Below, one piece after another: positions 1-64,000 of a DNA stretch of 64,000 nucleotides. The first letter of the stretch is position 1. Each line of letters starts with the position of its first letter. Made by a program: the position numbers and the translations under genes. Origin of the DNA: Acidobacteriota bacterium (GTDB taxonomy: Bacteria > Acidobacteriota > Blastocatellia > Pyrinomonadales > Pyrinomonadaceae); contig JAIVJV010000009.1 in NCBI GenBank assembly GCA_020199835.1, positions 868,001-932,000 of the forward strand. The letters run 5' to 3'. Under the pieces are notes generated by a model, which saw only the letters and a program-made list of their open reading frames with translations, did no database searches and was not told where the DNA came from.

Positions 1-105
1 CGGCAGAATACTGTTGAGTTCAACTTCCACGAGCGCGCGACTCGCAGCCAGCAACGCATCGAGCTCGAGCGTGTTATGGACCAACGCCTCAGAACCCGTT
101 TTCAT
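1..105 (-). CDS. ispA: Polyprenyl (farnesyl/geranylgeranyl) diphosphate synthase, N-terminal fragment
   Basis: Only the first 35 codons are present; the gene runs off the left edge. The reading frame opens with ATG at 105-103, overlapping the end of xseB by 17 bases. The N-terminal pattern (about 15 variable residues, then SRALVEVEL and a short ILP segment) fits the first helix of IspA-type trans-prenyltransferases, which condense isopentenyl diphosphate onto allylic diphosphates. The placement directly after xseB is the classic xseB-ispA order seen in many bacteria. The catalytic DDxxD motifs lie outside the window, so the call rests on the N-terminus and gene order. Confidence 0.6.
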   Translation of the reverse strand, partial: MKTGSEALVHNTLELDALLAASRALVEVELNSILP

Positions 106-373
106 TTTCTGCCACGCCATCGTCATTTGTCTGATTCGCCTCGTTGTAAGCGGCCACCACCGGACGGCCCTGGTTATCCCGCAAGAGCACTTCGATGCGC
201 CGCTCAGCCTGGCTCAGCCGTTCCTGGCATTCGCGCGAAAGCCTGATTCCCTGCTCGAAGAGTTCGAGACTCTTTTCCAGCGGCAAGTCGCCGCTTTCGA
301 GCTGGTGCACGATTTGCTCGAGCGCTTCCAGCGAAGCTTCAAATGAGCGCGTTTGTTCCTGACCGTTTGTCAT
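89..373 (-). CDS. xseB: Exodeoxyribonuclease VII small subunit
   Basis: 94 residues, slightly longer than the usual 60-85. The core FEASLEALEQIVHQLESG and the following ELFEQGIRLSREC are the XseB family signature: two long helices that pack on the coiled coil of XseA. The XseA-XseB complex is a cytoplasmic single-strand-specific exonuclease that cuts from either end and acts in repair. The last 20 residues are polar and probably disordered. The start overlaps the stop of the upstream membrane-protein gene by four bases (ATGA type), implying translational coupling. xseA lies one gene upstream in the same direction, and ispA follows. Confidence 0.93.
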   Translation of the reverse strand: MTNGQEQTRSFEASLEALEQIVHQLESGDLPLEKSLELFEQGIRLSRECQERLSQAERRIEVLLRDNQGRPVVAAYNEANQTNDDGVAENENGF

Positions 374-1074
374 CTTCGTCTTTTGCGGGGTTTGCCCGGA
401 TTCTTAAACAACGGACTGTTTGCGTCAACCTCGCCGATGGCGGGCAAAGTTTTCATCACGTTGTCGACCACGCGTTCGACCACGCGGTCGTCGTTCAAAC
501 CGATCACCCTCCAACGATCGCCGTCGCGCCGCATCATCATCTCAAACGTGCGATTACTCATTTTTGCAGCGGCTTTGGCAATATCACCTTCAGTACTAAC
601 GGTGACGAGCGAACGAATCATGAGCAGCAGCACGGGAAAGGGCTTCGGTTCTCCATCGCCGCCGAGTTCCTTGACTTCGTTGATCACTTCACTGTGAATC
701 GTCTGTTTCAGAGCCGGCGCCGATGTAGACACCACGCGATCGAGTTGTTGTTTGACGTTGGTATTCATCGCGAGGCCGTAACGATCGCTCGTCTTTTGGC
801 TGACGCGGCCGACCATGTTTCGCATGATCTCTTCGTCGTCGATCAGCTTCGCCATTTCCTGCGTGTCACCGCGTTGTGCCGCCTGGACGAGCAGTGCGAG
901 CGAGTAGACGGGCGATTTTTGATAGCTCCGCCACCAGAAGAAGAGGCCGGCAAAAGCCAGAACGATTACGACGAGAATGAACACCCCGACGAGCGCGAGT
1001 ATTCTGGCCCAGCGGCGTGGCTGTTGGCGCGCAGCGGCTTTACCGGGTTCGAAGTTGACGACTATTCGGTTCAT
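370..1074 (-). CDS. Single-pass membrane protein, DUF2939-like
   Basis: 234 residues. A basic N-terminus is followed by one strong hydrophobic helix at about residues 24-48, then a soluble domain of about 180 residues. The segment just after the membrane helix (SPVYSLALLVQAAQRGD...) resembles the start of DUF2939 proteins, which are small bacterial membrane-anchored domains of unknown function; this is a resemblance seen by eye. The C-terminus is very basic (KPRKRRR). It sits between xseA and xseB and overlaps xseB by four bases, so it is co-transcribed with the exonuclease VII genes. No catalytic motif is visible and no specific function can be given. Confidence 0.75.
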   Translation of the reverse strand: MNRIVVNFEPGKAAARQQPRRWARILALVGVFILVVIVLAFAGLFFWWRSYQKSPVYSLALLVQAAQRGDTQEMAKLIDDEEIMRNMVGRVSQKTSDRYGLAMNTNVKQQLDRVVSTSAPALKQTIHSEVINEVKELGGDGEPKPFPVLLLMIRSLVTVSTEGDIAKAAAKMSNRTFEMMMRRDGDRWRVIGLNDDRVVERVVDNVMKTLPAIGEVDANSPLFKNPGKPRKRRR

Positions 1075-1110
1075 CGGATCAAACGGACCTTAAAAACCCG
1101 ATCTTTGGAG

Positions 1111-2376
1111 TTAGCTCTCGACTGTTTCGACGCGCGTGTTTAGTTTTCCTTTTGCGAGCCGCACGCTGACTTCGTCGCCCTCGGCGACTGCCGTGGCATC
1201 GCGCAACGGTTTGCCGGAAGCATCCTGCGCGATTGCGTAGCCGCGATGCAACACCGCAAGCGGCGAGAGCGCGTCGAGCGAAGCGGCCGCGAGTCCGAGC
1301 CGTTCGCGCGCTTCCTGAAGACTCGTTTCCATCGCGCTGTTGCAGGCCGTCGAAGCTGCGTCAAAGCGACGACGCGCGTTTCTTAGCTGCGACTTCACTT
1401 CATCAAACGCATGTGACAACGCTTGTTCCTGAACGCGGCTGCGCAGGTCCACAATGCGAAAGCGCATCAGCCGGTTCATTTGCCGTCCGAGGTGGTCCAA
1501 CGCACCGCAGATCTCGTCTTCGCGAGCCGCGACAAGCTCCGCCGCCGCCGATGGCGTTGGCGCGCGCAGGTCGGCGACAAAGTCAGCAATCGTGAAATCA
1601 GTCTCGTGGCCCACAGCGGAGATCACGGGAATGATTGATTTGCGAATCGCACGCGCGACCTCTTCCTGGTTAAAGGCCCAGAGATCTTCGGTCGAACCGC
1701 CGCCACGTCCGACGATCAAAACGTCGACGAGATCCGCCGTGCGGCCGTCGCGCAGCGCGCGTTCGTGATACTGGTTGATGAATTGGATCGCACGCGCAAT
1801 CGAGGGGCCGGCAGAGTCGCCCTGCACGCGCGCGGGGGAAAACAACACGTGGACCGTACGCGTACGACGCGAAATCACGTTGAGAATGTCTCTGATTGCA
1901 GCGCCGGTCGGTGACGTCACGATACCCACGCGACGCGGAAACACCGGCAGCGGCCGTTTCAATTCCTTCGCAAACAGACCTTCAGCTTGCAGCCGATCAC
2001 GCAGCTGTTCAAAGGCGATTCGCAGCGCGCCCGCGCCAACCGGATCGAGCGCGTCAACAACGAGTTCATACTCACCACGCGGCGCGTAGACCGAGAGCTT
2101 TCCACGCGCGCGCACGTGCAAACCGTTCGCCGGCCGAAAACGAATGCGCGTGTTAGCCGAGCGAAAGCATTTCGCACGCAACTGCGCGTTTGGATCCTTG
2201 AGCGTGAAATACCAATGGCCCGACGAGTGATCTTTGAAATTCGAGATCTCGCCCTCGACCCAAACTGACGGGAAGCGCGCTTCGAGCGAGATGCGGATCG
2301 AGTTCGTGAGTTGCGAGACTGTTAGCGGTTTACGTTCTGTTTCATCGAAAAGCGCATTGAAAAGAGGTTGGTTCAT
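1111..2376 (-). CDS. xseA: Exodeoxyribonuclease VII large subunit
   Basis: 421 residues, normal for XseA (400-450). Residues about 15-115 are the OB-fold single-strand DNA-binding domain (LEARFPSVWVEGEISNF, HWYFTLKD). The catalytic domain follows, with the family signatures PRRVGIVTSPTGAAIRDIL, VLIVGRGGGS and SAVGHETDFTIAD. Next comes a long coiled coil that binds XseB, and a short C-terminal domain containing LHRGYAIA. The enzyme degrades single-stranded DNA processively in the cytoplasm. It starts the xseA-DUF2939-like-xseB-ispA run and is followed by a 36-base gap before the membrane protein. Confidence 0.96.
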   Translation of the reverse strand: MNQPLFNALFDETERKPLTVSQLTNSIRISLEARFPSVWVEGEISNFKDHSSGHWYFTLKDPNAQLRAKCFRSANTRIRFRPANGLHVRARGKLSVYAPRGEYELVVDALDPVGAGALRIAFEQLRDRLQAEGLFAKELKRPLPVFPRRVGIVTSPTGAAIRDILNVISRRTRTVHVLFSPARVQGDSAGPSIARAIQFINQYHERALRDGRTADLVDVLIVGRGGGSTEDLWAFNQEEVARAIRKSIIPVISAVGHETDFTIADFVADLRAPTPSAAAELVAAREDEICGALDHLGRQMNRLMRFRIVDLRSRVQEQALSHAFDEVKSQLRNARRRFDAASTACNSAMETSLQEARERLGLAAASLDALSPLAVLHRGYAIAQDASGKPLRDATAVAEGDEVSVRLAKGKLNTRVETVES

Positions 2377-2387
2377 TTGGGGCGATT

Positions 2388-4133
2388 TTATGGCGTGTTC
2401 AAACCAACCACCGGACTGAGTCGCACCGAAGCGCCGTCGCGGTTTGTACGAACACGCACGCGCGGCGTCGTGGAAACAGCATTTGACGCGTAAGTGATCG
2501 TGTAAGCGGAGCGCAACTGGGCCACCACGTCGTCGTACGCCTTTTGCAAATCCTCCGACCGGCGAATCGGATAGTAAATGCCACCCGAAGCCTGCGCTAT
2601 CTTGCGTGCTTCGTCTTCAGCGCGCGTGGTCAACGTCAGGTAACGAGTACGCAGCGGGTCGATCGTGATCTCGGGTTTCGGCACACTCGATTCGGGTACC
2701 AAACCCGACGGCACGTAGAGCGGATAAACGAGCGCGCCCGATTCGGAAAGCGCTTCGAGGATCGCCGGAAACGGAAGAAACGACTTGTTATCGTCGCCGT
2801 CAGACATGACAACGATTGCGGTTCGTTCGCCGCGCAGACGTCGCAGCGGCTCACTCAAAACGTAACCGAGCGCATCGTAAAGCGCAGTGCCGCCGCCGGC
2901 ATCGATCTCGTCCAACTTGCGAGAGAGCATTTGCCGGTCGGTGCTGAAGTCTGAAATCACCTGGATGTCGTCGCGGAAACCGATGATCGAGATGCGATCC
3001 TGCGGGCTTGCCGTGCGCAAAAAGTCGCGCGCGGCTTTGCGAATGAAGTCCATTCGCTCCTGGACGCTGCCGGAAACGTCGAGCAGCAGCACGAGATTGA
3101 AAGGCTCGTTCGCAGGCGCCACGTTCGTCACCCGACGCTCGACGCCGTTTTCCCAAACCGTGAAATCCGACTCGCGCATGCCGCTGATCGCGCGGCCGTT
3201 ACGATCCGTCACGCTCGCGTTGAAGCGCAACAATTGTGGCGCGACTGAGCTGACGATGTGTCCCGGCGCCGTGCGCCGCAACAGCTCCGGTTCTTTGTCC
3301 GGTGGCGGCAACGTCTTCGCGTAGTCGCCAAACATCTTCGGCGCGACTTTGCGAATAGCTTCGACGAGCTGACTGTCACCACTGCGCACGATTGCGCGCG
3401 CGGCTTCGGTGAGCGGCCGTTCGCGCAGATCCGCGGGCGCCATCTCGGGGTCGATATTCAACAGCACGACGCCGCGTTGCGTACGGAAGTTGAGCGCGAT
3501 CTGTTGTTCCTTCCGCTCTTTCTCCCGCTCCTTCTTCGCCTCTTTGTCGACGTCCTCTTCTTTGTCGCCCTTTTCTTTATCGGGTAGCCGGCCGGAAAGT
3601 TTGTACTTCCCCCCGGATTTTTCTTCAACCGGCGGCAGCTCGACGTCGCTCATGTAGCGTGGCCGGCTGGCTTCCCAAACAAACTCAAACTTCAGCGCGT
3701 CGAGCGGAACATCGGCGTGAATCGTTCCAGTGTCGGTTTTCACGACCGCTGACTCGACATTGCCGATCACATCAACTGCGCCGGCGTTGCCTTCGACTTC
3801 CACTTTGGAACGCACCGGAATGGTCACGACAATGTCGATCCGATTCTTTTCGCCACGTGGCCGCACGTCGATCGTAATGTGTGCGCCTTTGGCTTCCACT
3901 TTCACGTCGTCCGGCGCGATCGCGTCGCCCGCGGATCTGGCGTCAATCGTGACTTTTTTCTGCTGCTCGGCGGAAGAAATCACACTGACGCGCCCATCGA
4001 GATTGCGAACCGTCAACTCGACCTTTTCCGGTGCTTCGAGTTCCTGTTTGAAGCCCTGAGCGAGGGCGGAGCAGGAAAAAACTACGAGTAATACCGCTGA
4101 GGCCAGCGTTAGAAACAATTGCCTGTAAAACAT
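2388..4133 (-). CDS. Secreted VWA-domain protein with N-terminal adhesin-like (DUF4097-type) region
   Basis: 581 residues. An N-terminal signal peptide (about residues 1-25, ending ALAQ) is followed by a beta-rich repeat region (about 30-165) of DUF4097 style, which forms a right-handed beta structure in putative adhesins. A very charged Lys/Glu linker lies at about 180-205. A von Willebrand factor A domain begins near residue 345, with the MIDAS motif DVSGS and a later SDGDDN. This layout matches the 'VWFA-related' family expanded in Acidobacteriota, presumed to act in the envelope or outside the cell; the ligand is unknown. It starts 45 bases from the divergently read egtD, so the two share an upstream region. 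Confidence 0.85.
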   Translation of the reverse strand: MFYRQLFLTLASAVLLVVFSCSALAQGFKQELEAPEKVELTVRNLDGRVSVISSAEQQKKVTIDARSAGDAIAPDDVKVEAKGAHITIDVRPRGEKNRIDIVVTIPVRSKVEVEGNAGAVDVIGNVESAVVKTDTGTIHADVPLDALKFEFVWEASRPRYMSDVELPPVEEKSGGKYKLSGRLPDKEKGDKEEDVDKEAKKEREKERKEQQIALNFRTQRGVVLLNIDPEMAPADLRERPLTEAARAIVRSGDSQLVEAIRKVAPKMFGDYAKTLPPPDKEPELLRRTAPGHIVSSVAPQLLRFNASVTDRNGRAISGMRESDFTVWENGVERRVTNVAPANEPFNLVLLLDVSGSVQERMDFIRKAARDFLRTASPQDRISIIGFRDDIQVISDFSTDRQMLSRKLDEIDAGGGTALYDALGYVLSEPLRRLRGERTAIVVMSDGDDNKSFLPFPAILEALSESGALVYPLYVPSGLVPESSVPKPEITIDPLRTRYLTLTTRAEDEARKIAQASGGIYYPIRRSEDLQKAYDDVVAQLRSAYTITYASNAVSTTPRVRVRTNRDGASVRLSPVVGLNTP

Positions 4134-4178
4134 CGCGACCGATCTTGCCCGCCGCGCGCGTGGTGGTCAAGCGCAGAT

Positions 4179-5210
4179 ATGGTTATCATACCCCGCGAGG
4201 AAACCCGCTTGGCACAGACGGAACCCGCTCCGGATCAGCGCCTCTACATTCACAACCTGGTGAAGCGAGATCCGCTCGCCAATCTGGCAGATGACGTGCG
4301 CAAAGGTCTGGCCGCCCAACCGAAACGATTTCTGCCGAAGTACTTCTACGACGAGCTGGGTTCGCAACTCTTCGAAGCCATTTGCCTGCTGCCGGAATAC
4401 TATTTAACACGCGCTGAAAACGAGATTTTCCAGCGATACGCGGGTGAGATCGTAGCGGCCGTCGATGACCGCATCACGCTCGTTGAAATGGGTAGCGGCA
4501 GCGCGTCGAAGACACGCCTGATCATCGAAGCAATTTTGCAGCGCCAGTCGCAGCTCGTGTTTATGCCGGTGGACATTTCGCGAACGGCAATTGAGAGCAG
4601 TTCGCGGATTCTGTTGCAGTCGTATCCCAAGCTCACGATCGACGCTTACGCCGCCGACTATTTTACGGGATTGGCTGAACTCGGAAAGAAACCGCGAAAA
4701 CGTACGCTCGCCCTCTTTTTAGGATCAAACATCAGCAATTTCGATATCGGAGAAGCGTTGCGATTTTTGCGTGCGCTGCGCAGCGTTCTCAACAAAGGCG
4801 ACGCGTTATTGCTCGGCGCCGATCTGAAGAAAGATCCGGCAATTCTGGAAGCTGCGTACAACGATGCGCTCGGCGTGACCTCCGCGTTCAATTTAAACGT
4901 GCTCGCCAGAATCAATCGCGAACTCGGCGGGACGTTCGATCTACACAAATTCAAGCATGTCGCGTTCTACAACGAATCGATGGGCCGCATCGAGATCTAC
5001 ATCGAGAGTTTGTTCACTCAAACCGTGCGCATCGAGAAACTCGATCTGGAAGTGGAGTTCGCGGCCGGTGAACTGATTCACACCGAAAACTCTTACAAGT
5101 ACGACCTCGCCGGCATCGCGCGACTGGCGGAAGAGACCGGCTTTGCCTGTTCGCGCACGTGGCTCGACTCGCAGGAACGCTTTAGCAGTAATCTGTTACT
5201 CGCCTCCTGA
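4179..5210 (+). CDS. egtD: L-histidine N-alpha-methyltransferase (EgtD family)
   Basis: 343 residues from the ATG at 4179. An upstream in-frame ATG at 4119 would run into the start of the divergent VWA gene and adds a basic, non-family tail, so I prefer 4179. The family signature is clear: PKYFYDELGSQLFE near the N-terminus, LPEYYLTRAE, the SAM-binding stretch EMGSGSASKTR, FMPVDIS, and LFLGSNISNF. EgtD trimethylates histidine with three SAM to give hercynine, the first step of ergothioneine synthesis. No egtB (sulfoxide synthase) is present in the window. It is followed after eight bases by an ABC transporter gene pair that looks like an ergothioneine importer, which supports a shared role. 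Confidence 0.92.
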   Translation: MVIIPREETRLAQTEPAPDQRLYIHNLVKRDPLANLADDVRKGLAAQPKRFLPKYFYDELGSQLFEAICLLPEYYLTRAENEIFQRYAGEIVAAVDDRITLVEMGSGSASKTRLIIEAILQRQSQLVFMPVDISRTAIESSSRILLQSYPKLTIDAYAADYFTGLAELGKKPRKRTLALFLGSNISNFDIGEALRFLRALRSVLNKGDALLLGADLKKDPAILEAAYNDALGVTSAFNLNVLARINRELGGTFDLHKFKHVAFYNESMGRIEIYIESLFTQTVRIEKLDLEVEFAAGELIHTENSYKYDLAGIARLAEETGFACSRTWLDSQERFSSNLLLAS

Positions 5211-5218
5211 CCTCACAG

Positions 5219-5998
5219 ATGAACGACGCTGCGGCAAACACACGGCTCGTTCAGTTTCACGACGTCAACTTCTCGCTACCAACCGCTGCGGCTCCGATCA
5301 TCTCCGATCTCAACCTGAACGTCGCCCGCGGTGAAACCCTCGTACTGCTCGGCGAATCGGGTTGCGGCAAAACGACCACGCTGAAACTCGTTAACCGTTT
5401 ACTGGTGCCGACCAGTGGCGAAGTGTTCGTTGAAGGAAAGAGCACGACGGCGTGGGATCCGATCGCGTTGCGGCGGCGCATTGGATACGTCATTCAGGAA
5501 GGCGGACTGTTTCCGCATTTCACGATCGCGCGAAACGTCGGACTCGTGCCGAGTTTATTAAACTGGGACCAAGCGCGAATAGACACTCGAGTTGAAGAGT
5601 TATTGAGTTTGGTCGGTTTAGAACCACCGATATACACGAATCGGTTTCCGCACGAACTTTCCGGCGGTCAACGGCAGCGCGCGGGTGTTGCGCGCGCACT
5701 CGCCGCTGATCCGCCACTGCTCTTGCTCGACGAACCATTCGGCGCGCTCGATCCGCTGACGCGCGCGAGTTTGCAACGCGAGTTTGCGGAGTTGTCACGC
5801 CGTCTCGGCAAAACGGCGATTCTCGTCACACACGATCTTCGCGAAGCGCTGATTCTCGCAACGCGCATCGGCCTGATGCATCGCGGCCGGCTGTTGTTGT
5901 TGGAAACGCCGGACCGTTTTCTCGCCTCCGACAATCCACAAGCCCGCGCTTATCTCGAAACACTCGCAGTTACAGACCACGCTGGAAAAAACACATGA
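5219..5998 (+). CDS. ABC transporter ATP-binding protein (OpuCA/EgtV-like)
   Basis: 259 residues with all ABC motifs: Walker A GESGCGKTTT, Q-loop region GYVIQEGGLFPH, signature LSGGQRQRAGVARAL, Walker B LLLLDEPFGALD and switch His in VTHDLREA. It belongs to the quaternary-amine/osmoprotectant uptake branch (OpuCA, ProV), but has no C-terminal CBS domains, so osmotic gating of the OpuCA kind is unlikely. It begins eight bases after egtD, and its stop overlaps the start of the permease-binding protein by four bases (ATGA), so the three genes form one operon. It should energise the fused permease encoded next. The EgtV assignment is inferred from context; the sequence alone would also suit glycine-betaine or carnitine uptake. 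Confidence 0.88.
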   Translation: MNDAAANTRLVQFHDVNFSLPTAAAPIISDLNLNVARGETLVLLGESGCGKTTTLKLVNRLLVPTSGEVFVEGKSTTAWDPIALRRRIGYVIQEGGLFPHFTIARNVGLVPSLLNWDQARIDTRVEELLSLVGLEPPIYTNRFPHELSGGQRQRAGVARALAADPPLLLLDEPFGALDPLTRASLQREFAELSRRLGKTAILVTHDLREALILATRIGLMHRGRLLLLETPDRFLASDNPQARAYLETLAVTDHAGKNT

Positions 5999-7524
5999 AT
6001 TTCTGGCAGTTTCTTCAGCTTAACTGGTCCGAACTGCTGGTGTTGATAGGGCAGCACGTAAAACTGGTACTGATCGCGATCCTCATAGCGGTCGTGATCG
6101 GCGTTCCCACCGGAATCCTGCTGACGCGTCGTCGCGCACTTCGCGGCCCCGTGGTCGGCATCGCCAACATCATGCAGACGATTCCCAGTCTCGCACTGTT
6201 TGGTTTTCTCATTCCCTTGCCGTTCATCGGCGGCATCGGCGCGCGGACGGCACTCGTCGCGCTCGTGCTCTACTCGCTGTTGCCAATCATTCGCAACACG
6301 ATCACCGGAATACTCGGCGTTGAACCGAGTGTGCGCGAGGCCGCGGTCGCGATGGGAATGACCGACGGGCAGGTGTTGCGACAGGTTGAATTGCCCCTGG
6401 CGATGGGTGTGATCGTGACGGGCATTCGCGTTGCGACGGTGATTGCCGTGGGTGTGACGACGATCGCGGCGGCTGTGGGTGCGGGCGGTTTGGGTGTTTA
6501 CATTTTTCGCGGCCTGCGGCAGTACGATAACAACCTGCTGCTAGCGGGCGCGTTGTCGGCAGCCTTGCTGGCGCTAGTTGCTGACTTCTCGCTCGGACTG
6601 GTTGAACGACAGTTTACGTCGACAGTGAAGCGGAACGGTCTGCTGAGCGTGGTTGTGGCGGCGGTGCTTGTTGTAGTCACCGGTGTAGCGATATGGCAGG
6701 TCAGTGGCAACACGGACAAAACCGATAATAAAGTCGTCATCGGTTCGAAAGACTTCACTGAATCTGCACTGCTCGCGGAGATCGTTGCGCAATTGCTCGA
6801 AGCCCGTGGGGTCGCAGTTGAGCGTCGTTTTGAACTCGGCGGAAACCTCCCGCACGAAGCACTCGTGAGCGGCACGCTCGACCTTTATCCGGAATACACC
6901 GGCACCTCCTTCACCGCGATCCTCCACCACCAGCCGATTAGCGATCCGCGCGCAGTGTATGACGAGGTAAAAAAAGAGTACCTGCAGCGGTTCAACATCG
7001 GAGTCAGCGCGCCTATCGGTTTCGAAAACACTTTCGCCATTCTCGTCCGTGGCGAGGAATCACGCCGTCTCAATCTGAAAACGATCTCGGACGCCGCGCC
7101 ACATACGAAAAACTGGCGCGCCGGTTTCGGCCAGGATTTCATGTCTCGCGACGACGGCTATCCCGGATTCTCGAAAACCTACGGCTTGAATTTTGCCGAA
7201 GTGCGGGAGATGGATCTTTCACTGACGTACATCGCGCTGTCGTCGAGCCAGGTTGATCTTATCGCCGCCAATTCGACGGATGGTCGTATCGCGACGCTCG
7301 ATCTGTTTCAGCTTGCCGACGATCGCCGTTACTTCCCGCCGTACGAAGCGGTCTACCTCGTGCGACAGCAGGCGCTCGATCGCGTGCCCGCGCTGCGCGA
7401 AGTGTTGGCCAGTCTGGCGAATGCGATCTCGACCGAGGAGATGCGGCGGCTGAATTACGAAATCGACGGGAACCGGCGCGACCCGAAAGAAGTTATCAGG
7501 GAGTGGATCGGAGGTAAACGATGA
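5995..7524 (+). CDS. Fused ABC permease and substrate-binding protein (EgtU-like / OpuC-type)
   Basis: 509 residues in two parts. Residues about 1-205 form the membrane permease with five or six hydrophobic helices and the EAA-type coupling loop (REAAVAMGMTDGQVLRQVELPLAM). One further helix near 215-235 leads to an extracytoplasmic binding domain (about 245-505) of the OpuAC/OpuCC type, seen in VIGSKDFTESALLAE, DLYPEYTGTS, IAANSTDGRI and DDRRYFPPYEA. This permease-binding-protein fusion is the architecture described for the ergothioneine importer EgtU, and also occurs in some choline/betaine systems. Being directly behind egtD favours ergothioneine, hercynine or a related histidine betaine as substrate; this is inference. 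Translation is coupled to the ATPase gene. Confidence 0.87.
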   Translation: MNFWQFLQLNWSELLVLIGQHVKLVLIAILIAVVIGVPTGILLTRRRALRGPVVGIANIMQTIPSLALFGFLIPLPFIGGIGARTALVALVLYSLLPIIRNTITGILGVEPSVREAAVAMGMTDGQVLRQVELPLAMGVIVTGIRVATVIAVGVTTIAAAVGAGGLGVYIFRGLRQYDNNLLLAGALSAALLALVADFSLGLVERQFTSTVKRNGLLSVVVAAVLVVVTGVAIWQVSGNTDKTDNKVVIGSKDFTESALLAEIVAQLLEARGVAVERRFELGGNLPHEALVSGTLDLYPEYTGTSFTAILHHQPISDPRAVYDEVKKEYLQRFNIGVSAPIGFENTFAILVRGEESRRLNLKTISDAAPHTKNWRAGFGQDFMSRDDGYPGFSKTYGLNFAEVREMDLSLTYIALSSSQVDLIAANSTDGRIATLDLFQLADDRRYFPPYEAVYLVRQQALDRVPALREVLASLANAISTEEMRRLNYEIDGNRRDPKEVIREWIGGKR

Positions 7525-7538
7525 CGCTGAACAGTCAT

Positions 7539-7587
7539 CGGCTCCGCGCTATTCGTTGCGGGTGATCGCATTGATAACGCGGAGCCG
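7539..7587. terminator. Perfect 10-bp inverted repeat between convergent genes
   Basis: The arms CGGCTCCGCG (7539-7548) and CGCGGAGCCG (7578-7587) are exact reverse complements separated by 29 bases. The element lies between the end of the fused permease gene and the end of the oppositely read 56-residue peptide gene, the right place for a bidirectional terminator. Neither side has a T-run, so intrinsic termination is not certain; it could also protect 3' ends. Confidence 0.4.
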
Positions 7588-7600
7588 AGTCTAGGGAGGG

Positions 7601-7771
7601 TTACTGATTGATGGGGGTGATTTTGCCTCCGCCGCCCGTACCTCCGTTACCCTCAGGTTGATCAACGGGCTTAATTTCCGTGCTGCTCAGTGCAGCGGCT
7701 CCACTGCCACCGTCGGATTCGGGGGGCTCGATCACTTCGGCTTCCAGTTTTTTCTGTTCTCTTTCGGACAT
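7601..7771 (-). CDS. Small peptide (56 residues), charged N-terminus and Gly-rich C-terminus
   Basis: ATG at 7771-7769, stop TAA at 7603-7601. A good ribosome site (AAGGAG, nine bases before the ATG) argues that it is translated. The first 20 residues are charged and helical in character (MSEREQKKLEAEVIEPPE), followed by a Gly/Ser/Thr-rich tail containing GGTGGGGK and ending ITPINQ. There is no signal peptide and no Cys, so it is not a classical secreted bacteriocin. It starts 36 bases after the stop of the TPR-containing Ser/Thr kinase and is very probably co-transcribed with it. The function is unknown; a kinase substrate, a signal peptide precursor or a RiPP-type precursor are possible, with no modifying enzyme seen nearby. 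Confidence 0.7.
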   Translation of the reverse strand: MSEREQKKLEAEVIEPPESDGGSGAAALSSTEIKPVDQPEGNGGTGGGGKITPINQ

Positions 7772-7807
7772 GGTTCTGAGCTCCTTACTTGTGGGAGTAG
7801 CGAGGTT

Positions 7808-10801
7808 TTAACCTTGCTGCTGATAAAAAGCCTGAATATCAGGCCGTAAAGCGTACTGTTTGAACTCCGCTCCCCACTGTTGTTCCAGTTTCGAGCGAAT
7901 GTTCTTCGCGTTTGCTAACTGTTCCTGCGCCTTGGCTTTGTCGCCGAGCTTTTCGCTGGCCCGTGAAGCAATCAACCAGGCCCGCCATTCCGATTCGTAC
8001 TGCTCGCCTCGCGCAAATCTTGCTTGTGCTTCGGTTGCCAGATTCAGGGCGGTTTGCGCGTCGTTGGTGAGTGAAGCTGTCTCCGCCTTACATAGTAACG
8101 CGCGAGATTGGAGCAAAAAGTCTCCCGACTCCTGAGAAATTCTTACGGCCGTGTCGCAAATTTCCAGGCCCTCCTTCGGGTTTCCGGAAAGCGCTGTCGC
8201 CAGGCCCAGCACAATACTGCCCTCGATCGCCACCTCACGGTATTGCTCGGCCCCGAGCTTAATCGCTTGCTTGCTTAAGTTTATCGCGTTATTGAAGTTG
8301 CGTCTGCCCAAGTCAATTTGCGCCCTGCCAAGCAGCAACGTGGGCTCGATCTGCTTGTAACCATTTTTAGATTTAGAGTTAGCGATAATCGACGAGAGTT
8401 CCTCGATCACCGTTTCCGCCTGATCGAAATGACCTAAACGGGACAAAATATGTATGCGGTTAGCACCGTTGAACACGATGGCCTGTTCGGTGTCTTTGCT
8501 TGATTGATAGATCTTTAAAGCGTCGTCGTACTCCTTCAGGGCAGACGGAAATGCCTCACGCGCGGCCAGCACCGAGGCAAGCTCACCGATCGCACTCGCA
8601 ACGACTAACTGAGCCCCGTCCTTGCGCGCCAGTTCAAGCTTCTCGTTTGCTACTCGAAGGGCCGAGGCATAGTCGCCTTTCCGGCGATATCCGCGAACCA
8701 TCTGGGTTAAGGCAAGCGAAATACTGCGCGGATAGTTCCACTCCTTAAAGAACTTCAGCGCGTCCTCAACCAGTTGCAAACCCTCATCTACACGCAAGGT
8801 AGCGATATAGACGCCGCCGAGGTTCGACATGCCGATCGCTTCACTTACGCGTCCTTTGTTCGCGCGTGCCAGTTGAACTGCCTGACTGTAATAGTGTTCG
8901 GCTTTTGCGTAGTCCTGCCTTGTGTTGTACGAATTGCCCAGTTCATTCAACCCTGCGGCGGCAAGATTTTCGAGATGCTTTTCCTGAGCGATCCTGACTG
9001 CCTGTTGGGCCCAATTCTCGGCTTCCACGGGTTGTCCACGTCGTGACGCTAGATAACTCAAATCAATCAATGCGGAGATCTGTTGTGCTTCCATACCGAT
9101 GGTTCGCGCGGCGTCGAGAGATCGCTGGAATTGGGTGTGTGCCTCGTCGTAACGTTCCATCGCTCGAAATGTCGTGCCGCGGAAACGAAACACTTCGTTT
9201 ATGCCTTCGTTGTTACTGGCCGCGCTATACAACTGCTCGGCTTTATCGAACATTTCGAGTGCTTTTGGCCGATTCTGCGGCTGGCGATGGTAAACGATGC
9301 CTGCGCGCAGGAAGGCCGTCGCATACTGATCCCTGGTCAACGAGATCGCCTTCAAATAGTTCTCGAGTGCTTTGTCTGACTTGCCATCGTTCTCGTATGC
9401 GTAGCCCAGATCGACGTAGACCGTGCTGTCTTCAGGCGAGAGTTCGGCGATGGCGGTGTAAGCTGTGATTGCTTTGGGAAAATCGCGCGTCGCCATGGCC
9501 CTGATCGCGTCGAGGTAGAGGGAATCTTTTTCCGACATGGCGGTGCCGTCGGCCAGCCCCTGAATAGCGAGCAATTCGTCTTTCGCGTTGTCGATGTAAT
9601 CGAGTTCGGTCCACGCCTGGGCCAAACGCGCGCGCGCCAATGCAAAGTTTCCGTCGATCGCGATTGCCTGTTGGAGCGCTTTGCTGGCGCGATGGTACGC
9701 GCCATTGCGTAAAGCGTCGGTGCCGATCTCGTACCACTGAAGTGCCCCTTGGGTCGGTTTGTAATAGTTGCGCGGCCAGAAATGTATGACAGCCCAGATT
9801 GCGAGTCCGCTCAAAACCAGCATCGGGATCAACGACGCGAGCGAAAAGCGTTGTCGCCGCAATTGCATCGTGAGTGTGGCGAGCGCGCTGGTTGCGCGAT
9901 AAATGTCTTCGGTGTTTCTTTTTGTCTTGCTTGTTACCGGAACACCGTTTCCTCCCAACCCGACCATCGCCGCCTTCAACTCCCGGAGCATGTCGTCAGC
10001 CGACTGATAACGATCCTCAACCTTCTTTTGCAGCGCTTTCATCGTGATGCGGTCGAGCGTTGGCGTGACCTGCGCGTTGAGTTGCGACGGTGGCGGCGGC
10101 GTGACGTGGATGATCTGCGCGCCGATTTCCAGCACGCTGCCGCCGGAAAATGCCGAACGCCCGGTGAGACATTCGTATAACAGCGCGCCAAGCGCGAACA
10201 GATCGCTGCGGCCGTCGACCTTTTTTCCAGTGGCTTGTTCGGGCGAGAGATAAAGCGGAGTGCCGACGATCACGTCGCTGCGCGTTTGCGTTGAATAGAT
10301 CGTTTGCGCGTCGAGATCGACTTCGCTCGACGGCGGCTCGAAGAGATGTTTCACCAGACCGAAGTCGAGGACTTTTACTTGTCCACGCTCGTTGACGAGA
10401 ATGTTCGACGGTTTGATGTCGCGGTGAACGATGCCGTGATGGTGCGCTTCGGCCAACGCTTCGGCAATCGATGAAACGATCTCGACTGAGCGCCGCAGTG
10501 TCAGTCCCTCCTCCAGCAACTCACTAAGCGACTTGCCCTTCACAAACTCCATAACGAGGAAAGGCTGGCCCAACTCGGTTTCGCCGTAGTCGTGAACGAT
10601 GGCGATGTGCGGATGAGTGAGGGCGGAAACGGCGCGCGCTTCGCGAATGAAACGAGCCCGGTAGTGATGGTCCGTAGAAGTTAAAAACTTGATCGCGACG
10701 CGGCGGGCGAGATGTTGGTCTTCAGCCAGGTAGACGACGCCCATGCCGCCTTCGCCCAGTTTTTCGAGGATTCGATAGTGAGAAACTGTCTGGCCGATCA
10801 T
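7808..10801 (-). CDS. Transmembrane Ser/Thr protein kinase with extracytoplasmic TPR domain
   Basis: 997 residues from the ATG at 10801 (an upstream ATG at 10840 adds only a non-family tail). Residues about 1-265 are a Hanks-type kinase: Gly loop LGEGGMGVVY, Lys in VAIKFL, catalytic loop HRDIKPSN, DFG, and SPEQATGKKVDGRSD of the activation segment. A linker leads to one membrane helix at about 320-340. The remaining 650 residues are many TPR units. With this topology the TPR part would be outside the cytoplasmic membrane and act as a sensor or scaffold. Such kinase-TPR proteins are common in Acidobacteriota. It follows purE by 54 bases and precedes the 56-residue peptide gene. Ligand and substrates are unknown. 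Confidence 0.93.
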   Translation of the reverse strand: MIGQTVSHYRILEKLGEGGMGVVYLAEDQHLARRVAIKFLTSTDHHYRARFIREARAVSALTHPHIAIVHDYGETELGQPFLVMEFVKGKSLSELLEEGLTLRRSVEIVSSIAEALAEAHHHGIVHRDIKPSNILVNERGQVKVLDFGLVKHLFEPPSSEVDLDAQTIYSTQTRSDVIVGTPLYLSPEQATGKKVDGRSDLFALGALLYECLTGRSAFSGGSVLEIGAQIIHVTPPPPSQLNAQVTPTLDRITMKALQKKVEDRYQSADDMLRELKAAMVGLGGNGVPVTSKTKRNTEDIYRATSALATLTMQLRRQRFSLASLIPMLVLSGLAIWAVIHFWPRNYYKPTQGALQWYEIGTDALRNGAYHRASKALQQAIAIDGNFALARARLAQAWTELDYIDNAKDELLAIQGLADGTAMSEKDSLYLDAIRAMATRDFPKAITAYTAIAELSPEDSTVYVDLGYAYENDGKSDKALENYLKAISLTRDQYATAFLRAGIVYHRQPQNRPKALEMFDKAEQLYSAASNNEGINEVFRFRGTTFRAMERYDEAHTQFQRSLDAARTIGMEAQQISALIDLSYLASRRGQPVEAENWAQQAVRIAQEKHLENLAAAGLNELGNSYNTRQDYAKAEHYYSQAVQLARANKGRVSEAIGMSNLGGVYIATLRVDEGLQLVEDALKFFKEWNYPRSISLALTQMVRGYRRKGDYASALRVANEKLELARKDGAQLVVASAIGELASVLAAREAFPSALKEYDDALKIYQSSKDTEQAIVFNGANRIHILSRLGHFDQAETVIEELSSIIANSKSKNGYKQIEPTLLLGRAQIDLGRRNFNNAINLSKQAIKLGAEQYREVAIEGSIVLGLATALSGNPKEGLEICDTAVRISQESGDFLLQSRALLCKAETASLTNDAQTALNLATEAQARFARGEQYESEWRAWLIASRASEKLGDKAKAQEQLANAKNIRSKLEQQWGAEFKQYALRPDIQAFYQQQG

Positions 10802-10855
10802 CTCGTGTGAGCCCTTTTTAGAGCAATGCAGGCGATCCACCTGCGTTCCCGAGAT

Positions 10856-11347
10856 TTATATTAACTTGGTGGCACGGATCTTTGCTTCTTGTGATGCCCG
10901 AAATTCGTGGAGCTTCTGGCGCAGTTCGGGACGGCTGTTTGCCAGAATCGCAACGGCAAACAGTGCGGCGTTGGTAGCGCCGGGTTTACCGATGGCGAGT
11001 GTACCGACGGGAATGCCGCCGGGCATTTGTACTGTCGCCAGCAGCGAGTCAAGACCGTTCAAGGCGTCGCTCTTCATCGGAACGCCGAGTACCGGTAACG
11101 TCGTGTGGGCGGCGAGCACGCCTGCCAGGTGTGCGGCTCCGCCCGCCGCTGCGATGATCACTTCGAGCTTGCGTTCTTCCGCGGTCGAGCCAAACTCGGC
11201 GGCCAGCGCAGGCGAGCGATGCGCCGAGATTACGCGACATTCATGCGCCACGCCAAACTGCGTCAGCGTTTCGTCGGCGTGCTTCATGGTTTCCCAGTCT
11301 GACTGGCTGCCCATGATTACGGCTACGAGTGGGTTGTTTGTGCTCAT
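10856..11347 (-). CDS. purE: N5-carboxyaminoimidazole ribonucleotide mutase
   Basis: 163 residues, normal for class I PurE. Family motifs are MGSQSDWETM (phosphate-binding), ISAHRSP with the catalytic His, IIAAAGGAAHLAGVLAAHT and GVPMKSDALNGLDSL, followed by MPGGIPVGTLAIG. The enzyme moves the carboxyl group of N5-CAIR to C4 to form CAIR in de novo purine synthesis. No purK is present next to it. It starts five bases after icd ends, so the two are one transcription unit. Confidence 0.97.
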   Translation of the reverse strand: MSTNNPLVAVIMGSQSDWETMKHADETLTQFGVAHECRVISAHRSPALAAEFGSTAEERKLEVIIAAAGGAAHLAGVLAAHTTLPVLGVPMKSDALNGLDSLLATVQMPGGIPVGTLAIGKPGATNAALFAVAILANSRPELRQKLHEFRASQEAKIRATKLI

Positions 11348-11352
11348 CTCGA

Positions 11353-12807
11353 TTATTCCCCCTGGTCCAGCGAAAACCCACGCTGCCCGTCAAACGTGTA
11401 CAAACCTTCAGTCTTAACGAAGTCGTATCCCTCGCCCGCAAAGCGTCCGAGCAACGAGATCACCTGCGCATGAGAGACATTACCCTCACCCGACTCCGGT
11501 AAAAACCGGCAACGCCAGTGGTCCGAGCAGAACGTTTCCGTGTGCCCGCCGGGCCAAACCTTCACGCCTCGATTGCTGATCATCGTTAACTTCAACCCCT
11601 CGCCATTCAGCCGACTCACGCCATCGCCGAGATCGTTTGCTGAACCTCTGGTCCAATCGAGAAAAACGTCGACGCCGATGAGTTCCTTGTGCGGCACCGG
11701 CCTGGCAACGCTCGCGGTGGTTTTAGACATTGGCTCGACAGCTTTGTTGTACTTCCTCGCTTTCAGAATCTGCGGCGTTTGGCCCAGACGTTGGACCACC
11801 GCCTCAGCAAACTCTTTTGTTCCGACTTTCTGCTTACTGACTTTCTCGTCGTAGATGTCGTAAGTATGAATGCCGTCTTCGATCGTGCGCAGCCACGCGT
11901 TGTGCACGCGTTCGGCGTGTTCGGTCAGACCGACGTGCACCAGCATCATCACGGCGCCCAACAACAATCCCGACGGATTCGCAAGGTTCTGTCCCGCGCG
12001 GCGCGGCGCCGAACCGTGGATCGCTTCAAACATTGAAACGTTTTCACCGATGTTCGCCGAACCGGCCAAGCCGACTGAACCGGCAATCTGCGCTGCGACG
12101 TCCGAAAGCACGTCGCCATACAAGTTTGGCATCACGACCACGTCAAACGCTTCGGGCGTGTCGGCGAGTTTCGCTGCGCCGATGTCGACTATCCAGTGCT
12201 CGTTTTGAAGGTCGGAATATTCCGCGGCGATTTCGTCAAAGATCTTGTGAAACAGACCATCGGTCAGTTTCATGATGTTGTCTTTGGTGAAACAGGTGAC
12301 CTTCTTCCGATTATTGCGACGTGCATATTCAAACGCGTAACGAATGATCTTTTCGGAGCCCGGGCGCGAGATCAGTTTCAAACACTGCACGACCTGGTTC
12401 GTTTGCCGGTGTTCGATGCCGGCGTATAGATCCTCTTCGTTCTCACGGACGATAACGACATCCATCGAGGGGTGCTTGGTATCGATGAAAGGATGATAGG
12501 CAACACACGGACGTACGTTCGCGTACAAGCCGAGCACTTTTCGTACGGTCACGTTGAGACTTTTGTAACCGCCGCCCTGTGGCGTGGTGATTGGGGCCTT
12601 CAAGAATACTTTCGTACGCCGCAACGATTCCCATGAGCTCGGCTCGATGCCGGAAGAGTTGCCCGCGAGGTAAACCTTCTCGCCGATATCGATAGTTTCG
12701 ATTGCGAGTGGGGCCTCGGCAGCTTCAAGAATGCAGAGAGTGCCGGCCATGATCTCAGGTCCGATGCCGTCGCCATTCGCGACAGTGATAGGAATACGTT
12801 CTGCCAT
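11353..12807 (-). CDS. icd: Isocitrate dehydrogenase, Thermus/Rickettsia-type
   Basis: 484 residues, longer than E. coli Icd (416) and typical of the Thermus-type subfamily with an extra C-terminal domain. The N-terminal part has the beta-decarboxylating dehydrogenase signatures NGDGIGPEI, REN-EEDLYAG, FTKDNIMK, VVMPNLYGDVLSD and EAIHGSAPRRAGQNLANPSG. Residues about 355-484 form the additional domain (LIGVDVFLDWTRGSANDLGD) found in this subfamily. The enzyme converts isocitrate to 2-oxoglutarate with reduction of NAD(P) in the TCA cycle; I cannot decide cofactor preference from sequence by eye. It heads the icd-purE-kinase run. A purine-rich stretch (GAAAGGTCAGG) precedes the ATG. Confidence 0.94.
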   Translation of the reverse strand: MAERIPITVANGDGIGPEIMAGTLCILEAAEAPLAIETIDIGEKVYLAGNSSGIEPSSWESLRRTKVFLKAPITTPQGGGYKSLNVTVRKVLGLYANVRPCVAYHPFIDTKHPSMDVVIVRENEEDLYAGIEHRQTNQVVQCLKLISRPGSEKIIRYAFEYARRNNRKKVTCFTKDNIMKLTDGLFHKIFDEIAAEYSDLQNEHWIVDIGAAKLADTPEAFDVVVMPNLYGDVLSDVAAQIAGSVGLAGSANIGENVSMFEAIHGSAPRRAGQNLANPSGLLLGAVMMLVHVGLTEHAERVHNAWLRTIEDGIHTYDIYDEKVSKQKVGTKEFAEAVVQRLGQTPQILKARKYNKAVEPMSKTTASVARPVPHKELIGVDVFLDWTRGSANDLGDGVSRLNGEGLKLTMISNRGVKVWPGGHTETFCSDHWRCRFLPESGEGNVSHAQVISLLGRFAGEGYDFVKTEGLYTFDGQRGFSLDQGE

Positions 12808-13131
12808 TTACCTGACCTTTCGGGGTATTTCGCGACAGTTTACACGGATATAGCGAAAATGTCCTTGACGCGTTTCCAAACACTCCGGCATACTTTTGCT
12901 CACAGATACCTGCTCTCGCGCATCAATGGTGACTGCGCCTGTCCGTGATCGTAAAGCGACGAGGTTCGGCTGATAGAGAGTGAGGCAGTTGTCAACCAGT
13001 TAGAAGCCGCTCTCGAGATTTTTTAGAGCACCGGGTTCGTCGCAGCTCGCCGAAAGTATCGGTCGTCCCCCCCGAACTGGATCAGCGAATTCCAGCAAGC
13101 CCGCGCTTCCCTTCAGATTAAGGATAGTAGA
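12808..13131. other. 324-bp divergent intergenic region with a long leader for the RRM gene
   Basis: Separates icd (read leftwards) from the RRM protein gene (read rightwards). It holds one good promoter candidate for the rightward gene at 12865-12894, which would give a 5' untranslated leader of about 230 bases. The leader includes a small hairpin GCTCT...AGAGC around 13013-13033 with a T-run in its loop. Long structured leaders are typical of cold-inducible RNA-binding protein mRNAs; this is an analogy only. No tRNA or further ORF was seen. Confidence 0.5.
12865..12894 (+). promoter_or_regulatory. Sigma-70-type promoter candidate for the RRM gene
   Basis: -35 TTGACG (12865-12870), 18-base spacer, -10 CATACT (12889-12894). 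The start of transcription would be near 12901, about 230 bases before the ATG. Confidence 0.5.
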
Positions 13132-13524
13132 ATGGGTACAAAACTATATGTAGGAAATCTCTCGTTCCGTACTACGAGCGAGGAACTCCGCGAGGCTTTC
13201 GCGGCAGTGGGAACAGTAGAATCAGCTTCGGTGATTGAGGACCGAGAAACAGGACGATCCCGCGGCTTTGCTTTTGTGGAAATGGCAACCCCTGAGGAGG
13301 CAACAGCAGCTATCGAGGCATTTAATGGCAAAGACTTCGGCGGTCGTAATTTGACCGTGAATGAAGCCAAGCCGAGAACTGACCGCGGCGGTGGTGGTGG
13401 CGGCGGCCGTGGCGGCTATGGTGGTGGACGCGGCGGCGGTGGCGGCGGTCGTGGTGGTTACGGCGGCGGCGGTGGCGGCGGCGGCCGTGATAACGATCGT
13501 TACGAGCGCGAACCGCGCTGGTAA
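13132..13524 (+). CDS. RRM-type RNA-binding protein with Gly-rich tail
   Basis: 130 residues. One RNA recognition motif fills residues 1-80, with RNP2 KLYVGNLSF and RNP1 RGFAFVEM intact. The rest is a tail of Gly with regularly spaced RGGYGG and RGGGG units, ending DRYEREPRW. This is the layout of small bacterial RNA chaperone-like RRM proteins (cyanobacterial Rbp type and relatives), which often respond to cold or stress. AAGGA seven bases before the ATG is a good ribosome site. It is transcribed alone, with its own promoter candidate, a long leader and a strong terminator. The tail resembles disordered RGG regions that bind RNA and can promote condensates; that is inference. Confidence 0.93.
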
Positions 13525-13529
13525 CAGCT

Positions 13530-13561
13530 TAGGCCACGGATTTATCGAGATCCGTGGCCTA
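13530..13561. terminator. Strong intrinsic terminator hairpin
   Basis: A perfect 12-bp stem, TAGGCCACGGAT (13530-13541) with ATCCGTGGCCTA (13550-13561), and an 8-base loop. It begins six bases after the RRM stop codon and is followed by TTTCCTC. The right arm contains the stop codon of the oppositely read M28 peptidase, so it probably serves both genes. Confidence 0.85.
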
Positions 13562-15340
13562 TTTCCTCGTTTCGGGTTTTATCTTCAGACTCAACCTTTC
13601 CGTTCCACGCACAACTTCAATCGGATATTCTTCGCCCGCTTTCATTTCACCGAGCGCGGCCGTGTAGTCGTAGACGTTCTTGATGTCGCGCGTCCCGATT
13701 TTCACGATCCGATCTCCGGCTTTTAGCCCCGCTTTTGTCGCAGGCGAATCGTCGCGCACGCCGTCGAGCAGCAGCCCGTTATCACTGTCGGCGTAACTCG
13801 GAATAGTTCCGAGGTAAACGCGGAAGCCGCCGGTGCGAGGCGTCGCGTCAGATTTCGCGGTGGTGTAGGTCAGCCGTTTGTCGGCCGTGTCGAGTTGCTT
13901 AACAATCCGCGCGACGAGGGCGAGAATGCGTGCTTCGTCGTCGTAATTAATTTTCTCAAACGTGTCGGAGGGTTTGTGGTAATCGGCGTGTGTGCCGGTC
14001 CAGAAGAAGAGCACCGGAATCTGTTTCGCGTAAAACGACGAGTGGTCGCTTGGACCAAAGCCGTCTTCGTTCAGCGTCAGTTGAAACGACTTTTCCGCGG
14101 CCATGATGTCGCGCCACTCTTTTGCGGTGCCGACGCCGCCGACAACCAGCTTGCTATCTTTCATGCGCCCAATCATGTCCATATTGATCATCGCGACGGT
14201 GTTTGCGAGTGGCAGAAGCGGATGATTGACGTAGTAGTTTGAGCCGAGCAGTCCTTCTTCTTCTCCACCGAAAGCCATGAACACGATCGTGCGCTTCGGC
14301 TTTGGTGTTTGTGTGCTAAAGAGACGTGCGAGCTCGAGCACGCCGGCGGTTCCCGACGCGTTGTCGTCAGCGCCGTAATGGATATCGCCGGAGCGTGGCG
14401 CGAGACTGCCGCTTCCTTCGCCGCCACGACCGAGATGATCGTAGTGCGCGCCGATGATGATGGTTTCGTTTTTGAGGACTGGATCGGAGCCTTCGAGCAT
14501 GCCGATCACGTTGTAAGCCGGTAACCGGTTGCGTACGACGTGGGTGTCCAGGGTGATGGACCACGCAAGCGTCTTGTACGCCTCTTCGGCTTTCGATTTC
14601 GCCGCCTGTTCAATGGCCAAAACGTCTTTATTGAAAAACAAGATCTTTGCCGTCTCGCGCGATATTGCGATGACTGGTATACCGGCGTCCCCGGCGTGGT
14701 CATGGCGCAACTTGGAAAGCTTGTCCTGCTTAAAGTCGTGTTCGCTAGCAACAACGAGAAGCGCCTTAGCTCCGGCGTTTCGTGCCGCCGTAGCTTTCCA
14801 TCTAACGTCGTTATAACGTGCAAACTGACCGTGTGGATTGTCGCCGTCCGGCGTGCCTGACAGCGCGACTGCGACGCGGCCGGTTACTTGGGGAGCGGCG
14901 TAATCGTTATAGTTCAGTTCGGGCGCCGCGATGCCATAGCCGACGAGAATCGCGGAAGCATTTTCCACGGTGTCGTTCGCAGAGAAACCCAGCGGCATGT
15001 AGTCCTCGCCCACGCGCAAGGACGCATAGGCATCGTTCATCCTGAACATCAGCAGGTTCCGTCCTAGCTCGACACCGGCTACGTAAGGAAACGATTGCAG
15101 GTAACGCGACTCCGATCCGTTTCCTCCCGCGCTGCTCGCAACGGGCTTCAATCCCAACTTGGAAAATTCTTTCGCGATATAACGCGCGGCTTCAGTTGCC
15201 CCTTTAGTTCCGGTGCGGCGGCCTTCGAGTACGTCTGAAGCGAGATACTTGACGTGTTGTTGGATGCGATCCGGCTGTTGGGCCACCGCGCCCAACGCGC
15301 AGGCCAGCAGAAGAAAAATAATACTAAGTCTTCTTTTCAC
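13559..15340 (-). CDS. Secreted M28-family metallopeptidase with PA and PDZ domains
   Basis: 593 residues. Signal peptide at about 1-20 (ending AVAQ). A PA (protease-associated) domain occupies about 110-240. The M28 zinc-peptidase domain (about 260-460) shows the expected ligands in order: His in GAHYDHLG, Asp in ADDNASGTAG, Glu pair in GGEEEGLLG, Asp in NMDMIGR and His in THADYHKPSD. A PDZ domain closes the protein (about 495-590; GLLLDGVRDDSPATKAGLKAGD). It is an aminopeptidase or carboxypeptidase of the cell envelope or exterior; substrate unknown. The beta-propeller gene ends five bases upstream, so the two are likely co-expressed. Confidence 0.93.
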   Translation of the reverse strand: MKRRLSIIFLLLACALGAVAQQPDRIQQHVKYLASDVLEGRRTGTKGATEAARYIAKEFSKLGLKPVASSAGGNGSESRYLQSFPYVAGVELGRNLLMFRMNDAYASLRVGEDYMPLGFSANDTVENASAILVGYGIAAPELNYNDYAAPQVTGRVAVALSGTPDGDNPHGQFARYNDVRWKATAARNAGAKALLVVASEHDFKQDKLSKLRHDHAGDAGIPVIAISRETAKILFFNKDVLAIEQAAKSKAEEAYKTLAWSITLDTHVVRNRLPAYNVIGMLEGSDPVLKNETIIIGAHYDHLGRGGEGSGSLAPRSGDIHYGADDNASGTAGVLELARLFSTQTPKPKRTIVFMAFGGEEEGLLGSNYYVNHPLLPLANTVAMINMDMIGRMKDSKLVVGGVGTAKEWRDIMAAEKSFQLTLNEDGFGPSDHSSFYAKQIPVLFFWTGTHADYHKPSDTFEKINYDDEARILALVARIVKQLDTADKRLTYTTAKSDATPRTGGFRVYLGTIPSYADSDNGLLLDGVRDDSPATKAGLKAGDRIVKIGTRDIKNVYDYTAALGEMKAGEEYPIEVVRGTERLSLKIKPETRK

Positions 15341-15345
15341 GGCAC

Positions 15346-16395
15346 TTAATCCTCAATCCAGTCGGCGATAAAAACGTTGGTTTCACCTTGAGACTTCGCG
15401 TTGCGATTAGACGCAAACACGATCTTCTTCCCGTCCGGCGAAAACATCGGAAACCCATCAAACGTCTCGTGGAACGTGATCCTTTCCAAACCCGTCCCGT
15501 CGGTATTGATATTGTAAAGATCGAAATTTCGCCCGCGCGGATCGTCCATGTTTGACGAGAAGATGATTCGCTTGCCGTCCGGAAAGAAGTATGGACCAAA
15601 GTTCGCTTTACCGTTGCTCGTGACCTGGCGCTTGTTCGAACCGTCCGCGTTCATCACCCAGATCTCGAGCGTCGTCGGACGAATCAAATTCTGTCGCAGC
15701 AGACCAATGTAGTCGGCTTTTTGCTCGCCCGTCTTCGGATGATGAGCGCGATAGACGATCTGCTTGCCGTCGTAGGACCAGAATGGCCCACCGTCGTATC
15801 CAAGCTCGTTCGTTAGCCGGCGCACGTTCTTGCCGTCGGCGTCCATCGAATAGATGTCGAGGTCGCCGTCACGCGTTGACGTAAACACGATCTTCTTGCC
15901 GTCCAGTGTAATCGTCGCCTCCGCGTCATAGCCGGGCGTTTTCGTCAGTTGCTTAAGATCGGAGCCGTCGGGTTTGGCGGTGAAGATGTCGAAAGTCGGA
16001 TAGACGGCCCACACGTAGCCGCGCGAGTAGTCGGGCTTCGGCGGGCACTGCTTATCGCCGAGATGGGTTGACGAATAAAGGATGCGCTTCTGGCCCGGAA
16101 AGAAGTAAGAGCACGTCGTGCGGCCCTCGCCGGTCGAGATCATCTTCACGTTCGAACCGTCGACGTTCATCGAGTAGATCTGATCGCAGCCGCGGCCGTC
16201 GCGAGTCGACTGGAAGATCAGTTGTTTCCCGTCAGACGAGAAGTAGGCTTCGGCATTTTCGCCGCCGAAGGTTAACTGTTTCAGGTTCCGAAGATGTTTC
16301 TCGTTCGGCAGAACCAGAGAGTCATCGCGCTTCGGAACGTGCGCCAAAGTTGTCGAGACGATTAGCGCTGTGAGTAGGAGAATCAGGGTTTTCAC
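15346..16395 (-). CDS. Secreted TolB-like WD40/PD40 beta-propeller protein
   Basis: 349 residues with a signal peptide (about 1-18). The body consists of about six PD40 repeats, each with a core such as SPDGKKIVFASNR, TLDGKKIVFTSTRDGD or FPDGKRIIFSSN plus an Asp/Gly turn (YSMDADGKNVRRL). This forms a beta-propeller like the C-terminal domain of TolB. No catalytic domain is attached. Such proteins in Acidobacteriota often accompany peptidases, as here with the M28 enzyme just downstream; a scaffold or recognition role outside the cytoplasmic membrane is plausible. Its start lies 74 bases inside the end of lgt. That start is kept because the signal peptide needs it. Confidence 0.88.
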   Translation of the reverse strand: MKTLILLLTALIVSTTLAHVPKRDDSLVLPNEKHLRNLKQLTFGGENAEAYFSSDGKQLIFQSTRDGRGCDQIYSMNVDGSNVKMISTGEGRTTCSYFFPGQKRILYSSTHLGDKQCPPKPDYSRGYVWAVYPTFDIFTAKPDGSDLKQLTKTPGYDAEATITLDGKKIVFTSTRDGDLDIYSMDADGKNVRRLTNELGYDGGPFWSYDGKQIVYRAHHPKTGEQKADYIGLLRQNLIRPTTLEIWVMNADGSNKRQVTSNGKANFGPYFFPDGKRIIFSSNMDDPRGRNFDLYNINTDGTGLERITFHETFDGFPMFSPDGKKIVFASNRNAKSQGETNVFIADWIED

Positions 16396-17173
16396 GTGTT
16401 TTTAGGCGAATTATCAGAATAATGAGCGAGCTGATGCCAATCACAATACTTATCAACTGCGAGGTTGAGAGTCCCGTCAAAGTCGTCAGGCCGAGAATGT
16501 CTCCGCGCGGATCGTCCCGAACAAACTCGATTGAAAAACGAACCACCGAATAAAGCAACCCGTAGAGGAGCACGACTTGTCCGTCGAAGCGTTTACGTTT
16601 GTGCAACCACAGTAAGAACAGAAACACCAGCAGCATCGCAAACGACTCGTAAAGTTGCGCCGGATGCAGGTGAGCATTGATGGGCACGCCCGTGATCTCA
16701 TGGCCCAACTCGGTAAACTTCACGCCCCACGGCAGGTCCGTCGGTTTGCCCCAGCAGCAGCCGGCCGCGAAGCATCCCTGGCGTCCGAAGAAGTTGCCGA
16801 TCGCGATTCCCGGCGCGCACGCGTCCGCCGTTTTCCACCACGGCAATCGGTAGTGTTTCATCAGCAGATAACCGACGAGCACCGCGCCGATGAGTCCACC
16901 GTAAAACACGCCGCCGGAACGTAGAAAATCGAGCGAGATGAGTTGCAGCGGATTCGCGCGATACTCCGGCTCGGTGAACAGCATCAGGATCTTCGAACCG
17001 ACGAGACCACCGAGCAACATCCACAAGCTCAGATCGTAAATGCGTTCGCGCGGCAAGCCGTCACGCGACGCGAGTTTCACCGTCACCAAAATCGCACAGA
17101 GAAAGGCGAGCGCGAGAAACACGCCATACGTGTTGATGGGGAAATTACCTATCCGAAACAGCTCCGGGTACAT
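16322..17173 (-). CDS. lgt: Phosphatidylglycerol--prolipoprotein diacylglyceryl transferase
   Basis: 283 residues, normal for Lgt. It is a polytopic inner-membrane protein of about seven helices with the family signature GNFFGRQGCFAAGCCWGKPTDLPWGV split over the central loop, including the conserved Arg and Asn/Gly positions. Lgt adds diacylglycerol from phosphatidylglycerol to the lipobox Cys of prolipoproteins. lspA, which does the next step, is directly upstream and overlaps by 29 bases, giving a lipoprotein-maturation pair. The C-terminal 25 residues are polar and overlap the propeller gene. Confidence 0.95.
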   Translation of the reverse strand: MYPELFRIGNFPINTYGVFLALAFLCAILVTVKLASRDGLPRERIYDLSLWMLLGGLVGSKILMLFTEPEYRANPLQLISLDFLRSGGVFYGGLIGAVLVGYLLMKHYRLPWWKTADACAPGIAIGNFFGRQGCFAAGCCWGKPTDLPWGVKFTELGHEITGVPINAHLHPAQLYESFAMLLVFLFLLWLHKRKRFDGQVVLLYGLLYSVVRFSIEFVRDDPRGDILGLTTLTGLSTSQLISIVIGISSLIILIIRLKTRENPDSPTHSANRLDNFGARSEAR

Positions 17174-17699
17174 CTTGTGTCTTCGATCTGTGACTGAAAA
17201 TTATATCGGAGGCCAACAGCAACGCGCCGATCGTGATACTCGCGTCGGCGATGTTGAAAGTGGGCCAATGGTATTCACCCGCATGCAACACGATGAAATC
17301 TACGACGTAACCGAGGCGAGCACGATCGGTCAGGTTCCCAACAATGCCGGCGAGCATTAGCGCGCACGCGCCGAGTACGCGGTCTTCGTTTCGGGGAGTT
17401 CGTAGAAAATAGTAAAAGACCCCGATCGCGGCGGCAACCGCGAGGACGACGAAGAACCAGCGATTAAACGAGCCGCCGTCCTGAAGCTGGCCAAATGCGA
17501 TGCCCGGATTTTCTGTGTAGACAAACTTGAAGAAGCCCGGAATCAGGACACGTTCGTCACCGAAGCGAAGCGTTCTTACGGCCCACGCTTTCGACACCTG
17601 GTCGGCGATATAGATGCCGAGAGCGGCGAGTAGATAACCCGCGCGCCACGCAAAGCGCAGGCGAACGTTGTCGGACGAGTTGTTAATGCTGGTCTCCAA
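17145..17699 (-). CDS. lspA: Lipoprotein signal peptidase (signal peptidase II)
   Basis: 184 residues if translation begins at TTG 17699, eight bases after the ileS stop. The first ATG in this frame (17843) lies deep inside ileS and would add a nonsensical tail, so the start must be non-ATG; the TTG is my best choice. Four hydrophobic helices are visible. The two catalytic aspartates are in NLTDRARLGYVVDF and FNIADASI, and the conserved ENPGIAFG loop is present. It cleaves the signal peptide from diacylglyceryl-prolipoproteins. It lies between ileS and lgt; ileS-lspA linkage is widespread in bacteria. Confidence 0.93.
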   Translation of the reverse strand: METSINNSSDNVRLRFAWRAGYLLAALGIYIADQVSKAWAVRTLRFGDERVLIPGFFKFVYTENPGIAFGQLQDGGSFNRWFFVVLAVAAAIGVFYYFLRTPRNEDRVLGACALMLAGIVGNLTDRARLGYVVDFIVLHAGEYHWPTFNIADASITIGALLLASDIIFSHRSKTQDVPGAVSDR

Positions 17700-17706
17700 G
17701 TTCGTG

Positions 17707-20706
17707 TTAATCCGTGTTCTCTTGCTCGATCTCTTGTAGAGCAACCGCGCAACGCTCGCACACGGTCGGGTAGCGTTCGAACTCACCAACGCGTGTTGAG
17801 TAGTTCCAGCAGCGTTCACACTTGGTCCCATCTGCTTTCTCAACTCGCACCTGGACGCTTCCCGCTTCTGATGCCACCGCCCCTTGTAGTTTCGTTAGCG
17901 ACACCTGCGAAACGATGAAGATGTAACGCAGCTGGCTTTCGTAGTTCTTTAGGAGGTCATACTCCCGTCCACTCGTTGCCAGTACAACCTTCGCCTCCAA
18001 ACTACTACCGATAATTTTGTTGGTGCGTGCTTTCTCAAGCTCGCCGAGCACCTGTTCGCGAACTGCAAACAAGTATTTCCAGGTTGAACTCATCTCGGCG
18101 TCATGGTGTCCCGGCTCAGGAAACAGTGCGAGGTGCACAGACGGTAACGTTTCGCTGTTCGCGCCGCGGGGCATGTGATCCCAGACTTCATCGGCCGTGA
18201 ACGCGAGAATCGGCGCCAGTAGGCGCGCGAGCGCATCGACAATCTGATACAGCGTCGTTTGCGCGGAGCGCCGCGCGTGACTCTTCGGCGCGTACGTGTA
18301 AAGCCGATCCTTGATGATATCGAAGTAGCGGGCCGACAACGTAACCGTAGAAAAACTCGTCACCGTCTGCATCACCGAGTGAAACTCAAAAGCTTCATAC
18401 TCGTTGCGTACCTCCGCGATCATCGCGGCCAGCTCCGCCAGGGCCCAACGATCAATTTCTTCCAGTTGCTCGACGGGAACACTGTCTTGCGCGGGATCAA
18501 AACCGTGCAGATTCCCGAGCGCAAACCGCGCCGTGTTGCGCAGCTTGCGATAGCCGTCCATCACACGTTGCAAAATCTCATCCGAAGCGCGCATGTCGTC
18601 GAAATAGTTTGACGACGCGCACCACAGGCGAATGATCTCGGCGCCCGATTGCTTAATGACTTTGTCCGGTTCGACCGCGTTACCCGCAGACTTGTGCATG
18701 GCGTGGCCCTTCGCGTCGAGCGTCCAGCCGTGCGTGATCACCGTCTCGTACGGCGCGCGATCGTGCGCGGCAACGCCGACCATCAACGACGAGTTGAACC
18801 AACCGCGAAACTGATCGCCGCCTTCAATGTAAACATCCGCGGGCCAGCGTAGCTCGTCGCGATTCTCGAGTACGGCGATCGACGACGTTCCGCTGTCGAA
18901 CCACACGTCAAGAATGTCAGTTTCCTTGGTCCACTCAGTCGCGCCACATCCTTTGCACACGTAACCCGGCGGCAAAAGCTCCTGCGCCGTGCGCGTGTAC
19001 CAGGCGTCACCTGACTCACGCTCGAAAACGTCCGCGACGTAGTTGATCACGATGGGATCGGCCACCGCTTCAGGGCACTTTTCGCAATAAAAAACAGGAA
19101 TCGAAACACCCCAAACCCGCTGCCGCGAGACACACCAATCCGGCCGGCCCTTGAGCATGTTTCGCATGCGATCGCGGCCCCACGCGGGGATCCACGTCAC
19201 TCGCTCGGATTCCGCAAGCGCGCTGTTGCGGAGAGAACGAGCCGGAGTTTCGGGCAAGTTGTCCGTGTAGTTACTACGATCGCGACCATCTTCATCCTTC
19301 TCGACGACATCACGGGTCACGTCATCCATCGCGATGAACCACTGCGGCGTCGCACGAAAGATCACTGGATTTTTGCAGCGCCAGCAATGCGGGTAACGAT
19401 GCTCGTACTTCTCACTGAACAGCAGCACACCGATTTCGCGCATGAACTCCACGATCTGATCGTTCGCGTCAAACACGCGTTGACTGGCGAAGTGTTCGAC
19501 TTCCGGCGTAAATCGGCCCGCGTTGTCTACCGGACAATAGATCTCCAGACCATAACGCTTGCCGATCACGAAGTCGTCGTGCCCGTGACCCGGCGCCGTG
19601 TGAACGCAACCCGTGCCGGCTTTACTGTCCGGCGCTTTCTTCTGTGCTTCACTCACGTCGAGTTCTGTTTCCGCGTCTGCTTCGCCGCCGAGCGTCACGT
19701 GTTCACCAACCATCAACAGCGACGGGCGATCGATCCACGGATGGCTGGCTTCGAGTCGATCGAGTCTTGCGCCCGGAAAACGCGCGAGCACTTTCGGCGT
19801 TACGCGTCCGCCATTCTCGTCGTGCGTGGCGAGTTCGCATTTCGTCGCAACGGATTCCACTAGTTCGCTCGCCACGATGTAGACGTCCTGGCCATGTTCA
19901 AAGGCTGAATATTCAAAATCTGGATGAACGGCGATGCCGAGATTCGCGGGCAGCGTCCAAGGCGTCGTAGTCCAGATCAACACGAAAACGTTTCGACCCG
20001 CGAGCGCCGGATCGATCAACGACGGATCGCTGCGCAACGGAAACTTCACATAGACCGAGGGGCTCGTGTGCTGGTGATACTCAACTTCGGCTTCAGCGAG
20101 CGCCGTCTGGTCCACGATGCACCAGTAAACCGGACGCGCGCCTTTATACACGTAACCACGTTCGACGAACCGGCCAAACATGCGCGCCGTTTCGGCTTCG
20201 TAATGGTTCGACATCGTGAGGTAAGGATTGTCCCACTCGCCGAGAATGCCGAGCCGTTTAAAATCGCGCGTCTGGTTCTTCAGCGCGTTTTGCGCATGCT
20301 CGCGGCAGGCGCGGCGAAAACTCTCGAGACTAAGATCGCTTTTCTTCTTACCTTTCTTCGCGAGCGCGCGTTCGACGTGTTGTTCGATCGGCAGACCGTG
20401 ACAATCGTAGCCGGGCACGTACGGCGCGTCGTAGCCCATCATGCTGCGCGACTTCACGATGAAGTCTTTCAGAATCTTGTTCATCGCCGTGCCGAGGTGA
20501 ATGTCGGCGTTGGCGTAGGGTGGACCATCGTGCAGGATGAACTTGTCGCGTCCGGCGCGTTCGCGGCGAATCAGTTGATAGAGATCCAGTTCGTTCCACT
20601 TCTGCAAACGGGCGGGTTCGCTCTGCGTCAGGTTGGCTTTTTGCGAAAAGCCGGTCTGCGGCAGGTTAACTGTCTTTTTTAGATCGAGCGGAGTTTCTGT
20701 CGACAT
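17707..20706 (-). CDS. ileS: Isoleucyl-tRNA synthetase
   Basis: 999 residues from ATG 20706; an earlier ATG at 20763 falls inside the terminator hairpin of the upstream gene, so it is rejected. Class I features: the HIGH-type motif reads HLGT in PPYANADIHLGTAMNKILKD, the CP1 editing domain contains TTTPWTLPANLGIAV, and the KMSKS-type motif reads AMHKS in HAMHKSAGNAVEP. An anticodon-binding domain follows, then a C-terminal zinc knuckle with two CxxC pairs (CERCW, CERCA). It charges tRNA-Ile. Both altered signature motifs keep the neighbouring conserved residues, so I expect a working enzyme. It heads the ileS-lspA-lgt run. Confidence 0.97.
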   Translation of the reverse strand: MSTETPLDLKKTVNLPQTGFSQKANLTQSEPARLQKWNELDLYQLIRRERAGRDKFILHDGPPYANADIHLGTAMNKILKDFIVKSRSMMGYDAPYVPGYDCHGLPIEQHVERALAKKGKKKSDLSLESFRRACREHAQNALKNQTRDFKRLGILGEWDNPYLTMSNHYEAETARMFGRFVERGYVYKGARPVYWCIVDQTALAEAEVEYHQHTSPSVYVKFPLRSDPSLIDPALAGRNVFVLIWTTTPWTLPANLGIAVHPDFEYSAFEHGQDVYIVASELVESVATKCELATHDENGGRVTPKVLARFPGARLDRLEASHPWIDRPSLLMVGEHVTLGGEADAETELDVSEAQKKAPDSKAGTGCVHTAPGHGHDDFVIGKRYGLEIYCPVDNAGRFTPEVEHFASQRVFDANDQIVEFMREIGVLLFSEKYEHRYPHCWRCKNPVIFRATPQWFIAMDDVTRDVVEKDEDGRDRSNYTDNLPETPARSLRNSALAESERVTWIPAWGRDRMRNMLKGRPDWCVSRQRVWGVSIPVFYCEKCPEAVADPIVINYVADVFERESGDAWYTRTAQELLPPGYVCKGCGATEWTKETDILDVWFDSGTSSIAVLENRDELRWPADVYIEGGDQFRGWFNSSLMVGVAAHDRAPYETVITHGWTLDAKGHAMHKSAGNAVEPDKVIKQSGAEIIRLWCASSNYFDDMRASDEILQRVMDGYRKLRNTARFALGNLHGFDPAQDSVPVEQLEEIDRWALAELAAMIAEVRNEYEAFEFHSVMQTVTSFSTVTLSARYFDIIKDRLYTYAPKSHARRSAQTTLYQIVDALARLLAPILAFTADEVWDHMPRGANSETLPSVHLALFPEPGHHDAEMSSTWKYLFAVREQVLGELEKARTNKIIGSSLEAKVVLATSGREYDLLKNYESQLRYIFIVSQVSLTKLQGAVASEAGSVQVRVEKADGTKCERCWNYSTRVGEFERYPTVCERCAVALQEIEQENTD

Positions 20707-20751
20707 GGTTTGGACTCGCAATACTAACAAAGGACATTTCAGCAAGTAAAA

Positions 20752-20785
20752 AACCCGAGCCATCGAGGATTTGATGGTTCGGGTT
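20752..20785 (-). terminator. Intrinsic terminator (leftward)
   Basis: Read on the minus strand: AACCCGAACCATC, 8-base loop, GATGGCTCGGGTT, then a run of five T. The 13-bp stem has one G-T pair. It ends the DUF948-like/YtxH-like unit and separates it from ileS. Confidence 0.85.
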
Positions 20786-20811
20786 CATAGCAGCCATTTT
20801 GGCGTGTTGGC

Positions 20812-21384
20812 TCAACCGATAAACATCTCATCCTCTCCATAAGTCTGGTTAATGGGCTTCGGCACTGGCGCAACGAGGACCTCGAGGCCGCGGCGGAAGC
20901 CCGCCATAATCGCGGCGAGCTCGCGCGCGGGTTCGATAACTTTCGTCTGCACGAAATCAGTCGTCATCGCGACCTGCTTGTGCGTGCGATCGATCGTCCG
21001 GCTAACCAGCTCGACCTTGTCACGTGCCTCGACGGCCGTGTCGCTAACCAGCGCTCTCAGTTCCGCAACTTCGCCCTTGATGATCGCAAGCGATTCCGAA
21101 AAGTGCATCGTGGCGGTAGACAGATGACCCGAGACGGCATTGAACTGCTCCGCGATCAGTTTGCCCTGGACGACGATCTCCTTGCCTTGATCGGTCATCG
21201 CGGTAACTCGCTCGATGAGCGGCTCTATCTTGTCTTCGAGGCGTCCGGCTGATTTGACGGCGCGATTGACGTAGACCGCGATCGCTACCATCGCGATGGC
21301 GATCACGATAAACGAAAATGCAACCACGACCATCACCCAGAACATCGGGTCCGTGGTACTCATCTGTAGCGCAAGACTCGTCAT
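20812..21384 (-). CDS. Membrane-anchored coiled-coil protein, DUF948-like
   Basis: 190 residues. A hydrophobic helix at about 14-40 is followed by a long, almost uninterrupted helical region (about 45-160) with heptad-like spacing (IEPLIERVTAMTDQGKEIVVQGK). The C-terminus is a short Pro-containing tail. This is the layout of DUF948-type general stress/envelope proteins, whose role is not established. It starts three bases after the YtxH-like gene ends, and the pairing of DUF948 and YtxH proteins is frequent in bacteria (known from Bacillus ytxG-ytxH). A strong terminator follows. Confidence 0.78.
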   Translation of the reverse strand: MTSLALQMSTTDPMFWVMVVVAFSFIVIAIAMVAIAVYVNRAVKSAGRLEDKIEPLIERVTAMTDQGKEIVVQGKLIAEQFNAVSGHLSTATMHFSESLAIIKGEVAELRALVSDTAVEARDKVELVSRTIDRTHKQVAMTTDFVQTKVIEPARELAAIMAGFRRGLEVLVAPVPKPINQTYGEDEMFIG

Positions 21385-21387
21385 TGA

Positions 21388-21822
21388 TTAGTTGGTTTTC
21401 TCTCCGTAGTTCGGCGAGGCTTCGATACGGCCGGACATCTCTGTCTTCCGCTTCTCTTCCTGGTACGCCTTCTTGCCCGCGTCGATTGCGGCGGCTACCG
21501 TTCCGCCTTGCCGGGCTGCGGCGTCACGGGCGGTTTGGGCCACCTCGCCAACTCTCTCCGCTGCCTGCGAATAAAGTTCAGCGGCGCGGCCGCGCGTTGC
21601 TTCATAGTACTCGCCTGCACGATCGCCTAACTGTTGGGCCGCCTCGCGCGAACGATCGATGCCTTTTCGCGTTGCATCAGCGATGTCGCCGCGCAGTTCG
21701 TGACCGGATTTAGGCGCGAACAGCAGGGCCAAAATGGCGCCGATGCCGCCGCCGATAAGCAGGTAAGTCAGGCGCGTAGAAACCCCCTCGCCACTCTCTC
21801 TCCGATATTCGTCGTATCCCAT
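21388..21822 (-). CDS. YtxH-domain protein
   Basis: 144 residues. Residues about 16-38 are a Gly/Ala-rich membrane helix (LIGGGIGAILALLFAPKSG) immediately followed by the YtxH signature ELRGDIADATRKG. The rest is an Ala-rich amphipathic helix region (EYYEATRGRAAELYSQAAERV) reminiscent of LEA/apolipoprotein-type repeats. YtxH proteins are general-stress envelope proteins of unknown mechanism. It forms a two-gene unit with the DUF948-like gene downstream. A ribosome site AAAGAAAGGA precedes the ATG. Confidence 0.85.
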   Translation of the reverse strand: MGYDEYRRESGEGVSTRLTYLLIGGGIGAILALLFAPKSGHELRGDIADATRKGIDRSREAAQQLGDRAGEYYEATRGRAAELYSQAAERVGEVAQTARDAAARQGGTVAAAIDAGKKAYQEEKRKTEMSGRIEASPNYGEKTN

Positions 21823-21921
21823 TTTGATGGGTCCTTTCTTTCTAAAAGCGAAGCTCTATTACTTCGCTGGTTTTCAAGATTACGAAGCCTTGGAATATAG
21901 CACAGTTCACACGGCTCCTGC

Positions 21922-24051
21922 CTACTGCTCCGATTCGGATCCGGAGCCGCCGTTGTACTGTTCGAGCTTGCGGTAGAGTGTTTTACGGCCGATGCCGAGG
22001 GCACGGGCGGCGTGGGATTTGTCGCCGGCGGTGTAGTCGAGCGTGGCTTCGATCGCCTGGCGCTCGATCTCTTCCATTGACGACGGAACGGTGACTTCAA
22101 ACGTCGTGGTTTTGCCTTCGCTGGCGGCTTTAGCGCGTTCGACTTTGACCCGGTCGCGCTGGCGCAACGCCATCTTGCTGATCGCCTCGGGCAAGTCTTC
22201 CGCTTCGATGTGCCGGCCGGACGCGATGATCACGGCGCGCTCGATCGCGTTTTCGAGTTCGCGAACGTTGCCCGGCCACTCGTAGGTGATTAGCGCCTGC
22301 AACGCGTCCTTTGAAATGCCCGAAATAAAGCGACCAGTCTTTTGTTTGTAATGCTCGAGGAAGTGAATGACGAGGGGATGAATGTCTTCGGGTCGTTCGC
22401 GCAGTGGCGGCAACGTGATCGGAAACACGGACAGGCGATAGAACAGATCCTGACGGAAAGTTCCCAGTTCAACGGCGCGTTTTAAGTCGACGTTTGAAGC
22501 CGCGAGGACGCGCACGTCAGTCTTGATCACTTCATTACCGCCGACGCGCGTGAACTCGCCGTCCTGCAACACACGCAACAAACGTACTTGCGCCGACAAA
22601 CTCATTTCGCCGACTTCGTCGAGAAACAGCGTGCCGGCGTTCGCTTCTTCAAACCGGCCGCGACGCAGCGCACGCGCGTCGGTAAACGCGCCTTTCTCGT
22701 GGCCGAAGAGTTCTGACTCGAGCAGCGTTTCCGGGATCGCGCCGCAGTTTAACTTAACGTACGGCTGATCTTCGCGGCCGGAGTTGAAGTGAATTAAGTT
22801 TGCAAGCAGTTCTTTACCCGTTCCCGACTCGCCTTCGATCAAAACCGTGGTCTGCGTGTCAGCGACGCTCAACGCGAGTTCGATCGCGCGGCGAATCGCG
22901 GGCGTCTGGCCGATGATGCGCTCTTCGCCATAACGTTCGTGCAGCGCACTGCGCAGGTGCATAATTTCGGCCGACAACTGGTCGCGTTCGAGCGCCGTGC
23001 CGATCTGATCGGCGATTCCTTCGACGAGTGCGACTTCGTGATCGTCAAAACGCTCGCGCGCTTCACTCCAAACGAGGCCGAGCAAGCCAAATGTTTGTCC
23101 ACCGACGCGAACCGGCGCCACGAGCGCGGCGCGTCCGCCAAGCACAGAGTTGAACAGAAAACGAATGGGAAACGGTAAATCGGTTTCGAGCAACCGCAGG
23201 GTTTTGCCCTGCCCCAGCACTTCCACCATGGCCGGAAATGCCGTCACGTCGAGCGATTTCCCGTGACTGTCGAATAGTCCCTGCACTGAATCCGTTGTCG
23301 CGTGCGGCGCGGCTTTGAAAGCGGCCAAACTTATGCGGCTACCGGCAGGATCCAGGACGCCCAACGCTGAATAATCCGCGCCAACCAGCGCAATCGCCCG
23401 TTCCAAAACGAGCGACGACACTTCGCGAAAATCCGAACGCGCGTTCAACGCGTTCGCGATCGATAACAACGCGCGCTTTGTTTCGGCTTCGCGCTCTTTG
23501 TCGGTGTAAAGCCGCGTGTACTGGTAACCGATTGCGATCTGTCCGGCGATCGATTGCAGAAACGACACTTCGTCATCGAGCCACTCGCGCGGCGTGCGTG
23601 TGGTGTGCAAACCGACGAGCCCGAGCACGTCGTCGCCGAGCATCACGGGCACTACAAGCAACGATCTTGTGCCGAGGCTTTCGGCGAGAAAACGGACGCG
23701 TTGATTGAGGCCGACGGCTGAGATGTCGTCGTAACGGATCGGTTGACGAATATCGACGTGTTCGGAAAGTTGTTTTAGATCGAGCGGAATGACGGTGCCG
23801 AGGCTCGAAGGCACGTCACTCGAAGCGCGCCATTCGTGACTGATGCGCAACTCGCCGGGAGACTTCAACTGGATCACGTCGCAGCGATCGACACTCATCA
23901 TGCGGCCGAGTTCGGAAACGATAACTGTCAGGAAGCGATCGAGGTTGATTGCGTTTGGGAGAGTCATCGCGAGGCGATTGATAATCCCCTCTCGCGCCTC
24001 GTGCATTTTGATCTTGCGTTCTAAAGAAAGCGATTGAGCGGTGTTAGACAT
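21922..24051 (-). CDS. Sigma-54-dependent transcriptional activator with two GAF domains
   Basis: 709 residues from ATG 24051 (an in-frame ATG at 24123 adds 24 unlikely residues). Two GAF domains fill about 30-190 and 210-370. The AAA+ central domain (about 385-625) has Walker A GESGTGKE near 407, the sigma-54 contact loop written GAFTDA (not GAFTGA) near 454, Walker B LFLDEVGEM, and the arginine-finger region. A Fis-type HTH closes the protein (DKSHAARALGIGRKTLYRKLEQY). It should activate sigma-54 promoters in response to a small molecule or redox signal through the GAF domains. The Gly-to-Asp change in the loop is unusual and may lower or alter coupling to sigma-54. It is divergent from the FmdB-like gene; targets unknown. 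Confidence 0.93.
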   Translation of the reverse strand: MSNTAQSLSLERKIKMHEAREGIINRLAMTLPNAINLDRFLTVIVSELGRMMSVDRCDVIQLKSPGELRISHEWRASSDVPSSLGTVIPLDLKQLSEHVDIRQPIRYDDISAVGLNQRVRFLAESLGTRSLLVVPVMLGDDVLGLVGLHTTRTPREWLDDEVSFLQSIAGQIAIGYQYTRLYTDKEREAETKRALLSIANALNARSDFREVSSLVLERAIALVGADYSALGVLDPAGSRISLAAFKAAPHATTDSVQGLFDSHGKSLDVTAFPAMVEVLGQGKTLRLLETDLPFPIRFLFNSVLGGRAALVAPVRVGGQTFGLLGLVWSEARERFDDHEVALVEGIADQIGTALERDQLSAEIMHLRSALHERYGEERIIGQTPAIRRAIELALSVADTQTTVLIEGESGTGKELLANLIHFNSGREDQPYVKLNCGAIPETLLESELFGHEKGAFTDARALRRGRFEEANAGTLFLDEVGEMSLSAQVRLLRVLQDGEFTRVGGNEVIKTDVRVLAASNVDLKRAVELGTFRQDLFYRLSVFPITLPPLRERPEDIHPLVIHFLEHYKQKTGRFISGISKDALQALITYEWPGNVRELENAIERAVIIASGRHIEAEDLPEAISKMALRQRDRVKVERAKAASEGKTTTFEVTVPSSMEEIERQAIEATLDYTAGDKSHAARALGIGRKTLYRKLEQYNGGSGSESEQ

Positions 24052-24073
24052 TCCTGCTGAAAGAGAATAGACG

Positions 24074-24135
24074 AAGCCCCTCGGAACTTGCAAAGCAAGT
24101 CCGAAGTCGCGGGTAAGTTGCAAAGCTCGGGGCTT
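24074..24135. repeat. Nested inverted repeats in the divergent intergenic region
   Basis: Outer arms AAGCCCC (24074-24080) and GGGGCTT (24129-24135) enclose an inner hairpin TCGGAACTTGC / GCAAGTCCGA (24081-24091 with 24095-24104, one bulged A, loop AAA). A second copy of the GTTGCAAAG-like word lies at 24117-24125. It sits upstream of both the GAF activator and the FmdB-like gene and could be an operator or a mobile palindrome. Confidence 0.4.
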
Positions 24136-24148
24136 TTATCCGTATAAT
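24118..24148 (+). promoter_or_regulatory. Promoter giving a probably leaderless transcript
   Basis: -10 TATAAT (24143-24148) is a perfect consensus only six bases before the ATG at 24155; a weak -35 TTGCAA (24118-24123) is 19 bases upstream. Transcription would start at or near the ATG itself, and no ribosome site precedes it. Confidence 0.55.
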
Positions 24149-24154
24149 CCGAGC

Positions 24155-24472
24155 ATGCCGATTTACGAATACGAGTGTCGCAAGTGTAAAGCGCACACGG
24201 AAGCTTTTCAGAAAGTGACCGACAAGCCACTGACGAAATGCGCGAAGTGCGGCGGCCGGTTGGACAAGCGGATTTCCGCGCCGGCGATCCAGTTCAAAGG
24301 GTCAGGTTGGTACGTGACGGATTACGCCGGAAAGGCAACGAAAGGCGAGAAGTCCGAATCCGACAAACCGACTGCTGAGACCAGCACCGACAAGACTGAA
24401 AAAAAGAAGGACAGCTCCCCCGCGAAGAAAACTTCGGAAAAGGCTTCACCTCCAAAGGCTGGCGGCGATTAA
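24155..24472 (+). CDS. FmdB-family zinc-ribbon protein
   Basis: 105 residues. The first 45 residues are the FmdB/CxxC-CxxC regulatory zinc ribbon: MPIYEYECRKC and CAKCGGRL give four zinc ligands. After residue 60 the chain is a low-complexity Lys/Ser/Glu/Pro/Ala tail that should be disordered. FmdB was named as a possible regulator of amidase/formamidase genes, but the function is poorly known in most bacteria. It is preceded by a perfect -10 box six bases from the ATG and no ribosome site, so the mRNA may be leaderless. A VWA protein gene follows after 16 bases. Confidence 0.9.
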   Translation: MPIYEYECRKCKAHTEAFQKVTDKPLTKCAKCGGRLDKRISAPAIQFKGSGWYVTDYAGKATKGEKSESDKPTAETSTDKTEKKKDSSPAKKTSEKASPPKAGGD

Positions 24473-24488
24473 AGCCGCGTCGTAGTAA

Positions 24489-25385
24489 ATGCGTTCGCAC
24501 CTGTTTAAGCTTGGACTATTCGAAGCGATTCTCACCGCACTCGTGGCGGTGTCGATCATGGCCCAGTCGGGTAATCGTCCGCACGCAAACGCTTCAGGCG
24601 GCGTGCAGGTCGGCGTGATCGCACGCCGCGACGATAACCGCAACTCGCCCATCACCAGCAAAGAAGTCGCCATTTTCGACAACGGCGTCGAACAGTCGAT
24701 CCGAAATTTCACACCCGATCCTTCACCGGCGCGTATCGTTCTGCTCGTCGACAACTCACTCTCAATCCGTGCAGACGTCGAAAAGCTCGAACAAGCCGCG
24801 CGCGAGTTTGCTTACGAGATATTCGAGGGCGACAAGCTACTCATCGTCGGCTACGACGAACAGGCCGAGATCGTCTCAGACTGGACCGACGACGCAAAAG
24901 CGATCGGATCGTCATTGAAGCTGTTTAGAAAAAAAGGCCAGCCACACCTCTTCGATGCAATCCGCGCCGTCGTCGAGGAAGCGCTGCGCCCGCTGCCGAT
25001 CCAGAAACGAATCATCGTCGTGATCAGCGACGGACTCGATCGCGGCAGCAAAGCGACATTCGAACAAACACTCGCGGAGCTACAAGCGGAAAACATCATG
25101 GTCTACGCCGTGCAAGCAATCGATCGCACGCGCGGCGCGATTCGACGCGACGTTCCAAAACCGAAAGTAGTAATCGATAAGCTGGCAGAGGGAACCGGCG
25201 GGCAGATCTTTTCAATCGACGAACCGCAAGTTGCGGCGAAAGCGATCTGCGACGAGCTCAGAAAAAACCGTTACACGCTTTCTTACGTTCCTTCAAACGC
25301 GCCCTTCGGTACGCCGCGGGCCTTATTGGTGGTTGGAAATCAGGGAATTACGGTGAGAGCCAAGGCGATGCAACAGCCAAACTAG
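24489..25385 (+). CDS. Secreted VWA-domain protein (acidobacterial VWFA-related)
   Basis: 298 residues. An N-terminal hydrophobic segment (about 8-22, ending SIMAQ) looks like a signal peptide. A short beta region (VAIFDNGVEQSIRNF) precedes the VWA domain with MIDAS motif DNSLS, and later ISDGLDRGS. The C-terminus has the TLSYVPSN...RALLVVG motif typical of the acidobacterial VWFA-related family. The region before the domain (ITSKEVAIFDNG) is shared in style with the larger VWA protein at 2.4-4.1 kb. It follows the FmdB-like gene and converges on the small membrane protein with a four-base overlap. Ligand unknown. Confidence 0.87.
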   Translation: MRSHLFKLGLFEAILTALVAVSIMAQSGNRPHANASGGVQVGVIARRDDNRNSPITSKEVAIFDNGVEQSIRNFTPDPSPARIVLLVDNSLSIRADVEKLEQAAREFAYEIFEGDKLLIVGYDEQAEIVSDWTDDAKAIGSSLKLFRKKGQPHLFDAIRAVVEEALRPLPIQKRIIVVISDGLDRGSKATFEQTLAELQAENIMVYAVQAIDRTRGAIRRDVPKPKVVIDKLAEGTGGQIFSIDEPQVAAKAICDELRKNRYTLSYVPSNAPFGTPRALLVVGNQGITVRAKAMQQPN

Positions 25386-25573
25386 CTTTTCTTCCGCGAG
25401 TAGAAATAAAAAAGGCCAGCCATTATCAGCAGTACCAGTCCTTCCATGAAAATGAAGAACCGAGGAACGAAGGTTCCATCTTCGAGGAACGAGTCAGAAT
25501 AAGCTACGTAGGTTCCAACGATCAGCCCGCCGAGGATCCAAATCGCTTGCCGTTTTCGATCCCACCCCGGCAT
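25382..25573 (-). CDS. Small membrane protein, two helices
   Basis: 63 residues with two hydrophobic helices (about 10-26 and 38-57) and a basic C-terminus (YSRKKS). The ATG overlaps the stop of the upstream DUF4350-like gene by one base (TAATG), which suggests translational coupling and supports it being real. No homologous family recognised; function unknown. Confidence 0.65.
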   Translation of the reverse strand: MPGWDRKRQAIWILGGLIVGTYVAYSDSFLEDGTFVPRFFIFMEGLVLLIMAGLFYFYSRKKS

Positions 25574-26484
25574 TACTTCTCTTTCAACAACCCCGACAGC
25601 CAGTGCATCACATTCAACACGTACTGCTTGTTGTCATTGCCAGGCACGTTCATTCCCATCTGCCCTTTGTTCACACCCGCAATCTGCGCCGAAAGCATCG
25701 CGGCCTCGCCCTGGATCACCACACGTCCTTTGCCATACTTTAAGGCAACTGCCTGTGCGCGACCCGCGGCGGAAACTGATGCCTCAGCTTCGCGATTCGC
25801 CTTGTCTTTCGCGCTGTCGGCGAGCTTGAGCACGGCGATACTATCTTCCGGACCCTTGAGCGATTGTCCCGTAAAACTCTGCACGCGATTGAGCCGTTCG
25901 TTTGGATCGCGGCCTTCAGTGATCGGATGAGTCGTGAGCAGCTTGTTGTCGCGCGAGAAGATTAGATGCGAGGGACTCTTTTCGGCGGAGTTCTCCGGAT
26001 CGTAAGTAAAGCCTTTGCTCATATCGACGCCGAAGCGGTTCCCAAGCGCCGCCGCAGCACCGCCAAACGGCGCGTGATCCGCGATGAGCAACAACGAGCC
26101 GCCGCTTTTCACCCACTCCTGTACAGCCGCACATTCTTCTTCAGTGAACGCAGAACCGTCCGCACCCGTGTCGTCCACCTCTTCCGCGCCGAGCGCGTTT
26201 GCGATCACGAGCACTTTGAAGCTGTTCAACGAAGCTTTCGTAAACGGCTCGCGGTTGCGAACGACGCGATAGCCGTCGTTCAGCAAGACATCGACGAACG
26301 GTTTGTAACGGCCTTCGGTCGTATGGAAGTTGTGATGAGCTTCATCGAAAAGAATGCGCGGGCCGTTCTTGTTGTAAGCCGGATTGGCGACGGACGCATT
26401 GAACTCCGGATCCGCCTGTTGTTGGGCCACAGCCGTTAGGGACAGAACGGCAAGAAGGACGCAAGTAGTGACAGCGTGTTTCAT
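25573..26484 (-). CDS. Secreted DUF4350-type / GATase-like fold protein
   Basis: 303 residues from ATG 26484, chosen because it begins a clean signal peptide (ending TAVAQ); an upstream ATG at 26622 lies inside the aminotransferase gene. The mature part begins with ILFDEAHHNFHTTEGRY and contains YRVVRNREPFTKASLN, FKVLVIANALG and a GGSLLLIADHAPFGG motif. This is the DUF4350 pattern, a Rossmann-like fold related to glutamine-amidotransferase/ThuA-like proteins, usually secreted in Acidobacteriota and Bacteroidota and of unknown function. It lies five bases downstream of the aminotransferase and is coupled to the small membrane protein. Confidence 0.75.
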   Translation of the reverse strand: MKHAVTTCVLLAVLSLTAVAQQQADPEFNASVANPAYNKNGPRILFDEAHHNFHTTEGRYKPFVDVLLNDGYRVVRNREPFTKASLNSFKVLVIANALGAEEVDDTGADGSAFTEEECAAVQEWVKSGGSLLLIADHAPFGGAAAALGNRFGVDMSKGFTYDPENSAEKSPSHLIFSRDNKLLTTHPITEGRDPNERLNRVQSFTGQSLKGPEDSIAVLKLADSAKDKANREAEASVSAAGRAQAVALKYGKGRVVIQGEAAMLSAQIAGVNKGQMGMNVPGNDNKQYVLNVMHWLSGLLKEK

Positions 26485-26489
26485 TGGAG

Positions 26490-27689
26490 TTAAAGACGGG
26501 ATTTCAGTTTCGAGAGTCTCTCGGCGGCTGCGTGTAACGTTTCGTCTTTTTTGCAAAAACAGAAACGGACTTGCTGTTGGCCCAACGACGGCTCGCTGTA
26601 AAAACTCGAGCCGGGAACACAAGCCACGCCGATCTCGCGAATAAGATGTTTCGTGAACTCGACGTCGTCGGTAAAACCAAATGTGGAGATGTCGGTCATG
26701 ATGTAGTACGCGCCGTCAGGCACGAACGTTTTGAAACCCGCGGCTTCCAACGTCGGCAACAACAGATCACGCCGCGCGCGATAATCGGTCTGCAGCGTGT
26801 CGTAATACTGCTGCGGCAATGACAACGCATACGCTCCAGCTGCCTGCAACGGCGCCGCCGCGCCGACGGTCAGAAAATCATGGACCTTGCGAATCGCGCT
26901 TGTGATCTCAGGCGGCGCGATGCAGTAACCAACGCGCCAACCGGTGACCGAGTAAGTTTTCGACATCGAGTTCACGACCACCGTTCGATCGCGCATGCCG
27001 TCGATTTGGGCCATCGAGATGTGACGGATGTCTGCGCCTCCGCGTGGATACAGAATGTGTTCGTAGATCTCATCGGTAAAGCAGAGCGCGTCAAACTCCT
27101 GGCAGAGTCCCGCGATGAACTCCATCTCGTCCTGCGTGAACACCTTGCCGGTCGGGTTGTTCGGGTTGCAGAGGATGATGGCTTTCGTTTTCTCGTTGAA
27201 GGTCCGGCGCAACTCTTCGCGATCGAAGCTCCAATCGGGCGCGCGCAGCGGAACGTGTCGCGGACGCGCATCGGAAAGGATCGCATCGGGCGCGTAGTTT
27301 TCGTAGAACGGTTCGAAAACGATGACTTCTTCGCCGGGGTCGACGGTCGCCATCATCGCGGCGATCATGCCTTCGGTTGAGCCGCAAGTGACGGTGATCT
27401 CCGTTTCCGGATCGATCTCGAGACCGAGATACGAACGCGTCTTGCGTGCGATCGCGTCGCGAAAGTCTTTCGAGCCCCACGTGATCGCGTACTGGTTGAC
27501 GTCGGCCGCGATCGCCTCCATGGCTTTGCGCTTGATGTCTTCGGGCGCGGAGAAATCCGGAAAGCCTTGCGAGAGGTTCACGGCGCCATGCTTTAGCGCT
27601 TCGCGAGTCATCTCGCGAATCACAGATTCAGTAAACGAGCTCGCCTTCTGAGATACGTGGCGACTTTTGGAGAACGTAGGGGTAGCCAT
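26490..27689 (-). CDS. PLP-dependent aminotransferase, class I
   Basis: 399 residues from ATG 27689; an upstream ATG at 27773 lies in the repeat-containing spacer and is not used. Fold-type I features: NLSQGFPDFSAP at the N-terminus, NQYAITWGSKDFRDA, ILCNPNNPTGKVF, and the PLP-lysine motif SMSKTYSVTGWRVGY. The C-terminal Arg region reads VRFCFCKKDETL. This pattern fits the YbdL/kynurenine-glutamine transaminase branch (methionine, aromatic amino acid or kynurenine substrates). The exact substrate cannot be read from sequence. The enzyme is cytoplasmic. It is followed five bases later by the DUF4350-like gene. Confidence 0.92.
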   Translation of the reverse strand: MATPTFSKSRHVSQKASSFTESVIREMTREALKHGAVNLSQGFPDFSAPEDIKRKAMEAIAADVNQYAITWGSKDFRDAIARKTRSYLGLEIDPETEITVTCGSTEGMIAAMMATVDPGEEVIVFEPFYENYAPDAILSDARPRHVPLRAPDWSFDREELRRTFNEKTKAIILCNPNNPTGKVFTQDEMEFIAGLCQEFDALCFTDEIYEHILYPRGGADIRHISMAQIDGMRDRTVVVNSMSKTYSVTGWRVGYCIAPPEITSAIRKVHDFLTVGAAAPLQAAGAYALSLPQQYYDTLQTDYRARRDLLLPTLEAAGFKTFVPDGAYYIMTDISTFGFTDDVEFTKHLIREIGVACVPGSSFYSEPSLGQQQVRFCFCKKDETLHAAAERLSKLKSRL

Positions 27690-27796
27690 TGGTTTGTTGG
27701 TAGCGAGGCACAGAGTACACAAAAGACTTCGCGTTACGCAAAACGTTCGGCTGCCAGGGAGTGGCTGCGGCAAACGCGAACATTCCGCGCTGCGCG

Positions 27797-27885
27797 AACG
27801 CCGAAGGCGTTAGCTAATCGCAGCCCAGGTTTGCTTCAACCCTGGGAACACAGTACGAAGAAGAAAAGGCAACGCTGAAAGCGTT
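27797..27885. repeat. Three-hairpin intergenic palindromic element
   Basis: Three small hairpins in a row: AACGCC-GAA-GGCGTT (27797-27811), CCCAGG with CCTGGG (27824-27829 and 27841-27846), and AACGCT-GAA-AGCGTT (27871-27885). The outer two share the same design. It lies in the 204-bp spacer between the aminotransferase start and the TPR gene end, where no ORF was found. It looks like a dispersed REP-like element. Confidence 0.55.
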
Positions 27886-27893
27886 GGCCAACT

Positions 27894-28778
27894 TCAAGGA
27901 ATGATCTCTTCGCCGTCAGCTCCGCGTTTCAGTTGATTGACGATGGAGCGAAGGGCCGCGGCGTAACTGCCGTTGGGCGCGAGTTGAAGATATTTTTCGT
28001 AAGCGACAATAGCCTCTTTTGGTTTGTTGATCTTTTCATACGCCGCGCCGAGCATCTGGTAAATGACCGGTTCGCTGTCGTCAAGCTGGGCCAGCGCTTT
28101 GCGCAACTCTGCGATTGCCAGCGCGAACTCGCCCTTCTCTTCGTAAACGCGTGCGAGCCCGACGTGCGCTTCGGGTTGAAAGCCATTCGCTTCACGAATC
28201 GATCTGCGAAACGAACGAATCGCGTCGTCAGTAAAACCTTCCTCGAGATAAATGCGCCCTTCGACGGCTGAAGCCTCGGGATAAACGGGCCGAATCCTGC
28301 GCGCCGCGTCGATTTCAGCGCGTGCTTCCTTGAACTTGTTCAAATCAAGCAGCACACGGGCGACCCCGACGCGTGCCGAAGCATTTGGAGGAGGATTCTT
28401 AAGCGCCTCGCGATAAAGTTCCGCCGCGTTCTCCCGACTAGCATCGTCGCGCGCTTCCTCACGTGCCTTCTCTGCCTGTTGAAACATCAACACCGCCGGA
28501 TCATCCGTGCCGACGAGTTTCACGCTCAGCGTGCGGCGGCCGGGCAAAAGGACTGCGGTTGCTTCTTTAAAGGCGGTTTTGCGAACACGAACGGTGTGCC
28601 GGCCCGGTGAGAGTTTGGAGATAGTGAGTTTGCCTGAAGCGTCGGTAGTTCCGCGCCGGACTTCGTCGATCCAGACGATTGCGTTTGGTTCAGACGTAAT
28701 CGTGACTGCGGCTGGTTGCGCCTGGACCACTAGTGCGAAGACAACGAGACACAAACAAACACGTGTACAAGCAATCAT
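27894..28778 (-). CDS. Secreted PEGA-domain and TPR protein
   Basis: 294 residues with a signal peptide (about 1-20, ending VVQAQ). Residues about 24-88 form a PEGA-like beta domain (VTITSEPNAIVWIDEVRRGTT, LSPGRHTVRVRK), then TPR units from about 110 to 275 (AEVR/EYALAIAELRKALAQL, YEKINKPKEAIVAYEKYLQLAPN). PEGA domains are found in surface-layer and cell-wall-linked proteins. The stop of the lytic transglycosylase gene... the start ATGA of this gene overlaps that gene's end by four bases, so it is translationally coupled downstream of slt. A periplasmic scaffold role in envelope upkeep is plausible but unproven. Confidence 0.82.
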   Translation of the reverse strand: MIACTRVCLCLVVFALVVQAQPAAVTITSEPNAIVWIDEVRRGTTDASGKLTISKLSPGRHTVRVRKTAFKEATAVLLPGRRTLSVKLVGTDDPAVLMFQQAEKAREEARDDASRENAAELYREALKNPPPNASARVGVARVLLDLNKFKEARAEIDAARRIRPVYPEASAVEGRIYLEEGFTDDAIRSFRRSIREANGFQPEAHVGLARVYEEKGEFALAIAELRKALAQLDDSEPVIYQMLGAAYEKINKPKEAIVAYEKYLQLAPNGSYAAALRSIVNQLKRGADGEEIIP

Positions 28779-31087
28779 TCCCCACCGCTTCCACTTACAC
28801 GCCGCTGACGAACATTAGGATTGACACTGGGCGGATTCGCACTCGGAGCGCTGACGCGCGCACCAACTTCCGGACGAAACTTCCCCTGCTCATCGTACAA
28901 ACGCAGATACTGCAAACGATTTCTTACCACGCCCTGAACGTAACCACGCGTTTCTTTGAACGGCACGGCCTCCGCCCATTCATCAATCTCCAGCGGCAGC
29001 GATGCCTTCCACTGCACCGCTCGCCCTGGCCCAGCGTTGTAAGCCGCGGCCACGTATTCGATACGGCCAAACTTGTCGATTTGATCGCGCAGGTATGCGG
29101 TCCCGAGCTGAATGTTCAAACGCGGTTCGTACAGCGTTTCCGCCGTAATCTCACGACTCACACCATGCCTGCGCGCCGTTAACTTTGCAGTTGGCACCAG
29201 CACCTGCATCAACCCGTACGCCGCCGCGACCGATCGCGCGCGTGCGGTAAAAATCGTTTCCTGACGAATCAAACCCGCGACCTGGTAAGGATCGAGATTT
29301 CGCGCGCGGGATTCCTGCACGATGATGTCCCAGTAAGCGAGCGGATAAAACACGTCCCACTGCTCGCGGGTCATCTCTTCGGGTTTCATCTGCGAGTAGT
29401 CAGGAAAACTGCGTCGCAGCGTATTCAGCGCGCGCACGTTGTCCTCGTTTGAACGATAGATCTTCGCGATTGCGAGATTGATTTTCGGACTAACGGGATT
29501 CTTTTCACCGGCTTCGGCCAACTCTTTCAACGCGAGTTCATCAAGACCGACGTTCGAAAGCTCATCGGCTTTGACGATTCGCGTGTCGGCTTCGGCGTCT
29601 GCGGACTCATCCGCGACGGTCACGGTCTGAAGATTTGCCATCGCACGCGCGACGATCGAATCCGGTGGAAACGTTTTCGCGGCTGTCGTGCGACTCAAAA
29701 CGTCGAGACGCTGCTTGGCGAGATAGCCATACCAATTTGCGTCGTAACGTCCCTGCATCGCTTCATAGAGCGCTCGCGCTTCCGCCAATTTTCCGGCTCG
29801 CTCCGAATCGCGTGCGGCCCAATAGCCGGCACGGCCGCGATTATCAGTGTTCTTGTCGGCGTAGTACGCGAGATGCTCGGTGAGCATTCGCGACGATTCA
29901 GCGAAGTTACGCGCCTCATGTGCTTCCCACGCGAGATCAAACTGCGTCTGCGCCACTTCGATCGAACTCGAAAAACCGCTCACCGCTGCACGCAGAAAAT
30001 AGTTTGCTTCAATGCCGCTCTTCGCTTCTTTCGCTATCTGGCCCACCGTGACGAAAGCCCGTGGCGTGAAACTGCTTCCTGGAAACGCGCGGCGCATCTC
30101 TTCAACCGTAGCGCGCGCTTGTTCCCACTGCCGCGCACGCGCGTAGGTTTGCGCGAGATAGAAGAGCGCTTCAGCGCGCGTGTCGCCCGCGGATGTTGGA
30201 ATGCTGTTCAGCGCCGAAACGGCGTCAGTTGTTTTGCGCGCATTGGAAGCAGCGATGCCGCGGCGAAGCTGGTTTTCCGGCGTGGCCGATGCCGGAAACT
30301 TTGCGAAAGCATCGCTGTATGCCGTTGACGCGTCGCTGAATCTTTTCGCCGCGTACAAACCGTCGGCGCGGGCCATCGCTTCTTCGGTCTTGGCCGGCGA
30401 TAGTGTCGAACCGAGTTTCGGAATCGCGGTGGCGGCACTGGCGCTTTCGGTTTCAGCGGGTGCGAAAAAGTAAAGACGTCGATACGACGCGAGCGCGCGT
30501 GTCGTATCGCCGGTTTGTTCGTAAGCTTTCGCGCTCGCGAGCAATGCAGCCGCGTCGTTCTGTTCGTTGAGATCTTTCAGAAGCAGCGGAACCGCGGCGG
30601 TTTCGCCGGTTTTCGCCAACAGGTCCGCGGCTTGAAGCGCAGCTTCGCGCGCGCGCAGCGAACTGGGATATTCCTGAATTAGCTGTTGATAAACGGCGCG
30701 TGCTTCCGCGGTTTTTCCGGCTTGTTCGAGCGCGTTTGCGCGTAGAAACAGTGCGTGATCGGCAAGCGACGTGTGTTCAGCGATCAGGTTCGTATCGAGC
30801 AACGCCGCGGCGCCTGCGAAGTCTCGCGCGTTCAGTTTTATGCGCGCGCGCAGGAGGCGGGCGAGTGCGGCAGTTTTTGTGCGGGGAAACTGAGTCTCGA
30901 GTTTCGCGACGGCTTCTTCAGACGGCAACACGTCGTTGCGCGTCATGCTGCGCAGCGTGTCGAGTGCTTGTTGTTCTGCCGGGAGCTGCTGCCGTGTGAG
31001 GCAGCTTGCGCTCATAAGAAAAGGCAGCGACGCCAGTCCGACGAATGCGATCGCCACGGAAATGAGAAGTAAGCGGTGCTTGGCCAT
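28775..31087 (-). CDS. slt: Soluble/lipoprotein lytic murein transglycosylase, Slt70-like
   Basis: 770 residues. The N-terminal hydrophobic stretch (about 6-25) ends in a Cys (MSASC), so either a signal peptide or a weak lipobox is possible. Residues about 40-550 are a helical TPR-like superhelix (many LAKTGETAAVPLLLKDL-style units), as in the doughnut of Slt70. The C-terminal catalytic SLT domain has Glu near 610 in IRQETIF, then AYGLMQVLVPTA, NIQLGTAYL and AAAYNAGPGRAVQW. It cleaves the MurNAc-GlcNAc bond to give anhydro ends, for wall turnover and insertion of envelope machines. Pairs with the PEGA/TPR gene by a four-base overlap. Confidence 0.94.
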   Translation of the reverse strand: MAKHRLLLISVAIAFVGLASLPFLMSASCLTRQQLPAEQQALDTLRSMTRNDVLPSEEAVAKLETQFPRTKTAALARLLRARIKLNARDFAGAAALLDTNLIAEHTSLADHALFLRANALEQAGKTAEARAVYQQLIQEYPSSLRAREAALQAADLLAKTGETAAVPLLLKDLNEQNDAAALLASAKAYEQTGDTTRALASYRRLYFFAPAETESASAATAIPKLGSTLSPAKTEEAMARADGLYAAKRFSDASTAYSDAFAKFPASATPENQLRRGIAASNARKTTDAVSALNSIPTSAGDTRAEALFYLAQTYARARQWEQARATVEEMRRAFPGSSFTPRAFVTVGQIAKEAKSGIEANYFLRAAVSGFSSSIEVAQTQFDLAWEAHEARNFAESSRMLTEHLAYYADKNTDNRGRAGYWAARDSERAGKLAEARALYEAMQGRYDANWYGYLAKQRLDVLSRTTAAKTFPPDSIVARAMANLQTVTVADESADAEADTRIVKADELSNVGLDELALKELAEAGEKNPVSPKINLAIAKIYRSNEDNVRALNTLRRSFPDYSQMKPEEMTREQWDVFYPLAYWDIIVQESRARNLDPYQVAGLIRQETIFTARARSVAAAYGLMQVLVPTAKLTARRHGVSREITAETLYEPRLNIQLGTAYLRDQIDKFGRIEYVAAAYNAGPGRAVQWKASLPLEIDEWAEAVPFKETRGYVQGVVRNRLQYLRLYDEQGKFRPEVGARVSAPSANPPSVNPNVRQRRVSGSGGE

Positions 31088-31130
31088 AGGTTCTTTGGGC
31101 TTAGATCTTTGTTCTCTGTAAAGCGCTTAC

Positions 31131-31160
31131 CACTACAAAGTACCAAGCACAAAGTACCAA
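31131..31160. repeat. Short repeat of the CAAAGTACCAAG type
   Basis: The word ACAAAGTACCAAG occurs twice back-to-back here, in the spacer upstream of slt, and related words (CGAAGTACAAAGCACCAGGTAC) recur at 41101-41124 and a weaker one near 27705. They look like a dispersed intergenic repeat. Confidence 0.4.
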
Positions 31161-31169
31161 GAACTAAAC

Positions 31170-32585
31170 CTAAGCGTGCACTGTCGGTCCCGGGTAATTC
31201 GATCCGAGTTTAGAAACGTCGCCTTCGGCCAACGTGTTCACGAGCTCGCCGTGAAAGTAGTCGTATTGCCAGGCGACTTCCGGTTTGACGCGCTTATCAT
31301 ACATCTCGCGCGAGCGATCTATGTATTCGCGTAAACGATCATAGAGATCGTGTTCGGCGCGGCCTTCAGCAACCTTCTGCTCGTTGTACAACTTGATCTC
31401 GGAGATCAGCAGTCGCGCAAAGCGACGCGCATCGTTGTGCAAGCGGCGGTCTTCCTCGCTACCTACGTCAACCGGCAAATCCGTGTCCTGACCGTAACGT
31501 CGTCGCGGCGCCGGTGCCGGCGTTGCTTCAACTGGCGTCGCGGTCCAGGCCGGCTCTTCACCCGAAACACCAGATTGTGTTGCATCGTCTGAGAACGTGG
31601 TTGCTTCTTCAGCAACCGCAGTTTCCATGAACGATCCCGTTTCAACCGGTTCCGCTTCGTAAGTCGGAATTGTTTCCGCGCCGGAGAAAGCCGGTTCAGC
31701 AGCAGGCTCAGGCTCGCCGAACGCAGGCTCGGGCGCTATCGGTGTCGCCGGCATCGCGGTTTCATATTCACTGGTAGGAACGTAAGCCGGCGCTGGTTCG
31801 GCTTGCACTGGAGCTTCTTCAGTGGCGGCGCGTTTCGGAGCACTGCGCGATACCGACAACAGCTCGACGGCCATACTGGAAACACTCACCAGCGTTTCAA
31901 GAGCCTCGAGGTTAATCGATTCGGAACCGAGACCAGCGGAATCAGCGTAGAGCACTGCGACTGCGCGTCCACGCACGGTCAGCGGAACGGCGACGATTCT
32001 TTGCGGCGGTTCTTCACCAAGCCGTTCAATTAGAAGATTGTCTTCAGTGTGCGAACCTGGTCCACCACTCCACGTCGTCAGCGATTTTGCGGCGCTGCCG
32101 ATCACCGTGTCGGCACTTAAAGGCATGGAAATCTTCGGGATCGCCTGGTCGCCAACGGTTCCTTCAAAACCGCGTCCACGCCAGCCGCCGGCCTGATCGC
32201 CCTTCACGACGAAGAAAGCCACGCGCGGGGCGAACGAGGCGGCGCGGTTCACAAGCGCCTTAAGAATGTCGGCTTGGGATTTCTGCTCATTAAGCTCCGA
32301 AATCGCCGCCTTCACGATGGCCATGTCGCTCGAAGCCTTCGCTCGCGTCGATTCGGCCGCGGCCATCTCGATACCGCGTTCGTGAGCCGCATGCAGGTGC
32401 TCGGTTATGGAAGCGACCAAACTGCCTTCTAATTGCACGTCTGACTGGCGCTCCAAAAAACCGGAGATCGACTCGTTGACGAGGCTTTGCAGAGTGGCGA
32501 TTTCCTGCTTGACGGCGCTTAGGCGACTTTCGAGATAACTTTCAATCTCATGCCGCAAACTTTCTTCCAAATGTCCGTTGACCAC
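31170..32585 (-). CDS. Coiled-coil/GAF-like protein with conserved acidobacterial C-terminal domain
   Basis: 471 residues starting at GTG 32585, chosen over the ATG at 32627 because a strong GGAGG lies nine bases before the GTG. An N-terminal coiled coil (about 5-110) is followed by a GAF-like domain (about 115-255: APRVAFFVVKGDQAGGWRGRGF, IVAVPLTVRGRAVAVLYADS). A Pro/Glu/Ala-rich linker spans about 260-370, and a helical C-terminal domain (DARRFARLLISEIKLYNEQKVAEGR) follows. The last domain recurs in acidobacterial and deltaproteobacterial proteins with PilZ or response-regulator partners; I know no function for it. No catalytic motif is visible. A scaffold or sensor in cell polarity, motility or signalling is a guess. 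Confidence 0.75.
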   Translation of the reverse strand: MVNGHLEESLRHEIESYLESRLSAVKQEIATLQSLVNESISGFLERQSDVQLEGSLVASITEHLHAAHERGIEMAAAESTRAKASSDMAIVKAAISELNEQKSQADILKALVNRAASFAPRVAFFVVKGDQAGGWRGRGFEGTVGDQAIPKISMPLSADTVIGSAAKSLTTWSGGPGSHTEDNLLIERLGEEPPQRIVAVPLTVRGRAVAVLYADSAGLGSESINLEALETLVSVSSMAVELLSVSRSAPKRAATEEAPVQAEPAPAYVPTSEYETAMPATPIAPEPAFGEPEPAAEPAFSGAETIPTYEAEPVETGSFMETAVAEEATTFSDDATQSGVSGEEPAWTATPVEATPAPAPRRRYGQDTDLPVDVGSEEDRRLHNDARRFARLLISEIKLYNEQKVAEGRAEHDLYDRLREYIDRSREMYDKRVKPEVAWQYDYFHGELVNTLAEGDVSKLGSNYPGPTVHA

Positions 32586-32743
32586 AGTAAGGGTCCTCCG
32601 TGTCGTGTGTTGATGTGACGAACCCAAGGTGTTCAGGTAGGGAAACTTAACCCAAGGTCTTTGCGCAAAGAGAGCCGAGCAGGGGGCACGGGCTCAGAAG
32701 TGATTATGGACGGCTCGTGTTGAGCTAGTCAATACTTACGTTT

Positions 32744-32772
32744 TTGTTCGCCGTTTAAAGGTCTGGTATCTT
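32744..32772 (+). promoter_or_regulatory. Promoter candidate for the receiver-domain gene
   Basis: -35 TTGTTC (32744-32749), 17-base spacer, -10 TATCTT (32767-32772). Start expected near 32779, about 38 bases before the ATG. Confidence 0.4.
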
Positions 32773-32816
32773 GGTTGCTTGTTGTGGGAGACCAGTGGAG
32801 GCAAACCACCTGTCCG

Positions 32817-33185
32817 ATGGCTGCTACGATTCTGATCGCCGAAGATTACGACGATAACCGCGAACTCCTTCGCCTGCTGCTCGCTGGCGCGAATTATGAC
32901 GTTCGGGAGGCCAGAAACGGGCAGGAATGTTTGACGATGGCCGCTAAGGATCCGCTGCCGGACCTCATTATGGTCGACCTCTCAATGCCCGAACTGGACG
33001 GCTGGGAGGTTTTCAGACAGCTCAAGGCTGATTCCAATACAGCCAATATTCCTTGCGTGGCCGTCACGGCCCACACGGATCAGGACCGCATCCGCGCGTT
33101 GCAGTCAGGTTTCAGCGCCTTCGTCGCGAAACCGTTTAAAACGGAAGAATTGCTGCTTACCGTAGCGCGTTTGGTTCGAAAATAG
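32817..33185 (+). CDS. Single-domain response regulator
   Basis: 122 residues from ATG 32817; the in-frame ATG at 32775 would add a non-family tail. The chain is a stand-alone CheY-like receiver. The acidic pocket is in AEDYDD, the phospho-acceptor Asp in MVDLSMPELDG, the Thr in VAVTAH and the Lys in FVAKPFK. No output domain is attached, so it must act by binding a partner (as DivK, CheY or Spo0F do). No kinase gene adjoins it; the partner may be the hybrid kinase at 52-54 kb or one elsewhere. It converges with the methyltransferase gene. Confidence 0.93.
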   Translation: MAATILIAEDYDDNRELLRLLLAGANYDVREARNGQECLTMAAKDPLPDLIMVDLSMPELDGWEVFRQLKADSNTANIPCVAVTAHTDQDRIRALQSGFSAFVAKPFKTEELLLTVARLVRK

Positions 33186-33222
33186 CGCCGCCCTTCATCA
33201 CAAAGTTCACGCGCCTCATAGA

Positions 33223-34242
33223 TTATTTTTCCGAGACCACGACTTGTTGAATCGTTGGCGGCAGCGGATGAAGCGTGCTGCGCGAGAAGCCGGCGCGGGC
33301 AAACATCTGTTCCAGTTCGGAAAACGTGTAAGCATCGCCTGACGGAGTGCTCGTTAGCATCATCATGCTGAATCCCGCGGCGTCGGGCGGCGTCACGCGA
33401 TCTTCGTTCGGAATAAATTCCAGGGTGACTGCGCGTCCACCATCACCAAGTGCGCTGTGAACTTTGCGCAGCAGCGTTTCGCATGTCGGCGGATCGAAGT
33501 GGTGCAGGAAGTTTGTCAGTAAGACAAGGTCGTAGCTCGAGCCGAACTCGACGTTAAAAGCGCTGCCTTCGTTCGTCTGATAACGATCAGCAACCCCCAT
33601 CTTTTGCGCATTTTCTTTCGCGACTTCGAGCACCGCGGACCAGTCCACTGCCGTAATTTCGGCCTGCGGATTATTGGTGGCGAATGCGAGTCCAAACAGA
33701 CCGTGTCCGGCGGCGATGTCGAGGACCTTAAGCTTCCGGTCTGCGCTCGGATCGATGAGCTTGGCGATCAACTGCGCGGGCATCGCCATCATCGCGCCCA
33801 TCGCTCGTGCGAACTTCACCCATACCGGATTCTCGGGACCGATCGTGCCGTCGTTCTCCATCACCGTGCCGCCTCTCCGCACCGCTTCCGCGATGTGTTT
33901 GGCGCCTTCCGTCAACATCGGCGAGCAGAGAAATTCGACGGTGCCGCCGAGGTATGCAGGAGAACGTTTGTCGAGAAACGTTGCTGAGTCGAGTGTCAGT
34001 CCGTACTGGTCACCATCCTTCGTCAGCATTCCATAGATTGTGAGGAAGTCGCAGAGCACGCGGATGCCTTTCTCAGACGCCTGACAACGCTTCGCGATCT
34101 GGGCGGCGGTGGTATTGCCTTCGCCGATCGCGGTGAACACTTCGAGCTCGATAGCACCTTTCAGAGCTTCGGTTCGTTGATGCGCGTTAATGGTTTGGAA
34201 GAAAAGTTGGGGAGATGGTTGCTGGGCGGCGGAAGTCGACAT
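33223..34242 (-). CDS. SAM-dependent O-methyltransferase with N-terminal dimerisation domain
   Basis: 339 residues. Residues about 10-95 form a winged-helix dimerisation domain (AEALKGAIELEVFTAIGEG, CQASEKGIRVLCDFL) and about 150-335 a class I methyltransferase fold with motif I VLDIAAGHGLFGLAFA and the acidic residue in AVDWSAVLE. The later LLTNFLHHFDPPTCETLLRK is typical of the CrtF/acetylserotonin-type O-methyltransferase family, which methylates hydroxyl groups on secondary metabolites or carotenoids. A good AAAGGA lies seven bases before the ATG. No pathway genes are next to it, so its substrate is unknown. Confidence 0.85.
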   Translation of the reverse strand: MSTSAAQQPSPQLFFQTINAHQRTEALKGAIELEVFTAIGEGNTTAAQIAKRCQASEKGIRVLCDFLTIYGMLTKDGDQYGLTLDSATFLDKRSPAYLGGTVEFLCSPMLTEGAKHIAEAVRRGGTVMENDGTIGPENPVWVKFARAMGAMMAMPAQLIAKLIDPSADRKLKVLDIAAGHGLFGLAFATNNPQAEITAVDWSAVLEVAKENAQKMGVADRYQTNEGSAFNVEFGSSYDLVLLTNFLHHFDPPTCETLLRKVHSALGDGGRAVTLEFIPNEDRVTPPDAAGFSMMMLTSTPSGDAYTFSELEQMFARAGFSRSTLHPLPPTIQQVVVSEK

Positions 34243-34288
34243 CTATGTGTCCTTTCGTTTGATTTGAATTGTATGTGGTCCGGTCATC

Positions 34289-36154
34289 CTACCGGATCGG
34301 TTCTCGTAAAACTATCTCTGCCGCCGCGGCGGCAACTTGCGCGGCTTGCGGGTGCGTGCGGTGCAAACCAGCGACCTGCAACAGCGCCTCGCCGGTTCGC
34401 GAAAACATGCGAAACAGATCGCCTTCCTCGGCGCGCGTCTGCCGCACGATCTCGGCCCACGAAGCACCGTTGGCCCACAAAACAGCGGCGCCGGCGGCGG
34501 AGAAGTTTAGCTCGGGCGCAGGCTCGACGCCGTGTTTCCATTCTTCAGCGGAGACTTTGAAACCGATGTCTTCAAAGCGCGACAGTGAGGTGACGATCCC
34601 GTCGTCCAGTTCGAGATCGCCGTAGTCGCGATCTTCGTCGGCAGTTAGCGCAGCCATGATTCCCGCGACCTGTTTCAGATCTAGCTCGTTGAAGAGACCG
34701 CTTTCGAGCGCCTCGCCCACGAGCAACGGCCGATCGATGTGCAGGTCAGCGAGCCAGCGCCCGCGTTCGGTTACTTTTTCTGCGTCGTAATCAAGATAAC
34801 CAAACACGGAAAGCACTCGCGCTCGTTGTTCGAATGGCAGCCAAACTTCTTCGCGCAGGGCTTCGATCCGGCGCGTGGCGCGTTCGTAGTCTTCAGCGGT
34901 TTCGTGGAGTTCCCAGAGCAGTTCGGTACAACGCTGACGATCCGCGCCAGCGATGTGTGGCGGCAGAAGATTGTCGATGCTGTCGTCGAGGATCTTCAAC
35001 GCGTCGGTTTCTTCGGCGTGCACGTCACGCAGCCGCGGCTCGGGCAATGTCAGCTCGCGGTTGCGTTCGTGAATTTCTTCAAAAGCCTGTTCGATATCGC
35101 GTTCGCGCAGCCTGTAAACGGGCGAATACACGCGGCCAATTCGGTCCTGCGAAAAACTCGCGCTGCTTCCGTCTTCGCGCACGCCGCGCACGTTGCCGTC
35201 GCGCTTTTCGGTGACCATAACTAATCGCCGTCCGCTACGGCCGATACCCACGACACGACCTGGTTTCACGACCTCATTCAACCAACGCGAAAAAACTTCC
35301 GCGCGTGTTTTCGGCTTCACTTCCTGCAAACGCGCTCGCGCGCCGATGAGACGTTCCAAACCAAGCACGGTGGAGACTGGAAGGTCGTAGCCGGATTCTT
35401 TAAGTCGTTCTTCGATTTTTTGCGTCGCTTCATCGCGCATCTTTTCGAGACGAGTGAGTTGTCGCACCGAATCGCGATGAGCAAAGCTGCGCTCCGCGAT
35501 CTCACGCACGTGCGCGAACGTTCCGTAAGCATCGAGCAGGTTCAAGAGTGTTGTGTAGGTCGCGCGAAATTGACTGACGAGCGGATCGGGCGAGGTTTTG
35601 AGTAATTGCGCGATTCGTAATGGATCCTGATGAAGCCCGGGAGCGGCGACAACGAACCCGACGTTGTCGCGGCCACGACGACCTGCGCGTCCCGTCATCT
35701 GTTGTAGTTCCGAAGCTGATAACGGTCGCCAACCGCCGGCGGTGCGCGCGTCTGCGCCGGTCAACACGACGCTTCGCGCGGGAAAATCAACGCCTGCTGC
35801 AACCGTTGCGGTGGCAAAGATCGCGTCGAGCAAACCGGCGCTCATCAATTTCTCGATCACGAGTTTCCACGCCGGAATGTGTCCAGCGTGATGCGACGCG
35901 ACGCCGCCGCGGATGATCGTGTCCCAATGTCGATGGCTGCGTACTTCCGGATGCTGCTCGACAAATGCGCGCATGAACTCGCGCCGCGCTTCGCGGCGGA
36001 GATCATTTCCGGTGGGACGCGCGAGCGCCGCTTCTGACGCTGCTTGATCGCAACGCCGCCGTGTCGGCATGAACACGATGGCGGGCAGCAAGTTGTAACC
36101 TTCCAACGCCGACAGCAACGTCGCCGGCGGCATTTCAGGCATTCGGAGTTTCAT
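34289..36154 (-). CDS. Ski2-like DEAD/DEAH helicase, C-terminal part
   Basis: 621 residues. Begins MKLRMPEMPP and continues with the second RecA-like domain: IVFMPTRRRCDQAA (motif IV), ATVAAGVDFPARSVVLTG (motif V), QMTGRAGRRGRDNVGF (motif VI). Then follow long helical regions ending in a winged-helix-like C-terminus. The DNA opens with an ATG inside the last 20 bases of the upstream gene (36135-36974), which holds the matching first RecA domain. The two are one helicase of about 900 residues broken by one base; see the finding. It acts on RNA or DNA in the cytoplasm; the family includes Ski2/Hel308/Lhr-like enzymes. Confidence 0.85.
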   Translation of the reverse strand: MKLRMPEMPPATLLSALEGYNLLPAIVFMPTRRRCDQAASEAALARPTGNDLRREARREFMRAFVEQHPEVRSHRHWDTIIRGGVASHHAGHIPAWKLVIEKLMSAGLLDAIFATATVAAGVDFPARSVVLTGADARTAGGWRPLSASELQQMTGRAGRRGRDNVGFVVAAPGLHQDPLRIAQLLKTSPDPLVSQFRATYTTLLNLLDAYGTFAHVREIAERSFAHRDSVRQLTRLEKMRDEATQKIEERLKESGYDLPVSTVLGLERLIGARARLQEVKPKTRAEVFSRWLNEVVKPGRVVGIGRSGRRLVMVTEKRDGNVRGVREDGSSASFSQDRIGRVYSPVYRLRERDIEQAFEEIHERNRELTLPEPRLRDVHAEETDALKILDDSIDNLLPPHIAGADRQRCTELLWELHETAEDYERATRRIEALREEVWLPFEQRARVLSVFGYLDYDAEKVTERGRWLADLHIDRPLLVGEALESGLFNELDLKQVAGIMAALTADEDRDYGDLELDDGIVTSLSRFEDIGFKVSAEEWKHGVEPAPELNFSAAGAAVLWANGASWAEIVRQTRAEEGDLFRMFSRTGEALLQVAGLHRTHPQAAQVAAAAAEIVLREPIR

Positions 36155-36974
36155 GCATCATCCGTGTTATCTGGGGATTGACTCTTCCGTCGTCGCCGAG
36201 TAGCGGAATCAGGTTTTTGTCCGGCAGCAACAGCGCCGAACGCAACGGCACCGGCCGTTTTCCCGGACCCGTGATCACGCCACAGCGTACGCCGCGCACT
36301 TCTTCCAGCCAACTTGCGAAATCACCGGCGTTCCCGATCGTCGCCGACAACAACAGCAAACGGATCCGCGGCGGCGTCAAGATGATCGCTTCTTCCCAAA
36401 CGTGGCCCCGATCTTCGTCCGCGAGATAGTGTGCTTCGTCGAGCACGACGAGATCGGAATCGACCTCAGTGCCGGTGCGCAACGAGTCAAACAGTTGATT
36501 GCGATAGATCTCGGTGGTGCCGACGATCAGCGGCGCATCCGAGTTCTCTTTACGGTCACCGGTCAGAATGCCGACATTTGCTGCGCCAAACTCGTCGCTA
36601 AACTCCTGGTATTTCGAGTTGGTCAGCGCCTTCAGCGGAGAGGTGTACCACGCGCGTTTGCCCGCGCCCAACAAACGCCGGATCTCCTCGCGCGCGATCC
36701 ATGTTTTACCACTGCCCGTGGGCGCTGTGACGAGCACGTCTTCGTACTCGAGCATCGCCAGGGCTTCGAGTTGAAAAGGATCGGGTTCGAAGGGCGCCGG
36801 CGGCGGAGTTCCGATGCCGTGCAGCAGTTTCTTCACCTCTCGCGAGTGGGAAATCTTTCCTTCCGGCGGGCGTTTTTCGGAGTTTCGTTGATCCGGACGC
36901 TGTGACGAATATCGCGAACCGCGATTTTTATGTTGGCGCCAGTGTTTTCGACCGTTTCCACGCATGTCAGACAT
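36135..36974 (-). CDS. Ski2-like DEAD/DEAH helicase, N-terminal part
   Basis: 279 residues. A basic, Arg/Gly-rich leader (about 1-55) precedes the first RecA domain: Q-motif region PDPFQLEALAM, Walker A TAPTGSGKTWIAREE, DEAH box VVLDEAHYLADEDRGH and motif III LLLSATIG. It ends MHETPNA and a TGA. Deleting one T at the TGA (36137 region) would read on as NAEMPPA into the downstream gene. The two halves together equal a normal 900-residue helicase. Alone, this half has ATP-binding motifs but lacks motifs V and VI. Confidence 0.85.
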   Translation of the reverse strand: MSDMRGNGRKHWRQHKNRGSRYSSQRPDQRNSEKRPPEGKISHSREVKKLLHGIGTPPPAPFEPDPFQLEALAMLEYEDVLVTAPTGSGKTWIAREEIRRLLGAGKRAWYTSPLKALTNSKYQEFSDEFGAANVGILTGDRKENSDAPLIVGTTEIYRNQLFDSLRTGTEVDSDLVVLDEAHYLADEDRGHVWEEAIILTPPRIRLLLLSATIGNAGDFASWLEEVRGVRCGVITGPGKRPVPLRSALLLPDKNLIPLLGDDGRVNPQITRMMHETPNA

Positions 36975-37108
36975 TCTAGCCGCGCATTTGCGGCCTGCGA
37001 AGTGCTAACCCGAACCGGGAGAGTTACAATCTGTCTCACAACGCGTTGCGCACCGGTGGCGTCTAATCGGCTTGAACAAAAATCGCTCCGCGACGTTTCA
37101 AATCAGGG

Positions 37109-38242
37109 ATGACTGAGCTGTTCGAAAATTTCGAGGTTAACCGCGACTCCAGATGGTCGGTAGTGCTTGTGCGGCTTGTCGGCGCCTCGCTCGTGCTGCA
37201 TCTGCTGCTCCTTTGGCTGGTTGTTTACGTACCAGCCATTCGCGACACGGTGAATATCGCTGCGCTGATTGCGAGCACGAGGATTGTAGATGAAGACTAC
37301 GTCGCGACGCAGATCGGCGATGACGTCCAACTGGTGCAGCTCACGAACGAAAAATTTCGTTATCCCGAAGGCTACTTCGCTCTCGAAGCGCAAATTGAAG
37401 GTAAGCTGCCCGCCCCAACCGGAGCAGCGGCGGATCCGTTTGCAGCGAAGGTAGTTTCGCAATGGAATCCGTCGAAGAACGTTGATCCGGAGCCGATACC
37501 CTCGCCGAGTCCCGATGCGAGCGCGTCACCTGCGGCGAGTCCGTCTGCGAGTCCGTTAGCCACGGCGGCTGCTTCGCAGTCACCGTCGGCGATCGCGCAA
37601 GCGTCACCGCCTGCAAACAGCAATACAAACACGCAACTTCCTCCCGACGAAGCGCAGAAGAAGCTGGAAGAGACAGCCAAGGAAAACAATCTTGCGCTGC
37701 CCGAAGAGAACCAGATCAACAAGAAGGCGCTGAAAGATTTCGCCGCCTACGCGAACGATCTCAAGAACACAGGCAAGCTCGACTTGAACAAACCTTTCGA
37801 GGTTGTGATCGAAGCCGAGATGGACCAGAACGGCAAGCTGCAAAACGCGCGGTTTACGAAGAAAGTTGGCGACGAAAACCTCGTCGATCTGTTCGGTCGC
37901 ATGATTGCGGCGTTGAACGACAGTGGTTTCCTGATTTATCTGCAACCGCTCAGCAAGGACAATCCAGGCGCGAAAGTCGTGATCACGATCAAGCAGGGGG
38001 AGAGCGAAGTGCTCGCAACGGTCGCGTCGGAAACGACTTCCAACTCACGTGCTGAGACGTTAGCGAAAGTGCTCAATACGGCTTTGTTTTACGGCGCGGG
38101 TTCGCGTTCTGGAAAAGACGAGGAAGTGTTAATGAAGAATACAAATGTCACGCCCGACGGCAAAAAAGTAGTGGTGAACTTTTCTATGCCGCGGCAGAGC
38201 GTGGTCGAGCTGATAAAGAAGCAATTGGAGCCAGGCGTTTAA
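37109..38242 (+). CDS. TonB-like single-pass envelope protein
   Basis: 377 residues. A single membrane helix at about 22-42 ([23 protein letters not shown]) anchors it. A Pro/Ser/Ala-rich spacer (about 118-170, [18 protein letters not shown]) follows, then a helical and beta C-terminal part (about 175-377) with [25 protein letters not shown], reminiscent of the TonB C-terminal domain. No ExbB or ExbD gene adjoins. It could link the inner membrane to an outer-membrane receptor or to the wall. It is divergent from the helicase and 22 bases upstream of secA, so it may be co-transcribed with it. Confidence 0.75.
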
Positions 38243-38264
38243 TAGCATAAAATCACAGACCGTT

Positions 38265-41045
38265 ATGAGTTTCGATAAATTTCTGACTAAAGTATTTGGC
38301 AGCAGTAATCAGCGGTTCCTCAAATCGATTCAGCCGCTGGTTGGACAAATCAACTCACTCGAGCCGGCCGTTCAGAAGCTTTCAGACACTGAATTGCGCG
38401 AACGCACCGCGGCTTTTAAAGAACAGGTCAAGCGCGAGGTTGGCGACGCTACCGAAAAAGAGGAACGCAAGGGACGCGAACGAAGAGCGCTCGATGAAAT
38501 CCTGCCGGAAGCATTCGCGATCGTCAGAGAAGCGAGCGTGCGGACCACCGGCATGCGTCACTTCGACGTGCAGTTGATCGGCGGCATCGTTCTGCACCAG
38601 GGCAAAATCGCTGAGATGCGAACCGGCGAAGGTAAAACCCTCGTCGCCACGTTGCCGTCGTATCTCAACGCGCTCACCGGACGCGGCGGCGTTCACGTCA
38701 TCACCGTGAATGATTACCTCGCTGCGCGCGACGCGGAGTGGATGGGACAGATTCATCGCTTCCTCGGACTCGAAGTCGGTTGCATTCAGAACGACATGGA
38801 CGACTTCGAACGCCAGGCGGCTTACGCCGCGGATATCACGTACGGAACGAACAACGAGTTTGGTTTCGACTACCTGCGTGACAACATGAAGTTTGACCTC
38901 GCCACCTGCGTGCAGCGTGGTCATTACTTCGCGATCGTCGACGAAGTCGACTCGATCCTGATCGACGAAGCGCGCACGCCGTTGATCATCTCCGGTCCCT
39001 CAGACGAGGCCACTGATAAATACCGAAACGCCGACGCAATCATTCCACACCTGAAAAAAGGCGAGGACGTCGACGGCAAGAAGACCGGCGACTACGTCGT
39101 AGATGAAAAAGCACACACGGCAGTGCTGACCGAAGAAGGCGTGGAAAAAGCCGAACGGCTGTTAGCAGTCGGCAATCTCTACGATCCTTCCAACATGGAA
39201 TTGCTCCACTGCGTCGAGCAGGCGTTGAAGGCGCACACGCTTTACAGGAAGGATCATCAGTACGTGGTCCAGGACGGCGAAGTCATCATCGTTGACGACT
39301 TCACTGGCCGCTTGATGAAGGGCCGCCGCTGGTCTGACGGTCTGCACCAGGCCGTCGAGGCGAAGGAAGGCGTCGAGATCGAGAAAGAGAACCAGACTCT
39401 CGCAACGATCACCCTGCAAAACTATTTCCGCCTTTACGAAAAACTCTCCGGCATGACCGGTACTGCCGAAACAGAAGCAGCGGAATTTGCTTCGACTTAC
39501 AAACTCGACGTCATCGTCATCCCGACGCACATGCCGATGGTGCGCGCGGACTTCTCGGACGTCATCTATCGCACGCTCCCGGAAAAATGGGACGCGGTGA
39601 TCGAGGAGATCAAAGAGTGTCATGAGAAAGGACAGCCGACACTCGTCGGTACTGTTTCCGTTGAAAACTCCGAACTGATCGCGCGCCGTTTGACGAAAGA
39701 GAAGGTGCCTCACAACGTGCTGAACGCGAAGTATCACGAGCGCGAAGCAGAGATCGTGGCCCAGGCCGGCAGAAAAGGTGCAGTCACGATCGCCACGAAC
39801 ATGGCGGGCCGCGGTACCGATATCCTGCTCGGTGGCAATCCTGATTTCCTGGCGCGCGAGTTTTTGAAGCGCGAAGAAGTCGATCCTGATGACGTGACTG
39901 ACGAACAGTGGCGCGGCGCGTTCGAGCACGCGAAGCGCATTGTCGAAGCAGAGCACAAGGAAGTGGTCGATCGCGGCGGCCTGCACATCATCGGCACTGA
40001 ACGGCACGAGTCGCGGCGCATCGACAATCAGCTTCGTGGACGTGCCGGACGCCAGGGCGATCCCGGTTCGTCTCGCTTCTTTCTCTCGTTGGAAGACGAT
40101 CTGATGCGCATCTTTGCCGGCGACAAGGTCAAAGCCTTGATGCAGCGTCTGGGTATGGAACAGGGTGTCGCCATCGAGTCAGGAATGGTTTCGAAGCGTA
40201 TCGCGGCCGCGCAGAAGTCTGTTGAAGGACGCAACTTCGAAGCTCGCAAACACCTGCTCCAATATGACGACGTCATGAACAAGCAGCGCGAGACCATTTA
40301 TGGTCTGCGTCGTCAGTTGATGGAAGAGCCCGATCAACGCGAATACCTGATGGGCGATCCGCCGGCGGCGGGTGTTGCTTACGATCTGCTGTCGGACATT
40401 ACGCGGCAATATCTCAACCCGGACGTTTCGCCGGATGCGTGGGACGTAGACAACTACAAGATCCAGATCAAGACCATTTACGACTTCGACGTCGACCGCG
40501 AGCGCATTGATGTGCAGAACTTCACGTCGCAGGAAGTCGTGGACGCGATCTGGGAACGACTAAAAGTCAAGTATCAGTACAAGGAACAGCAGATTGGTCC
40601 CGAAGCGATGCGCACGTACGAGCGCATCATCATGCTCAACATCATCGACGCGCAGTGGAAGGACCACCTCCTGTCTTTGGACCACCTGAAACAGGGCATT
40701 GGCCTCGTTGGTTACGGACAGAAAGATCCGCTCGTCGAGTACAAAAAACAGAGTTTTGACATGTTCCAGGAAATGCTCGATCGGATCGACACTAGTACGA
40801 TTCGTTCACTCTTCAATCTTCAGGTTGTGTCGGAGCAGCCTCCCGAAACGCTCCAACAACGTCGCGCAGCCCGCCGTCCCGCTTCGTTAAGATTTACCGG
40901 ACCAAACCAGGGTGCGGCGCCGGCGGGCGAAGAAGATGGCAAAGTGAAGACGGTCGTTCGCGATCAACCGAAGGTCGGCCGCAACGAGCCTTGCCCCTGC
41001 GGATCGGGAAAGAAATACAAGAAGTGTCACGGCATCAACGCCTAA
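38265..41045 (+). CDS. secA: Preprotein translocase ATPase SecA
   Basis: 926 residues. Walker A is in [14 protein letters not shown] near residue 118, Walker B/DEAD-type [19 protein letters not shown], the preprotein cross-linking domain follows, then [15 protein letters not shown], the helical scaffold with [12 protein letters not shown], and the C-terminal zinc tail [14 protein letters not shown]. The zinc tail binds SecB and phospholipid. It drives export of unfolded proteins through SecYEG, acting in the cytoplasm and at the membrane. It follows the TonB-like gene by 22 bases. Confidence 0.98.
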
Positions 41046-41055
41046 CTTCTGTGCT

Positions 41056-41132
41056 CTGTGCCTGGCTCTTTGTACTTCGTCGTTCAAAAACGAGCGGTGC
41101 ACGAAGTACAAAGCACCAGGTACTAGGCACAG
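41056..41132. repeat. Long imperfect inverted repeat after secA
   Basis: Left arm CTGTGCCTGGCTCTTTGTACTTCGT (41056-41080, written here in words: it is complementary to the right arm ACGAAGTACAAAGCACCAGG...GGCACAG at 41101-41132). A small hairpin CGTT-CAAA-AACG lies at the tip (41081-41092). It may end secA transcription or be a dispersed palindrome; similar words occur at 31131-31160. Confidence 0.5.
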
Positions 41133-41138
41133 GACGTC

Positions 41139-42353
41139 TTGAGTTTGGAAACCATCTCCACTAATCCCGTTGTCCACGCAATCATCAGTGGGGCCGCGCC
41201 GCAACCGGCGCGGCTCGCGGCAGCACGCGGAATGTTGCCGCTACAACAACACGAGCTGCTCGAGATTCTCGTCGCCCTCGCCGACAGCAACGACGCCGAA
41301 ATCGCGAGCGCCGCGAAAGAAACTCTCAAGTCTGAAACTACAGAAGATCTCCTGATCGCGGCGACCGCCGAAGAAACGCCACCGAGCGTGCTCGCGTATC
41401 TCGCGTCCCAACCCGACTACACGCTAGAGATTTACGAGACGGTAATACTCAACGCCAAAACACCAGACGAAGCTCTCGCGAAGCTCGCCGCTTCGACCGC
41501 GCACGGCTCGCTTCTCGAGCTGATCTCGATCAATCAACAACGTCTGGTCCGAGCGCCTGAACTCATCGAAGCGATTCTCGCGAATCCGGCTCGTAGCGGT
41601 GAAGCCGAGCGGCGCGCCCGCGAAACACGCGAAGAGTTTTTCGAGAAGGAACGCGGCGCACGACAGATCGCCGACGAGCTTCGCGCGCGTGGCCAGACCG
41701 CGGCCGCGGAGTTTTTCGAAACAGCCGAGTTGACCACAGCGACGGGTGAGCTGAGTCTTGACGATGCGTGGTTAATAGCTCAACACATCGAAGTTAGTGA
41801 CGACGACATCGATGATAGCTGGTTGCCGGCGGAATATTCCGCAGAGTTGGTCACTGAGACTGCGGAAGAAAGCGCTGCCAACATGCAACGAGTTCTTGAA
41901 AGCGAGCGGCTGGAGTCGGGTGGTGAAATAAAAGCAGAACGCGTCTCGCTCATTCGGCGCATTATGTTCATGAACACGAAAGACCGTATCAAGCTAGCGA
42001 TGAAAGGCGATCGGGAAGCACGCAGCATCCTCATTCGCGATTCGAACAAGGTGGTCTGTTCCGCGGTCGTCAAGAACCCGCGCATCAGCGAGCAGGAGAT
42101 CGAAAACGTCGCCTCGATGCGCACGGTTGCCGAGGAAGTGCTGCGGCTAATCGCCATGAACCGCGCGTGGGCTCGCTCTTACCCGATAATCCATAACCTG
42201 GCTCGTAACCCGCGCACTCCGATACCAACGGCGATAAACATCCTTCCACGCATCAGGACCAGGGATCTCGACACCCTTCAGCAGAACCGAAATGTCTCGG
42301 AAGCGGTGCGCCGCCAAGCGTATCGACTGACCCGCGCCCGTTCCGGCGAGTAA
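41139..42353 (+). CDS. Protein of unknown function, helical
   Basis: 404 residues starting at TTG 41139 (AGGA lies four bases upstream; no better start is visible). The chain is entirely helical and Ala/Glu-rich, in units such as QPDYTLEIYETVILNAKTPDEALAKLAA and VVKNPRISEQEIENVASM. These look like HEAT-like or leucine-rich-variant repeats (repeats beginning NPRT/NPRIS). No membrane helix or catalytic motif. Separated from secA by a large inverted repeat and followed by a promoter for a putative RNA gene. I do not recognise a family; a scaffold or protein-binding role is possible. Confidence 0.65.
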   Translation: MSLETISTNPVVHAIISGAAPQPARLAAARGMLPLQQHELLEILVALADSNDAEIASAAKETLKSETTEDLLIAATAEETPPSVLAYLASQPDYTLEIYETVILNAKTPDEALAKLAASTAHGSLLELISINQQRLVRAPELIEAILANPARSGEAERRARETREEFFEKERGARQIADELRARGQTAAAEFFETAELTTATGELSLDDAWLIAQHIEVSDDDIDDSWLPAEYSAELVTETAEESAANMQRVLESERLESGGEIKAERVSLIRRIMFMNTKDRIKLAMKGDREARSILIRDSNKVVCSAVVKNPRISEQEIENVASMRTVAEEVLRLIAMNRAWARSYPIIHNLARNPRTPIPTAINILPRIRTRDLDTLQQNRNVSEAVRRQAYRLTRARSGE

Positions 42354-42390
42354 CTGTCACAAGATTTTTTCGAAATAGTTAATATTGTGC

Positions 42391-42418
42391 TTGACAGGTC
42401 ACGTTTAATTCGTTAAAT
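42391..42418 (+). promoter_or_regulatory. Sigma-70-type promoter for a putative RNA gene
   Basis: -35 TTGACA (42391-42396, perfect), 16-base spacer, -10 TTAAAT (42413-42418). It faces a region without ORFs and ends before a hairpin terminator, so its product would be an RNA starting near 42425. Confidence 0.6.
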
Positions 42419-42423
42419 TTCGC

Positions 42424-42650
42424 ACAGTCACGAATTAGTAAGGTTTCTTGCTTATTTGAAAACTTGTGGGTGCCAGTTGGCCAGTGCGTAAATAGCAATT
42501 TTTTAACGTATCCTTTACCCGCACAACGCACCGCCCGAAGAACCGTTCGCTCTTTGATTGGTTCTCATGCTCTGGAGCCACCCTTGTTTTGCCCGATGCC
42601 TGCCCCGAATGTTTTACCCCGCTTGGTTCCTGGAACAAGCGGGGTTCCCT
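42424..42650 (+). ncRNA. Candidate structured small RNA (about 225 nt)
   Basis: The transcript would start after the promoter at 42391-42418 and end at the hairpin at 42616-42645. Three further stems can be drawn: GGGTG plus CCAG (42468-42476) with CTGG (42572-42575) and CACCC (42579-42583); GTGCGT (42484-42489) with ACGCAC (42526-42531); and AGAACC (42539-42544) with GGTTCT (42560-42565). An alternative small hairpin GCCA-GT-TGGC overlaps the first stem. The region has no coding frame with a start and ribosome site. Both flanking genes end or start outside it. Which RNA family it belongs to is not clear to me; 6S-like or an acidobacterial motif are options. Confidence 0.55.
42616..42645. terminator. 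Hairpin terminator
   Basis: ACCCCGCTTG (42616-42625) pairs with CAAGCGGGGT (42636-42645), and the inner GTTCC/GGAAC extends the stem with one bulge. It is followed on the plus strand by TTCCCTCTTT. It ends the candidate RNA and may also end the leftward glycosyltransferase gene. Confidence 0.7.
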
Positions 42651-42667
42651 CTTTGTGGCCTCATTAT

Positions 42668-43831
42668 TTAGCGTGTTGAAACTTCGGAAATGTTTCTTGC
42701 TTCCGCCGCTGGCTCTTTCTCGGCCTCGGCGATGACTTTCCCGCACATGCGCGCGAAAAGCCGCTCGTACTCGTCCACGACGTTTTCCCAGTCGTAGTGA
42801 GTCCGAATCCGAAGCTGCGCCCGATGGCGGTAAGCCTGGACCAGAGAACCATCTCGCAAGACACGTTGCAGTTTTTCAGCGAGATCAAACTCGTTGACGT
42901 ACGGCACGCCCGCGTCGCCTACGACCTCGATATTTTCGGGTGTCGCGAGTGTTAAGACGCAGTTTCCGTAACCCATGGCTTCGAGTAGTGCGGGGTGAGT
43001 GCCGCCCACTTCGGTCGCGTGAACGTAGCAATAGGCGTTTTGCTGCAACGCGCGATAGTCCTGACCAAACACGAACCCTGTGAAGATGATCCGTTTGTCA
43101 CCGCGAGCCTGAGCTTTCAAACTGTTGATGTAACTCTCGGCGTAAGGCGCGTCGCCCACGATCAGCAGTCGGTAAGCCGTGCGAACTTTTTTGAAAGCCT
43201 CAATCACGAGGTGTGCGTTGTTTTCAGGCTCCAGCCGCGAGACGTACAACACGTAACGGTTTGGTTCGACGCGCCACTTTCGCACCGCAGCGCGATCCGG
43301 CCGGCGTTCCACTTCACTGCCGTACGCAATCATCGTCGAGGGCGCGTTGTGCTTAATCTGGTAGTAATCCTGAATAACCTGCGCATCCGTCACGACTTCA
43401 TTCGGCAAAACGGTCGAGAGATATTCGGCGAGGCGGTAATAACGTCGCGCGAGCGGGCCCCACTTTTTGCGTTTGTGTTCCAGTCCATCGACATTGATCG
43501 CGACCGGTGTTCCGGTTAACCGCAGAATAGAGCTGAACGGGGCATTCGCAGAATTGCAGATCAGGACGGCGTCGAAACGACGCGAGATTGCGTGAACCGC
43601 GGAAAGAAACGTGTGCACCACGGTATCGAAATATTTGTGGCGGATCGTCGGCAATACTTCGAGCCGCACCCCGTGATACTCCAACTGGCGCGGTGAAACA
43701 TAATGCGAGCGGCAATAGACGGTGACGTCGTGTCCGCGCGCGGCGAGACGCGTGGAAAGGTGTTCGGCGAACGTTTCAAACCCGCCGTAGCTGGCCGGAA
43801 TACCTCGCGTTCCGAGAATAGCGATGCGCAT
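42668..43831 (-). CDS. Glycosyltransferase family 4 with DUF1972 N-terminal domain
   Basis: 387 residues. The first 180 residues are the DUF1972 domain (MRIAILGTRGIPASYGGFETFAEHLS), a GT-B N-terminal domain common in rhamnosyl- and other cell-surface transferases. The second half is a GT1-type C-terminal domain (YVLYVSRLEPENNAHLVIEAF, GTHPALLEAMGYGNCVL with the conserved donor-binding Glu). It transfers a sugar from an NDP donor to a lipid-linked or growing glycan at the inner face of the cytoplasmic membrane. Three bases separate its start from the end of the upstream transferase, so the two are one unit. Confidence 0.9.
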   Translation of the reverse strand: MRIAILGTRGIPASYGGFETFAEHLSTRLAARGHDVTVYCRSHYVSPRQLEYHGVRLEVLPTIRHKYFDTVVHTFLSAVHAISRRFDAVLICNSANAPFSSILRLTGTPVAINVDGLEHKRKKWGPLARRYYRLAEYLSTVLPNEVVTDAQVIQDYYQIKHNAPSTMIAYGSEVERRPDRAAVRKWRVEPNRYVLYVSRLEPENNAHLVIEAFKKVRTAYRLLIVGDAPYAESYINSLKAQARGDKRIIFTGFVFGQDYRALQQNAYCYVHATEVGGTHPALLEAMGYGNCVLTLATPENIEVVGDAGVPYVNEFDLAEKLQRVLRDGSLVQAYRHRAQLRIRTHYDWENVVDEYERLFARMCGKVIAEAEKEPAAEARNISEVSTR

Positions 43832-43834
43832 TAC

Positions 43835-44977
43835 TTAACTCGCAGCCGACCGGTAAGAGCCCCGAGCGACTTGCTGGTAAACGTTGAGTGTTTGTCTTGC
43901 GGTTTCTCGCCAGTCAAACATGCTGGCCCGTTTCAAACCTTTAACACTTAACTCCTGGCGGAGTTTCGAATCCTTGCTTAACTGGTCCATTGCGGCAGCG
44001 ATCGCGGACACGTCGAAAGGGTCAACTTTCAAGCCGGCGTCGCCGACAACTTCCGGCAGGCTGGTTGCATTTCCGACGATAACGGGCGCGCCACACTTCA
44101 TCGCCTCCAGTGGTGGTAAACCAAAGCCCTCGAAATAGGATGGATAAATGAAACAAAGTGCGCCGGAATAGAGTGCCGGGAGATCTGCTTCCGGGACGTA
44201 GCCTGTAAGCACAACCGAATCTTTGCAGCCCGTCTCTTCAAGCGTACGCAAGGTTTCGTCGTAAAGCCACGCGCGTTTTCCAACCAGGACCAGCTTTGGA
44301 AATTTACTGCTTGTACGGCCGCTTCGCAATAGGGCGTACGCTTGTAGTAGCCGCACGAGGTTTTTGCGAGGCTGAATGGAACCAACCGAGAGAACGTAGT
44401 CGCCGTCTATCCCGTAATTGTGTCGCACACGTTGAAGTTCCTTAGCGTACGTGACCGGGCCAAAGTGTTCGGGCGCTGCGAGCGGGATAGCAGTAACCTT
44501 TTGTTCCTCGATCTTATACGTCTCAATGATGTCGCGCCTCGTGTGCTCGGAAAGTGTGAGTATCCTCGCCGCTCGCCGGGCAGAATGCCGCACCGTCAGT
44601 CGCAACTGTGTCCGGCTGCGCCGATTGAAAGTTTGCGGCAAGTGTTCGAAGGAGAGATCGTGAATACTGACCACCGCCGGACACGGACAAAACGGCGGAG
44701 CCGTAAATTGCACGTGCAACACGTCAACGGGATGTTTGCGGAGTTCGGCGCTGAGTGTCAGCGGGATTCGGATCAGCGGCGTGTGAGGCAGCGTGGTGTG
44801 AACTTTGAAGTTGGGCCAGCGCTGGTGGAAACGATCGCGAGCTTCAGCTGTCGTGACGTAGAGAGTGTACTCGTTAACGTCGTCGATCTGCGCCAGCGCC
44901 TCGATTAGGTTTACGGCGTAGCTTTCGTTGCCACCAAGCCTGGTCCCGACAGAATGCGCATCAATGGCAATCCGCAA
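43835..44977 (-). CDS. Glycosyltransferase family 4
   Basis: 380 residues if it begins at TTG 44977 (then MRIAIDAHSVGTRLGGNES, the canonical start of this family). The open frame reaches upstream to an ATG at 45097 inside rplS, which is unlikely; a GTG at 44995 is the other option. The N-terminal donor-acceptor fold is followed by VLSVGSIQPRKNLVRLLQAY, LVLVGKRAWLYDETL and EGFGLPPLEAMKCGAPVIVGN, the GT1 signature with EX7E. It resembles mannosyltransferases in exopolysaccharide or lipopolysaccharide synthesis. It is co-directional with the DUF1972 transferase. Confidence 0.88.
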   Translation of the reverse strand: MRIAIDAHSVGTRLGGNESYAVNLIEALAQIDDVNEYTLYVTTAEARDRFHQRWPNFKVHTTLPHTPLIRIPLTLSAELRKHPVDVLHVQFTAPPFCPCPAVVSIHDLSFEHLPQTFNRRSRTQLRLTVRHSARRAARILTLSEHTRRDIIETYKIEEQKVTAIPLAAPEHFGPVTYAKELQRVRHNYGIDGDYVLSVGSIQPRKNLVRLLQAYALLRSGRTSSKFPKLVLVGKRAWLYDETLRTLEETGCKDSVVLTGYVPEADLPALYSGALCFIYPSYFEGFGLPPLEAMKCGAPVIVGNATSLPEVVGDAGLKVDPFDVSAIAAAMDQLSKDSKLRQELSVKGLKRASMFDWRETARQTLNVYQQVARGSYRSAAS

Positions 44978-45014
44978 AGGGGGTTCTCGATCCACTTCCC
45001 TGCACAGAGAAAGT

Positions 45015-45407
45015 TTACTTGCCCTTGGCCGCGGCAGCCGTCTCGCCGTTTTGCTGGCCGCGCGTATCGCGTTCGCGAATGCGTGCGGCTTTACCACGCA
45101 GACCGCGCAGGTAATAAAGCTTGGCGCGTCTGACGCGACCTCGTTTCACCAAATCGATGTGATCGATGATCGTGGCGTGCAGCGGAAAGATTCTTTCGAC
45201 GCCCACGCCGAAACTCGTTTTGCGCACCGTGATGGTTTCGCGCGCGCCGCCGTGCTTTCGCGCAATCACGACACCTTCAAAAGCCTGCAATCTCTCTTTG
45301 GTCTCGGATTCCTTGATCCGGACATGAACGCGGACCGTGTCACCCGGCTGAAACTCGGGAATATTTTTTCTTAACTGGGTCTCTTCAATCTTATCCAAAC
45401 GATTCAT
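45015..45407 (-). CDS. rplS: 50S ribosomal protein L19
   Basis: 130 residues, somewhat longer than usual (about 115) because of a C-terminal tail ([14 protein letters not shown]). The core has the family pattern [48 protein letters not shown] and [16 protein letters not shown]19 lies at the interface of the 30S and 50S subunits. It is the last gene of the ffh-rpsP-khpA-rimM-trmD-rplS run. Confidence 0.98.
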
Positions 45408-45438
45408 TGTGATGCTCCTCTTTCCGCGTTCACCTAAT

Positions 45439-46140
45439 TCAACGATTCAATAAATCCGGGCGCTTGCGCCGTGTCTTTTCCAGCGCAGCCTCTTTGCGCC
45501 AGCGTGCGATCTCCGCGTGATTTCCGCTCAACAAAGTTTCCGGGACTCTCATACCCCGGAAATCAGGTGGCCGCGTGTACTGCGGGTAATCCAGCAAGCC
45601 TTCTGAAAACGATTCGTTCACCGCCGAAGTCTCGCTACCCAACGCGCCGGGTAACAACCGAACGACCGCGTCAATAATCACCATCGCCGCCGGTTCACCA
45701 CCAGAGAGTACGTAATCTCCGATCGATACCTCATCGGTCACGAGCGCGTCCGCGACTCTCTCATCGACTCCCTCGTAACGGCCGCACAAAAGCACGATGC
45801 GCGAGTCGCTCTGTGAAAGATCTTTAGCTAACGCCTGAGCAAAAACTTCACCTTGGGCCGATAGCAGAACTACGCGCGTATTCGGCGGCAGATCTTCGCG
45901 GCGAGCAGCGCCCGTCAACGCTTCGACTCCGGCGAATATCGGTTCGGGTTTCAGCACCATGCCGTCGCCACCGCCGAACGGCCGATCGTCCACGACGTGA
46001 TGCTTGTCGGTGGTCCATTGACGCAAGTCGTGGGCGATGATTTCCACGAGCCCGGCGTTACGCGCCCGTCTCACGATTCCGCAATCGATTGCTTCGCGGA
46101 AAAACTCGGGAAAGATCGTGATGATATCGAAGCGTAACAT
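45439..46140 (-). CDS. trmD: tRNA (guanine-N1)-methyltransferase
   Basis: 233 residues, normal for TrmD. The trefoil-knot SPOUT motifs are [13 protein letters not shown] and [23 protein letters not shown], with the N-terminal [11 protein letters not shown] and the [16 protein letters not shown] loop. It methylates G37 of tRNAs to prevent frameshifting. Lies between rimM and rplS in the conserved operon. Confidence 0.97.
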
Positions 46141-46160
46141 CTTGCTGCCTGGTCAAAGAT

Positions 46161-46688
46161 CTACAACTCAAGTAAGCCTTCCGGTGGATCGACCACGATG
46201 GTCTTGGCTGCCGGATCTATTTCAACGACGATCGAAGCCGCGAGCGGCACCAGGTGTTCGTTCCCGGCTTCGTCAGCAATCACGAGAATCTCGGTGCCGC
46301 CGGTTCGCAGTACCGAACGAACCTGGCCGATACTCTTGTCGCCGACTTTGACTGTGCAGCCTTCCAGCTCCCAGTCGTAAAACTCGTCTTCTTCGAGAGG
46401 TACGCGATCCGCTTGCTGTACGGCGAAGTCGTGACCAACGAACTGCTTCGCGCGGTCGACGTCGTCGCAATGGGCGAGCTTCAGTACGACGCGATCCTTT
46501 TGGAACCAGTAATCCTCGAGTTGGACCACGCTGCGGTCGCCCGACGGAGAAACGAGGATCAGTTCCTCGAGTTCTTCGAATCGCTCGGGAAAGTCGGTCA
46601 AAAGCTCTGCGACGATCTCGCCTTTGAGCCCGTGAGTGCGCACCGCTCGAGCGATAACGACCAAATCATCCGAGCCGGCCGGGTCCAT
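46161..46688 (-). CDS. rimM: 16S rRNA processing protein RimM
   Basis: 175 residues. The N-terminal RimM domain begins VVIARAVRTHGLKGEIVAELLTDF, and the C-terminal PRC-barrel follows (EFYDWELEGCTVKVGDKSIGQVRSV, HLVPLAASIVVEID). It assists maturation of the 30S head by binding S19. It starts five bases after khpA and ends 20 bases before trmD. Confidence 0.95.
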   Translation of the reverse strand: MDPAGSDDLVVIARAVRTHGLKGEIVAELLTDFPERFEELEELILVSPSGDRSVVQLEDYWFQKDRVVLKLAHCDDVDRAKQFVGHDFAVQQADRVPLEEDEFYDWELEGCTVKVGDKSIGQVRSVLRTGGTEILVIADEAGNEHLVPLAASIVVEIDPAAKTIVVDPPEGLLEL

Positions 46689-46693
46689 CGGGC

Positions 46694-46924
46694 TTACTCC
46701 ACGATTTCCAAGAAGTATCGTCGATTCTGTTTGGTGCCGCCGATTTTTGCCAAAGATCTAAGGGCACGAATTGTCTTGCCCTGTTTGCCGATAATTTTGC
46801 CAACGTCCTGCGACGCTACGCGCACTTCGATCAATGTGGCGCCGCGTTGCTCGACTTCGCGAATGTCCACTGCCTCTTTGTCGTCGACCAGCGACTTAAC
46901 GATCATCTCGATGGCGTCTCGCAT
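46694..46924 (-). CDS. khpA: KH-domain RNA-binding protein (KhpA-type)
   Basis: 76 residues, the usual size. The single KH domain has the GxxG loop in IIGKQGKTIRALRSL. The protein binds RNA without known sequence specificity and often partners KhpB in cell-size control. It sits between rpsP and rimM in the conserved order. Confidence 0.93.
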   Translation of the reverse strand: MRDAIEMIVKSLVDDKEAVDIREVEQRGATLIEVRVASQDVGKIIGKQGKTIRALRSLAKIGGTKQNRRYFLEIVE

Positions 46925-46959
46925 GGTTTCGGGCTTCAGTTATTTCGAAGAGACAGGGT

Positions 46960-47229
46960 TTAGGCTTGTGCTTCTGCGGCGGCCGCGGTTTCGGACTTCG
47001 CGCTCGCTTTGATCAACCGGCTCACGGTGTCCGTTGGTTGCGCGCCTTTTTCCAGCCAGTAATTGACTCGCGTCAGGTTCAGCTTGATCTCGGCCGGATT
47101 GCGAGTCGGGTTGTAGGTGCCCAGGTTTTCGAGATAAGCGCCGTCGCGTTTTGACTGCTTCTCCTTAACGACCACTCGATACGAAGGGCTCTTCTTCGCC
47201 CCGGTACGCATTAATTTTATGGCTAACAA
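46960..47229 (-). CDS. rpsP: 30S ribosomal protein S16
   Basis: 89 residues. Begins MLAIKLMRTGAKKSPSYRVVVKE and contains YLENLGTYNP and VNYWLEKGAQPTDTVSRL, the S16 pattern. It is needed early in 30S assembly. Follows ffh by 14 bases. Confidence 0.98.
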   Translation of the reverse strand: MLAIKLMRTGAKKSPSYRVVVKEKQSKRDGAYLENLGTYNPTRNPAEIKLNLTRVNYWLEKGAQPTDTVSRLIKASAKSETAAAAEAQA

Positions 47230-47243
47230 ATCGTTCCTCCTAG

Positions 47244-48740
47244 CTACCTTCTCCGCTTTTTTCGTTTCTTCTTAAGCTTCTTTTTCGATGGTCCAGTTCG
47301 AACCGACGGCAAAGAGGGCATCGACGGCATCTCGCCATCATCACCTCCACCAAATCCACTAAGATCCGGCATGCCCGTGATCTTTCGCATCATCTTGCCT
47401 TTCAGCCCGCTGCCGCCGAAGATGCCGGAACCGGAAAGCTGCCGCATCATCTGCCGCATCTCGACGTACTGCTTGATGAGCTGATTCACGCTCGCGACCG
47501 TGGTGCCCGAGCCGCGTGCGATCCGCCGCCGGCGATTGGCGTTCAGGATGCGATGATCGTTGCGCTCGTCCCACGTCATCGAGTCGATGATTGCCTCGGT
47601 GCGCTTTAGCTCCTTTTCCATCTCCGCCGACTGCTCTTCAGTCAACTGCGGCATTCCCATGCCGCCGAGAAGCTGATCTGGCAGGAGCTTCATGATCTTT
47701 GAGAAAGAGCCGAGTTTCTTGACCTGGCGCAACTGCGAGCGGAAATCGTCTAACGTAAACTCGTTCTGCTGAATCTTTTTGAGCTGCGCTTCGGCTTCAC
47801 TTTGATCGACTTTCGACTGAACTTCCTCGATTAGCGACAAAACGTCGCCCATGCCGAGGATGCGTTGCGCGACCCGGTCCGGATAAAACGGCTCGAGGGC
47901 GTCGTAACGTTCGCCGACGCCAACAAACTTCACCGGTTGGCCGGTGACCTGTTTAATCGAAAGCGCCGCGCCGCCACGTGCGTCACCGTCCATCTTCGTG
48001 AGAATCACGCCGGTGATTCCCACGCGGCGGTGAAACTCTTCGCCCGATCGAACAGCGTCCTGACCCGTCATCGCGTCAGCAACGAACAGCGTTTCCACCG
48101 GACGGGTCTCGTTTTTGATCGTGACCAGCTCTTCCATCAACGTATCGTCGATGTGCAGGCGGCCTGCCGTGTCGATAAGCAGCGTGTCGAAACCGGTTTG
48201 CTGTGCGTGTTTGAGCGCCCCGCGGACGAGGGTCAGCGGATCGTTGGTTTGTGGATCTTCAAAGATCTGTTGGCCCGTCGCTTTCGCGATGACCTTCAAC
48301 TGTTCTCGCGCCGCGGGCCGATAAACGTCAACCGAAAGCAAGAGCGGCTTTCGCTCCTGATTGGCCGCCAGCCAGCGCGCGATTTTGCCGGTCGAGGTGG
48401 TTTTACCGGAGCCTTGCAGGCCGACCACCATGACTGTGTTGGGAATTTGTTTAGTAAAGACGAGACGCGAAGATTGGCCTCCCAGCAACTCAACCAGTTC
48501 ATCGAAAACGATCTTTACAACCTGTTCCGACGGCTTGAGTTCCTGCCAGACCTGCTGTCCTTCCGCCTTTTCTTTAACCGAAGCAATAAAGTCTTTGGCG
48601 ACTTTATAGTTGACGTCGGCCTCCAACAGGGCCAAACGGATCTCGCGCAGCGCAGCGTCAACGTGCTCCTTTGTAAGAACGCCTTCGCCCCGCAGATTCT
48701 TCAGCGTGCGCTTTAATTTATCTGAGAGCGACTCAAACAT
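47244..48740 (-). CDS. ffh: Signal recognition particle protein Ffh
   Basis: 498 residues, a little longer than usual (about 450). The N-domain is followed by the G-domain: Walker A GLQGSGKTTS near 105, DVYRPAAREQL, DTAGR, TKMDGDARGG. The Met-rich M-domain holds the RNA-binding region (IARGSGTTVASVNQL), and the C-terminus is very basic (KKKLKKKRKKRRR). It binds signal sequences with SRP RNA and targets ribosomes to the membrane through FtsY. Heads the operon, with a promoter 44-72 bases upstream. Confidence 0.98.
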   Translation of the reverse strand: MFESLSDKLKRTLKNLRGEGVLTKEHVDAALREIRLALLEADVNYKVAKDFIASVKEKAEGQQVWQELKPSEQVVKIVFDELVELLGGQSSRLVFTKQIPNTVMVVGLQGSGKTTSTGKIARWLAANQERKPLLLSVDVYRPAAREQLKVIAKATGQQIFEDPQTNDPLTLVRGALKHAQQTGFDTLLIDTAGRLHIDDTLMEELVTIKNETRPVETLFVADAMTGQDAVRSGEEFHRRVGITGVILTKMDGDARGGAALSIKQVTGQPVKFVGVGERYDALEPFYPDRVAQRILGMGDVLSLIEEVQSKVDQSEAEAQLKKIQQNEFTLDDFRSQLRQVKKLGSFSKIMKLLPDQLLGGMGMPQLTEEQSAEMEKELKRTEAIIDSMTWDERNDHRILNANRRRRIARGSGTTVASVNQLIKQYVEMRQMMRQLSGSGIFGGSGLKGKMMRKITGMPDLSGFGGGDDGEMPSMPSLPSVRTGPSKKKLKKKRKKRRR

Positions 48741-48783
48741 AACTACTACTAGGCGTCAGTTCGCGCTGCGAACGGAAACGGAA

Positions 48784-48812
48784 ATGATAGCGACGGTGTT
48801 TTGGGGTGTCAA
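48784..48812 (-). promoter_or_regulatory. Promoter of the ffh operon
   Basis: Minus strand: -35 TTGACA (48812-48807, perfect), 17-base spacer, -10 TATCAT (48789-48784). Start near 48777; the ffh ATG is at 48740. Confidence 0.7.
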
Positions 48813-49040
48813 GGCGCGTAAGTCACAGCGCTATCGGGATTTTTCGGAGATGACGCCCAACAGGGCGGGTGTGGTTTTCTCTAACAAAGAAACTGTACGC
48901 ATTTCGCCACATGTGTTAAATTCAGCACGAATCAGGCGTTCGCGCGGCCAAAACCGTAAAGCTAAAGTTGGTATTCGTCGGTTCCCTCCCATTTAAGCGT
49001 ATTGAAAAGTCCACTCGATTGAGCTTTTTGTAGGTACTAA
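48813..49040. other. Intergenic region upstream of the TPR sigma-54 activator
   Basis: 228 bases between the ffh promoter and the activator ATG. No convincing promoter of standard type, hairpin or gene was seen. A short AGG lies six bases before the ATG. Confidence 0.35.
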
Positions 49041-52000
49041 ATGGACAAACGTGTCAGTCACGTGCCCCTAAGACGTGACGCGGAAAACTCCCCTACTGAC
49101 CGAGGTGTGGTCGATCTCGCAGACGCCCGCGTGAAGATTCGCTCGCGTGTGCGGCCCACCCACGAATCGCTGACGCGCGAACTCGACGAGATCCGTTCGC
49201 TGCTGGACCAGGGGTTATCAACCGAAGCAAAAGCCCGGCTCGCGCTCCTTATTTCCAACGCCCGCAATCATATTTCTGTTTTAGCCCTTGCGCGCTGCGC
49301 TCTTTCCGTCGCTCTCGAACAACAAGGTCACTACCGCGACTCACTCGCGGCCGTCGCGATGTATGAGACGCCCGAGTCGCGCGTCAAACTAGATAACCAG
49401 ACCATCAGTTTGCTGCGCGTTCAAATCGGACTCGCTTACAACTACAACGGCGATCATCCCAAGGCGATCGCGATGCTGAAGGCAACGCTGCGCGACTACG
49501 CCGAAAGCGGCGGCGCTGACGTCGGCCATATTTACGCCGCGCTGGCTCGCGTCTACCGGACCATCAGCGAATATCCGATCGCGCGCGATTACGCGCAGCG
49601 AGCCTTGGAGAGTTTTCGTCAAAGCGGTGATTGGCGGGGACTGGCCGACTCTTACTTCGGCGTCGGCGTGGCAGAGATTTACGAAGGCAATTACGAACCG
49701 GGCCTCGAAAATCTCGAACAGGCGTTGAAGCTGATCGGCGATCATCCTGCGGCGTACATGCTCGGCAGAACGTACGCGAACATGGCCGGCGCTTGCTGGT
49801 TTTTGAAGCGGCCGCAAGAAGGTATCGACTACCTGAAGAAAGCCATCACGTATTACGAACGCACCGATCACAAAACGAATGCCGCCGATGGCTACAACAA
49901 CCTCGGCATCAACCTCGTTTTGATCGGGCAATGGGATCGTGCGCAGGAAGCGCTCGAGCGGGCGTTGGCCCTCGCGACGGAGGTCGACGAGCGCGGCGCC
50001 AAAGTCCCTATGATTTTGGATTCGCTGGGCGAGTTGCACATGCTGCGTGGTGATTTGGACCAGGCGAAAGACTACTTGACGCGCGCAGTGGCGTTGGCGA
50101 CTGAGAACGGAAATAAGTGGTACGCCGCACAGGCGCTGCGAACACTCGCGCGGTGTTATGTCGCGATTGCAGATCCGACGAATGCGCTTTCGACGTCGAA
50201 GGAAGCGTTGACGCTTGCAGAGATTATCGGCGACCGCCAGGCGATCTGTGAGTCGCGATTGATCGCGGCGGAAGCGCACTTGCAAACTCGTCAGCTTGAC
50301 GAGTGCAGCCGCGAGCTTCAGTTAGTGAGCGAACAAACAACCGACTCGGCCACTGATCTTGGTTTCACCGGCGAAGCGCACCGTCTCAACGGCATGCTGA
50401 ACATGGCGCAGAAGGATGCGGCCGCGGCTGCGCAGCATTTCGGCAGCAGCGTTTCGATCTTCGACATGTTGGGCGATCGTTATCGCGCGGCACGCGCACA
50501 CCTCGAACTCGGTCGCGCCTACGCCGAGATTTTGCCGGACCGTGCCGGCGAACATCTCAGTCGCGCTTTGAACACGTTTAGAGAACTTGGTGCACGGCTC
50601 GATCTGTCGCGTGCCGAGGAAGAGCTTCGCGATCTGGCGCGTTCGACTCCGGAAAAACGGCAGGAGCAATCAGCGTTGACGCAACTGCTCACACTGCGTT
50701 TGGCGGAAGCGGTCGCCTCGCGTGAGCTCTTGTTGCGCGAACTCGCTGCCGTCATGCGTCAGGAAACTGGCGCACAGCGCGTGATAATCACGGAAAACGG
50801 CGAGCGCAACGAGCCCCGTGTCGTTATCGCGATGGGCTGTACACCGGCCGAGAGTACCAAGATTGCGGTAGATGTGAACGACATCGAGGATGAAAGTGCG
50901 CGCGAACGCTACTGCAAGAAGCACGACGCGGAGTTGATCTTCTTAAAATCATCAAACGCCCCGCCGGCATTGATGTACCTCGCGCCGCGTAATCGGTCAA
51001 TGCTGCCAAAAGGCGTGGCGCTCGAACCGCTGCTCCGCGTTGTCGAGTTGGGAATGGATGTTTGCGCGCTTCGTGCGGGAGCGCAGAAGAGTGGTAGCCA
51101 CGAGAACTCGGACGAACTCGCGGGCACGAGTCTAATGCCGGGATTCATTCACTCGAGTCCGGCGATGACGCAGTTGGTTGAAGAAGTACACAAAATTCGT
51201 TCGTCGGACGTGACTGTGTTGGTCACCGGTGAATCCGGCACCGGCAAGGAGCTCGTAGCGCGGGCGATCCACGCGATCTCGTCGCGCCGCGCGAAAGTGT
51301 TTGTGCCGTTCAACTGTACCGCCGTGCCGAAGGAGCTTTCCGAAGGTTACCTGTTTGGTTACCGGCGCGGCGCTTTCACGGGGGCGGTGCAAGATTCGCA
51401 CGGTGTGATTCGCACGGCGGCCGGTGGAACACTGTTTCTCGACGAAATCGGTGATCTGCCGCTCGACGTTCAGCCCAAGCTGCTCAGGTTTTTACAGGAA
51501 GGCGAGATTCAGCCGCTCGGCGAGCAGCGTCCGAGCAAAGTCGATGTGCGCATCATCGCCGCAACGAATACGGATCTTGAAGATATGGTCGCGCAGGGTC
51601 GTTTTCGCGAGGATCTTTATTACCGCTTGAATGTGATCCGTTTGCGCGTGCCGCCGCTTCGCGAGCGTCGTTCGGAAATTCCAACGATCGTCAATTACTA
51701 CGTAAATCATTATTCGGCGAAGTTTGGACGCAAAGACATACAGATAACGCCGCAGGCCGTCGATCTTTTGATGGTCAGTGACTGGCCCGGTAACGTGCGT
51801 CAGCTGTGTAATGAGATTCAGCGCACGGTGGCCCGCGCTGAGGATGGAACGATAATTACGCCCGAACACCTCTCGCCGGAGTTGAAGCGAACCTCGTCTC
51901 CGACCACGCCCTCAGGAGCCTCGATTGCGACACTGCCGTCGTCCAGTCTGCAACGTACCGGTGGGACGCTGGCGGACGCGTTGGGTGAGGTTGAGCGCCG

Positions 52001-52124
52001 GATGATCTCGGACGCATTGCGGCGGCATGGCGGCAACATCTCACGTGCGGCGCGCGAACTCGGACTCACCCGCCGCGGTCTGTATCTCAAACTCGAACGC
52101 CACGACCTCAGCGCCAGCGCTTAG
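49041..52124 (+). CDS. Sigma-54-dependent activator with TPR sensor region
   Basis: 1027 residues. Residues about 40-545 are TPR repeats (units such as YADSYFGVGVAEIYEGNYEPGLENLEQAL). A GAF-like region follows (about 550-690). The AAA+ domain runs about 700-930: Walker A GESGTGKELV near 730, the sigma-54 contact loop GAFTGA near 777, Walker B LFLDEIGDL, and LNVIRLRVPPLRERRSEI. A Fis-type HTH ends the protein (GNISRAARELGLTRRGLYLKLE). It lacks a receiver domain, so activation must come through the TPR/GAF part rather than phosphorylation. TPR regions bind peptides or proteins. It is soluble and cytoplasmic. Convergent with the TPR histidine kinase; the peptide gene is 2.8 kb downstream. Confidence 0.93.
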   Translation: MDKRVSHVPLRRDAENSPTDRGVVDLADARVKIRSRVRPTHESLTRELDEIRSLLDQGLSTEAKARLALLISNARNHISVLALARCALSVALEQQGHYRDSLAAVAMYETPESRVKLDNQTISLLRVQIGLAYNYNGDHPKAIAMLKATLRDYAESGGADVGHIYAALARVYRTISEYPIARDYAQRALESFRQSGDWRGLADSYFGVGVAEIYEGNYEPGLENLEQALKLIGDHPAAYMLGRTYANMAGACWFLKRPQEGIDYLKKAITYYERTDHKTNAADGYNNLGINLVLIGQWDRAQEALERALALATEVDERGAKVPMILDSLGELHMLRGDLDQAKDYLTRAVALATENGNKWYAAQALRTLARCYVAIADPTNALSTSKEALTLAEIIGDRQAICESRLIAAEAHLQTRQLDECSRELQLVSEQTTDSATDLGFTGEAHRLNGMLNMAQKDAAAAAQHFGSSVSIFDMLGDRYRAARAHLELGRAYAEILPDRAGEHLSRALNTFRELGARLDLSRAEEELRDLARSTPEKRQEQSALTQLLTLRLAEAVASRELLLRELAAVMRQETGAQRVIITENGERNEPRVVIAMGCTPAESTKIAVDVNDIEDESARERYCKKHDAELIFLKSSNAPPALMYLAPRNRSMLPKGVALEPLLRVVELGMDVCALRAGAQKSGSHENSDELAGTSLMPGFIHSSPAMTQLVEEVHKIRSSDVTVLVTGESGTGKELVARAIHAISSRRAKVFVPFNCTAVPKELSEGYLFGYRRGAFTGAVQDSHGVIRTAAGGTLFLDEIGDLPLDVQPKLLRFLQEGEIQPLGEQRPSKVDVRIIAATNTDLEDMVAQGRFREDLYYRLNVIRLRVPPLRERRSEIPTIVNYYVNHYSAKFGRKDIQITPQAVDLLMVSDWPGNVRQLCNEIQRTVARAEDGTIITPEHLSPELKRTSSPTTPSGASIATLPSSSLQRTGGTLADALGEVERRMISDALRRHGGNISRAARELGLTRRGLYLKLERHDLSASA

Positions 52125-52168
52125 TTGTATCCGTAGATCCTTGCTTTTATTTTAAAGGTCCGTGTTCC

Positions 52169-54559
52169 CTAGACCGTGGCACTCTTGCGCTGCGCGATTT
52201 CCTGTGCGATGCCGCAAATCTTATTGATATCGAACGGCTTTGCAACGACCCAGTCGGCATTGACAGCATTGCGTGTCTGCACGCTGATCGCATCAGCCCA
52301 GCCGCTAATAATTGCGAGCGGAATCGTCTTTGAACGCTCTCGAATCTCCGTGCACAGCTCCCAACCGCTCATTTCGGGCATGCCGATGTCGGTAAAGACC
52401 GCGTCAAACTTGCCTTCGTACTGCTCGTAAAGCGCCAGCGCGATCTCCCCACTCTGCGCCGCAACCACTTCGCAGCCTTCAGCCTCGAGAGCTTCGATCA
52501 GCACCTCCCGCACGTGAGTTTCATCGTCAACCACCAGCACGCGAACTTTGTCGTCGCTAGCCGCAACACCGGCGGCTGTAGGTACGGCATCGTCAGGGGC
52601 GGCGACCACCGGCACGACCTTAGGCAAGGAAATCTTGAATGTCGTTCCGCGGCTGGGCTCGCTGTCGACTTCGATGGAACCTTCATGTCGGCGGATGATA
52701 CCGAAACTGACGGCGAGGCCCATGCCTGTCCCGGCTTTGCCTTTGGTGGTGAAGAACGGGTCAAAAAGCCGCTGTTTCACTTCGGGCGTCATGCCGGAGC
52801 CGGTATCGCTGACGCAGATCACGACGCGCTCGCGACTTTCCTGAGTCGTAAGGCGAATCTCGCCGCCGTACGGCATGGCGTCAACGGCGTTGTAGATCAT
52901 GTTGACCAGCACTTCGCGCAGTTCGACCGCGTCGCCTTGGACAAAGGCCTGGCAATCGGCGTGGAGTGCGAAGCGTACCTGCGCAAACTCGGAACGCGAC
53001 TCCCAGCGCGGTCGGGTCATTTCGCAGGCGTCCTTCAGCAGATCGGCGATGGAGATAGTTTCAAACTCGCGGCTGGGTCGCTGCCGCGCGAAATCCTGGA
53101 TGCGGCGGATGATGTGGGCGCCGTCTTCGGCGCTCTTGATGATGAGTTCGAGCCCGGCCTTGATTTTGGCTTCATCGTTACTGTTGCGGAGGATGAGTTG
53201 CGCGCGGCCGAGAATGCCAGTGAGGGTGTTGTTGACGTTGTGGGCGACGCCGAAAGAGAGTTCGCCGAGGGCGGCCATCTTTTGGGCGTGGATTTCCTGT
53301 TCGCGTTGGGCTTCGTGGCGGCTGTGGGCTTCCGCAGTCATTTCGAGGCACTTGCGGAGGCGTTCGCGGGTCGCGGGCTGCTGGGAGTTGGCGAGGAGTT
53401 GATTGGCTTGTGCGCCGATTTCGCGGCGTTCGTCGTCGGGGAGTTGCTCGCACATTTCCTCGATTAGAATGAGGAGTGCGCGTCCGGCGCCTTCGCGGTC
53501 ACCGCACCTCTCAGCGACGCGCCTGGCGCGTTCTAGGATAGGTTTAGCGTCCTGGCGGCGCCCGAGGCGGCAGAAAATGAGTCCTTGGGTGGTGAGTGCC
53601 TCAGCGAGCAGCACATCCTCCCCACTCCCCTCAAGCGTATTCACCGCCAGCTCAATCGCAGCCTCGGCTAGGTCATACTGCTGGGAACTTAAATAAAGTT
53701 GAGCAAGTGTTTCATCTACCTGGGCACAGCCAATCGTGTCGCTCAACTCGCTGAATAGGTTTCGAGCGCGTTTCAGATGTGTTTGAGCTTCCGAAAGCCT
53801 GTCGAGAGTCAGCAGAAGATAACCGCGATTATTCTCAACCGCAGCTGCATACCTCAAGTTGCCAATCTGTTCGAACTGCACGGAGGCTTCTTCATAATGA
53901 GTTAAGGCTGTATTAAAAATCGATTTTCGACCCTCAGCTATACCCAAATCTTTAAGAGTATTCGCCATCTCTGCCCGAAAGCGGCCCCTGACAGCCGAGG
54001 TGGTCCCACTCTCTAGCATCGCAACTTGATCGAGAAGACTGAGAGCTTCGTGCACACGACCCGCATGTCGCTCAACGATTGCTAACCGAATTAAAGCCAC
54101 GGCGCGAAGGTTAATGTTTTCGTCGGTTAAGTTGGTGACACAAACCCGGAGAAGTGAGTGGGCCAGCTCAAACAGACCTTGATGGTAATAGCAGCAGCCC
54201 AGCTCGCTCTGAGCCTCTAATTTCCGAACGTTCGCTCCGATATGTTGAAACAAAGCGATCGCGCCACTTAGAAGCACTTCTGCTGAGCGCTGACCGCCCG
54301 TAATCCGTTTCGCCCGTGCTACGGAATCTGTTAAAGTGCCCGCCACCAGCAACAATTCGCCGGCGGCTAGCGGGTCCAAACCTGTTTGCTTGGGCCACTC
54401 ACCGATTTTCCACCAAGGCGCTAACGCGGTACATCCGGCATCGTAATCACCCATATCAATTTTTTCACGGGCGATTGTACAGGCTGCGACAACCCGCCCC
54501 GGTTCACATAGCAAACCGTGGGTACGAACCGAATGGTTGCTTTTCGTCTTAGCTTGCAT
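52169..54559 (-). CDS. Soluble TPR hybrid histidine kinase
   Basis: 796 residues with no membrane helix. The N-terminal 390 residues are TPR repeats (AEVLLSGAIALFQHIGANVRK, VAERCGDREGAGRALL). Then a HisKA region with phospho-His near 440 (VAHNVNNTLTGI), an HATPase (N-box MIYNAVDAM, G1 DTGSGM, G2 GTGMGLAVS) and a C-terminal receiver (about 672-790) with Asp near 721 in VFTDIGMPE. The TPR region replaces a periplasmic sensor, so an internal ligand such as an imported peptide or a protein is sensed. The TPR module is a close relative of the one in the winged-helix protein at 56-58.8 kb. It is divergent from the secreted peptide gene. Confidence 0.93.
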   Translation of the reverse strand: MQAKTKSNHSVRTHGLLCEPGRVVAACTIAREKIDMGDYDAGCTALAPWWKIGEWPKQTGLDPLAAGELLLVAGTLTDSVARAKRITGGQRSAEVLLSGAIALFQHIGANVRKLEAQSELGCCYYHQGLFELAHSLLRVCVTNLTDENINLRAVALIRLAIVERHAGRVHEALSLLDQVAMLESGTTSAVRGRFRAEMANTLKDLGIAEGRKSIFNTALTHYEEASVQFEQIGNLRYAAAVENNRGYLLLTLDRLSEAQTHLKRARNLFSELSDTIGCAQVDETLAQLYLSSQQYDLAEAAIELAVNTLEGSGEDVLLAEALTTQGLIFCRLGRRQDAKPILERARRVAERCGDREGAGRALLILIEEMCEQLPDDERREIGAQANQLLANSQQPATRERLRKCLEMTAEAHSRHEAQREQEIHAQKMAALGELSFGVAHNVNNTLTGILGRAQLILRNSNDEAKIKAGLELIIKSAEDGAHIIRRIQDFARQRPSREFETISIADLLKDACEMTRPRWESRSEFAQVRFALHADCQAFVQGDAVELREVLVNMIYNAVDAMPYGGEIRLTTQESRERVVICVSDTGSGMTPEVKQRLFDPFFTTKGKAGTGMGLAVSFGIIRRHEGSIEVDSEPSRGTTFKISLPKVVPVVAAPDDAVPTAAGVAASDDKVRVLVVDDETHVREVLIEALEAEGCEVVAAQSGEIALALYEQYEGKFDAVFTDIGMPEMSGWELCTEIRERSKTIPLAIISGWADAISVQTRNAVNADWVVAKPFDINKICGIAQEIAQRKSATV

Positions 54560-54752
54560 CGTTCTCCGCCACGTCTGCGTACTTCGTATCCACTGACACT
54601 CCCCTATACAAAGCTTGAATCAATCGATCCGTGTTCTGAAATGCAGGGTTGGTTATCTATCCGGTCCCTTTCTTTGCCTTTCCGTTGAGATCTGTTTACT
54701 GAGTAGTCAAAGTATGACCTTTCGTCAATGATACAGCCGCTTGTGCTGATGT

Positions 54753-54764
54753 AGGTAAATACCT
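54753..54764 (+). promoter_or_regulatory. Inverted repeat, possible activator site
   Basis: AGGTA-AA-TACCT, about 44 bases upstream of the -24 element. The position suits a binding site for a sigma-54 activator (Fis-type HTH). Arms are short, so it may be chance. Confidence 0.35.
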
Positions 54765-54807
54765 GAAAAACGGAGACTTAATCCTAAGAGAGTAAATGTT
54801 GTGTGTT

Positions 54808-54823
54808 TGGCACGTCCCTTGAA
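54808..54823 (+). promoter_or_regulatory. Sigma-54 (-24/-12) promoter
   Basis: Reads TGGCACG, four bases, TTGAA. The consensus is TGGCACG-N4-TTGCA/T, so only the C of the -12 GC is missing. The GG-to-GC distance (ten bases) is exactly right. Transcription would begin near 54834, about 93 bases before the peptide ATG at 54927. Confidence 0.75.
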
Positions 54824-54926
54824 AAGTGTTGGGTTGAATCAGTAAATGCGTATCGGCCCAAGGAAGGCTTTCTTAACGAGTTCTTGAGTCGACCCGAACT
54901 TAGAAGCTTCAGCACAGGAGAAAGCA

Positions 54927-55196
54927 ATGAACACTATAAAATCAATCGTTTGCTCAACCCTCTTAGTTTTAATTCTCTCAACCGCGGTATTTCCAAAGAG
55001 CGGTGTCATATCGACCACGAAGAGCGGAACTATTTCCACAACTCGAACTGGTACTATCGCGACAACAGGAACGATTCCAACCACCCGTAGCGGAATCATT
55101 CCAACGACTAGGGCGACCACGACAACTCGCAGCTTACCCCTGATTGGTCGCTTCGAGATTTTGGATATTCTTATCACCCTCCTAAGCCCATGGTAG
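54927..55196 (+). CDS. Small secreted repeat peptide precursor (89 residues)
   Basis: ATG at 54927 with GGAG six bases upstream. Residues 1-22 form a signal peptide (basic MNTIK, hydrophobic core). Then comes a run of octapeptide-like units: SGVISTTK, SGTISTTR, TGTIATT, GTIPTTR, SGIIPTTR and ATTTTR, most ending in Lys or Arg. The C-terminus is a hydrophobic tail (RFEILDILITLLSPW). The unit pattern [ST]GxI[SPA]TT[RK] with basic ends resembles multi-copy prohormone precursors cleaved after basic residues (yeast alpha-factor style); this is an analogy only. It is preceded by a near-consensus sigma-54 promoter and lies between TPR regulators. Function unknown. Confidence 0.72.
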   Translation: MNTIKSIVCSTLLVLILSTAVFPKSGVISTTKSGTISTTRTGTIATTGTIPTTRSGIIPTTRATTTTRSLPLIGRFEILDILITLLSPW

Positions 55197-55362
55197 TCGC
55201 TTGGGAGAGTTTCAGTCAGATTGAACTCCTTAGTTGTCACATATCAGTCATTTTCACTAATTCAGCCGGGTGAATTCCCGTTATCACTCCCAGCGGCAAC
55301 CCCTGTACCGAAGAAAGGTTTTGACCATGAAATTGACAAGCACGGGCCGTATCGTAACCGTT

Positions 55363-55494
55363 TCACAATCCTTTAATGTGCTCGAAGGGTTCATCTTTCC
55401 ATCGGATTAGCCGCACGCCGCGTTGTCGGAACCACGTCCGAACCTCGACAATGGTCCAACTTGGATGTGTGTGCACTGCGGTCTGAATCGGTTG
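55363..55494 (-). pseudogene. Short C-terminal gene remnant
   Basis: A 43-codon open stretch that starts directly after a stop at 55497-55495 and ends with TGA at 55365-55363. The translation (VEVRTWFRQRGVRLIRWK, then DEPFEHIKGL) has the composition of real protein and looks like a C-terminus, but no start or ribosome site is present. Family not recognised. Confidence 0.4.
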
Positions 55495-55662
55495 TTACGG
55501 AATCCGATCTTGTAGAGAGAACGCACGGCTTCATTAATTGCGTTGTACCCTACATGTTTGCTGCCACTGATTTACCAGAGATTTCGGGCTTCAGTGTTAA
55601 TCGATATTCTCTAGGTGTCAGATGGCGCAGAGACCCAGAGACTCATTAGGTCGTTCTTCGCT

Positions 55663-55952
55663 TTACTCCTTAAGCCACTGCCCAGTCTGCTCACGCACCT
55701 CTGCGAGCTTTAAAACACAAACATATCGAGCACCGCTTCACGATAGCTAGGATTGACTCTTTCGATGGGACGGTCCGCATTGGACGCCTTGGTTTCGTGA
55801 ACCTCAAATAGCACGTTGTGCTGCTCAGCCCAATCAGCCCGCGTGACAAAGATTAGTTCTGGTGCGTTGTCCGGTCTCAGGTTGCGCGAATAGCCGCGTT
55901 CATAGTCGCCCGGAAACCTCCAGTTTTCAATGGCGTCGTTTTTCAGGGTCGG
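55663..55952 (-). pseudogene. Frameshifted, 5'-truncated gene remnant
   Basis: An 80-codon stretch from 55952 to a TAA at 55712 with real-protein composition (ENWRFPGDYERGYSRNLRP, IFVTRADWAEQHNVLFEVHE, YREAVLDMFVF). A one-base shift in the T/A run at its end would let it continue as KLAEVREQTGQWLKE to a TAA at 55665-55663. There is no start codon at its upstream end. I read it as a decayed gene that lost its 5' part; the family is not recognised. Confidence 0.45.
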
Positions 55953-56027
55953 TTACAGGTCTGCTAATTCCACTTAGCTAGTGTCAAAAAACTTTGGAAC
56001 GAGTGACCTTAGCTGTGATTGCACCGT

Positions 56028-58799
56028 CTACGTGGTTCTGGCGATTGCCTCTTTTATGCGAGTTACCAGTGAGGGCTGCTGAATTACAGAAAGTAAATTA
56101 GTTAGCTCATGCAGGATCTTCATTCTCTCATGTGAGTCTAGACCGTCCCTCATCTCCTCGAACAAACCTACTAAGGCTCTTCCGGCGCCGGAGTGGTCCC
56201 CGCATCGTTCGGCTACTCTGTGCGCTGCTTCAAAACACCTTTTTGCCTCACTATACAACTCCTGCTTACAGGCGATTGTAGCCTTCGTAGTTAATGCTTC
56301 CGCGAGTAAAGCTTCGCTATCGGTCAGTACCAATGTATCAACTGCCCTATCAATGGCCTCTTCTGCTGCAACGTACCGTTTTGTTTCTGAATATAGTCGT
56401 GCGAGGGTGTCGTTTACTTGGGCCCCACGTACGTTGTCACGTAAAGCCTCAAACACTTTTCGGGCACGTAGGAGGTGAGATTCCGACTCGTCGTAGTATT
56501 TAAGATCGAGCAAGAGAAAGCCAATATTGTTTTCGGCCGACGCTACGTTACGATGGTGACCCAGCGCTTCGGATTCATGCAGTGCTTTTAAGAAGTGGAG
56601 TTTCGCCTCACCTAAAAAGTGTTCATTCTGTTCCAGGAATCCTAGTTCCTTCAGAGTGGTGGCCAAATCTATATTGCAACGACCTGTTACGAGACACCCT
56701 GCAATTTCAACGTGCGCCGCTTCCCGCAATACTCTGAGAGACTCTCCTAGGCGGCCGGAATCTCGTTCAATCACACCTAGGATGATCAAAGCCAGCGTTT
56801 TCAATTCGATTTCATCTTCGGGCAACTCAGAAATAGCCGTTAATACGGTTTCTTTCGCCATATCAAGAAGCCCCTGCCGATAGTAGCATCGCGTCAACTC
56901 TACTCGAGCCTCAGCGGAACGGCTTTTAATCCCGAGTTGCTCAAAAAGCGCAATTGACCCGTTGAGGAGAGCTTCGGCGTGTCTATGGCCATGGAGTACT
57001 TGCTTGGTGCCAGCGAGGCAGCCGAAGAGCGTACCAGAAGTGAAGAGTAGGTCAGCAGCAGTATAAGCATTCAATCGGTTAAGCTTAGGCCACTTGCCCG
57101 GCACACTCCAAAATTGAAGAATTAAGTGAGCAGCGTCATAGTTCCCCGTTGCCAACTGATCACGTACAATAGAGCACAGAATTTGTACTTCTTCTTCGGG
57201 GGTCAGCTGGATGAAAGATATCTGAGAAGGGAGTCTCAGTTCGGTTTCGGAAATTGCTGTTGCCTGTATCGGCAGAGACTTCTTGTAGAGTCGCTTGCTC
57301 GTTTGATAAGCAACATACCATTGATGTATTGAAGGATAGCTCGTTTTGAGCTCACTTGCGCGGCGAACCTCCCGTTCCACGCCCTTCCAGTCCCATTTAA
57401 AGCGAAGCTTAAGTCGCTCGTCCCTCCGATGGTCCGTACCGGTCTCGAAATTGCGGGACGTTTCTCCTTGTGACTCCCGGCGGTCGTCCTCCGGTGGGAG
57501 GTAGTTCGTTGCCAGGCGCAGGTAACAGTCCACAATAGCGGCGTACGCCAGGGCGTAGTTCGGGTCTTGCTCGATCGCTTCACGGAAATGCCCGATAGCT
57601 TTTTCGATACCCGCCCGCGTGTAGCGACTCCAGTGATAGCGCCCCTCCAAATAAGCCTCATACGCGCCCGGGTTTTCGGTATAGCGCGCAGTGACGTGTT
57701 TCTCTTCCTCACCCGACAGCTTCAACTTCAGATTCAACAGGAGTTGTCGCGTAATCGCGTCCTGTATTTGCAGCAGATCCGCACGCCCAGAATCAAAAGT
57801 CTCACCCCACAATTGCCAACCCGTCGCAACCTCCACCAACTCGGCGGTAATCACAATCGCACCTGCTCGGCTCGCAATCTCAGCCTCACCAACACCTCCG
57901 GCTGCCGAGGCATTGCCATCGGGGTCACGCGCAACGTCGCCAAGGCCGGCGCCGCTCGAGCCGGCCACTACGCCGCTCCGACCGCGGTCGCCGCCGTCGC
58001 TCAATTGCGAATCAGCGGTAGCTTCGGTCAATCCCGCCCTCGTTCGCGCTACGCCCGCGGCCGTTCGGGTCGGTTTCGCCATTGCCCGCCCGGTCCTCGC
58101 CGTGGAGCGAAGGGTACCCACTGAGGACCGCTTCTCTAGCGTCGCCGGTACCACCAGCGCGGGCCGCACCTGAATCTTCCCCACCAACACCGCCTTCGCA
58201 TTCAGTTGCTTCCCAACCGCACGCGGATCGACATCATCTGCGTTGTACCGAAATACCGCAGTTCGCGACATCACTCGCAGCCGCGACACACGAGACAGGT
58301 TGTTGATGATGTTGTCCGTGAGGCCCTCGGCCAGATACTCCAGCCCCTCATCACCAGTCGCGTTGATAAACGGCATCACCGCAACAACTATCCGCTCAGG
58401 CGCCGCCTCGCCGTCACCGTTAGCCGACGGACCGACTTCCGGTTCGACAACAGGCCCCTCGCCGTCGCTTTCATACACCTTCACACTCGCAACAAAGCGA
58501 TACCCGCGTCGCGCCACAGTTTCGATGTATTTCGGACCCGCACGTTCATCGCCCAACGCGCGTCGAAGGACAAAAATGTTCTGCGTCAGGTTCGACTCTT
58601 CAACAAAAGTGTCGGGCCAGACATCCCGCAACAGATCATCTTTCTCAACGACGTGTCCCGCATTCACCACGAGCCGCACGAGTATCTCGGTGGCTTTGGG
58701 TGATAGAGCGACAGTTTCTCCGTCACGAGTCAGGCTGCGTTGAGCGAGGTTGAGGCGATATGGACCAAATTCGTAGGTGAGGTTATCGAGTTGATTCAT
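56028..58799 (-). CDS. Winged-helix transcriptional regulator with TolB-like and TPR domains
   Basis: 923 residues. Residues 1-105 are an OmpR/CadC-type winged helix (VALSPKATEILVRLVVNAGHVVEKDDLL, then SNLTQNIFVLRRALGD and RRGYRF). Residues about 130-330 are the TolB-like domain often joined to it (VAVMPFINATGDEGLEYLAEGLTDNIINNLS), interrupted by about 100 Gly/Ala/Arg-rich residues that do not fit the fold. TPR repeats then run to the end, and the last 400 residues are a close relative of the TPR module of the histidine kinase at 52-54.6 kb (HAEALLNGSIALFEQLG, VAERCGDHSGAGRAL). No membrane helix is obvious. The protein is probably a DNA-binding sensor. It is preceded by no strong ribosome site. 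Confidence 0.88.
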   Translation of the reverse strand: MNQLDNLTYEFGPYRLNLAQRSLTRDGETVALSPKATEILVRLVVNAGHVVEKDDLLRDVWPDTFVEESNLTQNIFVLRRALGDERAGPKYIETVARRGYRFVASVKVYESDGEGPVVEPEVGPSANGDGEAAPERIVVAVMPFINATGDEGLEYLAEGLTDNIINNLSRVSRLRVMSRTAVFRYNADDVDPRAVGKQLNAKAVLVGKIQVRPALVVPATLEKRSSVGTLRSTARTGRAMAKPTRTAAGVARTRAGLTEATADSQLSDGGDRGRSGVVAGSSGAGLGDVARDPDGNASAAGGVGEAEIASRAGAIVITAELVEVATGWQLWGETFDSGRADLLQIQDAITRQLLLNLKLKLSGEEEKHVTARYTENPGAYEAYLEGRYHWSRYTRAGIEKAIGHFREAIEQDPNYALAYAAIVDCYLRLATNYLPPEDDRRESQGETSRNFETGTDHRRDERLKLRFKWDWKGVEREVRRASELKTSYPSIHQWYVAYQTSKRLYKKSLPIQATAISETELRLPSQISFIQLTPEEEVQILCSIVRDQLATGNYDAAHLILQFWSVPGKWPKLNRLNAYTAADLLFTSGTLFGCLAGTKQVLHGHRHAEALLNGSIALFEQLGIKSRSAEARVELTRCYYRQGLLDMAKETVLTAISELPEDEIELKTLALIILGVIERDSGRLGESLRVLREAAHVEIAGCLVTGRCNIDLATTLKELGFLEQNEHFLGEAKLHFLKALHESEALGHHRNVASAENNIGFLLLDLKYYDESESHLLRARKVFEALRDNVRGAQVNDTLARLYSETKRYVAAEEAIDRAVDTLVLTDSEALLAEALTTKATIACKQELYSEAKRCFEAAHRVAERCGDHSGAGRALVGLFEEMRDGLDSHERMKILHELTNLLSVIQQPSLVTRIKEAIARTT
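57855..58165. repeat. GC-rich palindromic insertion inside the winged-helix TPR gene
   Basis: About 310 bases inserted in frame at the TolB-like domain. It contains the inverted repeat CGGTCCTC / GAGGACCG (58091-58098 and 58123-58130), a GGGTACCC palindrome between them, and the perfect palindrome GACCGCGGTC (57980-57989). Codon use and composition differ from the flanks. Ends are approximate. Confidence 0.5.
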
Positions 58800-59055
58800 A
58801 GACGTTGAGAACGATCTAATAATTTTTTGATTTAACTATAAGGATTTCCCGGTGGCAGAGTGGGTATAGTGAGCGCGTTGTCAAACGCCGCTGCCATTCC
58901 AGGCTGCGTGATTCTAAGAGCAAGTCTTACGAATGGCAAGATCCGAGAGCGTCTCGATTGTGCGTTTGGTCTGGCCCAGTTGAGAGAGGGGGCAATGTCA
59001 ACTGGTGGACAGGTGGGTGTCCTTAGCCGGATTTGGGAACCTCACCCCAGCGACC

Positions 59056-59124
59056 TTCGCGACTCTTGTGCTTCATGGCCCGCTTCGCCCAGCAAGCCTG
59101 GGGTTATGGAGCACAAGAGAGCGA
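59056..59124. repeat. Long hairpin in the spacer upstream of the methyltransferase
   Basis: CTCTTGTGCTTCAT (59063-59076) pairs with ATGGAGCACAAGAG (59106-59119), one wobble; the flanking TTCGC and CGAA extend it. The loop includes CCCAG-CAAGC-CTGGG. It may be an RNA structure or an immobile palindromic repeat. The rest of the 384-bp spacer (58800-59183) shows no convincing gene. Confidence 0.45.
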
Positions 59125-59183
59125 AGTAAATCATCCCTTTTGTCGCTCACTCTCCCGACTGTTATGCTTCTCTCGCCTTCGCG

Positions 59184-60080
59184 ATGTCTGAAGCAAATTC
59201 CCAACTCAAAGAGCGTGTGCGTGCGTTTTGGCAGGAACATCCCTGTGGGACGAAGTTTGCCGATGCCGAACCAGGTTCGCGCAGGTTCTACGAACTCGTC
59301 GAAGAACATCGCTACACGAAAGAATGGCACATTCCGATCGCCGCAGGCTTCGCCAACACAAAACATCTTGCGGTGCTCGAGATCGGTTGTGGACTTGGTA
59401 CGGATGGCGCGCAGTTCGCAAAAGCCGGCGCGAATTACACGGGTATCGACTTAACGAACGCCGCCGTCGATCTCGCACGCCGGCGGTTCGAGCTTTTTAA
59501 TCTGCCCGGCACGTTTCGCGTTGCCGATGCAGAACGGCTGGATTTTCCAGATAACACATTCGATCTCGTCTACTCCCACGGCGTGCTGCATCACACGCCC
59601 GACACCCAAGCCGCTATCCGCGAGATTCATCGTGTGTTGCGTCCCGGCGGCCGTGCCGTCGTGATGCTTTATCATCGCGACTCCTACAACTATCGCATCA
59701 ACATCTCGCTGCTCCGCCGCGCAGGCGTGCATTTGCTGCGCTGGCACGCGGGCGTGAAACTCGTTCACACACTCACGGGCGAAAGCGAAGAATCACTGCT
59801 CCAGCACGCGCAACAACTGCGATCCGACAAACAGTACCTCGGTTCCGATGAGTTTTTGAGCCGTAACACCGATGGCGCCGGCAATCCACTCGCGCGCGTT
59901 TATTCACGCGCAGAAGCACGCGAACTCTTCAAAGACTTCGCTTTCGTCGAACTCCGTCCCTACTTTCTCAACAAACGCTGGCTGCCGATAATCGGTCCAC
60001 TCCTGCCACGCGCGGTCGAAGCAAAACTCGCTTCTCGATGGGGCTGGCATTTGTGGATCTATGCTACAAAGGAGCGGTGA
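59184..60080 (+). CDS. Class I SAM-dependent methyltransferase
   Basis: 298 residues. Motif I is [19 protein letters not shown], the acidic residue after strand 2 is in [14 protein letters not shown], and [38 protein letters not shown] is the methyltransferase-11 pattern. The C-terminal part has a hydrophobic, Arg-rich stretch but no clear membrane helix. It is followed with a GTGA overlap by the epimerase, and by a glycosyltransferase and asnB, so it probably methylates a sugar or lipid intermediate in surface glycan synthesis. Confidence 0.88.
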
Positions 60081-61036
60081 AAAGGGTTCTCGTAACCGGC
60101 GGCGCGGGTTTCATCGGTTCGCATCTCGTCGATCATTTATTGAAGACTGACGCGGAGCAGATCACCGTCGTTGACGACTTCAACACCTTTTACGAACCCG
60201 AAATCAAACGCTCCAACATTCGCGAGCACCTCCAGGACCAGCGTTACGCGCTCATCGAAACAGATATTCGTGATCGCGCCGCTCTCGAACTGATTTTCAA
60301 CCAGCAAAACTTCGATTGCGTCGTTCACCTCGCGGCGCGCGCGGGCGTGCGACCTTCGCTCAGCGAGCCACAGCTCTACACCGAAACCAACATCAACGGC
60401 ACCGTCAATCTTCTCGAACTCGCGCGCCAACACAACATCAAACAGTTCGTCTTCGGATCTTCATCTTCCGTTTACGGCATCAATGCAAAAGTCCCGTTCA
60501 GCGAAGAGGATCCGATTCGCCAACCGATCTCGCCTTACGCGGCCACGAAAGCAGCAGGCGAACTTCTTGGCCACACCTATTCGCATCTTTACGGCCTTCG
60601 TTGTGTGTGTCTTCGTTTTTTCACCGTCTATGGACCACGACAGCGTCCGGATCTCGCGATCCACAAATTCGCCAAACTGATCAGCCAAAACAAACCGATA
60701 CCCGTTTTCGGCGACGGCACCACACGCCGCGATTACACTTACGTTGACGACATCATCGATGGCGTCGTCGCCGCGATTCACTACGACAAAAGCGACTACG
60801 AAGTGTTCAACCTCGGCGAATCACGCACTGTCGAACTTCGCGAGCTAATCTCGCTGCTCGAAAAAGAACTCGACGCGCGCGCCATCATCGATCGCCAACC
60901 GCCGCAGCCGGGCGACGTTCCGCAAACATTCGCTGACATCACCAAAGCACGCGCGCTGCTCGGCTACAACCCGCAAACCCAAATCGAAGCGGGCCTGCGC
61001 AGGTTTGTTGAGTGGTTCCGAGGGAATTTGGTCTAA
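60077..61036 (+). CDS. NAD-dependent epimerase/dehydratase (UDP-glucose/UDP-glucuronate 4-epimerase type)
   Basis: 319 residues from GTG 60077, which overlaps the methyltransferase stop (GTGA) and gives the normal start [21 protein letters not shown]; an ATG at 60038 lies inside the methyltransferase gene. SDR features: [36 protein letters not shown] and the YAATKAAGE (YxxxK) catalytic motif. The family converts UDP-glucose to UDP-galactose or UDP-GlcA to UDP-GalA. AAGGAG lies two bases before the start. It is part of the glycan cluster. Confidence 0.9.
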
Positions 61037-61053
61037 AATGCGGGAGAGGGTTG

Positions 61054-62067
<1,014 letters not shown>

Positions 62068-62079
62068 AGTTACAAGATT

Positions 62080-64000
62080 ATGTGCGGCATCACCGGCTGG
62101 GCTAACCTCGATTCGCACGCGCCTCCTCCCGACGGCGCGCGTGATCTCCTCCATGCAATGTGCGAGCGGATGGTCCACCGCGGTCCGGATTCGGAAGGAC
62201 TGTTCGTGACGACGGGCACCGCGCTCGGCATGCGCCGTCTCGCTATCATCGATCTTGTTACCGGCGAACAGCCAGCTCACAACGAAGACAGGTCAATCTC
62301 CGTAATCCTCAACGGCGAGATCTACAACTATCGCGAACTCCGCACGGTGCTTGAGAAGCGCGGTCATTCGTTTCGCAGCGCCTCTGACACGGAAGTGTTG
62401 CCGCATCTCTACGAAGAGTACGGCGACGCGATGGTGGGCGAGCTCAACGGCATGTTTGCGTTTGCGTTGTGGGACAGCAGACGGCGACGCCTGTTGATCG
62501 CCCGCGATCGATTTGGTGAGAAGCCGCTGTACTGGGGTGTCTTCGACAAGACTTTGCTCTTCGCGTCAGAGCCGAAAGTTTTGCTGGCCCACCCGGCGAT
62601 TAGACCAGCACTTAACTTGCAAGCGCTGCGGCAATATCTGTCTTTCGACTACGTACCCGCGCCGCTTTCGATCTACGAAGGCATCAACAAACTACCTGCG
62701 GCGCACAAGCTCACGCTCGAAGGCGGGCGCGTAAACGTCGAGCGTTATTGGCGACTTAGTTACGAAACCAAACAGCCGGTTCCGAGTGAGCAGGAAGCTG
62801 CGGATCAGCTGCGCGAGTTGATGGCCGATGCCGTGCGGATGCGTTTGGTGTCTGACGTGCCGCTCGGCGTGTTGCTGTCGGGTGGTGTTGATTCGTCAAC
62901 GATCGCAGCGCTGGCGGTGCGTGCTTCATCCGAAGCGGTCAAGACGTTTTCAATTTCGTTTGCCGAGGCGTCGTTTGACGAGTCAGCGTATGCACGCGGT
63001 GTGGCGAAGTTTCTCGGCACCGATCATCACGAAGAGCGTTTGAGTGCAAACCTCGCCGCAAACCTCGTCAGCGAGATTGGATCGTGGATGGACGAACCGT
63101 TCAGCGATCCGTCGCTCGTGCCGACCTATTTGCTGTCCCGATTTACGCGCAAGCACGTGACGGTCGCGCTCGGCGGTGACGGTGGCGATGAATTGTTCGC
63201 GGGTTATCAGATGTACGCGGGTCATCGTTGGGCCGAAGTTTACAAGCATGTGCCGGCATCGTTGCGACGTGGGTTCGTCGAGCCACTCGTGCGGTGGTTG
63301 CCGGTGAAGACGAAGAACCTTTCGTTTGACTACAAGGCGCTCAGGTTTGTGACCGGCGCGAATTACGAAACTGTTGCGCGACATCACATCTGGTTTGGCT
63401 CATTCACTCCGCACCAGCAGCAACAGTTGCTTACGCCCGCAGCGCTCGATGCCAGCGACGGAGACATCTACGCCGACGCACGTGCGATCGCTGCTGAGTG
63501 CGAAGACGACGATCTAGTCACGCGCATGCAGAGCGTTGACACGCGACTCTATCTCGCGGAAGACATCCTCACGAAAGTGGATCGCGCGAGCATGGCAGTG
63601 TCGCTGGAAGTGCGGGCGCCGTTTCTCGATCCGCGCGTCGCGGAATATGCGGCATCATTACCCTGCAACTACAAACTGCGCCGCCTGAAAACGAAGTACA
63701 TCCTGAAGAAAGCGGTGCGCGACATGCTGCCCGGTTTCGTGACGCGCCGTGGCAAGAAAGGCTTTGGCGTTCCCGTGGCGGAGTGGCTGAAGTTTAACTT
63801 GCGTCCGCTCGCGCGCGATCTGTTGTCGCCGGAGCGTGTGCGCCGCGCAGGCGTTTTCAATCCCGAGTACGTTGCGCGCTTGCAAGACGAACACGAACGC
63901 GGCGTGGCGAACCATCGCAAGCTGCTCTGGACGTTACTGATGTTTGAGCTGTGGCACGAGAGTTTTGTTGAGACTCCAAAACGGATCGAGACTTCGGTCG
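62080..64000 (+). CDS. asnB: Asparagine synthase (glutamine-hydrolysing), partial at right edge
   Basis: About 640 codons are seen; the gene runs off the edge and is probably nearly complete. Begins MCGITGW, with the N-terminal nucleophile Cys2 of class II glutamine amidotransferases (NGEIYNYRELR, FGEKPLYWG). The synthetase domain has the ATP pyrophosphatase loop LSGGVDSSTI near 267 and the later SFAEASFDESAYARGVA. It makes asparagine from aspartate and glutamine; relatives in glycan clusters amidate sugars or peptides, so a special substrate is possible. It follows the family 2 glycosyltransferase by 12 bases. Confidence 0.92.
   Translation, partial: MCGITGWANLDSHAPPPDGARDLLHAMCERMVHRGPDSEGLFVTTGTALGMRRLAIIDLVTGEQPAHNEDRSISVILNGEIYNYRELRTVLEKRGHSFRSASDTEVLPHLYEEYGDAMVGELNGMFAFALWDSRRRRLLIARDRFGEKPLYWGVFDKTLLFASEPKVLLAHPAIRPALNLQALRQYLSFDYVPAPLSIYEGINKLPAAHKLTLEGGRVNVERYWRLSYETKQPVPSEQEAADQLRELMADAVRMRLVSDVPLGVLLSGGVDSSTIAALAVRASSEAVKTFSISFAEASFDESAYARGVAKFLGTDHHEERLSANLAANLVSEIGSWMDEPFSDPSLVPTYLLSRFTRKHVTVALGGDGGDELFAGYQMYAGHRWAEVYKHVPASLRRGFVEPLVRWLPVKTKNLSFDYKALRFVTGANYETVARHHIWFGSFTPHQQQQLLTPAALDASDGDIYADARAIAAECEDDDLVTRMQSVDTRLYLAEDILTKVDRASMAVSLEVRAPFLDPRVAEYAASLPCNYKLRRLKTKYILKKAVRDMLPGFVTRRGKKGFGVPVAEWLKFNLRPLARDLLSPERVRRAGVFNPEYVARLQDEHERGVANHRKLLWTLLMFELWHESFVETPKRIETSV

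Follow-up and report, generated by a model that had tools for sequence, protein, structure and literature searches.

Divergent pairs of secreted-peptide and TPR-regulator genes in Acidobacteriota look like an unrecognised peptide-signalling system

In the Pyrinomonadaceae, a soil-dwelling family of acidobacteria, genes for TPR regulators that appear to be cytoplasmic, and whose sensor is of a type able to bind peptides, are regularly read divergently from a short gene for a secreted peptide, and these pairs look like an unrecognised peptide-signalling system. Such an ORF was found at 77 of 85 distinct TPR genes. The study began with the window, by which we mean the whole stretch of 64,000 nucleotides analysed, for which an earlier note had proposed that octapeptides released from a secreted precursor re-enter the cell, bind a TPR regulator and feed back on a sigma-54 promoter. 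Of that proposal, the conserved pairing with TPR genes held, as did a sigma-54-like element in one subclass and the presence of a sigma-54 activator beside 8 of 10 kinases, while neither the octapeptide nor the element proved to be general.

Results

A secreted repeat peptide and its neighbours in the window

The features of the window are collected in Table 1. The peptide frame possesses the signal-like N-terminus and the ribosome-binding site first attributed to it. Its repeats are likewise real; however, rather than six octapeptide-like units we count five clear ones and a decayed sixth, and not all are octapeptides. In order they read SGVISTTK, SGTISTTR, TGTIATT, GTIPTTR and SGIIPTTR, followed by the remnant ATTTTR, the third being without the K/R ending. 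The neighbours were also correctly described at the outset: a sigma-54 activator with TPRs, a divergent TPR kinase, and a winged-helix TPR protein.

Table 1. Coordinates of features in the window and of peptide ORFs on three contigs classed as viral
Feature	Position	Strand	Remark
TPR sigma-54 activator	49041..52124	+	tail to tail with kinase
TPR hybrid histidine kinase, divergent partner of peptide	52169..54559	-	HATPase and receiver C-terminal
TPR sensor of hybrid kinase	53290-54559	-	Pfam TPR
sigma-54-like element TGGCACGTCCCTTGAA	54808..54823	+	TGGCAC-N5-TTGA; 119 nt upstream of peptide ATG
Shine-Dalgarno AGGAG	54916..54920	+	5' of peptide ATG
secreted repeat propeptide, 89 aa	54927..55196	+	ATG start; homologues in same place in relatives
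signal peptide, signal-like segment MNTIKSIVCSTLLVLILSTAVFPK	54927..54998	+	from sequence; cleavage site uncertain in window member
five repeat units, type [ST]G[VTI]I[SAP]TT[KR]	54999..55112	+	decayed sixth to about 55130
hydrophobic C-terminal tail GRFEILDILITLLSPW	55146..55193	+	such a tail typical of peptide family
winged-helix TPR protein	56028..58799	-	convergent with peptide; no divergent peptide of its own found
peptide ORF on L265	2659-2814	-	
peptide ORF on L266	2556-2798	-	
peptide ORF on L267	2585-2815	-	

The earlier note had named as a threat to its reading the chance that a minus-strand frame over the same bases was the conserved one. Between the peptide genes of the window and of genome G003, differences at codon positions 1, 2 and 3 number 34, 15 and 53; read in the overlapping minus frame (54839-55240), in which positions 1 and 2 are swapped, the same differences number 15, 34 and 53, the wrong order for coding. 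On this pattern, and on the conservation of the plus frame in relatives, the minus frame was rejected as the true gene.

A search of 59 genomes returned one full-length homologue of the window peptide (in G003; 58% identity, E 3e-15) and one partial match (in G015; E 0.003), and when 396 genomes of the phylum were searched by profile, a homologue in G128 joined them. With a profile of three peptides, the phylum search brought in a single new member of high score, L024; among the weaker matches taken up as loci, only L031 passed the repeat test. In G003, G015 and G128, the peptide is divergent from a homologous TPR kinase, behind which lies a TPR sigma-54 activator. The units of these three homologues vary (TGTISTTK, GNITSRT and GNITVSSN), the DNA upstream of further kinase-type TPR genes holds the units GDISGKP, AGTITGSK and GNIHGVSAN, and GDLGTDRAAA stands ahead of a GGDEF-EAL protein. 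The window peptide had no match in Pfam, and none of four peptides compared with NCBIfam matched above a cut-off. The L024 peptide alone gave three weak NCBIfam matches, including one to the PhrK pheromone family (E 0.0011) over residues 1-36, a region made up of the signal peptide and the first units.

A TPR sigma-54 activator adjoins 8 of the 10 homologous kinases, the window's included; at the kinase loci of G009 and G444 none was present within the DNA examined there. The window's activator has no receiver match in Pfam. The winged-helix TPR protein combines an N-terminal OmpR/CadC-type Trans_reg_C domain with a C-terminal half that is a paralogue of the kinase's TPR sensor, and is thereby an exception to the TPR-first order described below. 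Similar fusions occur in G013, G009 and G017, with part of one in G005. In both the window and G013 this protein faces the kinase's peptide, as if one peptide served two receptors.

TPR genes are paired with divergent secreted-peptide ORFs

Used as query at E <= 1e-40, the TPR domain of the kinase (423 aa) had matches in 44 of the 119 genomes searched within the family, up to eight in any one of them. Loci were drawn from (i) 30 loci of this search and 40 further places from its list, and (ii) the best 80 of 122 named relatives, together with the window, L022, L023 and L031. Once duplicates had been dropped, along with cases in which the N-terminal part of the domain was unmatched or less than 700 nt lay upstream of the match, 85 distinct TPR genes remained, which represent the better-scoring members of the TPR family. 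A peptide was scored where a divergent ORF of 45-140 aa, with an N-terminus that was signal-like by a hydropathy rule only, started 80-620 nt upstream of the TPR match.

Whereas 77 of these TPR genes have such an ORF, the same-strand test gave a secreted-peptide ORF at only 2 of the 85, and just 9 of 248 other genes of the same loci, taken as controls, have one in the divergent position. The expectation that repeat peptides would recur beside TPR regulators in relatives was thus strongly borne out. The 77 peptides are 57-96 aa long, and in the window's own genome four of the five matched TPR genes have one.

Eight TPR genes were without a peptide. In five of the eight proteins, the winged-helix protein of the window among them, the frame begins 275-548 residues ahead of the TPR part. 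At L094, L113 and L133, a looser look turned up a single ORF, at L113, which was dissimilar and lay 742 nt from the TPR match there. These three are TPR regulators with no recognisable divergent peptide, and are possibly receivers of another pair's signal.

The earlier note had asked whether the unit varies with the TPR sequence. TPR distance does track mature-peptide distance when signal peptide and tail are controlled for (partial Mantel 0.38, p 0.005), a signal that is ambiguous because joint inheritance of neighbouring genes also predicts such a correlation, from which coevolution is not separable here. Signal-peptide and tail distances also correlate with TPR distance (0.26 and 0.24).

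The peptides share a plan and differ in their units

Most of the 77 peptides share a signal peptide ending in AxA, cleavage being predicted mostly at AxA/G, and at the signal-peptidase site so predicted the next G usually opens the unit, a hexapeptide of the typical form G[ED][IM]x[TS][PG]. The octapeptide first described is accordingly a local form: it is found in the window's subclass, whereas the other pairs mostly have hexapeptides. Behind the first unit there is often a proline-rich stretch with a further copy of the unit, and then a tail like EIALNLLQSVLSLF, which ends in F in 41 of the 77; within one peptide the unit is repeated up to six times. A Shine-Dalgarno-like site precedes all 7 kinase/GGDEF-type peptides and 64 of the 70 others.

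An exact second copy of the first hexapeptide is present in 26 of the 77 peptides, against 2 of 5838 cross-comparisons with other peptides. The figure of 26 is probably a lower bound, because the automatic placing of units was wrong in some members (for instance the window's own peptide, L075 and L118). In 25 of the 77, no internal stretch matches the first hexapeptide at more than 2 of 6 residues; multi-copy signals are therefore not universal. Of the 26 exact copy pairs, 3 are identical in DNA and 23 differ, by silent changes. The extreme case is L069, whose six copies are identical in protein and show 50 silent and 0 replacement differences over 15 comparisons. Silent-only differences of this kind would be expected if selection acted on the peptide sequence of every copy. 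They are safer evidence than the pN/pS of 0.17 between unit copies, a value biased low because only copies agreeing at 4 or more of 6 residues entered the comparison.

The TPR sensor is joined to diverse outputs

The partners look soluble, 73 of the 77 being without a 19-residue stretch at or above 1.6. Twelve were scanned with Pfam: the TPR sensor comes first in all of them, and a named output lies behind it in 11, Pfam naming no output domain in L267. The outputs include a histidine kinase with receiver (window), GGDEF-EAL (L075), sigma-54 AAA with HTH_8 (L099, L196 and L190), HTH_8 with a receiver (L102 and L116) and HTH_8 (L087 and L115). Short motifs, which give approximate classes and some mistaken ones (by Pfam, L116 has HTH_8 with a receiver, and L190 has HTH_8), divide the 77 partners into 46 with a Fis HTH, 11 with AAA and Fis, 5 with AAA, 6 kinases, 1 GGDEF protein and 8 that are cut or unassigned.

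The pairs were selected by their TPR sensor, so that the shared sensor is a matter of selection; the outputs differ. That the peptide goes with the sensor while the outputs change speaks for the peptide as the sensor's ligand. This argument rests mainly on L075, because most partners are DNA-binding by their domains and the kinases mostly adjoin a sigma-54 activator; a GGDEF-EAL protein, found in this one pair, is not expected to act as transcription factor of its peptide gene. Compared with the PDB, the profile of the TPR domain had designed TPRs and kinesin light chains as its top matches among the best 60 of 108 sequences at E <= 1, with RapI (4i1a) at E 0.0034 among the generic TPRs.

A sigma-54-like element in one subclass and an inverted repeat in the other

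At the sigma-54 consensus, the -24 element reads TGGC and the -12 element TTGC. The -24/-12 element first reported in the window is exact in its -24 part and in spacing, but its -12 part reads TTGA. As the pattern TGGCACGNNCYTTGAA it occurs once in the 4.87 Mb genome and 12 times in the 59 genomes, against 6 times for the reversed control, so that the 16-base motif alone says little. Three of the 12 matches stand before a window-type peptide (window, G003 and G015), and eight have neither such a peptide nor a pilin behind them, as far as seen.

The wider form GGCA[CT]-N5-TTG precedes all 7 peptides of the kinase/GGDEF subclass at a distance of up to 260 nt (shuffle mean 0.04), and 3 of 223 control genes. 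Here and below, the shuffles were mononucleotide and preserve base content alone, the real upstream regions of the 223 genes serving as second control. An eighth kinase/GGDEF case with the element, L067, lies on a contig end. Spacing and GGCA[CT] are kept in all eight (L071 has CGGCAC and L069 TGGCAT), and the -12 element is TTGA in seven and TTGT in one. As a general feature of the pairs the element was rejected, since it precedes only 1 of 70 Fis/AAA-type peptides (shuffle mean 0.4); the putative sigma-54 promoter of the earlier note is thus conserved, as a sigma-54-like element, in the kinase/GGDEF subclass and not in the other pairs. The genome contains rpoN (PF04552 match at C3:48293-48766) as well as the sigma-54 activator of the window.

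Pilin genes are sigma-54 dependent in other bacteria. Of 28 distinct pilin-like genes, taken from the genus and from G017, 14 have GG[CT]A[CT]-N5-TTG at 111-126 nt upstream (element-bearing loci L062, L233, L242, L244, L246, L247, L248, L249, L254 and L255), with T or A in place of C at -12. Because these genes show the same form, the departure from consensus at -12 may be normal here. The element is absent from L251, the one pilin-like gene read in the window's genome.

The Fis/AAA-type pairs have a different signature. GCAA-N4-8-TTGC occurs in the intergenic region of 25 of these 70 pairs (shuffle mean 1.0), and within 260 nt in 24 of the 70 as against 18 of the 223 control genes. Inverted repeats resembling TTGCAAG-N-CTTGCAA (e.g., at L129, L132 and L190) lie mostly about 105-150 nt upstream of the peptide start, and a TAWNATR box is found at -140 to -50 in 31 of the 70 pairs (shuffle mean 6.6). 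The repeat and the box are candidates for an operator and promoter between the paired genes.

The pairs are concentrated in one family

At E <= 1e-50, 52 of the 162 genomes searched in the class had a match to the TPR profile, as did 7 of the 396 in the phylum sample, in which at most four candidates were scored in the genomes listed. Every genome matching at this threshold belongs to the window's own family, by the named loci Pyrinomonadaceae. The best 80 of the 122 named loci come from Pyrinomonadaceae, Blastocatellia, Chloracidobacterium or other Acidobacteria. One pair (L196) is carried by a cultured isolate, Pyrinomonas methylaliphatogenes K22, and has the predicted signal GEMGTG in three copies. 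In literature searches covering open-licence PMC articles on peptide signalling or TPR proteins in Acidobacteriota, Pyrinomonadaceae, P. methylaliphatogenes, Blastocatellia or Gram-negative bacteria, no title or abstract opening described such a TPR-peptide system.

Three IMG/VR contigs (L265-L267) also carry the TPR gene, each with a divergent secreted-peptide ORF (Table 1), and an arbitrium-like use of these pairs is possible. A search of the three for a large terminase gave no match, and virus origin is not thereby supported. L267 also has a gene with an Xre-type HTH, and on L265 a DNA methyltransferase stands beside the pair.

Discussion

Proposed role of the pairs

We consider it moderately probable that each pair consists of a propeptide and its cognate cytoplasmic TPR receptor, the peptide being exported by Sec, trimmed, returned and bound. 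The short unit after the signal peptide would be the signal, while the conserved signal peptide and hydrophobic tail would serve a shared route of export and processing. Back in the cytoplasm, the mature peptide would meet its cognate regulator and bind to the TPR domain there, which would alter whichever output is attached: a kinase-receiver, GGDEF-EAL, a sigma-54 activator or a Fis-type DNA-binding domain. The window would then contain a feedback loop, in which the peptide's sigma-54-like promoter is controlled by the kinase together with the TPR sigma-54 activator next to it. Processing, re-import, binding and feedback are the steps that we infer; in favour of this propeptide-receptor reading we counted the pairing itself, the variety of outputs, the agreement of units within a peptide and their silent differences, the Mantel result, the soluble look of the partners, the four genomic matches to the oligopeptide-binding-protein family SBP_bac_5 and the presence of rpoN. 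Against it weigh the eight TPR genes without a peptide, the 25 peptides with no good internal copy of the first hexapeptide, and the hydrophobic tail, whose conservation goes beyond what a private signal would require and which may be the active portion.

Divergent regulator-target pairs are common, and the peptide might instead be a regulated product, with a surface, adhesive or antimicrobial function, beside a TPR regulator that senses something else. Much of the evidence would fit: the divergent layout itself, the Fis HTH or AAA output assigned by motif to 62 of the 77 partners, the GCAA-N4-8-TTGC repeats between the genes in 25 of 70 Fis/AAA-type pairs, the resemblance of the kinase-type peptide promoters to those of half the pilin-like genes (14 of 28), and the sigma-54 activator beside 8 of 10 kinases, which makes the kinase pairs, too, compatible with a regulator and its target. 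We nevertheless regard this as fairly unlikely, given that the pairing is kept where the output is GGDEF-EAL (one pair, L075) and that units vary between pairs yet are often identical within a peptide.

Rather less probable is an intracellular checkpoint, in which the TPR domain would bind the precursor, by its signal peptide or tail, before export and so monitor the cell's own capacity for export or the state of its envelope, without any signalling from cell to cell. Binding of C-terminal peptides is common among TPR domains. The partners look cytoplasmic, and tail and signal peptide look best conserved across the paralogues. Such a checkpoint leaves unexplained why units agree within a peptide and differ between peptides. 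Finally, it is very improbable that modified peptides or bacteriocins are made from these ORFs, with the TPR gene as regulator or immunity factor: repeated cores behind a leader do occur in modified peptides, and the winged-helix TPR protein has a weak match to the cyclase model TIGR04510 (E 1.7e-5, 23.5 bits, cut-off 400), but the leader has the look of an ordinary Sec signal peptide, no modification enzyme was seen in the three scanned neighbours in the window or by eye in the ORF lists, and the four peptides compared with NCBIfam matched no modified-peptide family.

We give even chances to a bolder reading, in which intracellular sensing of peptide pheromones arose independently in a diderm phylum. 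It would comprise dozens of private propeptide-receptor pairs, with relatives on contigs classed as viral, and a single TPR peptide sensor would have become attached to outputs as different as kinases, cyclic-di-GMP enzymes, sigma-54 activators and domains that bind DNA. If true, RRNPP-style peptide communication would extend to the Acidobacteriota, a widespread soil phylum, and a TPR peptide sensor could drive two-component, cyclic-di-GMP and sigma-54 outputs. The propeptide-receptor reading is directly testable, as strain K22 is cultured and its predicted signal, GEMGTG, can be synthesised.

Comparison with known systems

AgrD-type propeptides resemble the peptides described here in that conserved ends flank a variable signal segment. 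They differ from them in several respects: we noticed no AgrB-like gene, the signal peptide here looks like one of Sec type, and no membrane kinase serves as the partner. PilSR controls sigma-54 pilin promoters, and the 14 element-bearing pilin-like genes described above share the layout of the kinase-type peptide promoters; in contrast to PilSR, the likely activator here is a TPR protein without a Pfam receiver match.

The RRNPPA systems (Rap-Phr, Rgg-SHP, NprR, PlcR-PapR, PrgX and AimR-AimP) are those of Bacillota and their phages. Like the pairs described here, they consist of a soluble TPR regulator adjoining the gene for a Sec-exported propeptide of 50-120 aa, with several pairs per genome. 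Their receptors have an Xre-type HTH, or the helical bundle of Rap, N-terminal to the TPR domain, whereas here the TPR domain comes first and the outputs (histidine kinase-receiver, GGDEF-EAL, sigma-54 AAA or HTH_8) lie behind it. Further differences are that the genes here are divergent, that their hosts are acidobacterial and not Bacillota, and that the unit opens the mature part of the peptide, with the hydrophobic tail behind it. Size also differs: according to PMC10075063, the strict rule of RRNPP_detector sets receptors at 250-500 aa, whereas the 68 of 77 partners that are complete in their loci have 429-889 aa (median 638), only 5 of the 68 being 500 aa or shorter. Because domain order, output types, size and phylum differ, the pairs were not filed as RRNPPA.

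The likenesses go further than the gene pair. According to PMC11343458, RRNPPA propeptides contain a short unit, which in some cases is present several times over, unchanged or with small differences, and their logic of export, processing, return and binding parallels that proposed here. Some RRNPPA receptors are without a peptide, according to PMC9765709, which recalls the peptide-less TPR genes of our sample. The Alo systems of Paenibacillus polymyxa, as outlined in PMC7425212, likewise comprise large sets of peptide-receptor pairs, but they belong to Bacillota and have RRNPP-like receptors. As far as anatomy tells, then, the acidobacterial pairs would work like RRNPPA systems.
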